Positions 1-32,313 of a stretch of 32,313 bases of DNA are shown here, piece after piece. The translations under genes and the position numbers were made by a program. The notes below the pieces were generated by a model that was given only the letters and a program-made list of their open reading frames with translations, did not search any database and had not been told where the DNA came from. The stretch is taken from the NCBI GenBank assembly GCA_003695265.1, contig RFII01000102.1:1-32313 (forward strand), read 5' to 3'. Position 1 is the stretch's first letter; each line of letters opens with the position of its first letter. Source of the stretch: Candidatus Woesearchaeota archaeon (GTDB lineage Archaea > Nanobdellota > Nanobdellia > Woesearchaeales > J072).

Positions 1-49
1 ATATGAATATGTGAAAACTATTATAAAAAAGTAATGTTTTTAGGGAATT

Positions 50-67
50 CAAAGGGGCATCCCTTTG
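50..67. terminator. Short perfect hairpin, possible bidirectional terminator
   Basis: CAAAGGG and CCCTTTG form a perfect 7-bp inverted repeat around a GCAT loop. A/T-rich sequence follows on both sides. It lies just beyond the 3' end of the tRNA (minus strand), so it could end readthrough from the tRNA or from a gene beyond the left edge. Archaeal termination relies mainly on T-runs rather than hairpins, so the role is uncertain. Confidence 0.3.
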
Positions 68-87
68 TTAAAAATTAAATTGTTATT

Positions 88-94
88 AAAAAAA
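88..94 (-). terminator. Oligo-T terminator of tRNA-Asn
   Basis: Reading the minus strand, a run of seven T residues starts 5 nt after the discriminator base of the tRNA. Oligo-T tracts are the usual intrinsic termination signal for archaeal RNA polymerase. Confidence 0.5.
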
Positions 95-99
95 GAATA

Positions 100-185
100 C
101 GCCTCGGGAGAGACTCGAACTCTCGACCTCGCGGTTTCTTCCAAAGAGGTAACAGCCGCGCGCTCCACCACTAAGCTACCGAGGC
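100..185 (-). tRNA. tRNA-Asn(GTT) with a 14-nt intron
   Basis: On the minus strand the sequence folds as a full cloverleaf. The acceptor GCCTCGG pairs with CCGAGGC, followed by discriminator G, as expected for Asn. The D-arm stem is GCTT/GAGC, the anticodon stem CGCGG/CCGCG, and the T-arm GAGAG-TTCGAGT-CTCTC. The anticodon stem encloses 21 nt instead of 7. Placing the intron at the canonical 37/38 site (forward 136-149, minus-strand CCTCTTTGGAAGAA) leaves the loop CTGTTAA with anticodon GTT. The intron can form a small TCTT/AAGA hairpin with a TGG loop, a relaxed version of the bulge-helix-bulge recognised by archaeal tRNA endonuclease. CCA is not encoded. The exact splice sites could shift by a base or two. 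Confidence 0.93.
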
Positions 186-213
186 ATTCCGTAATGCTTC
201 ACCCTCTGAGGAT

Positions 214-228
214 TAATATTTAATTTAA
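214..228 (-). promoter_or_regulatory. TATA box for tRNA-Asn
   Basis: The minus strand carries an A/T tract containing TTATTTAAATTAAAT about 30-43 nt upstream of the mature tRNA 5' end. This fits an archaeal TATA element at -25 to -30 with a short 5' leader removed by RNase P. Confidence 0.45.
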
Positions 229-297
229 ATAACTTTCGAAAGAAATGTTTTAAATTTCAATAATTGCTTCCGCGTAAGAAGATGTAATGATATGAAT

Positions 298-1725
298 TCA
301 AACAACTTCTCCGACAACACTCCTTAGCATGTGGCTTTTTATTTTTACGTTAAAAAATGATTTTAGAGGAAGCCTTTTTTTAATACCAACAATTATTGGG
401 TATGTGCCAAGCTGCCTTCCAAAAGTTGTTTTCCCGTCATAAACCTCAGTCCTGACTTCTTTTAGGATTGTTCCTTCAGGGATTATTTTTCTCAGCATTG
501 GCCAGTCTATTTTCTGCCTTATCTCATTGCGCCACTTCCAGTAATATTTCCTGTTTTTCTTTAAGTACTTATTACCAGCTGTTCTTTGCAGGTCAGTTCC
601 CGGGTAAATGTTGACTTGCCTGATGTTTATTCTTCTTAGCAGAAGATTTTCTTTGTAAATCTTGTTCAGCCAGCGCATGTTCTCATTATGGGTTTCTTTT
701 GATTCTTCTTTTAGCCCGAATAATATGTTTATTCCAGGCAGGAATTTAGGCATTCCGTTACTTCCTATTTTTCTTCCATGCTTGTTTATTATGCGGATTG
801 CCTTCATGGTCTGCTCTGGCGTCGTGTTCAGGTTGTTTGCCTCAATCACTTTTGTGTCAAAGCTTTCAACGCCGAAAGCCGCAACATTGCCTGGCGTGCA
901 ATACTTAACAATAAGCTCTGTTTTCTCATCAGTAACAGAATTAGGGTTTACATTGTCAATATGAAGGACTTTTATTTCAGGGCATTCCTGCCATATCACC
1001 TTAAGCAACTCTTCAAGCCAAGGATATGAATAAAAGCAGCTTTGCTTGCCCAGCCTGAAATGCCTGCATCCTAAATTGTAGAGCTCCTTAATCTCATTTA
1101 TTATAAAATCCGGTTTTCTGAACCTGACGTATTTGTGCTTTACCGGTTCCAGGCAAAAAGAGCATTTTCCTGGGCAGCCGCGGCTTGTTTCAATCTCAAT
1201 AATCCTAAGATCGTTAATCTGCTTTATAACAGAAGCGCCTTCCCTTGCCTTAAGGTCATTAAAGTCAAAGTTATAATCTCTCATTTCATCAAACTCATTT
1301 TCATTAACCCTTTCAAAGAATTTTCCACCCTCAAGCTGGGTTCCAGAAACAGCAGGCCCGGTCAGAACCTTTTTACATTTAAAGCCTCTTGTGAGATTAA
1401 TAACCTCTCTCAGAGTTCCTGGAATTGCAGACAAATATTTTCCAGGAGTGTGAACACCCAGTATTATTATGAGCTCAGAAATGCTTTCAAGAATTTTTTG
1501 CACGTCCTGAGAATTTTTTGTGGTGTTATAAACAGAAATATCGGTTTTCTGGGATGGTTTGCTTGACTGTTTTTTCTTTTTTTTCCACGACCTCAAATCA
1601 TCTATTGTCAAGTAATAAGCCGGCTTTATACGACCGTAAATGTACCTTGGGTAAACGCCCAAATAAGGGGGAACTCCTAGGCCTGACGGCTCGTCAGTGT
1701 AGCAGTCAAGGATTGCGCGCTTCAT
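298..1725 (-). CDS. Radical SAM protein with N-terminal B12-binding-like region
   Basis: The 475-residue protein has the radical SAM cluster motif CxxxCxxC (C184, C188, C191, in GCPGKCSFC), which binds a 4Fe-4S cluster and cleaves S-adenosylmethionine. Residues about 80-135 (LIIILGVHTPGKYL...KKVLTGPA) look like the Rossmann-type B12-binding region placed before the radical SAM barrel in archaeal MJ_0865-like proteins. A GVESFD segment downstream is typical of the barrel. The substrate cannot be told from sequence. A basic linker of lysines lies at about 48-60. The ATG is about 25 nt from a TATA box, so translation is probably leaderless. It is divergent from corA. I am confident of the superfamily and not of the exact subfamily. 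Confidence 0.85.
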   Translation of the reverse strand: MKRAILDCYTDEPSGLGVPPYLGVYPRYIYGRIKPAYYLTIDDLRSWKKKKKQSSKPSQKTDISVYNTTKNSQDVQKILESISELIIILGVHTPGKYLSAIPGTLREVINLTRGFKCKKVLTGPAVSGTQLEGGKFFERVNENEFDEMRDYNFDFNDLKAREGASVIKQINDLRIIEIETSRGCPGKCSFCLEPVKHKYVRFRKPDFIINEIKELYNLGCRHFRLGKQSCFYSYPWLEELLKVIWQECPEIKVLHIDNVNPNSVTDEKTELIVKYCTPGNVAAFGVESFDTKVIEANNLNTTPEQTMKAIRIINKHGRKIGSNGMPKFLPGINILFGLKEESKETHNENMRWLNKIYKENLLLRRINIRQVNIYPGTDLQRTAGNKYLKKNRKYYWKWRNEIRQKIDWPMLRKIIPEGTILKEVRTEVYDGKTTFGRQLGTYPIIVGIKKRLPLKSFFNVKIKSHMLRSVVGEVV

Positions 1726-1748
1726 AAAAAAAAAGAATTTTCTAGGAG

Positions 1749-1756
1749 TATAAAAA
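1749..1756 (-). promoter_or_regulatory. TATA box for the radical SAM gene
   Basis: The minus-strand motif TTTTTATA lies 24-31 nt upstream of the start codon, the spacing expected for a leaderless archaeal transcript. Confidence 0.5.
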
Positions 1757-1841
1757 CCTTGGCAAACATTTCAAGAAAGTATGAATAAAATTTTAACTAA
1801 TAAAAGCAACTTTTTTAAAGTTAAGATTTATTCTCTTTTTT

Positions 1842-2777
1842 ATGAGAGCATACACTTTGAGAGACGAGAAAATCATTCGTGTTGGAATCAAGAACATTCC
1901 TAAGAAAGGTCTTGTTTGGATAAGATGCACCAGGCTTGATGAGGAATCTGTCTCAAAGCTTTCTGAACTTTCAAAAATACCGTTAGCCGAGCTTAAAGAG
2001 ACATTTGAGGAGGATGAGAGGCCAAAGCTAAGCGTCAAGAAATATCTGGAACTGATTTATCACGTGCCACACAAGGATAACGGCGAATTAATGACAGCCC
2101 CATTATATTTTTACCTGTCTGAGAATTTGATAATAACAGTTGAGAAAGAGAAAAGCCAGATTCTTAACAATCTTGAGGAATCAATGAAGAAAAACAGGCT
2201 CAAGTTCCTTTTCAAGAAGCCGTGCGGCTACTTTCTTTATTATATTATCGACAAGATAAACGATGAGTTCCTTATTAATATTGACAGAACAACGGAAAAT
2301 CTTGACATATTCAAAAGAAGCTCTGAACACACACAGGTAAATTTTAAGCAATTGTATGAATTAAGCGTTACATCAGCGTTCTTTAACAGAGCGCTAATAG
2401 CAAACATAGAGGTTTTAAACAGCCTGCGAAAAACGTATTTCAAGCATCTCACAAGCTCTGACCGCGAGCTTTATTCAGAACTTTATTTTGATGCGTTGCA
2501 AATACTTGACACAGAGAAGATTCAGCGAGAGATGATATCAAATATTTTCAATCTCGAATCCATTATGAGCCAGAACAGGCTTAACCTTCTAATAAAGCGC
2601 CTTACCTCAATAGCCCTTATAATAATGATCCCTACTTTGATAACAGGAATATACGGAATGAATGTGAGAAACATGCCTCTTGCCGATTCTGAAGCAGGAT
2701 TTTTCATGATTATGAGCTTTATGTTTTTGATTACTGTATTTCTTGCAGTTTTGTTTAAGGTTCTTGATTGGATATAA
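1842..2777 (+). CDS. corA: CorA-family divalent cation (Mg2+/Co2+) transporter
   Basis: This 311-residue protein ends with two transmembrane helices (about 253-271 and 286-306) joined by the signature loop YGMN (GMN at about 272-274), the selectivity-filter motif of CorA channels. The long N-terminal part is soluble and forms the cytoplasmic funnel in the family; the stretch before the first membrane helix is helical (FNLESIMSQNRLNLLIKRL). Length matches the family. CorA acts as a homopentamer for Mg2+ uptake. The gene stands alone, divergent from the radical SAM gene, with an A/T-rich promoter and no obvious Shine-Dalgarno site. Confidence 0.93.
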   Translation: MRAYTLRDEKIIRVGIKNIPKKGLVWIRCTRLDEESVSKLSELSKIPLAELKETFEEDERPKLSVKKYLELIYHVPHKDNGELMTAPLYFYLSENLIITVEKEKSQILNNLEESMKKNRLKFLFKKPCGYFLYYIIDKINDEFLINIDRTTENLDIFKRSSEHTQVNFKQLYELSVTSAFFNRALIANIEVLNSLRKTYFKHLTSSDRELYSELYFDALQILDTEKIQREMISNIFNLESIMSQNRLNLLIKRLTSIALIIMIPTLITGIYGMNVRNMPLADSEAGFFMIMSFMFLITVFLAVLFKVLDWI

Positions 2778-2871
2778 AGCAAAAGAGAACGCTTTTTAGT
2801 AAGTAAGAAAGTTGAGGAATTGTTTAAAATCAAAAGATTAATAAAAATCAAGAAGAATAGTTTTTAATTGT

Positions 2872-3327
2872 ATGGTTGCAGAACAGAACATATTCAGCAC
2901 AGGGTTATTTTGGGCAGTTTTCATATCATTTGCACTGGCAGAAACAATAAAGTTTGTGACAAAGTCAATTAAGGAAGGGAAAATAAGCATACATAACATT
3001 TTCGGGCTGGGTGGAATGCCAAGCTCGCACTCAGCCTCAGTAACGAGCGTGGTCACTTACATTTTTTTGCTTCAGGGGTTCAGCACTCTCTTCGCTGTTG
3101 CCTTTGTTTTTGCTGTCATAACAATAAATGATGCCATGGGCGTACGGTTAGTCACAGGAATCCAAAACAGAATACTTAAGAGAATCGTGCCAGAGAAAAA
3201 CCGGAGCAAAAGAACATCAAGAAAACTTGACTCATTGGTCGGCCACACACCAGTAGAGGTTTTTGTAGGCCTTGCAATAGGAATGCTGGTATCATTAGTC
3301 GTGTATTACTTCTTTTTTATTTTTTGA
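2872..3327 (+). CDS. Divergent PAP2 family (DUF212) membrane protein
   Basis: The 151-residue protein carries GGMPSSHSA at about 48-55 and a later GHTPVEV segment with a conserved histidine. These match the divergent PAP2/acid phosphatase-haloperoxidase-related family (DUF212, YuiD-like). Several hydrophobic helices surround the motifs (about 10-25, 57-87 and the C terminus). The family is related to PAP2 lipid phosphatases, but the substrate is unknown, so a phosphatase role in lipid metabolism is inference. The 3' end overlaps the convergent gene by 11 bases. Confidence 0.8.
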   Translation: MVAEQNIFSTGLFWAVFISFALAETIKFVTKSIKEGKISIHNIFGLGGMPSSHSASVTSVVTYIFLLQGFSTLFAVAFVFAVITINDAMGVRLVTGIQNRILKRIVPEKNRSKRTSRKLDSLVGHTPVEVFVGLAIGMLVSLVVYYFFFIF

Positions 3328-3814
3328 CTAAGAGAATTATTATTATAATAAGGATAAGACCCATATTGGCGTAAAACCACTTGTCCTTGTGAAACCTTTT
3401 TGTAGGCCTCCACGCTCCTATGCCAAAGAGACGTGACTTAATATGAAAGCGTGGCCAAAACCATTTTATGCCTGTCTGGTCAAAGGAATCAATAAGCAGA
3501 TGAACTATTATCCCAACAAACATTGAGACTGCCTTGAGCTTGTCAAGAGTTGCAAAATAAGCTATAAGCGAGAATATTATCGCACCCCAAAGCGAATGAA
3601 ACCGCGAGCGGTCATAATAAAGAAGCCTTTTAAGCCAGTATATCCTCTTTTCTTCTTTCTTCCAATGCCTTCTAATACTTGTGTAAATAAAACCTAATGA
3701 ATGGTCAATGTCAATTATGACAGCACCCACTATAAAGAAAGTGAACACAAGCTTGTTCTCAAAAAAAAGCAGGTAAGACAAAACGCCAACCAAAAAATGA
3801 CCTAAAACATCCAT
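3317..3814 (-). CDS. Membrane-bound metal-dependent hydrolase-like protein (YdjM/DUF457 type)
   Basis: I start the gene at the ATG at 3814 (165 residues, MDVLGHFLVG). The ORF track begins four codons earlier at a TTG. A TATA box at 3841-3850 puts the expected transcription start near 3814, giving a leaderless mRNA. Conserved polar residues sit inside membrane helices: H6, DIDHS, RFHS and a later HLLIDSFD. This pattern of His/Asp pairs is typical of the YdjM/DUF457 family of predicted membrane hydrolases. Four to five hydrophobic segments are visible. Biochemical function is not established for the family. It overlaps the PAP2-like gene tail to tail. Confidence 0.7.
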   Translation of the reverse strand: MDVLGHFLVGVLSYLLFFENKLVFTFFIVGAVIIDIDHSLGFIYTSIRRHWKKEEKRIYWLKRLLYYDRSRFHSLWGAIIFSLIAYFATLDKLKAVSMFVGIIVHLLIDSFDQTGIKWFWPRFHIKSRLFGIGAWRPTKRFHKDKWFYANMGLILIIIIILLVKK

Positions 3815-3840
3815 TATGAGACACAATAATCAAAGGAAGA

Positions 3841-3850
3841 TATATAAATT
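3841..3850 (-). promoter_or_regulatory. TATA box deciding the start of the DUF457-like gene
   Basis: The minus-strand sequence AATTTATATA lies about 27-36 nt upstream of the ATG at 3814, supporting this start over the upstream TTG. Confidence 0.5.
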
Positions 3851-3898
3851 TAATTGTTAGCTACTCATTATTTTTTTAGGATGTTTATATTATTAAAA

Positions 3899-6670
3899 CT
3901 AAGTTCTGCATCTACCAGCGCTACAATAATTGTATGCGTATTGAGTACAATTATACTGGAAAGAGCTTGAAGCATTGCCAGAGCATGTTTTCTCTATCAA
4001 AATATCAGAATTAAGGCACTCATCAAAAACAATGGTGTTATTTGTGTTGTTCAAAGTGCCGACACAACCACGGTTTGTTGGGTTTGAGTCGTCACTATCT
4101 TGGCAAAAATCAGGGGGGAAAGAGCCGCAGTCAGCAGCGCAATAACATGGAACAACGCCAGGATTGTTTAAGCAGTCAGGATCAGAAGGGTATTTTGATT
4201 CGCTCACGTCACAAACGCCATCACCGCAGTAAGCGCAGCACTTTGAATTCTGCTGGAAAGTGCAGTCAGGGTCAACAGAACAGTAAGGATCAGCCTCGCA
4301 TGCGTTGTTACAATAAAGGTCTTGGTCACAGTCAAGATCACAAGGAGGATTACCTTTCATCACCAAGGGGTTTCCACCCCCACATAGTAAAGAAGCCTGG
4401 CCAACATTGCCATTATCATACTGCATAAATTTAACATTGCACATCACAGCATTGCCAGTAGCACCATTCTTTGTGTCAACAACAGGCTTCATTACAAAAG
4501 GACTTCCACCACCAAAAAAAGCGCCTTCATTAACAGTGCTGTGCCAACCGCCATTAGAAGAGCCCCACTGCGCAGCCCACGGCTCAGGCCTATTGTCAAA
4601 ATAAGTTTCTAAAGACTCGCAAGAACTTCCCAAATCAACATAACAACCCTCACCTTTCTCTAAAACCAAATCGTAATCGTACAGATTACAAAGGCCGTAC
4701 AATTCACTGCAGTTAGCACAATCATTGGGACAATTTTGGGAGTTTTCCCCGCTGAATCCGTGGCAAATCCCATCACCGCAAGATGTAGGATCGCGAATAG
4801 TGGTTAAAGGGTCTCCCAAGAGGTTAAGGCCGAACCAAACCCATCTCATCCTGGCATGCCAATAAGGATTGATATGATTCTCCTTAGAAGAGACAAAAGC
4901 GCTGCCCAGGGTAAAATTCCTATCACTAAAAATTGCTTTAAAAAACGCCTCATCAAACCTCCAAGATGTGCTGCCGACAACACCAGAAGAATACCAACCT
5001 AATGCAGTGTTACCTATATAAGCAAAAGGACCATTAATATCAGTAACCATCTTCTCAGCAAAAGAATCTTCATAAGAGAAATCAGCAGTGTTGCAAGCCC
5101 AGCTGTAAACAAAGAAATAATCTGTATTAGTCAAACTGCTAATATCACCAATAGTGAAATGATCCCACCCACCAATATCTCCATGGCTCGCCTCATTAAC
5201 AATGTAAACGCCATTGTTTAAAGCATTAACTAAATCAGTCGTTCCATAATCAAGACCTTCATAAGGGCATTCATAAAGCCTTTCAACATCATAACCATCA
5301 ATGTAAGTAGAAATTAGCTCCTTACCCCAGTCAGCACAAGAGCATTCCAAACCACCCAAATCAGATCCGACAATCAACGCTTTCTTAAGGTAAGGGTCAG
5401 TATCAGGCCTAGACTCATAATTTATAATTTTATCAAGCCAGTTCTGTGCCTCATTAAGATTGCTCACAGGAACTCTTCCAATAATAACCTCACTGTAAAA
5501 GTCTGCTTCTTCACCAGCGCTCCCTCCTGCTTGTGCTGCACCGTTATAATCAGATGGGTCAGCCTCGCCATAAATGCCATCATTGTCATTATCCCATGTG
5601 CCGTCCAATCCGGAAAAGTACAGGTCAGAAGGAGCAGTATAAGTGTAACCATTCTCAGTAAAAAACCACAAATTCCTATAAGGAATCTTGTCTGTGTCTC
5701 CTGCCAACAAAACATAATCAACGCCTGAAAGGTACTGGTTAAGAATAAAGTTTCTCAGTTCCACAGCATCATCTACATCAGGATCAGTAAGTATGTCCTC
5801 AATATTAACAACACCTCTTGCATCATATCCCTGAAGATGCCTATAAACATAAAGATTATTAAAAATGAAACTGTAATCGGAAGATGCAATTATTAAATAA
5901 CCTATGTTAGAAGGGTTCTGCGCCATTATTGCATGGCCTGTAATCCTAGCAAAATCAGTGTAAGCCTTAACATCATTCTTGTTCTCAACAAATTTCTCAA
6001 CCAACTTTTTGTCCCTGTCAAGACCTCTGAAAGTCCTGGGAAGCTTCTTGCCTGGAGCATCCCTGAACTTAACATTAACTTTTAGATTAGGATAATAAAC
6101 AAGCTTTCCAGAAAGAGGATAATACCTCACAGGAAAGACGCTAATAGGTATTATTTCATAACCACGCCACACGCCTGATGGGTGTACTTTATAAAATTCC
6201 TTAGGAAAAGGATTGTTAGACATATAAATATTGGTATTTTTTACACTTGGCTTGGCCTCAACAAAATGATTGAACTCCTCCTCGCCAAACACAACGTCAA
6301 AACCAGAACCTAGCTCAACAGGCTCGCCGGGCACAACCTCAATATGATCAAAAACCTTACCAGCAGGAACAACAAATCGCAAATTCTTTACAGGCAGCAA
6401 AGGCTCGCCGGGCCTTCCAGCATTACTCAAGCCAGGAACCTGAACTATTTTATTGTTTTTTTTCTTCTTTTCTTCTATTCTCACAACAGGCTTAGCAAAA
6501 GACAGCTCAGAACTCACCTCATACAGAGGAGCCCTAACCACAGGCTGAGATGTAACAGGCTGGCGTGGTTGAATTTTATGAAAAACTGCTTTCACACCAG
6601 CTCGCTCACCATTCTCAACACAAGCGCTGAGAAAGATTAAGGTTATCAAAACAGCAAGCAAAAACCTCAT
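3899..6670 (-). CDS. Secreted/lipoprotein-like C25 (gingipain-family) cysteine peptidase with Cys-rich tail
   Basis: I start at the ATG at 6670 (923 residues) rather than the TTG used by the track, because a TATA box lies about 25-35 nt upstream. The N terminus is a signal peptide ending in a lipobox-like LSAC (C17), so the mature protein is probably membrane-anchored and external. Residues about 60-220 resemble the propeptide/N-terminal region of family C25. The catalytic pair is H496 (ASHGDIGGW) and C526 (SWACNT), 30 residues apart and close to the gingipain spacing, preceded by acidic motifs and GRVPVS. The C terminus (after about 610) is rich in cysteines with repeated CGDGxC...CxxDC modules of the kind seen on archaeal surface proteins, probably disulfide-linked or metal-binding. 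It is likely used to degrade or process extracellular proteins. It is monocistronic. Confidence 0.88.
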   Translation of the reverse strand: MRFLLAVLITLIFLSACVENGERAGVKAVFHKIQPRQPVTSQPVVRAPLYEVSSELSFAKPVVRIEEKKKKNNKIVQVPGLSNAGRPGEPLLPVKNLRFVVPAGKVFDHIEVVPGEPVELGSGFDVVFGEEEFNHFVEAKPSVKNTNIYMSNNPFPKEFYKVHPSGVWRGYEIIPISVFPVRYYPLSGKLVYYPNLKVNVKFRDAPGKKLPRTFRGLDRDKKLVEKFVENKNDVKAYTDFARITGHAIMAQNPSNIGYLIIASSDYSFIFNNLYVYRHLQGYDARGVVNIEDILTDPDVDDAVELRNFILNQYLSGVDYVLLAGDTDKIPYRNLWFFTENGYTYTAPSDLYFSGLDGTWDNDNDGIYGEADPSDYNGAAQAGGSAGEEADFYSEVIIGRVPVSNLNEAQNWLDKIINYESRPDTDPYLKKALIVGSDLGGLECSCADWGKELISTYIDGYDVERLYECPYEGLDYGTTDLVNALNNGVYIVNEASHGDIGGWDHFTIGDISSLTNTDYFFVYSWACNTADFSYEDSFAEKMVTDINGPFAYIGNTALGWYSSGVVGSTSWRFDEAFFKAIFSDRNFTLGSAFVSSKENHINPYWHARMRWVWFGLNLLGDPLTTIRDPTSCGDGICHGFSGENSQNCPNDCANCSELYGLCNLYDYDLVLEKGEGCYVDLGSSCESLETYFDNRPEPWAAQWGSSNGGWHSTVNEGAFFGGGSPFVMKPVVDTKNGATGNAVMCNVKFMQYDNGNVGQASLLCGGGNPLVMKGNPPCDLDCDQDLYCNNACEADPYCSVDPDCTFQQNSKCCAYCGDGVCDVSESKYPSDPDCLNNPGVVPCYCAADCGSFPPDFCQDSDDSNPTNRGCVGTLNNTNNTIVFDECLNSDILIEKTCSGNASSSFQYNCTQYAYNYCSAGRCRT

Positions 6671-6690
6671 TTTACACAATTATTTGATAG

Positions 6691-6706
6691 ATTAATATAA
6701 ATAATT
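6691..6706 (-). promoter_or_regulatory. TATA box for the C25 peptidase gene
   Basis: The minus-strand tract AATTATTTATATTAAT lies about 21-36 nt upstream of the ATG at 6670. Confidence 0.5.
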
Positions 6707-6763
6707 TACTGAAACCCAACAAAAAGCAATACTTAATATGAAATAATAAGTTAATCAGCAACG

Positions 6764-6773
6764 CTTAAATAAA
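6764..6773 (+). promoter_or_regulatory. TATA box for carS
   Basis: CTTAAATAAA lies 16-25 nt before the first ATG of carS and 22-31 nt before the second (6795), which may therefore be the real leaderless start. Confidence 0.4.
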
Positions 6774-6788
6774 TCAATTAACATTGTT

Positions 6789-7349
6789 ATGGTTATGAAC
6801 AATTTATTGGAATTGGTGCTTAAATCAGCTTACTTTATTGCGCCCGCGGCTCTTGCAAACATAGCTCCAGTGTTCTCCCATAAGATTCTTAAAGGGAAAG
6901 CTGTTCCAGTAGATCTTGGGAAAAAATTTGGCAGAAAGCCTTTGTTCGGAAGCCATAAGACTTACAAAGGGTTTTTTGCAGGAGTAATAACAGCAATCAT
7001 TGTTGTTTTTTTGCAGAAGGAAATTTATTTTGTTGATGGATTCAAAGAGTTCAGCTTGATTGATTATTCTAGTATTAATCCGTTTTTTCTTGGCTTTCTG
7101 TTCGGATTCGGCGCAATGTTTGGAGACTTGGCTGAAAGCTTTGTGAAAAGGAGGGTAGGAAAAAAACCAGGAGAGGCATTTGTGCCTTGGGACCAATTAG
7201 ATTTTATTATAGGCGCTTTGGTGTTAACAAGCTTTGTTTACGTGCCGCCATGGCAGGTTATATTAGCTGCTCTTATTATAACATTAATATTTCACATTCT
7301 TCTTTCATTAGCTGCTTATTATTTGGGATTGAAAAAAGACAAGTTATAA
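6789..7349 (+). CDS. carS: CDP-archaeol synthase (CDP-2,3-bis-O-geranylgeranyl-sn-glycerol synthase)
   Basis: CarS transfers CMP from CTP to unsaturated archaetidic acid, the activation step of archaeal ether-lipid synthesis in the membrane. The 186-residue protein shows the family hallmarks (CarS/DUF46, related to CdsA): a hydrophobic N-terminal helix, GKKFGRKPLFGSHKTYKGFFAG at about 38-60, a GAMFGDLAESFVKRRVGKKPG segment at about 107-128, and further membrane helices to the C terminus. Size matches known archaeal CarS. An alternative start is the ATG at 6795. It stands alone, and its last 6 bases overlap the convergent hypothetical gene. This is direct evidence for archaeal lipids. Confidence 0.93.
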   Translation: MVMNNLLELVLKSAYFIAPAALANIAPVFSHKILKGKAVPVDLGKKFGRKPLFGSHKTYKGFFAGVITAIIVVFLQKEIYFVDGFKEFSLIDYSSINPFFLGFLFGFGAMFGDLAESFVKRRVGKKPGEAFVPWDQLDFIIGALVLTSFVYVPPWQVILAALIITLIFHILLSLAAYYLGLKKDKL

Positions 7350-7775
7350 GAACAGGAATAAAAAATATCCTAAGGCTATAAAGCCGAGGATTGTTAATAT
7401 AGCCTTGTTGGCAATTTCTCTTGGCTTCTTCCTTATTAAAAGCAGCGTTCCCGCAGGAATGCCGTAAATGAATATTAAAGTGGGGAGCAGATAATTCTCG
7501 CTTCTGTAAAAAGAGAAGAGAACTGCGAGGAACAGGTAAGCAAACAGCTCGTCAAATTTTAAGCGGAACAAAACTATGAAGAGAAGAATGCCTAAGATGA
7601 CAGACCAGTAAGTTGCTCCAAGAAACACAACCAGGATTAATGAGAAGAAAAGGTTTTTGAGAATGTAAAAGTATTTTTTTCCGGTCTTATGCTCGTCTCT
7701 TGTCAGCATTCCTATTATTATTCCAGCGACTAAGCCCAAAGATGCAAAAACCAATGTCAAAAGATAAGAGAGCAT
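7344..7775 (-). CDS. Hypothetical multi-pass membrane protein
   Basis: I do not recognise this 143-residue protein. It is almost entirely hydrophobic, with about five membrane segments (about 3-23, 40-58, 59-74, 78-110 and 121-143) separated by short basic loops such as RDEHKTGKKY and RKKPRE. No catalytic motif is visible. It is convergent with carS, overlapping by 6 bases, and divergent from alaX with a 64-base shared promoter region. The ATG at 7775 is the only sensible start. Confidence 0.65.
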   Translation of the reverse strand: MLSYLLTLVFASLGLVAGIIIGMLTRDEHKTGKKYFYILKNLFFSLILVVFLGATYWSVILGILLFIVLFRLKFDELFAYLFLAVLFSFYRSENYLLPTLIFIYGIPAGTLLLIRKKPREIANKAILTILGFIALGYFLFLFL

Positions 7776-7839
7776 TTGATGATTAAATTCAAAAAAGTAT
7801 TTATACTTTGCTAAAATACCCTCAAAGAGGTGGTGGTTT

Positions 7840-8547
7840 ATGAGAGCCTTGTATTTAGATGACAGCTATCTGAAAGAGTTTGAGTCTGTTGTGAAAGAAG
7901 TGAATCAGGACAAGTTCGTTGTTTTAGAGAACACTGCTTTTTACCCTAATGGTGGAGGGCAGCCTTATGACACTGGAAAAATTATTTCAGAGAATGGAAA
8001 AGAGTACAAAGTCGTTTTTGTGGGCAAGTTTTCTGGCCAGATAAGCCATGAGGTTGACAAGCCAGGATTAAAAGTTGGGGACAGGATAAAAGGAATAATT
8101 GACTGGGAGAGGAGGTACAGGCTTATGAGAATGCACACTGCCTCCCACATAATAGCCAACGTTTTCCATAATGATGCCGGCGCAAAAATAACAGGGAATC
8201 AGCTCGGCATTGAAAAAAGCAGGGTTGATTTCAGCCTAGAAAGATTTGACCGCGAACTCATTAATAATTATATAAAAAAGGCAAATGAGATTATTAAGAG
8301 AAACTTGGAAGTGAGCGTGGAGTTTGTGCCGCGCGAAGAAGCAGAAAAGGATCCTAGCCTTTTCAAGCTTGCAATGAGTTTTCCGCACGACTTTAAAGAG
8401 CTGCGAATAGTGTCTATTGGCGATGTTGACAGGCAGTGCGACGGTGGCACCCACGTAAAGAACACTAGCGAAATAGGAACTGTTGAGCTTGTTAAGCTTG
8501 AGAATAAGGGAAAGAACAACAGGAGGGTTTATTTCACTCTTTCTTAA
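7840..8547 (+). CDS. alaX: Alanyl-tRNA editing protein AlaX (trans-editing deacylase)
   Basis: AlaX hydrolyses mischarged Ser-tRNA-Ala (and in some cases Gly-tRNA-Ala). The 235-residue protein has an N-terminal beta-barrel-like region with NTAFYPNGGGQPYDTG at about 30-46, as in the AlaRS editing domain, the zinc-site HTASH (H99, H103), and a second metal motif near the C terminus, QCDGGTHVKNTSEIG, with H205. In the common form of that motif Cys directly precedes GGTH; here Asp occupies that place and Cys sits one residue earlier (C200). The length fits the medium AlaX-M class. A GAGGTGGTGG sequence ends a few bases before the ATG and is a plausible Shine-Dalgarno site. The next gene follows after 55 bases with its own promoter. 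Confidence 0.92.
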   Translation: MRALYLDDSYLKEFESVVKEVNQDKFVVLENTAFYPNGGGQPYDTGKIISENGKEYKVVFVGKFSGQISHEVDKPGLKVGDRIKGIIDWERRYRLMRMHTASHIIANVFHNDAGAKITGNQLGIEKSRVDFSLERFDRELINNYIKKANEIIKRNLEVSVEFVPREEAEKDPSLFKLAMSFPHDFKELRIVSIGDVDRQCDGGTHVKNTSEIGTVELVKLENKGKNNRRVYFTLS

Positions 8548-8556
8548 GAACGCAAA

Positions 8557-8566
8557 GTATATAAAT
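8557..8566 (+). promoter_or_regulatory. TATA box for the 8603 gene
   Basis: GTATATAAAT is about 20-28 nt upstream of an expected transcription start near 8585, which would leave a short leader containing the AAGGTGAT Shine-Dalgarno site at 8591-8598. Confidence 0.5.
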
Positions 8567-8602
8567 AAGCTGTTGGCCGCCACAGCACCTAAGGTGATTA
8601 AC

Positions 8603-9232
8603 ATGGTATTTAGAGATGGTTTATTAGATGTAGTGGAAAAAGAAGAGGAAGTTAGGAGAGGGCAGGTTGTTGCTGCTAGGATTTTGGAGCAAAGAAGAGT
8701 AAACTCAAACCAGTACGGCGAGAGATTATCAGGAATGATGTATTTGTCATATTCTAATGGGAAACTTATTTCTGTGTTCAGCCCTTATTTGATAGAATAT
8801 AAGAAAGGAGAAAGTTTGCCTGTGGCAATAGTTGGTGATGAGCCTGGGTTTGCCAGCCTTGCAGGGTTGTTTGTTGGCCTGCTGCCAGAAATGGTTGTTC
8901 CTGACCTAAGGCCTGTTAATTATGGAAGCGGGAACAGGCAGTTTGCGTTCACATCAGGAAGCTTTCAAATCCCATTCTTCGGCGGCTATTCAAAAAGACA
9001 GTTTTCAGGTTATAATTTTGAGAGGGAACCTGATAATAACTGTATTTATCAAGGCATTGTAATGTCAACAGGAGTGAATGATGGCTCTCGCGCTTATTTT
9101 GGTAGAATTCACACAAACCTAAGCAAGCAACCAAATGCCAGAAACTTGGAAGCCAATAATGCACATGAGATCGCTGATTTTCTCCAAAGAGGATTCGACT
9201 TTGAGTGGAGAGACAGGGTAAGCTTCAGATAG
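8603..9232 (+). CDS. Hypothetical protein
   Basis: The track begins this ORF 40 codons upstream inside alaX, but the real start is very likely the ATG at 8603. AAGGTGAT ends five bases before it and a TATA box lies at 8557-8566. This gives 209 residues (MVFRDGLLDVV). I do not recognise a family. The sequence is soluble-looking and contains one hydrophobic glycine-rich patch (GFASLAGLFVGLLPEMVVPDL) at about 82-102 and a C-terminal region rich in Asn, Arg and aromatic residues. No catalytic motif is evident. Confidence 0.7.
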   Translation: MVFRDGLLDVVEKEEEVRRGQVVAARILEQRRVNSNQYGERLSGMMYLSYSNGKLISVFSPYLIEYKKGESLPVAIVGDEPGFASLAGLFVGLLPEMVVPDLRPVNYGSGNRQFAFTSGSFQIPFFGGYSKRQFSGYNFEREPDNNCIYQGIVMSTGVNDGSRAYFGRIHTNLSKQPNARNLEANNAHEIADFLQRGFDFEWRDRVSFR

Positions 9233-9269
9233 GCCTTTTCTTTTTCCAACATTTTTAGAAAAGAAAACG

Positions 9270-9277
9270 TTTAAATA
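9270..9277 (+). promoter_or_regulatory. TATA box for the 9301 gene
   Basis: TTTAAATA sits 24-31 nt before the ATG at 9301, the spacing of a leaderless transcript. Confidence 0.5.
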
Positions 9278-9300
9278 GAGAACACTTTATAATATTTAGG

Positions 9301-9732
9301 ATGGTTGAGGATGTTAATAAGATAATACAAAAGAACAGGCTGGCCAAAGAGTTGAAGAGGCATGGCATTGCTGATGATTCTGCGCAAGCGTTCTCACAGG
9401 CTAATGAGATAATTGGCGGAGAGAAGATTGGATTAACTGAAAAAAATACTGAGAAGCTCCAGAACAATGATAGGAATATTATAGCAGATATTAATTCACT
9501 GCAGCGTTTTAGGGAATCTGCGCATGCAAGAATGAATGAGCTTTCAGAACAGATTTCCGGCATTAAAAGCCAGCTTAAGGAAGTATTGGATTTGATGAGT
9601 AAACTGGAAAAAAGCAATAGTCCAAAGCAAAAAATTTCTGAAGAGCCAAAGAAATCCGCGCCTATTGATAGAAACAACGTGTCTCCTGATGATGTTCAGA
9701 TAGACAAAATATTTTATTACGGGCAAAAATAA
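9301..9732 (+). CDS. Hypothetical coiled-coil protein
   Basis: This is a 143-residue, highly charged protein with no recognised domain. Residues about 55-105 are predicted coiled coil (IIADINSLQRF...ELSEQISGIKSQLKEVLDLMSKLEKS). The N-terminal segment (VNKIIQKNRLAKELKRHGIADDSAQAFSQANEII) looks helical. A Lys/Pro-rich linker precedes a short conserved-looking tail (VQIDKIFYYGQK), which could be a binding peptide. The TATA-to-ATG spacing supports the start. Two copies of a 14-base repeat overlap the stop codon. Confidence 0.65.
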   Translation: MVEDVNKIIQKNRLAKELKRHGIADDSAQAFSQANEIIGGEKIGLTEKNTEKLQNNDRNIIADINSLQRFRESAHARMNELSEQISGIKSQLKEVLDLMSKLEKSNSPKQKISEEPKKSAPIDRNNVSPDDVQIDKIFYYGQK

Positions 9733-9750
9733 AGAAGCAAAAATAAAGAA
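9723..9750 (+). repeat. Tandem 14-bp direct repeat at a stop codon
   Basis: GCAAAAATAAAGAA occurs twice head to tail (9723-9736 and 9737-9750). The first copy contains the TAA stop of the 9301 gene. It looks like a small slippage duplication. Confidence 0.7.
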
Positions 9751-9752
9751 AT

Positions 9753-9881
9753 TCAAAAATCAAACCCGAATTCGTTGGATTTCCACTTCTCTGTTTTCTT
9801 CCACTTTTTTCCAGTTACTGTATTCTCATCTATATATGTGAAAAAAGTGGTGTTTGTCTTAGAGCGCCTTTTTCTTCCCAT
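9753..9881 (-). CDS. Small basic hypothetical protein (42 aa), below track threshold
   Basis: The ATG at 9881 lies 3 bases after the stop of the 9885-10103 gene and opens a 42-codon frame ending in TGA at 9753. The product is MGRKRRSK...KWKSNEFGFDF, strongly basic at the N terminus and with two Trp-Lys repeats (KKWKKTEKWK). Close spacing suggests translational coupling with the preceding small gene. No family is recognised. The purine-rich codons and tight spacing favour a real gene, but a frame this short can occur by chance. Confidence 0.4.
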   Translation of the reverse strand: MGRKRRSKTNTTFFTYIDENTVTGKKWKKTEKWKSNEFGFDF

Positions 9882-9884
9882 TTT

Positions 9885-10103
9885 TTATTCTAAGAAAAGT
9901 TCGTCCATCTCGAATCTGGACAGTTTTTTTTTATTGAGGACTGTTTTCAAATCTTTTGTTTCCCTTTTCTCATGGATTTTATTCAATAATTCGAAATCCT
10001 GTGTGCTGAACTCGTCGTCAAACATTGTTTTTATCCCCGACAAAATTAATTGCAACTGTGGAGTAGTATCTCTCCTATTTAAATCTTTCGATTTTGTCTT
10101 CAT
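9885..10103 (-). CDS. Small hypothetical protein (72 aa)
   Basis: The track begins 31 codons upstream, but the ATG at 10103 (MKTKSKDLNRRD) follows a TTTATTTA element by about 25 nt, as expected for a leaderless start, and the upstream residues look non-coding. The 72-residue product is charged, with helical segments (TPQLQLILSGIKTMF, DFELLNKIHEKRETKDLKTVL) and an acidic end (FEMDELFLE). A second tiny gene begins 3 bases after its stop. A small two-gene unit of an acidic-ended plus a basic protein is a common architecture for regulatory pairs, but I cannot assign it. Confidence 0.45.
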   Translation of the reverse strand: MKTKSKDLNRRDTTPQLQLILSGIKTMFDDEFSTQDFELLNKIHEKRETKDLKTVLNKKKLSRFEMDELFLE

Positions 10104-10217
10104 TTTAGAGTGATAAAATAATAAATAAAGTGATTCAGAGAGAAATTTTATGGAGTTCAATGAGCATTTTCTCATTGTAAAACATATAAGCTCCAAATTA
10201 TAAAACTATTTATAGAA

Positions 10218-10532
10218 CTATTTCTTATGAGGGTACCTCATAATATTCTTGCAGTCAAAGCAGGTAATTACTATTTTTTTATCCCTGAAGCGCACCCGGC
10301 AGTTGTCTCCTGGAAAAAGGAAATGGTGGCATTTCTTGCAGAACTTCCTCTTCAGGCTTTGGGGTATTTTGACTTTGTACTTCATAGAAATCTTTCTGGC
10401 TAATTCAACGTACCTGTGGGAAAGCTCCGGCTCTTCAGCCCATACTTTTTCTGCCTGCATGAAAAGCTCTTTTATCCTCTCCTTTGCAAGAGATGTCTGG
10501 AACTTCGGCTTTTTCCTGTAAGACCTTGCCAT
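10218..10532 (-). CDS. rnp4: Ribonuclease P protein component 4 (Rpp21/Rpr2 family)
   Basis: This 104-residue protein is the archaeal Rpp21/Rpr2 subunit of RNase P, which with Rpp29 supports the specificity domain of the RNA during tRNA 5' maturation. The N-terminal helices (AKERIKELFMQAEKVWAEEPELSHRYVELARKISMKYKVKIP) are characteristic, followed by a zinc ribbon with two CxxC pairs, CKKC at about 66-69 and CFDC at about 92-95, and the usual C-terminal NIMRYP. It stands alone. A TTTTAAAC element upstream is a plausible TATA box. Family assignment is secure. Confidence 0.94.
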   Translation of the reverse strand: MARSYRKKPKFQTSLAKERIKELFMQAEKVWAEEPELSHRYVELARKISMKYKVKIPQSLKRKFCKKCHHFLFPGDNCRVRFRDKKIVITCFDCKNIMRYPHKK

Positions 10533-10584
10533 TTCAGAAAGAAAAAGCTTTTGTGTTTAAAACCATTTCGCAAAAAAAGAAAGA

Positions 10585-10682
10585 GTTTAAGTCAATTCTG
10601 TTGTGTTGAGAAATTACAAATGCTTAGTCCCGCCCACACCACCCCCCCCACAAACACTAAAACATATCCCACTTAAGTTGAC
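10585..10682 (+). repeat. Conserved intergenic element, copy A (possible small RNA)
   Basis: This stretch aligns almost end to end with 30283-30376. It holds a 20-nt core identical in both copies (GTCCCGCCCACACCACCCCC at 10627-10646), a preceding ATTACAAATGCTT, and a 3' part AACATA-TCCCACT-TAAGTTGAC able to form a hairpin with a 7-nt loop and one mismatch. The GC-rich, G-poor core stands out in the AT-rich surroundings; the opposite strand has G-runs that could form a quadruplex. It sits between rnp4 (minus) and a coiled-coil gene (plus), just upstream of the latter's TATA box. Strand is assigned by analogy with copy B. It could be a small RNA, a protein-binding site or a mobile remnant. Confidence 0.75.
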
Positions 10683-10702
10683 AGCACCCAGCAAAGGAAA
10701 AA

Positions 10703-10712
10703 AAATATAAAT
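10703..10712 (+). promoter_or_regulatory. TATA box for the 420-aa coiled-coil gene
   Basis: AAATATAAAT is centred about 17 nt before ATG 10725 and about 26 nt before ATG 10734, so the second ATG fits a leaderless start better. Confidence 0.45.
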
Positions 10713-10724
10713 GCTGATAAAATA

Positions 10725-11987
10725 ATGAATTTAATGCTCAACTTCTTAAAAAAAATCCTGAAAGGCGAAGAAAAGCCCATTGAAGAAGAAGTGAAAATAG
10801 AAGACCTTTCTGCATGGGTCGAGGAAAAAACAAAGCCCATCTGCCAGGAGAATGATGAGATAGTTGAGTCGCTTAAAAGGGAGGCAATAGAGCTCATTGC
10901 CCGATTAGAAGAGCCATTGCAGGATCTCCTAAATGCCGAGCTAAAAAATGATAAAATTCCATTAAAGGAAATACAAATAATGGAAGGGCACAGGAACGCT
11001 TACATTCAGAAAGTAAAACAGTTTATTAATGGATTCAATGAAATGAGAGGAACTAATCCTGAGGAATTCTTAAGGGTGCTTGATGAAAAGTTTTCTTACA
11101 TGGCAAAACAGACTTACAAGAGCTTCTTTGTCCTGCAGGAGTTCTTTGGCAACGAAACAAAGCTCATGGCAAAAAAAATCAAGGAGGTAGAGGAAGCCAA
11201 GAAAAAACTCAAAGAGCAGCTGGAAGACCCGAAAATCAAAAAGATTAAGGAGATAAGGAAAAAAACGAGAGAGCTGTACGAAAAAAGGGAGAAAAAAAAC
11301 AGGCTGGAAGAAATAAAAAAACAGAAAGAGCATGAAAAAAAAGAATTAACAGAAAAAAGGAAAGAGCTTGAAAAAGAGCTTGAGTCCTTAAGGAAAGGAA
11401 AAGAGTACAAAGAGCTTGAAAGATTAAGAATGGAAAGTAAGAAAACTGAAGACGAGCTGAAAGCTGTTGAGAGAAAAATCCACGCAGACTTCGCTGTTAT
11501 TGAGCACGCACTAAAGAAATACCAGAGAATGGCCTTAGAGCAGGAAATAATTGATGATTACCTGAAGAACCCTAAAAAAGCGTTGATAACAGACACAGAA
11601 TTTAAAATAGTCAGCTGCCTAAAAAAATTAGCTGAGCTGGTAAAAGATGGAAAAATAGAAATGAAGGATAGGAGAAAAGACAAGACGCTGGAAACCATTG
11701 GGAAAATGACAAGGGATTACCTTAATGGAATTGCGCTGGAGCTGAGCAGGCTGCAGTATGAACTAAGTGAAAAAAACAAGCTTATAAAAAACATTAAGTC
11801 CCAAATTCCAGAAGACGACATTCTCTACAGGATAGAAAACACAAATAGTAGGTTGAAGAGCACAGAAAAAGAGATTTCTTCTCTTACAAGGGAACTTAAC
11901 CAGATAAATATTGAATCGGGTTTGGAAAAATTAAAGCAGAAGATTAATGAAACATTAAGGGTTGAGCTGACAATATCAATATCTTAA
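10725..11987 (+). CDS. Long coiled-coil hypothetical protein
   Basis: This 420-residue protein has a mixed N-terminal region (1-150) and a long Lys/Glu heptad-rich coiled coil from about 145 to 250 (KKIKEVEEAKKKLKEQLEDPKIKKIKEIRKKTRELYEKREKKNRLEEI), then a helical domain and a second coiled coil at about 340-420. No ATPase, membrane or metal motif is visible. The start may be ATG 10725 or 10734 (MLNFLKKILKGEEKP), the latter fitting the TATA spacing. The stop codon directly abuts the stop of the convergent 456-residue-class coiled-coil gene. A structural or scaffold role is likely but unproven. Confidence 0.75.
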   Translation: MNLMLNFLKKILKGEEKPIEEEVKIEDLSAWVEEKTKPICQENDEIVESLKREAIELIARLEEPLQDLLNAELKNDKIPLKEIQIMEGHRNAYIQKVKQFINGFNEMRGTNPEEFLRVLDEKFSYMAKQTYKSFFVLQEFFGNETKLMAKKIKEVEEAKKKLKEQLEDPKIKKIKEIRKKTRELYEKREKKNRLEEIKKQKEHEKKELTEKRKELEKELESLRKGKEYKELERLRMESKKTEDELKAVERKIHADFAVIEHALKKYQRMALEQEIIDDYLKNPKKALITDTEFKIVSCLKKLAELVKDGKIEMKDRRKDKTLETIGKMTRDYLNGIALELSRLQYELSEKNKLIKNIKSQIPEDDILYRIENTNSRLKSTEKEISSLTRELNQINIESGLEKLKQKINETLRVELTISIS

Positions 11988-13352
11988 TCAGTTCTCATCA
12001 TCTGAAAAAACTGCCTCTATCCTGCCGTTAACGTTTCTGTACCTTATTCCTATTTCCTGGCCAGAATCTTTTTTTGGGGTTCGCGGCTTCTTTGCATTAT
12101 CATCTTTTTTGGCCTGTTTTTTCTCGGCTGGCTTTTTTTTAGTTCCCCTTTTATTTTTAGGCTTACTCGGCTCGACAAAAAACTCTTTTACAGCCTGAAA
12201 AAAACCGCTTTGCCTCTTTAAGGATTGAGAGCCTGCTTTTTGCTTTTGTGCCTTAAGCGCTGCCTTGCAAGCAACGACTTCAGAATGAAGCTTCATCATG
12301 TCGCTCTCATAATCATCAAAAAACACCACATCCTTCTCCAATTCCTTAAGCTGGGCTGATAATTTCTCCAGCTTGTCTCCATCCTTAATCTTGCTTATTT
12401 TTTTTGAGAGAAGTGAAAGCTTGCTGTTAATTTCTTCTAGCTCATTCTCAAACTGGCTTTTGGTTATGAGGTTTTCTCCGTACTCAATCAGGTTCTTCCT
12501 AAGGTTGTCGATTTCCTTAATCTCTTTTCTAAATGCTGAAAGCTTGTCATTAGTCTTCTGAATTCTTGACTTAAGCTCTTCTTTGGAAGCCTTCTCTTTC
12601 CTGACTTCTTTAATCATGTTTTGTAGTTTGTCAAAAGCACTCTCTTTTTCCTCCAGCAGGTTTTCGTATTTTTTAAGCCTGGTTTCAAACATGTTTTTTG
12701 TTATGTAATCCTTGTCCTTCAAATCCTGCAAGGCCCTTATTACCTTGTTAAGCTCAAGCTTTGTCTTGTTAAGCTCATTCGCTAAACTCGTCCAATTATC
12801 TGTGAGCTCTTTCGCTGTTTTCTGCGCTGACTCAACTCTTTTAAGCCTTGTATCGTATTTCCTAAAGAAATCAGACTCTTTTTTCAGCTCCTTGCTGTTC
12901 AGCTTTTCATCAAGCTTTTTTATGCTTTTCTCAATCATAGCTATTTTTCTAAGGAATTCTGTCCTGGGCAGCGCAGAAGAACTAAGCTCGTAAATGTCAC
13001 CTTTTATTTTCTCAACATTAAACTTGAAGTCCGAGACGTGATCCTTGGGAAGGTAATGCGCCTTTATGTAAGAAACATCATTTTTCAAGTCGTCAAACTG
13101 CTCTCTTACGCGCAAAGAATGCTCCAATTTGCTCATCAGCATGTTAAGCGCGGTCTTTGTCGCGTAGTTATCCTCTACACGCTTTGTGAGCTTCTTAAGC
13201 TCAGCGCTTATTTTTTCCAAGGACGCCTGCATGCTGGCCATTTGAGAAGAAGACCAGATGCGCCAGCGAAGATGCTCTTCATTTATGTCTTTGAAGTCCT
13301 GCTTGACTTTTGCAAAAGTCTTTTTTAACCTCTCATCAAGATCAGCTAACAC
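11988..13352 (-). CDS. Long coiled-coil hypothetical protein with Lys-rich C terminus
   Basis: The track starts at a TTG (13358); two in-frame GTG codons follow (13355, 13352). A GAGGGGAT Shine-Dalgarno-like sequence just upstream favours one of these GTGs. I give 13352 (VLADLDERLKK), about 454 residues. Nearly the whole protein from about 40 to 365 is heptad-rich coiled coil (ELKKLTKRVEDNY, DKLEKLSAQLKELEKDV). The C terminus is a basic, low-complexity tail (KPKNKRGTKKKPAEKKQAKKDD), which could bind nucleic acid or anionic surfaces, ending in a short ordered segment (IGIRYRNVNGRIEAVFSDDEN). No catalytic motif. Convergent with another coiled-coil gene, stop codon to stop codon. Confidence 0.72.
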   Translation of the reverse strand: MLADLDERLKKTFAKVKQDFKDINEEHLRWRIWSSSQMASMQASLEKISAELKKLTKRVEDNYATKTALNMLMSKLEHSLRVREQFDDLKNDVSYIKAHYLPKDHVSDFKFNVEKIKGDIYELSSSALPRTEFLRKIAMIEKSIKKLDEKLNSKELKKESDFFRKYDTRLKRVESAQKTAKELTDNWTSLANELNKTKLELNKVIRALQDLKDKDYITKNMFETRLKKYENLLEEKESAFDKLQNMIKEVRKEKASKEELKSRIQKTNDKLSAFRKEIKEIDNLRKNLIEYGENLITKSQFENELEEINSKLSLLSKKISKIKDGDKLEKLSAQLKELEKDVVFFDDYESDMMKLHSEVVACKAALKAQKQKAGSQSLKRQSGFFQAVKEFFVEPSKPKNKRGTKKKPAEKKQAKKDDNAKKPRTPKKDSGQEIGIRYRNVNGRIEAVFSDDEN

Positions 13353-13418
13353 CACCAAAATCCCCTCATGTATTAACTTTAAAGAAATAAAGCCCTATAT
13401 AAACTTTGCGGTAGTGTT

Positions 13419-14576
13419 TTATTCCAAGGCTTTCAGGGCTGGCAGCTCGTTTCCAGCCAGCAACTGCAATGACGCGCCACCTCCTGTTGAGACGTGATCA
13501 ACCTTGTCCTCTAACCCATATTTCCTGATGGCTGCTGCCGAGTCTCCGCCGCCTATTATTGTTGTCGCGCTCAGCTTTGCTATGAATTCAGCGATTTCCC
13601 TTGTGCCGTTAGCAAATTTATCCCATTCAAACACGCCAATAGGACCGCCCCACACAACAGTTTTTGCTGTTTCAAGCGTTTTCTTATATTCCTCAATAGT
13701 CTTTTCGCCGATGTCAAGAATCATCCAACCCTCTGGAATTGAATCAACACCAACGTTTCTTGACTTTGCTTCTTCATCAAACTCATCAGCAACAACACAA
13801 TCTGTTGGAAGCACAATCTTGTCCTTGTGCTCGCTCAAAATTTCCTTTGCAACATCAAAGCTTTCCCTGTCACATTTTGAGCTCTGAACATCGAAGCCCT
13901 CAGCCTTAAGAAAAGTGTTGGCCAGAACACCACCAATAATCAGCTTATCAACTTTTTTCAGAAGGTTTCTTATCACGGAAATCTTGTCCGCCTTTGCACC
14001 GCCGATGATTGCCACAAAAGGCTTTCGCGGGTTCTCAAGGCTGAGCATTCTTATTTCCTTCTCAACAAGAAGGCCGACGCAGCCTGGAATGAATTTAGGT
14101 ATTCCTGTCATTGAGGCATGGTCGCGGTGGCAATTAGAAAAAGCATCATTAACGTAAACATCAGCGTAGGAAGCCAGCTCCCTCGCAAAATTCTCGTCGT
14201 TCTCTTCCTCCTCCTTGTGAAATCGCAGGTTTTCAAGAAGGATAATGTCGCCAGGCCTCATCATATCAACTGCTCTTTTCACTTCAGCCCCGATGCAATC
14301 ATCGAGCTTTTTAACTTTCCTTCCTAGAAGTTCTTCCAAGCGCTCCCCAACTTTAGTCATACTCAGCTTCTCAACAAACTTTCCCTTTGGCCTGCCGTTG
14401 TGAGAAATAATGATTACGCAAGCGTTTTTATCAAGAAGATATTTTATTGTTGGCAAACTCGCCCTTATCCTTTTATCATCAGCGATAGTGCCGTCATCAT
14501 TGAAAGGAACGTCAAAGCCAGCCCTGAGCAGGACTTTCTTGTGCGAAAAATCAAAGTCTTTTAGGGTTTTAACCAT
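13419..14576 (-). CDS. pgk: Phosphoglycerate kinase
   Basis: PGK interconverts 1,3-bisphosphoglycerate and 3-phosphoglycerate with ADP/ATP. The 385-residue protein shows SHNGRPKG (H59, R62) for the triose site, LLENLRFHKEEE, AFSNCHRDHASMTG, GGAKADKI, a GPIGVFEWDKFANGT segment, GGGDSAAAI and VSTGGGASLQLL for nucleotide binding. The first substrate motif, usually LRVDFNVP, reads LRAGFDVP here (R18, G20, D22), so two residues that usually contact 3-phosphoglycerate differ. Length and remaining motifs indicate a functional enzyme. The ATG follows the gap stop codon by one base, so both are in one operon. Confidence 0.93.
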   Translation of the reverse strand: MVKTLKDFDFSHKKVLLRAGFDVPFNDDGTIADDKRIRASLPTIKYLLDKNACVIIISHNGRPKGKFVEKLSMTKVGERLEELLGRKVKKLDDCIGAEVKRAVDMMRPGDIILLENLRFHKEEEENDENFARELASYADVYVNDAFSNCHRDHASMTGIPKFIPGCVGLLVEKEIRMLSLENPRKPFVAIIGGAKADKISVIRNLLKKVDKLIIGGVLANTFLKAEGFDVQSSKCDRESFDVAKEILSEHKDKIVLPTDCVVADEFDEEAKSRNVGVDSIPEGWMILDIGEKTIEEYKKTLETAKTVVWGGPIGVFEWDKFANGTREIAEFIAKLSATTIIGGGDSAAAIRKYGLEDKVDHVSTGGGASLQLLAGNELPALKALE

Positions 14577-14577
14577 C

Positions 14578-15573
<996 letters not shown>

Positions 15574-15610
15574 TTATCACCTTTTTTTTACTAATTTATT
15601 GGCTGAGCAT

Positions 15611-15620
15611 TTATATATTT
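15611..15620 (-). promoter_or_regulatory. TATA box for the gap-pgk operon
   Basis: The minus-strand AAATATATAA lies about 41-50 nt before the gap ATG, which leaves a leader of roughly 15-20 nt with the AGGTGAT ribosome-binding site. Confidence 0.5.
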
Positions 15621-15644
15621 TGCTGAAAAGATTAAGAAAAAAAT

Positions 15645-18053
15645 TTATTTTCTTCCAAGCTGCTTTTCCTTCTCAGAAATCCTCAGCGTAGTCCTGATAA
15701 CCGTGTCAGGGTTCAGGCTTATGCTGTCAATTCCCTGCTCGACAAGGAACTCTGCAAAGTCAGGGAAGTCGCTCGGAGCCTGGCCGCAAATCCCTATTTT
15801 CCTTTTATTCTTCTTTGCAACTGAGATAACGTGGCTTATCAGCCTTTTCACAGCCTCGTTTCTCTCGTTGTAAATGCTTGAGACGAGCTCTGAGTCGCGG
15901 TCAAGGCCAAGTGTTAATTGGGTCAAATCGTTTGAGCCTATGCTGAAGCCGTCAAATATCTTGCAGAACTCGTCAGCGAGAACAACATTGCTGGGAATTT
16001 CGCACATAACATAAACCTGCAATCCGTCCTTTCCTCTTACCAAACCATTCTTCCGCATTTCAGCCAATACTTTCTTGCCTTCCTCAACAGTCCTGCAGAA
16101 AGGAATCATTATCTTAACATTCTTCAAACCCATCTCGTTGCGCACTTTTTTTAATGCAGCGCATTCCAAGGCAAATGCCTGCCTGTACTTTGGAGAATAA
16201 TACCTTGAAGCGCCTCTCCACCCAATCATGGGGTTGTCCTCTTTCGGCTCATAAAGAGTTCCTCCAATTAGGTTTGCGTACTCATTGCTCTTAAAATCGC
16301 TCAGCCTCACAATAACATCTTTTGGATAGAAAGCGGCTGCTATCGTTGCTATGCCCTGCGCCAGCTTGTCAATAAAGAACTGTTTTTTGTCAGAATAATT
16401 GCAAGTCAGCTCGTCAATCTGCCTTTTTATGTGATGGTCTTTTATCTTTGAGTAATTAAGCAAAGCCAAGGGATGGATTTTTATGTAAGAGTTTATTATG
16501 AATTCTTCTCTTGCCAGCCCAACCCCATCATTTGGTATGAATGATTTCTCGAAAGCAGAGTCCGGCTCGCCAACGTTCATCATCACTTTTGTTTTAGTCC
16601 TTGGGAAATGAACCAAGTCGTGCTTCTTAACTTCAAAAGGTAGTATTCCCTCATAAACAAAGCCCTTCTCGCCGGAGCTGCAGTCAACAGTGACAGGCTG
16701 GCCCTGCTTAAGAACTTCAGTGGCGTTGTTAGTGCCGACAACGCAAGGAATACCCATTTCCCTTGAGATGATTGCTGCGTGGCAAGTCCTTCCGCCGCGG
16801 TTAGTTATAATAGCAGAGGCTATCTTCATTATGGGCTCCCAGTCAGGGTCTGTCATCTCAGTAACCAATACTTGGCCCTGCTTAAAATTATTAATGTCTT
16901 TCACGTCCTTTATCACGTTGACTTTGCCAGCGCCTATCTTAGAGCCGACGCTGTTGCCCTCAACCAAAACTTTGCTTTTTCTTTTCAGAACGTATTCCTC
17001 AAACCGCGTGATATCTTTTTGAGACTGTACTGTCTCAGGCCTAGCCTGCACTATGAACAGCTTTTTTGTCTTGCCATCCTTGGCCCATTCCATGTCCATC
17101 GGCATAAAACGGCCGTGCTTATGAGAGTAATGGTTTTCAATAATAACAGCCCACCTCGCAAGCTGAAGTATTTCATCATCACTTAAAACGAATTGCTTGC
17201 GATGAGCAGCGTCAACAGGCACATTCTTTGTTGTCTTGTTTCCTGACATGTCATAAATCATCTTTATGTGCTTCTCACCCACTTTCTTGCTGATTATAGG
17301 CCTGTAACCTTTCTTCAGAGTGGTTTTGAAAACGTAATACTCGTCAGGATTCACAGCGCCTTGAACGACATTCTCGCCAAGACCGTAAGCACCGGTTATG
17401 AAAACAGCCTCCCTAAAACCTGACTCAGTGTCTATTGAGAACATAACGCCTGAGCACGCGAGGTCTGACCTCACCATTTTTTGCACTCCTATTGACAATG
17501 CAACCTGAAAATGGTCGAAGTGCTTGTCTTCTCTGTAAGATATTGCTCTGTTTGTGAATAGGGAAGCGAAGCATTTCTTGCAGGCTTCAAGCAAAGCGCG
17601 CTCACCCCTAATGTTGAGGTATGTTTCCTGCTGGCCTGCGAAGCTCGCGTCAGGCAAATCCTCTGCTGTCGCGCTTGAGCGAACAGCAACGTCGGTGTTT
17701 CTGCCGTACTGCTTGCAAAGCTGCTTGTAAGCTGAAACTATTTCATCTTTAAGCTCGGGCGGAAACTCTGCACTCAGAATAAGCTCCCTAATCTTATGTC
17801 CTGTGTGCTGCAGGCTTGTAATGCTGCTCGGCTTAAGGAAGAAAAGCGCTTTCTTTATTTCCTTGTCAAGACCTGCTTTCTGAATGAAATAACGGTAGGC
17901 GTCAGCTGTTATTGCAAAGCCGTTAGGAATATTAACCCCTTTCTTGGTGAGGTTTTGGTACATCTCGCCGAGAGAAGCGTTTTTTCCGCCAACAATAGGA
18001 ACATCTTTAATAGTTAATTCCCTAAACCAGAGAACAAATTTGTGCTTTGCCAT
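15645..18053 (-). CDS. ppsA: Phosphoenolpyruvate synthase (pyruvate, water dikinase)
   Basis: PpsA makes PEP from pyruvate and ATP (releasing AMP and phosphate), feeding gluconeogenesis, and in some archaea can run in the ATP-forming direction. I start at the ATG at 18053 (802 residues, MAKHKFVLWF), because a GGGGTTGATGAT ribosome-binding stretch precedes it; the track's start is 12 codons upstream. Domains in order: ATP-grasp (VGGKNASLGEM near the N terminus, RSSATAEDLPDASFAGQQ), the swivelling phosphohistidine domain with GGRTCHAAI (H425), and the PEP/pyruvate barrel (GWRGASRY, IGSNDLTQLTLGLDRDS, GICGQAPSD). Length matches E. coli PpsA. It lies immediately upstream of gap-pgk on the same strand. 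Confidence 0.96.
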   Translation of the reverse strand: MAKHKFVLWFRELTIKDVPIVGGKNASLGEMYQNLTKKGVNIPNGFAITADAYRYFIQKAGLDKEIKKALFFLKPSSITSLQHTGHKIRELILSAEFPPELKDEIVSAYKQLCKQYGRNTDVAVRSSATAEDLPDASFAGQQETYLNIRGERALLEACKKCFASLFTNRAISYREDKHFDHFQVALSIGVQKMVRSDLACSGVMFSIDTESGFREAVFITGAYGLGENVVQGAVNPDEYYVFKTTLKKGYRPIISKKVGEKHIKMIYDMSGNKTTKNVPVDAAHRKQFVLSDDEILQLARWAVIIENHYSHKHGRFMPMDMEWAKDGKTKKLFIVQARPETVQSQKDITRFEEYVLKRKSKVLVEGNSVGSKIGAGKVNVIKDVKDINNFKQGQVLVTEMTDPDWEPIMKIASAIITNRGGRTCHAAIISREMGIPCVVGTNNATEVLKQGQPVTVDCSSGEKGFVYEGILPFEVKKHDLVHFPRTKTKVMMNVGEPDSAFEKSFIPNDGVGLAREEFIINSYIKIHPLALLNYSKIKDHHIKRQIDELTCNYSDKKQFFIDKLAQGIATIAAAFYPKDVIVRLSDFKSNEYANLIGGTLYEPKEDNPMIGWRGASRYYSPKYRQAFALECAALKKVRNEMGLKNVKIMIPFCRTVEEGKKVLAEMRKNGLVRGKDGLQVYVMCEIPSNVVLADEFCKIFDGFSIGSNDLTQLTLGLDRDSELVSSIYNERNEAVKRLISHVISVAKKNKRKIGICGQAPSDFPDFAEFLVEQGIDSISLNPDTVIRTTLRISEKEKQLGRK

Positions 18054-18102
18054 ATCATCAACCCCTTTTTTTGAAAGTAATAAACTCACAGAAGAATAAA
18101 TG

Positions 18103-18115
18103 GTATTTAAATATT
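18103..18115 (-). promoter_or_regulatory. TATA box for ppsA
   Basis: The minus-strand TATTTAAATA tract overlaps the end of the MCM-like gene and lies about 50-62 nt before the ppsA ATG, leaving a leader of roughly 25-30 nt with the ribosome-binding site. Confidence 0.45.
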
Positions 18116-19295
18116 ATGATTTCCTCACAAAAAGGCTTTCTTTCACAATATCCTGAACTGTTTCCAAGTCATTAATGTTTGCTTTTTCGCGCAAATTCAT
18201 GCGGGCAGACGCCCTGACTAGGCGCATAATGCCGTGAACGAGCCTTGGCGAGACTTCAACAAGGAACTCTTTCTCGGAAGATTTTAAGTGGTTGACAAAG
18301 TCAGAGATTGCAGTCTTAATCTCTGAGGGTATCTCAACTTCAAGGCTTCCGGCATAATCAACGTAGCGCTTTACAAAGTCTTTGTCATTCCTGCTGACTT
18401 TTTTCTGCCTGCCCTCAAGAATCTTGTTGGTTATCCTCATGAATTTTTCCCTGTCAGGCTTTCTCATCATAAACACCAAGTGAAACCTTGAGAGCATCGC
18501 AGCATCAAAAGGAATCTGCTTTTTCAAAACCTCAACTGTCCTGCCTACGAACTGCTCGCCGGAAGGGTTTGCAGTCGCTATTATTTTCACGTTAGCATCA
18601 AGCCTGTGGTGGTGGTCTGCCTTGTCATAAGTTATAAATCCTTTTTCCATAGCATTGTAAAGAGAGGCGCGGTCAGTCGGCCTCATAAGGTTAAGCTCGT
18701 CAATAGCGCATATCCCGTTATGCGCCAAAGGCAGCAACCCTTTTATTATCTTGCCACCCTTTATTGTCATTGACAGCCCGGCTGAGCTAGTACCTGAGCC
18801 GAGGCCGAAGCTTGAGATGGGGTGAAGCTCGCTGCTTGACCTTATTATGTCTGTTTTTCCTGTTCCAGGATCGCCTAAAAGAAGTATGTGAATCGGGTCA
18901 TCAACAAAAAGCTGCAAAGCAGCTGCTTTTTTTATAAGGTCGGCGCCTATTATGTTAGGAGCTATAAGGGTTGGGATTAATTCATGGGCTTTTTTTGAGA
19001 ACAGCTTGAAAGCTTTTTCATAAGCGTTTCTTTCAATCTTCTTGTTTGTTTTTTCCACAAAGCTTTTAAGGCCGGGAACGCCTTGCCTTAACCTCAGCTG
19101 AACGTACTCCTGCTCAGAAACGAGGCTGTCAGAAACACCTATTCTAGTGTAAAAAAGGCTGATCTTGTTCTGCTTCAAGAACTTCTTTGTTTGCTTAAAG
19201 CTTTCCCTGTCAAGGCACGCTTCAAGAAAGTCAAGCATGTTAAGCTCTTCCCTGCTGAAAGGCCTTGCAAGCCTCAGGATATCCATAACTGCCAT
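18114..19295 (-). CDS. MCM-like AAA+ ATPase lacking the MCM N-terminal domain
   Basis: I use the ATG at 19295 (393 residues, MAVMDILRL), about 20-30 nt from a TATA-like CTTTAAATTAAAC. Residues about 105-290 match the MCM helicase ATPase core closely: Walker A GDPGTGKT (141-148), the GSGTSSAGLSM helix-2 insert region, Walker B GICAIDE (194-200), sensor 1 ATANPSG (N243) and the arginine-finger motif LSRF (R270). The C-terminal helices (240-393) resemble the sensor-2/lid region. Canonical archaeal MCM has about 250 N-terminal residues forming the OB-fold and zinc DNA-binding ring; here only about 105 residues of unrelated helical sequence precede the ATPase, with no zinc cysteines. It may load or remodel something on DNA, or act with a full-length MCM elsewhere. 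It could alternatively be called MoxR-like, but the motifs favour MCM. Confidence 0.82.
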   Translation of the reverse strand: MAVMDILRLARPFSREELNMLDFLEACLDRESFKQTKKFLKQNKISLFYTRIGVSDSLVSEQEYVQLRLRQGVPGLKSFVEKTNKKIERNAYEKAFKLFSKKAHELIPTLIAPNIIGADLIKKAAALQLFVDDPIHILLLGDPGTGKTDIIRSSSELHPISSFGLGSGTSSAGLSMTIKGGKIIKGLLPLAHNGICAIDELNLMRPTDRASLYNAMEKGFITYDKADHHHRLDANVKIIATANPSGEQFVGRTVEVLKKQIPFDAAMLSRFHLVFMMRKPDREKFMRITNKILEGRQKKVSRNDKDFVKRYVDYAGSLEVEIPSEIKTAISDFVNHLKSSEKEFLVEVSPRLVHGIMRLVRASARMNLREKANINDLETVQDIVKESLFVRKS

Positions 19296-19313
19296 TGATT
19301 TTGCTTTGATTCG

Positions 19314-19327
19314 GTTTAATTTAAAGT
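19314..19327 (-). promoter_or_regulatory. TATA box for the MCM-like ATPase gene
   Basis: On the minus strand CTTTAAATTAAACC is about 19-32 nt before the ATG at 19295, and it excludes the upstream ATG at 19355 used by the ORF track. Confidence 0.45.
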
Positions 19328-19381
19328 TTTTGGTAAAGGAAAATATAATTAACATTTTTTTACAAGAGGAGCAAACTATAT

Positions 19382-19428
19382 TAAACCATGACTCAACGAG
19401 TTGGGTTCAAGAGGGCCGCACCCATTGT
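19382..19428. other. GC-rich stem-forming intergenic segment of unknown role
   Basis: Between two divergent genes lies a GC-rich island in an AT-rich spacer. It contains two mutually exclusive short stems: CTCAA/TTGGG around a CGAG loop (19392-19405) and TGGGT/ACCCA around a 13-nt loop (19402-19424). It stops just before the TATA box of the 19475 gene. It does not resemble the 10585/30283 element. It could be an operator, a small RNA or degenerate sequence. Confidence 0.35.
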
Positions 19429-19443
19429 AAAAAATTAAAAAAG

Positions 19444-19452
19444 TTTATATAA
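19444..19452 (+). promoter_or_regulatory. TATA box for the HTH-like/PIN operon
   Basis: TTTATATAA lies 23-31 nt before the ATG at 19475, the leaderless spacing. Confidence 0.6.
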
Positions 19453-19474
19453 CCAATTCACCTGCAAAATTATT

Positions 19475-20032
19475 ATGAACAAAATAATAAAAGATTCTAT
19501 TCTTACTGTTCTTCGCCGGATGAGGAAGGCATTGAAGCAGCGTGATTCCCATCTTCTTGCAAAGCTGAGCAATTTCACAATACACAACTCAAGCATATTT
19601 CAGGATGAGGACTCAATAACAACTGCTTTGGTGGCGTATGCTCTTTCAAAGATTATTGCGCGCGAGAAAGACCAGATTTCTGATTCTGACGTTGATTACA
19701 TAAGAAAAGCAATTCAAAAACTGCAGGATCACTTAAGGAAAAATCAGGAGGAACTCTTCAGGGATGATATGAACACGTTAATTGAGGACATAAAAAGATT
19801 GGACAGCAAAGTCTCAATATACTTTGATGAGATCCTGCAAAAATCAAGGATTAAGAAAGGAAGTGCGATTTACTCGCATGGCATTTCGCTGGCAAGAGTT
19901 GCAAAAATATTGGGTGTGAGCCAATGGGAATTGATGAGCTATGTTGGCAACACAAGAATAATAGATGAGGAGGAAAAGGAAAGCGTAAAGAAAAGGCTCG
20001 CTTTCGCAAGAAGCCTTTTCGAGCTTGTGTAA
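19475..20032 (+). CDS. Hypothetical protein with C-terminal HTH-like segment, paired with PIN protein
   Basis: This 185-residue protein has a helical, charged N-terminal part (1-125) and a C-terminal segment (SHGISLARVAKILGVSQWELMSYVG, about 134-158) that looks like a helix-turn-helix: a recognisable ARVAKILGVSQWEL turn. It lies 1 base before the start of a PIN-domain gene. That arrangement resembles antitoxin/toxin operons, but the protein is about twice the size of a common antitoxin. It could alternatively be an RNA-binding or lineage-specific regulator. The TATA box at 19444-19452 gives a leaderless start. Confidence 0.65.
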   Translation: MNKIIKDSILTVLRRMRKALKQRDSHLLAKLSNFTIHNSSIFQDEDSITTALVAYALSKIIAREKDQISDSDVDYIRKAIQKLQDHLRKNQEELFRDDMNTLIEDIKRLDSKVSIYFDEILQKSRIKKGSAIYSHGISLARVAKILGVSQWELMSYVGNTRIIDEEEKESVKKRLAFARSLFELV

Positions 20033-20033
20033 A

Positions 20034-20729
20034 ATGAGCCGTAATAAATCCTTGGTTTTTGATGCCGGGCCGCTTATCAGCTTGACATCAAACAACCTGT
20101 TGTGGATTCTGAAAAAGCTGAAAAAGCATTTCAAAGGGGAATTTTACATAACGTCAGAGGTCGAGCAGGAACTAGTGCATAGGCCTTTGAACAGCAAGAG
20201 GTTCAAGTTTGAGGCATTGCAAGTGATGAAGGAGATTAAGAAAGGGGTCATAAAAGTTGTTGACAACGAGCGCATAAAGAGCCTTGCTAAAGAATTAATA
20301 GGGCTTGCAAACCACTGCTTCAGCGCCCACAATAATTACATTCAAGTGGTTCATATGGGTGAGATGGAGGTTGTTGCTACAGGAATCCTGATGAACGCAT
20401 CTGCTCTTGTAATAGATGAGAGGACGATGCGCTACCTGATAGAAAACCCCATAAAAGTCAAGAGGAGGCTGCAAAGAAAGCTACACACTTATGTGCATGT
20501 TGACAAAACCGCGTTAAAAAAACTGCAAAGAAGGCTGCGCGGCTTGAAAGTAATAAGGTCAGTCGAATTAATATCTGTCGCGTATGAGATGGGATTATTG
20601 AATGAGTACATACCAGACCTGATAGAATCAAAGAGCATTCTCTTGGATGCAGTTCTTTGGGGAGTAAAGATAGACGGCTGCGCTGTTTCAGAGAAAGAGA
20701 TTGACGAGATTGAGAAGCTCATAAAGTAG
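20034..20729 (+). CDS. PIN-domain protein (predicted ribonuclease)
   Basis: The track starts at a TTG overlapping the upstream gene; the ATG at 20034, one base after the upstream stop, is more likely (231 residues, MSRNKSLVFDAG). The N-terminal half has the PIN-nuclease acidic set: D10 in VFDAGPLISL, acidic residues at 42-46, E110 in MGEMEVVATG and D128/E129 in ALVIDERT. These bind Mg2+ or Mn2+ and cut RNA in VapC-like proteins. The C-terminal 90 residues (RRLQRKLHTYVHVDK...) are an extra basic helical region absent from compact VapC toxins. Its operon partner is an HTH-like protein. A role as toxin, RNA-processing nuclease or ribosome-associated factor is open. Confidence 0.78.
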   Translation: MSRNKSLVFDAGPLISLTSNNLLWILKKLKKHFKGEFYITSEVEQELVHRPLNSKRFKFEALQVMKEIKKGVIKVVDNERIKSLAKELIGLANHCFSAHNNYIQVVHMGEMEVVATGILMNASALVIDERTMRYLIENPIKVKRRLQRKLHTYVHVDKTALKKLQRRLRGLKVIRSVELISVAYEMGLLNEYIPDLIESKSILLDAVLWGVKIDGCAVSEKEIDEIEKLIK

Positions 20730-20766
20730 AAAGTATTTTATATTAAAAACAACAAGTATTAAAAAA

Positions 20767-21141
20767 ATGATTGAAAAATCAATAATCACTTTGATATCGT
20801 TTTCTGTTTTAGTTGTGGTCATATATTTTTTGAGGTTCAGGATAATCACAATAGTCCAGCCGCTTTTCAAAAAAATGGGCGAAGAATACCACTTTGTTGA
20901 GCAGGACCAAATAGTTAAAGGAGTCAATGCTTTGCTTTTATCTTTCGCGTTCTCTATGATGCTGGTGTTGTGGTTTATTTACCTCAGCTTTTTTGATTTT
21001 GATAAGAGGATTAGTTGTATAATAATATTTATTATACTCTTAGTGATAGTAGTGTTCTCGCTTTTGTCCTTTAGGCATTTTGTGAAGGCTTTTAGAATAG
21101 CGAACGAGGTGCACGCAGGCCCGAAAAGGGAACATAAGTAA
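20767..21141 (+). CDS. Small hypothetical membrane protein
   Basis: This 124-residue protein has three hydrophobic segments (about 4-22, 56-74 and 82-102) with a soluble loop between the first and second (QPLFKKMGEEYHFVEQDQIVKG) and a basic C terminus (AGPKREHK). No family is recognised. It follows the PIN gene after 37 bases and precedes herA, which has its own TATA box overlapping the end of this gene. Confidence 0.6.
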   Translation: MIEKSIITLISFSVLVVVIYFLRFRIITIVQPLFKKMGEEYHFVEQDQIVKGVNALLLSFAFSMMLVLWFIYLSFFDFDKRISCIIIFIILLVIVVFSLLSFRHFVKAFRIANEVHAGPKREHK

Positions 21142-21143
21142 AG

Positions 21144-21153
21144 TTTATATAAA
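21144..21153 (+). promoter_or_regulatory. TATA box for the herA transcription unit
   Basis: TTTATATAAA lies 34-43 nt before the TTG start of herA; the leader then carries GAGGGGTG, an unusually clear ribosome-binding site that decides the non-ATG start. Confidence 0.6.
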
Positions 21154-21186
21154 TCAGGCGCATGCGAATTTCTTGAGGGGTGTGCT

Positions 21187-22704
21187 TTGCTGAAAGGCCA
21201 GATAATATCAGGAGACTTTGGAAACATAATTGTGAGGCAGAAAGCAGGCCGGGAAATCGAGCTTGGAGAGCTCTTAGTTTCTGAAGACGGCAGAATGCTG
21301 TTTGAGGTTGTTGACTTGCGCTTCGGAAGCCAGATATCAGAGCAGAACCGCGAGCTTATTTCAGGAATGGACCTTGAGGAGAACGCTGACACAGAGCTTT
21401 TTGAGAAAGAGCTCAGGAATTACACGATAGCAGTGCTGAAGCCTGTAATCAGGATTGGAGAAAAAGCTTCTCTAGTGAAGACACTTCCAGTTTTCCTTTC
21501 AAAAGTAAGGGAAGTTAAGGAAGAAGACTTGAAATTCTTAACAAAGCCAAAGAACCCGTTGTTTCTTGGAAAGCTGAGGTCAGGATCAAAAGTTATGAAT
21601 GTTGATATTTTCCTGGATGCTGCGAAAGCTCTCTCGCACCACATCCTCATCCCGGCAACAACTGGAAGGGGGAAATCTAATCTTACAATGGTCATGCTGT
21701 GGGGGCAGCTTGACAAAGACTATTGCGGTGTTTTGGTTCTTGACCCTCATGATGAGTATTTTGGAAGGCATAAACTTGGCTTAAAAGACCACCCGAAAAG
21801 CGAGAACCTTGTTTATTACACGATGCGCAGCCCGCCGCCAGGGCAGAGGACTCTTAAAATAAACGTAGAGCAGATAAAGCCTAATCATTTCAACGGCGTC
21901 GTGGAATGGAGCCAAGCACAGCACGAAGCGCTGGCAGCTTATCATAAAAAGTACAAAGAAAAATGGGTTGAAGCTATAATAAAAGAAAGGCCTGTTGACA
22001 ATTTTAACGAGGCAACGTTGAGTGTGATTAAAAGAAGAATGCTCAGCCTCCTTGACTTAGAGCTGGACAGCTCTGGAGTTTACTGCAAAGGAATATTTGA
22101 CTTCTCAGCAGGCGAAACAACAATAAGGGATATTGTGAACGAGCTAATAAAAGGAAAAACAGTTGTGATTGACACTTCGTACCTGTCAGGAGCTGTTGAG
22201 ATACTCGTCGGCTCATTAATAACAACAGAAGTCTTCAGCAAATACAAGCATTTCAAAGCGACAGGAGAGCTGAAAGACAAGCCAGTAATCAGCATTGTTC
22301 TTGAAGAGGCGCCGCGCGTCTTAGGAAAAGAAGTGCTCGAGAAAGGAAGCAATATTTTCAGCACAATCGCAAGAGAAGGAAGAAAGTTCAAGGTAGGTCT
22401 GACAGCAATAACGCAGCTGCCAAGCCTAATACCAAGGCAGATTTTAGCCAATATGAACACAAAAATAATACTCGGCTTGGAAATGGCTCCTGAAAGAAAC
22501 GCGATAATAGAATCAGCGTCCCAGGACTTGACAGAAGCTAGCAAAAGCATCGCTAGCTTAGACATAGGAGAAGCAATAATAAGCTCAAACTTCGTGAAGT
22601 TTGCAACTCCAATAAAAATCCCTTTGTTTGAGGAAATGGCAAAAAGCGCAAAAGATAAAAAACTTGAGGAAAATAGCTTTGAAGGAGTAAAACTGGGTGG
22701 GTAA
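21187..22704 (+). CDS. herA: HerA-family DNA translocase/helicase
   Basis: HerA is a hexameric FtsK-like ATPase that normally works with the nuclease NurA and with Mre11-Rad50 in DNA end resection. The start is a TTG at 21187 (505 residues, [10 protein letters not shown]), supported by GAGGGGTG about 8 nt upstream. Residues 1-110 form the HAS-barrel-like N-terminal domain. Walker A is ATTGRGKSN (K163), DPHDEY follows the Walker B-type GVLVLD at about 180, a second acidic motif is [10 protein letters not shown], and [25 protein letters not shown] is the typical C-terminal sensor region. The next gene overlaps closely (ATG one base after the stop). NurA is not adjacent. Confidence 0.9.
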
Positions 22705-22705
22705 T

Positions 22706-23173
22706 ATGAGAAGTATGAAATCAATTGACAGCCAGATAAGGCACTTGCTTGAGCAGAAAGAAGAGATTCTGGAAAAAGTCCTTGACAAATACGTAAAAAA
22801 CGCAGTTGAGAAATCAAGAGAGATTATTGTCCTGTTAAGGCAGATTATTTTTCAAAACAGAAACTCGAAATTGGGCGAAATAAAAGGCAGGATTAAAGAG
22901 GTTCTTGACGCCTTAGACAAAATAATTCCTGAGCTGCCAGAAGGACCGTCAAAAGAAATGATTGAGAAGGACAGGGATAAATGGAATAAGAACTACGAAT
23001 ACGTTGAGGATGTAATGTCAGGAAAAGAAAGACCTGACTTAAATGACTTAAAAGTCGGGCTGGAAAGAAATTTTACAAGGCTTGGCAGAGACCTTGTTGA
23101 GCTTGCAAAAAAACTGGCCGACCGACTGGAAAGAGAAAAAGACTTACTATGGTCTGAACAACAAGAATTCTAA
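22706..23173 (+). CDS. Small coiled-coil protein in the herA operon
   Basis: The ATG at 22706 is one base past the herA stop, so the two genes are probably translationally coupled. The product has 155 residues, very charged and helical (IDSQIRHLLEQKEEILEKVLDKYVKNAVEKSREIIVLLRQII; later LVELAKKLADRLEREKDLLW). It is far too short for NurA (about 350 residues) or Rad50 and has no nuclease or ATPase motif. It could be a HerA partner or a small coiled-coil adaptor. The track's GTG start at 22697 is less likely. It overlaps the convergent gene by 4 bases. Confidence 0.7.
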   Translation: MRSMKSIDSQIRHLLEQKEEILEKVLDKYVKNAVEKSREIIVLLRQIIFQNRNSKLGEIKGRIKEVLDALDKIIPELPEGPSKEMIEKDRDKWNKNYEYVEDVMSGKERPDLNDLKVGLERNFTRLGRDLVELAKKLADRLEREKDLLWSEQQEF

Positions 23174-24651
23174 GACTTTGGCTTCCAAATCCTTGCTATT
23201 TTCTCTTTCTTATTATACTCATCTATGTACTTGCCAACCTTGTCAGGAAGTATTTTCTTCAAGCTGGCAGAGCTCTCATGAAGTTTCGCAAGTTTTTTCT
23301 CTATGTTTCTCGTTATCGCCTTGTAAAAGTCAGGGCTTGAGTAAATAAGGCCGTCAACAATCCTCTGGTAAGCGGATGTGCCGTCAAGAGCAAAGACTAT
23401 GTATCCGCGCTTTCCACCTATCAACTCTGAATAAGTGTCCATGCCGGCATAAATCTTTTTGTAATCAGCGTAATAAACTCCTCCAGCCTTTGAGCTAGGG
23501 TCAAGTATTAAAAGCTCGTCTCCATTAACGCCTAAGCACACAGAGTAATGCGCGCTTTTTGCAGAAGGGAAAAGAACTGACTTCTTGTAGTCAACAATTA
23601 TTAAGGCGTCTCCTTTCAGCCAAGATTTCACCTCTTCCTTCAGGTTTGTGATCTTGTCAACATCTATCCAGACGCCAAGAACCTTGTTGTCAGTGAGTTT
23701 TTGCACAGCTCTTATAAGGTCAGCGGGTTTTGTGCCGCCAGGCACCTGCGCGTTTGCTTTCTTGCCTATTTCCTCCTGGCTGAACTCAAAACCGAAAATG
23801 CTGAGAACAATTGAAGCTGATGCCGGGCCGCAATAGCTGGGCGTTTGAGCAACGAATTTTTCCTTAATGCTCTCAAGAGTGCTCAGCCTTGTCCTGACCT
23901 TTTTATAATACAGCCCTTTGTCAAAAAGCTCCTTGTAAGGCACAAAATAATAAAAGTTTCCACTAGGCTTGGTCAGTATTCCCTGAGCCTTGAAAGACTT
24001 GACTTTCACCAAATCAGCACCGACCTTAATGTACTCGCCAACCTTGATCATGCCGCTTGACTTGATAAACCAGCCTGCAAACAGGTTTTTTATGAAATCC
24101 TTTGCACCGAAAAACGCCAGCAACAAGACAAATAGAAGGATTGGGTAAAATATGAAGCTGAGAAATGATATGACAGCGCTTATGTTCACGCCAGCAATGT
24201 TCAAAGCAACCAAAACAAATATTATGTAAAGAATGAACTTGATGATAGCAAGCAAGTTATACGTTATGACATCCTTGCCAGACTCTTCCAGCAGTGTAAG
24301 TAGGCCGCTGCCCTCCAGAAAACGGTTTATTATCAGGAAGATGAACTGCACCACAAGAACAACAAGGACAAAGAGAAGGATTATTGAAAGGATTGTAGGA
24401 GTGTAAGAGTACAGCTCAACAAGCCAATCAGCAGTAATGCTTATCTTAAGGTAGCTTAATGATATGCTGATAAACACGAAATTTATTACGTAAAACACCA
24501 ACTTTGCGATGCCAGGCTTCTCCAAGTCAGTCCTGTAATGCTTCCTGTACGATGATGTTATGAAGCGCTCGCTTATCTTTGACAAAGAAAACCCAAACAG
24601 AACTATTACAAAACTAATTATCAGCTTAAGCGTGACAGGGTCAATAACCAT
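23170..24651 (-). CDS. MscS-like membrane protein fused to a C39-like cysteine peptidase domain
   Basis: The 493-residue protein begins with five membrane helices (about 5-23, 50-70, 86-110, 133-153, 160-181). The last is followed by FFGAKDFIKNLFAGWFIKSSGMIKVGEYIKVG and FYYFVPYKELF, which match the pore-to-beta-domain region of MscS channels (usually GAxNFxxGLF...VGDxI...VPNS). Residues about 265-400 then form a C39-type papain-like domain: Q269 and C274 in AQTPSYCGPAS, H368 in SAHYSVCLGV and D384 in LLILDPSS, a full catalytic set. The domain is predicted to be cytoplasmic if the MscS topology holds. The C terminus is helical. It lies opposite herA and mre11. Function, such as tension-controlled proteolysis, is inference. 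Confidence 0.8.
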   Translation of the reverse strand: MVIDPVTLKLIISFVIVLFGFSLSKISERFITSSYRKHYRTDLEKPGIAKLVFYVINFVFISISLSYLKISITADWLVELYSYTPTILSIILLFVLVVLVVQFIFLIINRFLEGSGLLTLLEESGKDVITYNLLAIIKFILYIIFVLVALNIAGVNISAVISFLSFIFYPILLFVLLLAFFGAKDFIKNLFAGWFIKSSGMIKVGEYIKVGADLVKVKSFKAQGILTKPSGNFYYFVPYKELFDKGLYYKKVRTRLSTLESIKEKFVAQTPSYCGPASASIVLSIFGFEFSQEEIGKKANAQVPGGTKPADLIRAVQKLTDNKVLGVWIDVDKITNLKEEVKSWLKGDALIIVDYKKSVLFPSAKSAHYSVCLGVNGDELLILDPSSKAGGVYYADYKKIYAGMDTYSELIGGKRGYIVFALDGTSAYQRIVDGLIYSSPDFYKAITRNIEKKLAKLHESSASLKKILPDKVGKYIDEYNKKEKIARIWKPKS

Positions 24652-24736
24652 AAAAGCAAGTAAAGTGATGATTTAGTATAAAAATTTTCTTAATTGTTAG
24701 GATAAGTTTAATAATAACTTCTGCTTCCATGCAATT

Positions 24737-25942
24737 ATGAAATTCGCGCACATGGCGGACTGCCACATAGGAAGCTGGAGGGATCCTAAGCTCAGGGACG
24801 CAAGCACAAAGGCGTTCTCAAAAGCAATTGACATTTGTTTAGAGGAAGATGTTGATTTCGTGCTAATAGCAGGAGACTTGTTCAACACTGCACTGCCCGG
24901 AGTTGACCTTCTGAAAAGCGTTGTTGCAAAGCTTAAAGAGCTCAAGGACAAAGGAATACCTGTTTACGGCATTGCAGGAAGCCATGACTTCTCGCCGAGC
25001 GGAAAAACAATGATAGACGTCTTGGAAAATGCAGGCCTTTTTGTCAATGTTTGCAGAGGAAAAGTCGAGGACAAGAAATTAGTCCTGGAGTTCACCACTA
25101 ATGAAAAAACAGGGGTGAAGATTACTGGAATGCTGGGCAAGAGGGGAATGCTGGACCGCAAGTTCTATGAGCAGCTTGATTCCAAAAGCCTTGAAAGAGA
25201 AAATGGGAGAAAGGTATTCCTTTTCCACACATTGCTGTCAGAGCTCAAGCCAAAAGACCTTCAGATGATGGACTCTTCTCCATTATCATTGCTTCCAAAA
25301 GGTTTTGATTATTATGCTGGAGGGCACCCCCATTTTGTTCTTACAAAAAAAGAGGAAGGCTATGGCGTAATAGCTTATCCTGGCCCTTTGTTCCCGAACA
25401 GCTTCAAGGAAATGGAGGATGTAAAGATTGGCGGCTTTAACATTGTTGAAGACTGGAAGATAAGGCATGTTAATGTCCAGGTTTACAACGTTCATAACAT
25501 AAGCGTTGACTGCAACCACAAAACGCCAGAGCAGGTTAAGGCGGAAATACTGGAAGGCATAAAGAATAAGGAATTCATCCACACCATTGTTACAATAAGG
25601 CTTTTCGGCGTTTTAGAGTCAGGAAAGGTTTCAGACATCGACTTCGGCGAGATAAGCAGAATGCTTTATGAGAAGAGCGCTTTCGCAGTCCTCAGAAACA
25701 CGTCCGGCTTAAGCTCAAAAGAGTTTGAAGAAGTAAAGGTATCGCAGGGAAGCGTTGACGAGATTGAGGACAGGATAATAAGGGAGCACGCAGGCCAGAT
25801 AAGCATTGGGCTGGACAGGGATAAAGAGATAACGCTGACAAAGAAACTTATTGACGCGTTGAACATGGAAAAAGCAGAGGGCGAGCGCACTTCAGACTTT
25901 GAGGCAAGGGTTTTAGAAACAGTGAGGAAAGTTCTTGAATAA
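24737..25942 (+). CDS. mre11: Mre11-type DNA double-strand break repair nuclease
   Basis: Mre11 is a Mn2+-dependent exo/endonuclease acting with Rad50 in break repair. The 401-residue protein has the metallophosphoesterase motifs in order: D8-x-H10 (MADCHIG), D47 in AGDLFN, S82-H83-D84 in GSHD, H164 in LFHTLL and H197/H199 in GGHPH. In well-studied archaeal Mre11 the third motif begins with Asn (GNHD); here it is Ser. The C-terminal part after about 210 fits the capping and Rad50-binding region. The ATG at 24737 is about 25 nt from an A/T-rich TATA-like element. Rad50 is not encoded downstream here. Confidence 0.92.
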   Translation: MKFAHMADCHIGSWRDPKLRDASTKAFSKAIDICLEEDVDFVLIAGDLFNTALPGVDLLKSVVAKLKELKDKGIPVYGIAGSHDFSPSGKTMIDVLENAGLFVNVCRGKVEDKKLVLEFTTNEKTGVKITGMLGKRGMLDRKFYEQLDSKSLERENGRKVFLFHTLLSELKPKDLQMMDSSPLSLLPKGFDYYAGGHPHFVLTKKEEGYGVIAYPGPLFPNSFKEMEDVKIGGFNIVEDWKIRHVNVQVYNVHNISVDCNHKTPEQVKAEILEGIKNKEFIHTIVTIRLFGVLESGKVSDIDFGEISRMLYEKSAFAVLRNTSGLSSKEFEEVKVSQGSVDEIEDRIIREHAGQISIGLDRDKEITLTKKLIDALNMEKAEGERTSDFEARVLETVRKVLE

Positions 25943-26065
25943 TTCTGAATTTCCTTAACAAGTTCAAAAGGTTTCCTAGATTTCTTTGGCAAAGCTTGAC
26001 TATGCCAAAACATCGTAAAATTATTAAATTCGTTTCACTTACTTCTGCTTTAAGGGGGTGTACTC

Positions 26066-26323
26066 ATGGCAGAAGAGGAGGAAATAGGTGTTATAACGCA
26101 TTACTTTACAAAAATAGGTGTTGGTATTTTGGAAATAAAGAATGGAACTTTAAAGGTTGGTGACACAATTCATGTAAAAGGAGCGACTTCTGATTTTACG
26201 CAGACAGTTGATTCAATGCAGATAGAGCACAAACCAGTTGAAGAGGCAAAGGCTGGAGATGCTATTGGCCTAAAAGTCAAAGAGCACGTAAGAGAGAACG
26301 ACAAGGTTTTCTTAGTAAAATAA
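26066..26323 (+). CDS. Stand-alone EF-Tu domain 2-like protein
   Basis: The 85-residue protein is a single beta-barrel of the EF-Tu domain-2 type: EIGVITHYFTKIGVGILEIKNGTLKVGDTIHVKG at about 6-39, then MQIEHKPVEEAKAGDAIGLKV at about 52-72. It has no GTPase domain. Small proteins of this kind occur in several archaea annotated as translation elongation factor-like. The exact role is unknown. AAGGGGGTG lies about 6 nt before the ATG, a strong ribosome-binding site. It is probably monocistronic. Confidence 0.85.
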   Translation: MAEEEEIGVITHYFTKIGVGILEIKNGTLKVGDTIHVKGATSDFTQTVDSMQIEHKPVEEAKAGDAIGLKVKEHVRENDKVFLVK

Positions 26324-26360
26324 ACGCATTTTACTATTTTTCAGTAGTCAATAATAGAAA

Positions 26361-26370
26361 TATTTATAAA
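26361..26370 (+). promoter_or_regulatory. TATA box for the 26396 gene
   Basis: TATTTATAAA is 26-35 nt before the ATG, consistent with a leaderless or near-leaderless transcript. Confidence 0.5.
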
Positions 26371-26395
26371 TAACTATTTTAAAACCATTTTTTTT

Positions 26396-26914
26396 ATGGA
26401 TAAAGAGTATTTTACATACATTTTTGATGCTGCTTTTGTCTTTGTATTAGGTGTTTTTGGCTATGCAAAAACATATAAAAATGACTTAATTGGAATGATT
26501 TACTTTGCTGAAAGCGCAAGAAGCATTGACTTTAAAGAAACAACTTTTGCTAAGTGGAGGATAAGAACAACTGATGACGTGATTGATGTTTCAAGGCTTC
26601 AAGAAGGCATGCCTAGGCAGACTGGAAAACTATTGCAATACCCTGAAGTGTTGGAAGCAATGGGAATTGAAGTCGGCGGCCGTTCTGTTGTGGGAAAATA
26701 TGATCTTGGCATGAATTGTTTTGCCGAAACGTATAAAACAGCAGGGTTAATTGGCATAATAAACCTTATGTTTAATCCACTTATTGCTATAACAACAGGT
26801 TTGGAATCACTTCTTGGCTTAAGCATCGGAGCAGAAATAGGGTCTAGAATGGCTAGAAAGCGCTTCAATTATTACTTCTCAAAAAGAAGGCCGGAGTTTG
26901 AGCGCAAGATTTAA
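26396..26914 (+). CDS. Hypothetical membrane-associated protein
   Basis: This 172-residue protein has a hydrophobic N-terminal segment (about 6-24), a soluble middle (SARSIDFKETTFAKWRIRTTDDVIDVSRLQ) and two more hydrophobic stretches (about 115-138 and 139-150), ending in a basic tail (ARKRFNYYFSKRRPEFERKI). No family is recognised. It has its own promoter and is followed after 90 bases by the proline dehydrogenase homologue. Confidence 0.6.
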   Translation: MDKEYFTYIFDAAFVFVLGVFGYAKTYKNDLIGMIYFAESARSIDFKETTFAKWRIRTTDDVIDVSRLQEGMPRQTGKLLQYPEVLEAMGIEVGGRSVVGKYDLGMNCFAETYKTAGLIGIINLMFNPLIAITTGLESLLGLSIGAEIGSRMARKRFNYYFSKRRPEFERKI

Positions 26915-27004
26915 ATAAAATTTTTAATAATTTCCTTTTTTAAACAAAAAAGAGGTTCTTTTCAAAAAAATATTTTTTTACAATACTCTTAGATGGGGTT
27001 GGCA

Positions 27005-28093
27005 ATGCTTAGTTTAGAAGACAAAATAAATACTTTTATCCAGAATAATATTGATGAACTGCCTGCTTGGGTTGTAAAATTTTTTTCTTGGCCTTACATT
27101 GCTGGTGATTCACCGGAAAAAACTATTCATAAAGCAGAAAAGCTTCTTCGCGATGGAAAGCACAGTACAATTGATGTTCTTGGAGAATTCTCCAGGAGTT
27201 TACAAAATGTTGCTGAATATGTAAACCTTTATAACTCAACATTTAATCTAATTGCACAAATGAATGTGAGGCCGACAGCTTCTTTTAAGCCGTCATGCTT
27301 CACGCCAGTACGCACTGTTCAAGAAAGTCGGCATGAAAAAGTTATTATTGAGAGGACAGACCTTGAGCTTTGCGAAAACAATATCAGGGCTCAAGTTCGA
27401 AGGGCAAAAGACCTTGGAATAATGGTCACTATCGACATGGAAGACCATCACTGGACTGATTTTACTCTTAACACTTATTTCAAGCTGAGAGAGGAAGGTT
27501 TTGATAACGTGGGCAGTGTTTTGCAGGCAAGGCTGTTCAGGACTGCAGAAGACGTAAGAAGGTTTGGCGCAGGTGACCGTGTTCGCCTATGCATAGGAAT
27601 CTACAATGAGCCGCCGAGCATTGCTGTTGAACCGAATAATAAGAAAGAAATGAAAGAGCGCTTAATCAATTATTTGCCCACGCTTTTTGAGAATGACGTT
27701 TATGTTGAGATAGCAACGCACGACACCAATTTAATTGACAGAATATTCCAAGAGGTAATTTTCCCCATGGGAATACCTCCAGAAAGGTTTGAGACGCAGT
27801 TCTTGTTAGGAGTTCAATTAAACAGGTTTCAAAAAGCGCTTATATCTGGAGATTATTTTAAAAGATTTAGGAGTAGCGGATTTGATAATTCTCTTGTAGA
27901 GGAATACATTGAAAAAGGTGTGAAAGTCAGGATTTACCTTCCCTTTGCGCAGTCTTGGGATGATGCTTTGCCCTACTGTAGGAGGAGAATAAAAGCAAAC
28001 CCGAACATCGCAAGGTACGGAATAAAAAACTTCTTAAGGCGCCCGGAAGTAATGCCGAGAATCATTTATGAAATGCTAAAAGAGAGGAAATAA
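27005..28093 (+). CDS. Proline dehydrogenase family protein (PRODH, FAD-dependent)
   Basis: PRODH oxidises L-proline to pyrroline-5-carboxylate with FAD. I prefer the ATG at 27005 (362 residues, MLSLEDKINTF), since the track start at 26993 overlaps a GGGGTTGG ribosome-binding-like stretch. The barrel motifs follow the family order: SFKPSCFTP (usual KxSxLG), VTIDMEDHHWTD (IDMED), VLQARLFRT (LQAYLxRT), RLCIGIYNEPP (RLVKGAYxEP), VEIATHD (ATHN), FETQFLLGVQ (FQxLxGV) and a C-terminal VRIYLPFAQSWDD...YCRRRIKANPN, containing the conserved arginine pair. Several motif residues differ (C in the first, D for N in ATHN), so substrate preference could have changed. No pyrroline-5-carboxylate dehydrogenase is nearby. 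Confidence 0.85.
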   Translation: MLSLEDKINTFIQNNIDELPAWVVKFFSWPYIAGDSPEKTIHKAEKLLRDGKHSTIDVLGEFSRSLQNVAEYVNLYNSTFNLIAQMNVRPTASFKPSCFTPVRTVQESRHEKVIIERTDLELCENNIRAQVRRAKDLGIMVTIDMEDHHWTDFTLNTYFKLREEGFDNVGSVLQARLFRTAEDVRRFGAGDRVRLCIGIYNEPPSIAVEPNNKKEMKERLINYLPTLFENDVYVEIATHDTNLIDRIFQEVIFPMGIPPERFETQFLLGVQLNRFQKALISGDYFKRFRSSGFDNSLVEEYIEKGVKVRIYLPFAQSWDDALPYCRRRIKANPNIARYGIKNFLRRPEVMPRIIYEMLKERK

Positions 28094-28213
28094 TCACTCT
28101 TCCTCCTTAGAAGCATTTTTCTCATTTTTATAAACATTTTCTCCAAATATTATTTTGCTTAAGTCAAGATAACCATCAACAATGTACTCCTCATATTCAG
28201 ACCAGTCGCTCAT
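28094..28213 (-). CDS. Micro-protein (39 aa), coupled to the upstream small gene
   Basis: The ATG at 28213 overlaps the TGA stop of the preceding small gene in the classic ATGA arrangement, and the frame runs 39 codons to TGA at 28094: MSDWSEYEEYIVDGYLDLSKIIFG..., an acidic protein. This is too short for the ORF track. The stop abuts the stop of the convergent proline dehydrogenase gene. The ATGA overlap and clean frame filling the whole gap argue for a real gene; there is no recognisable family. Confidence 0.6.
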   Translation of the reverse strand: MSDWSEYEEYIVDGYLDLSKIIFGENVYKNEKNASKEEE

Positions 28214-28395
28214 TTCTGCATCGCCTCAATTTTTGCTTTGAGCTCCTCATATTCCTTTCTCATAACATTAAGCTGCTCCTTTTTGGCAGGATTTATTTGG
28301 TTTCTCTTCTCATCCCACGAAAGCCTGTCTATCACGACCTTCATGTCATGCATTTTTTCATCAATTTGTTCGGCGGTTAAAGATTCTTCTGTCAT
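28210..28395 (-). CDS. Small charged coiled-coil protein (61 aa)
   Basis: The track starts 40 codons too early. The ATG at 28395 is preceded by GAGGTGA, about 5 nt upstream, and starts a 61-residue protein (MTEESLTAEQIDEKMHDM...). It is acidic/basic and helical throughout, with a likely coiled coil (KEQLNVMRKEYEELKAKIEAM). It lies first in a two-gene unit with the 39-residue micro-protein and is divergent from the KaiC-like genes. Confidence 0.6.
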   Translation of the reverse strand: MTEESLTAEQIDEKMHDMKVVIDRLSWDEKRNQINPAKKEQLNVMRKEYEELKAKIEAMQK

Positions 28396-28532
28396 ATCAC
28401 TCACCTCTCGAGCGTAAGAAAAAACCGTCAATGGATAGTAATAAATCAATGTTAATATATATAGTTTTTGGTAAAAACCTTTCTTATTATTCATATTACA
28501 TGAAATACAACTCATTTTTTATATTAGCAATC

Positions 28533-28540
28533 TTTAAATA
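28533..28540 (+). promoter_or_regulatory. TATA box for the KaiC-like pair
   Basis: TTTAAATA is 25-32 nt before the ATG at 28565, the leaderless spacing. Confidence 0.55.
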
Positions 28541-28564
28541 CGAGATGATTTATAGTTTTACCTT

Positions 28565-29563
28565 ATGGAACGCAAACCAAGGCTCTTTTTTGAAGAAGGA
28601 ACTGCGCCGAGAAAAAAAGCTTCTTCAAAAAAGACAAAAAGATATGCGCCTGCCAAAAAAGTAGCAAAGAAAACGCAAAAAAAAACAAAGGGTAAGCCTT
28701 CTAAAAAAAAGGCGCTTTCCAAAAAAACCACACATCAAATAGGTGTTAAGTCCGGAAAAGTGCAAATTAAAGGAGCTTTTGATATGGGTGCTGTTAAGAA
28801 GGCAATCGAGCAAAAACTACAGAAAAGAGAACTGCAAGAATCATTTAGTGATGAAGGAGAATTTTTTATCGGTGAAAAAAGAGTAGCAACAGGCATTCCC
28901 GGGCTTGACAGGGTAATGGAAGGCGGCTTCAGAATAAACACTTCAAACCTAATCGTTGGCGGTGCTGGCTGCGGCAAGTCAATATTCTGCATGCAGTTCT
29001 TAGTTAATGGCATTGACAAATACAATGAAAACGGAATTTACATATCTTTTGAGGAGAGCGAGGACAAAATACTTAAGGATTTTGAGAAGTTTCCATGGCA
29101 CCTTAAAGAAAAAATTAAGAGCAAAAAACTTGTTATATTATCTTACACTCCGGAGCAGGTTGCCAAAGTCCTAAGCGTTGGGGGTGGCACAATAAGGGAC
29201 ACTATAGAGTCAATAGGAGCTAAAAGAATTGTTATTGACTCATTAACCGCCTTCACACTTTTGCATGAAAATGAGCTGACAAAAAGAAAAGAACTCCTAA
29301 AACTGTTCGAGTCCATATACAAATGGAATGTTACAGCGCTGTTGACTGCTGAGCATGAGCCTGACCCGGATAGGCATGAGTCAAATGTTTTAGAGTTTGA
29401 AGTTGATGGTGTTATATTATTATATAATGTTAGGAAAGGAGACATAAGGGAGCGCTCTTTAGAGGTTTTCAAGATGCGCGGAACAAAGCATTCAGCAAAG
29501 ATTTACCCAATGAAAATAACAGACAATGGAATAATAATTTACCCTGATGAAACGGTGTTTTGA
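28565..29563 (+). CDS. KaiC-like RecA-fold ATPase with Lys-rich N-terminal tail
   Basis: The 332-residue protein has an unusual basic tail (1-60, with 19 lysines, mostly in the APAKKVAKKTQKKTKGKPSKKK run) and then one KaiC-type ATPase domain from about 107. Visible motifs are GIPGLDRVMEGGF, Walker A GGAGCGKS (132-139), the catalytic glutamates in SFEES (163-164), Walker B RIVIDS (221-226) and the KaiC-type KMRGTKH near the end. Archaeal KaiC homologues act as signalling or regulatory ATPases; the archaellum protein ArlH is a relative. The tail could bind nucleic acid or anionic partners. The stop codon touches the ATG of the next KaiC-like gene, so the two proteins are probably made together. 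Confidence 0.88.
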   Translation: MERKPRLFFEEGTAPRKKASSKKTKRYAPAKKVAKKTQKKTKGKPSKKKALSKKTTHQIGVKSGKVQIKGAFDMGAVKKAIEQKLQKRELQESFSDEGEFFIGEKRVATGIPGLDRVMEGGFRINTSNLIVGGAGCGKSIFCMQFLVNGIDKYNENGIYISFEESEDKILKDFEKFPWHLKEKIKSKKLVILSYTPEQVAKVLSVGGGTIRDTIESIGAKRIVIDSLTAFTLLHENELTKRKELLKLFESIYKWNVTALLTAEHEPDPDRHESNVLEFEVDGVILLYNVRKGDIRERSLEVFKMRGTKHSAKIYPMKITDNGIIIYPDETVF

Positions 29564-30253
29564 ATGGAAAGGTTGCCAACAGGAATTGACGGTCTTAACA
29601 AGATTATTCAAGGGGGCTTTATAAAAAACTCTGTTAACCTTGTTGTTGGCGGGCCCGGCTCCGGAAAGACAATATTTGCCACGCAGTTCCTTATGGAAGG
29701 ATTAAGGAATAATGAGGGCTGCCTGTACATAACATTTGAGGAAAAGAAAAAGAAGTTTTATAATGACATGCTTGCCTTCGGCTGGGACCTTGCTAAATAT
29801 GAAAAGTTAGGAAGATTCGTTTTCATAGAGTACAGCCCTGAGCAGGTAAGAAACCTGATAGTAAAGGGCGGCGGCGTTATTGAGGATGTTATCAAAGATG
29901 CAAAAATTAGGCGCATAGTTATTGATTCCATAACATCTTTCTCACTGCTTTATGATGATCGTCTTTCAAAAAAAGAGGCTGCACTTGACCTTTTTGAACT
30001 CTTGGACAAGTGGGAATGCACTTCTGTAATGACTTCGCAGGATGAGAGCTTTAGTGACGAGCTCATAGCCAGTTCTCTTGAGTTTGAGGCTGACGGTATA
30101 ATACTTCTTTACCACATCAGAAAAAAAGGCCACAGGGTAAGAGCTTTAGAAATCCTAAAAATGCGTGGAACAAAGCACCCTAGTGACATCGTGAAAGTTG
30201 AGATAACACCAAAAGGAATTGTTGTTGATCCAAAAACAGTTGTTGTTTTCTGA
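29564..30253 (+). CDS. Second KaiC-like RecA-fold ATPase
   Basis: This 229-residue protein is a single KaiC domain: GIDGLNKIIQGGF, Walker A GGPGSGKT (29-36), glutamates in TFEEKKK (59-60), Walker B RIVIDS (117-122) and KMRGTKH. It closely resembles the domain of the preceding protein, including the SPEQVRNLI/TPEQVAKVL segment. The ATG directly follows the upstream TGA. Two separate KaiC domains encoded in tandem may pair as a hetero-oligomer, like the two domains of cyanobacterial KaiC. No KaiA or KaiB homologue is present, so clock function is not implied. Confidence 0.9.
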   Translation: MERLPTGIDGLNKIIQGGFIKNSVNLVVGGPGSGKTIFATQFLMEGLRNNEGCLYITFEEKKKKFYNDMLAFGWDLAKYEKLGRFVFIEYSPEQVRNLIVKGGGVIEDVIKDAKIRRIVIDSITSFSLLYDDRLSKKEAALDLFELLDKWECTSVMTSQDESFSDELIASSLEFEADGIILLYHIRKKGHRVRALEILKMRGTKHPSDIVKVEITPKGIVVDPKTVVVF

Positions 30254-30282
30254 AACCTGCTTTTAAGCCATTCTTTTTTCTG

Positions 30283-30376
30283 GGTTAAGCCAAATTTTGT
30301 TGGTTTTGGAGATTACAATGCTTTGTCCCGCCCACACCACCCCCTCACCACCAAAACTTACCTCGCATAAGTTGAC
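30283..30376 (+). repeat. Conserved intergenic element, copy B (possible small RNA)
   Basis: The stretch matches copy A at 10585-10682: the same GNTTAAG start, ATTACAATGCTT, the identical core GTCCCGCCCACACCACCCCC (30325-30344) and a 3' hairpin AACTTA-CCTCGCA-TAAGTT that is perfect here, ending in GAC as in copy A. It lies between the second KaiC-like gene and the pilin-like gene, upstream of the latter's TATA box, in the same relative position as copy A. The match between distant intergenic regions points to a functional element. Confidence 0.75.
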
Positions 30377-30415
30377 TTGCCTTTTTTCGGAATTAAGTCT
30401 GGGAATTAAGAAAAG

Positions 30416-30422
30416 TTTATAT
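30416..30422 (+). promoter_or_regulatory. TATA box for the pilin-like surface protein gene
   Basis: TTTATAT is 26-32 nt before the ATG at 30448. Confidence 0.5.
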
Positions 30423-30447
30423 TCCAAACATATTATTATTTAATTCT

Positions 30448-32313
30448 ATGCTAAGAAAAGCGCAGAGCGGCGTTGAACTTCTTGTCCTAGTTTCCTTTTT
30501 ATTAGCAATATTTGTTTCTATATTTTTCCTTAATGAGAGGACCTCAAACAGCATTACAGGCCAGGTTTCATCAAGCCAGGCAAGCGTTGCTCTGTCAGAC
30601 CTTGGGAACGCTGCTGAATTAGTATATAACCAAGGCGTCGGCTCAAAAACAGTGGTGCGCATAACACTGCCTTTAGAAACGCGCAACATCATAATTAGTA
30701 ACCGCTCCTTAATCTTGAATCTTTCTGTAGGTAACAGCTCAGAGCAGCTGGTAAGGACTTTCGGTTTTGATGTCGCAGGCCAAATCCTTGCTGAGGAAGG
30801 AGAGCAGGAAGTTACAGTAATAGCAGCTGACGGAATCGTTTTCTTTAACCTTGATAACAAAGCACCGACCGCTTTTAACGGGAAGCCGACAGGAACAGTT
30901 TTTGATCTTCCTTTGCTGACTATGGCAACTAATGAGAACGCCATTTGCAAAGGATCTCTTAATGTTGATGAGGATTACGAAAATATGGATTTTGTATTCA
31001 ACAATTCAGGCACATACCATAACTATCAGACTTCCAGCTTGGCCTCTGCTAATTACACTGTTTATGTAAGGTGTAATGACACTTCAGGAAACGTGGCTAA
31101 TGAGAGCTACTCTTGGAGCTTTGAGCTCATACGAATGCTGAATGTTACCTTAAACACTGACAAATTATTATATGTTGAGAATGAGACAATCACTTTTTCC
31201 GGTGGAAATTACATATCCAGCGTGAAATTCTGGGTAAGCAACAGCACAGAAAACGTAACAAGCACAACATTAACAGCAAATTCCTCTGGCAACATAACGC
31301 ACCAGTGGAATACTAGCATCTGCGACCAAAACTTCACAGCTTTTGCAAGAGACCTCACAACAGGCAGCGAGGCAAACACTACATTTGAGGTTTTATGCTA
31401 TTTCAACGACACTTCACCGCCAAACATTACACTGATGCTTCCAGTGCAGAATGGTTATTCAGGAACAAACGCGACATTTATTTACAATGTGAGTGATGAG
31501 ACAAGCATTGCTAACTGCTCATTGATTATTAATAACAGCATAAATATTACAGATCCTACAATCACCCTGGGCGTAAATCAGTCGTTCAACCTCAGCATGG
31601 CTGATGGCAAATACATGTGGAGCGTTAACTGCACTGACTCTTACAACAACAAAGGCTCAAGCGTTAAAAGAAACCTGACAGTTGACTCAGTTCTTAATCT
31701 TGAGACTGTATTCAATTCCAGCCCTCCTGTCCGAGCGTATGAGGAAGACTTTGACCCAACATGGGATGTTGAAGTGCAGTTCGATGACAACACCTCTTTT
31801 GCGCACGCGACTGACGAGGGCTCGCCATCTTACCCACCCCCTGATTATGTGGAATTTGTTTTCCCTGATTTCGGCTTTTTAGATAACGGCTTTTTTGACG
31901 TTTCTGATGCGCGCTTCATGTTCAAGCACAGGGACAACCCAAAAGGAGGAACCTTCCCTGACAATGATCGTAGGCAAGTGCAGTGCTATGACGGCGTTAA
32001 TTGGAACGCAGTTGAGGTTTATGCGCTAAGCCCTGATGATGACGCTTGGGTTTATTACCAAAGCCCGGACTTGTCTGACTGCATAATATCACCTGCAGTT
32101 GCAAATAATATCAAGATGAGGGTGACGTTCGACCCGTCAAGCGATACAGGCGCAACGCAGGACATTGACTACGCTTACATCAATGTTACTCTTAAATCGG
32201 CAATTTACGCTAACCTGTGTGAGCGTGTTGAGGATGCTCCTCAGCCTGTTGATTTCAGCTCCGGCCTGAACACTTCCGGCAACACTTTTGGCCTTGGCAT
32301 GGGTGATGACTGC
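30448..32313 (+). CDS. Large pilin-like surface protein (partial, runs off the window)
   Basis: The frame is open from the ATG at 30448 to the last base (622 codons), which is why the track missed it. The N terminus LRKAQSGVELLVLVSFLLAIFVSIFF is a class III (type IV pilin) signal: basic residues, predicted cleavage between A5 and Q6, Glu at +5, then a hydrophobic helix. The rest is extracellular, with many Asn-x-Ser/Thr glycosylation sites, paired cysteines and repeated Ig/fibronectin-like segments (TVYVRCNDTSGNVANESYSW; YMWSVNCTDSYNNKGS), followed by another domain from about 430. It may be an adhesive pilus tip or a pseudopilin-anchored surface protein. It follows the KaiC-like genes. Confidence 0.82.
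   Translation, partial: MLRKAQSGVELLVLVSFLLAIFVSIFFLNERTSNSITGQVSSSQASVALSDLGNAAELVYNQGVGSKTVVRITLPLETRNIIISNRSLILNLSVGNSSEQLVRTFGFDVAGQILAEEGEQEVTVIAADGIVFFNLDNKAPTAFNGKPTGTVFDLPLLTMATNENAICKGSLNVDEDYENMDFVFNNSGTYHNYQTSSLASANYTVYVRCNDTSGNVANESYSWSFELIRMLNVTLNTDKLLYVENETITFSGGNYISSVKFWVSNSTENVTSTTLTANSSGNITHQWNTSICDQNFTAFARDLTTGSEANTTFEVLCYFNDTSPPNITLMLPVQNGYSGTNATFIYNVSDETSIANCSLIINNSINITDPTITLGVNQSFNLSMADGKYMWSVNCTDSYNNKGSSVKRNLTVDSVLNLETVFNSSPPVRAYEEDFDPTWDVEVQFDDNTSFAHATDEGSPSYPPPDYVEFVFPDFGFLDNGFFDVSDARFMFKHRDNPKGGTFPDNDRRQVQCYDGVNWNAVEVYALSPDDDAWVYYQSPDLSDCIISPAVANNIKMRVTFDPSSDTGATQDIDYAYINVTLKSAIYANLCERVEDAPQPVDFSSGLNTSGNTFGLGMGDDC

Follow-up and report, generated by a model that had tools for sequence, protein, structure and literature searches.

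An MscS-type membrane module joined to a papain-fold cysteine (trans)peptidase domain in DPANN archaea

What kind of protein results when an MscS-type membrane module runs on, in one reading frame, into a papain-like cysteine peptidase, and might the membrane half influence the enzyme? The question is raised by a locus in the 32,313-nucleotide window analyzed here (the whole stretch of DNA under study), a single contig from an archaeal genome (Candidatus Woesearchaeota) of 1.06 Mb and about 95% completeness. An uninterrupted open reading frame (ORF) of 493 aa occupies a single frame on the reverse strand. The preliminary description of this DNA had interpreted it as an MscS-type pore and beta domain joined to a papain-like domain, an interpretation that is borne out by the 33 distinct full-length fusions, drawn from two DPANN phyla, that constitute our alignment and conservation set, all of which match PF13529 and 29 of which match PF00924. 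The gene and its flanks are arranged as follows:

23170-24651, reverse strand: entire fusion gene, coding for 493 aa: membrane module of MscS type, then a papain-fold cysteine (trans)peptidase
22697-23173: convergent small gene, on one flank of the fusion ORF
21187-22704: HerA-type ATPase gene, adjoining the convergent small gene
24737-25942: metallophosphoesterase (Mre11-like) gene, divergent, on the other flank of the fusion ORF

The same arrangement, which the preliminary description had proposed to look for in other genomes, recurs widely. A protein search of 60 relatives returned five full-length homologues (35-46% identity), each in a different family of the order, together with numerous partial homologues. 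Profile searching of 353 genomes of the order gave matches in 27, comprising the window fusion, full-length fusions in 23 further genomes and, among the remaining three, a truncated C-terminal piece in one and proteins with the MscS part alone in the other two; in a second phylum ("Nanohalarchaeota/Aenigmarchaeota"), 8 of 34 genomes carry the fusion. Scanning 85,462 species genomes with two peptide motifs only, a procedure that may miss more distant fusions, yielded 24 loci, every one in a record labelled as DPANN or as an unnamed archaeon, among them a group labelled Nanohalarchaeota/Aenigmarchaeota. A mobile or viral origin was set aside, since viral contigs gave no confirmed relative and plasmids none. 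In a tree of the 33 members, the second-phylum group forms one supported clade within Woesearchaeota diversity, and the window protein falls in a group neighbouring that clade.

Omega, estimated in eight close pairs of fusions, is approximately 0.04-0.09 within the enzyme, 0.08-0.19 within the membrane half and noisier for the short C-terminal tail, and mean column identity is 67% in the enzyme versus 45% in the membrane half. Both halves are under purifying selection and the enzyme half is the more constrained; the membrane part is thus maintained. We give practically no weight to an assembly artefact, a frameshift or a recent chance fusion as the source of this ORF, because full-length open frames in more than 30 genomes of two phyla, combined with dN/dS well below 1 in both halves, exclude a joining by chance, misassembly or frameshift.

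The membrane half comprises three features:

24052-24651, reverse strand: residues 1-200, five predicted transmembrane (TM) helices (from the hydropathy and loop charges of 33 homologues; AlphaFold2)
24055-24180, reverse strand: residues 158-199, TM3a/TM3b-like pore helix (alignment, AlphaFold2 and MscS profile matches)
23902-24051, reverse strand: residues 201-250, MscS beta-domain (PF00924 in 29 of 33 members; MscS PDB chains)

Taken singly, the window sequence matches no MscS family in Pfam at E<=1. Across the full-length members, PF00924 (MS_channel_2nd) is matched with E-values down to 5e-12 and PF05552 is matched by 11 of the 33, and a profile of the N-terminal half matches E. coli MscS structures (E of about 1e-11) over profile positions of approximately 176-246. 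The full-length AlphaFold2 model (pLDDT 80, pTM 0.58) places helices at residues 5-39, 47-68, 76-115, 127-152 and 158-199, and Foldseek finds MscS and YnaI with it at a large rmsd, as expected because a lone subunit with uncertain domain placement is being compared. The MscS fold claimed for residues 160-245 is therefore recovered by Pfam, profile and structure searches alike. TM3b ('..FxENxxAGxY') aligns with its MscS counterpart, and the similarity stops at about residue 247, immediately ahead of the enzyme domain, which hence occupies the place of the alpha/beta cage.

The preceding segment of the pore helix departs from the canonical pattern. TM3a is Leu/Phe-rich, exceeds that of E. coli MscS by 8 residues, shows the same 8-residue insertion relative to L088, a canonical MscS of the window's genome, and does not keep the Gly/Ala packing of the MscS pore helix (mean G+A of 15% in TM5a). 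On these alignments the pore helix is non-canonical, and conduction and tension gating are putative. A subfamily of mini-MscS proteins of approximately 185-225 aa is also widespread in the order (L007-L030, e.g. L008:1381-1953), and these proteins share a non-canonical TM3a without the canonical Gly/Ala packing, so its presence does not necessarily indicate a dead pore.

Across the 33 members, hydropathy together with loop charges predicts five TM helices with the N-terminus outside and the C-terminus inside. The strongly positive loop 1 (mean net charge +4.0) places the C-terminal part in the cytoplasm, and the only weakly negative loop 3 makes this topology likely rather than proven. The protease side, which the preliminary description had left to a topology check, is thus predicted to be cytoplasmic.

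Which enzyme would be held there is addressed by the second half of the protein, whose features are:

23377-23868, reverse strand: residues 262-425, papain-fold (C39/C83-like) domain (PF13529 in all 33 members; domain model)
23845-23847, reverse strand: codon of Q269, oxyanion-hole Gln, invariant in 33/33
23830-23832, reverse strand: codon of C274, nucleophile, invariant in 33/33 and aligned with the catalytic Cys of Alr0975
23548-23550, reverse strand: codon of H368, invariant in 33/33 and aligned with Alr0975
23500-23502, reverse strand: codon of D384, invariant in 33/33 and aligned with Alr0975
23173-23376, reverse strand: residues 426-493, basic tail at the C-terminus, conserved, with R430 invariant and the R-x-W-K/R-P end nearly so

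The four catalytic residues named in the preliminary description, Q269, C274, H368 and D384, are accordingly kept in every homologue, and W344, K356, K357, P385, G391, M404, R415, G416 and R430 are likewise invariant in 33/33. The window protein scores above the Pfam cut-offs for PF13529 (Peptidase_C39_2; residues 267-385, E 7e-6) and PF03412 (Peptidase_C39; E 7e-5), both C39 models falling within residues 265-403; in its genome no other protein exceeds the C39_2 cut-off, and NCBIfam has no family for the fusion protein. Among the members, C39_2 is matched by 33/33, C39 by 32/33 and PF05023 (phytochelatin synthase) by 29/33 at E<=0.1, the score of the window protein for the last model lying below the curated cut-off. 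A profile of the domain matches Alr0975, a primitive phytochelatin synthase of Nostoc (peptidase C83), across the whole domain with an E-value of 8e-9, while C39 transporter peptidases reach about 0.02 at best in the same search. Alr0975 is also the top fold match (TM 0.75 by query) of an AlphaFold2 model of the domain (pLDDT 88, pTM 0.87), followed by the pseudomurein endoisopeptidase PeiR (0.65-0.66) and, in third place, by the ComA/PCAT1 peptidases (TM 0.56-0.60 among the matches listed). The initial assignment of the enzyme as C39-like consequently stands at the superfamily level but not for the nearest solved fold, which is that of Alr0975 (C83), ahead of the C39 transporter peptidases. 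Judged by sequence and models, the domain is intermediate between C39 and C83, and any designation as a phytochelatin synthase is putative.

These matches bring into consideration a phytochelatin-synthase-like enzyme that would hydrolyze or transpeptidate gamma-Glu-Cys-type or other low-molecular-weight thiol peptides, with thiol or metal handling tied to membrane efflux. Besides Alr0975 being the nearest solved relative by profile and fold, and the PF05023 matches, such an enzyme is favoured by the alignment of the invariant R415 with Alr0975 R232 and of the 'GMDT..GKRGY' block with 'AMNT..KTRGF' (Alr0975 residue numbers being counted along the alignment). R232 has a role in Alr0975, and so does the second-site residue D225, which aligns with S408 (serine in 32/33). 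Among the Alr0975 residues with reported roles, Q64 and the second-site residues R173, K206 and Y207 (PMC3855540), R173 aligns with the invariant K357, again in favour, but Y207 with G390, and the K206 position holds lysine in 22/33 members and alanine in the window protein. No gene for gamma-glutamylcysteine synthetase (GCS2) was found in 18 of the 22 carrier genomes, the window's own among them, which argues against glutathione as the carriers' own substrate, and glutathione was set aside as an endogenous substrate. With the replacement of D225 and Y207 and the PF05023 score of the window protein also counting against it, we consider a thiol-peptide enzyme decidedly unlikely.

Genomic context was examined at 25 fusion loci. 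Neighbourhood clustering revealed no conserved partner gene beyond close relatives, and since no neighbour is constant, the fusion protein probably acts alone. Downstream of the fusion in one Woesearchaeales family lies a secreted, sequon-rich CARDB protein of approximately 890 aa, perhaps a surface-layer component, encoded at:

L042:4342-7077: CARDB gene
L043:11540-14200: CARDB gene
L047:11595-14246: CARDB gene
L048:11872-14547: CARDB gene

This protein was dropped as a candidate substrate because it is secreted and the enzyme half is predicted to be cytosolic. In three genomes (L033, L034, L053), genes for dCTP deaminase and for a weakly matching exosortase-like protein (PF09721, E 3e-4) lie downstream, close to the fusion. 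The window itself further contains two KaiC-family ATPase genes side by side (332 and 229 aa; 28565-30253, forward strand), a Proline-dehydrogenase-family protein (PF01619; 26993-28093, forward strand), here in a small archaeal genome, and, at the contig edge, a tRNA gene called by ARAGORN (99-186, reverse strand) with an unreadable two-base anticodon, possibly intron-bearing or misread.

The near-universal C39 matches would also suit a leader peptidase, cutting a double-glycine-type (GG) leader from a small peptide whose product would leave through the MscS-like pore. C39 peptidases are cytosolic components of exporters (PMC10318531), and PMC6393860 describes an archaeal C39 gene island with GG-leader proteins. 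A scan of the flanks, however, out to 4 kb from each of the 25 fusion loci, detected no ORF with a strict GG leader, and the 8 matches to a relaxed GG pattern, slightly above the shuffled rate, all look like chance frames, being of low complexity or antisense-looking. The protein moreover lacks an ATPase module and a conserved neighbour, and PCAT/ComA peptidases match it more weakly than Alr0975 does. The earlier suggestion that an exported peptide might be processed as in C39 transporters thus finds no support, with no ABC module, no GG-leader ORF near the 25 loci and no conserved partner, and leader cleavage strikes us as highly improbable.

The reading that we tentatively prefer, at somewhat less than even confidence, is that of a membrane-anchored cytosolic cysteine (trans)peptidase on an MscS-type scaffold, perhaps regulated by tension. 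The five-TM module ends in the MscS TM3b and beta-domain and continues, on the predicted cytoplasmic side, into a papain-fold domain that replaces the cage. TM3b and the beta-domain would join subunits into a ring as in MscS, probably a heptamer, so as to set several active sites round the cytoplasmic mouth; membrane tension could then shift the ring of TM3b and beta-domains and alter access to the active sites or their arrangement. The likeliest substrate would be a small peptide, an isopeptide or an amide, located at the membrane or close to it, with cleavage proceeding by way of a Cys acyl-enzyme. That 33 distinct proteins from two DPANN phyla share one architecture speaks for this scaffold, as does the invariance of the Q/C/H/D tetrad alongside W344, K356, K357, R415 and R430. 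In Nematocida MscS2, which has lost part of the vestibule, TM3 and the beta-domain alone suffice for a heptamer (PMC11262690), supporting a ring without a cage. Compared with this scaffold, both the phytochelatin-synthase-like and the C39-like substrate models are weaker.

Tension-dependent activity is a plausible and natural extension of the scaffold model, but the long, Leu/Phe-rich TM3a may count against it by making a tension-gated pore doubtful. The chief competing explanation is that the MscS part is an anchor and oligomerization base only, which neither conducts nor senses, and that the enzyme is a constitutively active hydrolase of the inner face. The lost Gly/Ala packing of TM3a agrees with such an anchor, as do the much lower conservation of the membrane half and the presence of three other MscS genes in the window's genome (open frames of 350, 417 and 205 aa), owing to which osmotic relief does not need the fusion protein. 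Against it, TM3b and the beta-domain, the parts coupled to gating in MscS, are retained with omega below 0.2, and the order's mini-MscS proteins, which stand alone, likewise depart from the canonical TM3a; we regard a pure anchor as possible, if on the whole doubtful. A fully mechanosensitive protease, in which seven cytosolic cysteine (trans)peptidase sites, standing in place of the cage, would be switched directly by osmotic or host-contact tension on a ring of MscS-type subunits, is unlikely, though to be reckoned with.

Each half of the protein is by itself of an already known kind. Their combination, the position of the enzyme in place of the cage and the spread over two DPANN phyla look new, and the open-licence literature searched gives no description of an MscS module joined to a papain-type or C39 enzyme. 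The pairing raises the prospect that the enzyme's activity is linked to the membrane. If the halves are coupled, the fusion would connect membrane tension with covalent peptide chemistry within one protein, a link undescribed in the literature searched, and its carriers are DPANN archaea, which are thought to depend on host contact. Even as a mere scaffold, it would illustrate that an enzyme can take the place of the MscS cage, and it supplies a target, conserved and open to testing, in an archaeal group of which little is understood.

Among known systems, MscS, YnaI and MscM share with the fusion several N-terminal TM helices, TM3b, the beta-domain and a cytoplasmic C-terminus, but carry the alpha/beta cage where the fusion has its enzyme domain. 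Of stand-alone proteins, the nearest to the membrane half are the mini-MscS proteins of the order (N-terminal profile E-values down to 3e-27), present also in the window's genome (L090), which stop after the beta-domain, without an enzyme and with fewer TM helices. On the enzyme side, Alr0975, a phytochelatin-synthase-like glutathione hydrolase, has its catalytic Cys, His and Asp and its oxyanion Gln aligned with those of the fusion, but is soluble, whereas the fusion is membrane-bound. The order also has stand-alone C39 genes of approximately 150 aa without a transporter (L014:1366-1845, reverse strand; L023:1501-1950, forward strand), whose products begin with Q-x(4)-CGPA and belong to the same superfamily as the fusion enzyme, but match PF03412 at 1e-18 to 1e-20, do not match PF05023 and have no TM part. 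The C39 ABC exporters (PCAT1, ComA; PF03412) likewise place a papain-fold cytosolic cysteine peptidase on a membrane protein; in them the peptidase forms the N-terminal part of an ABC transporter and removes GG leaders, whereas in the fusion, which has neither an ATPase nor a GG leader nearby, it is C-terminal to an MscS-type module.
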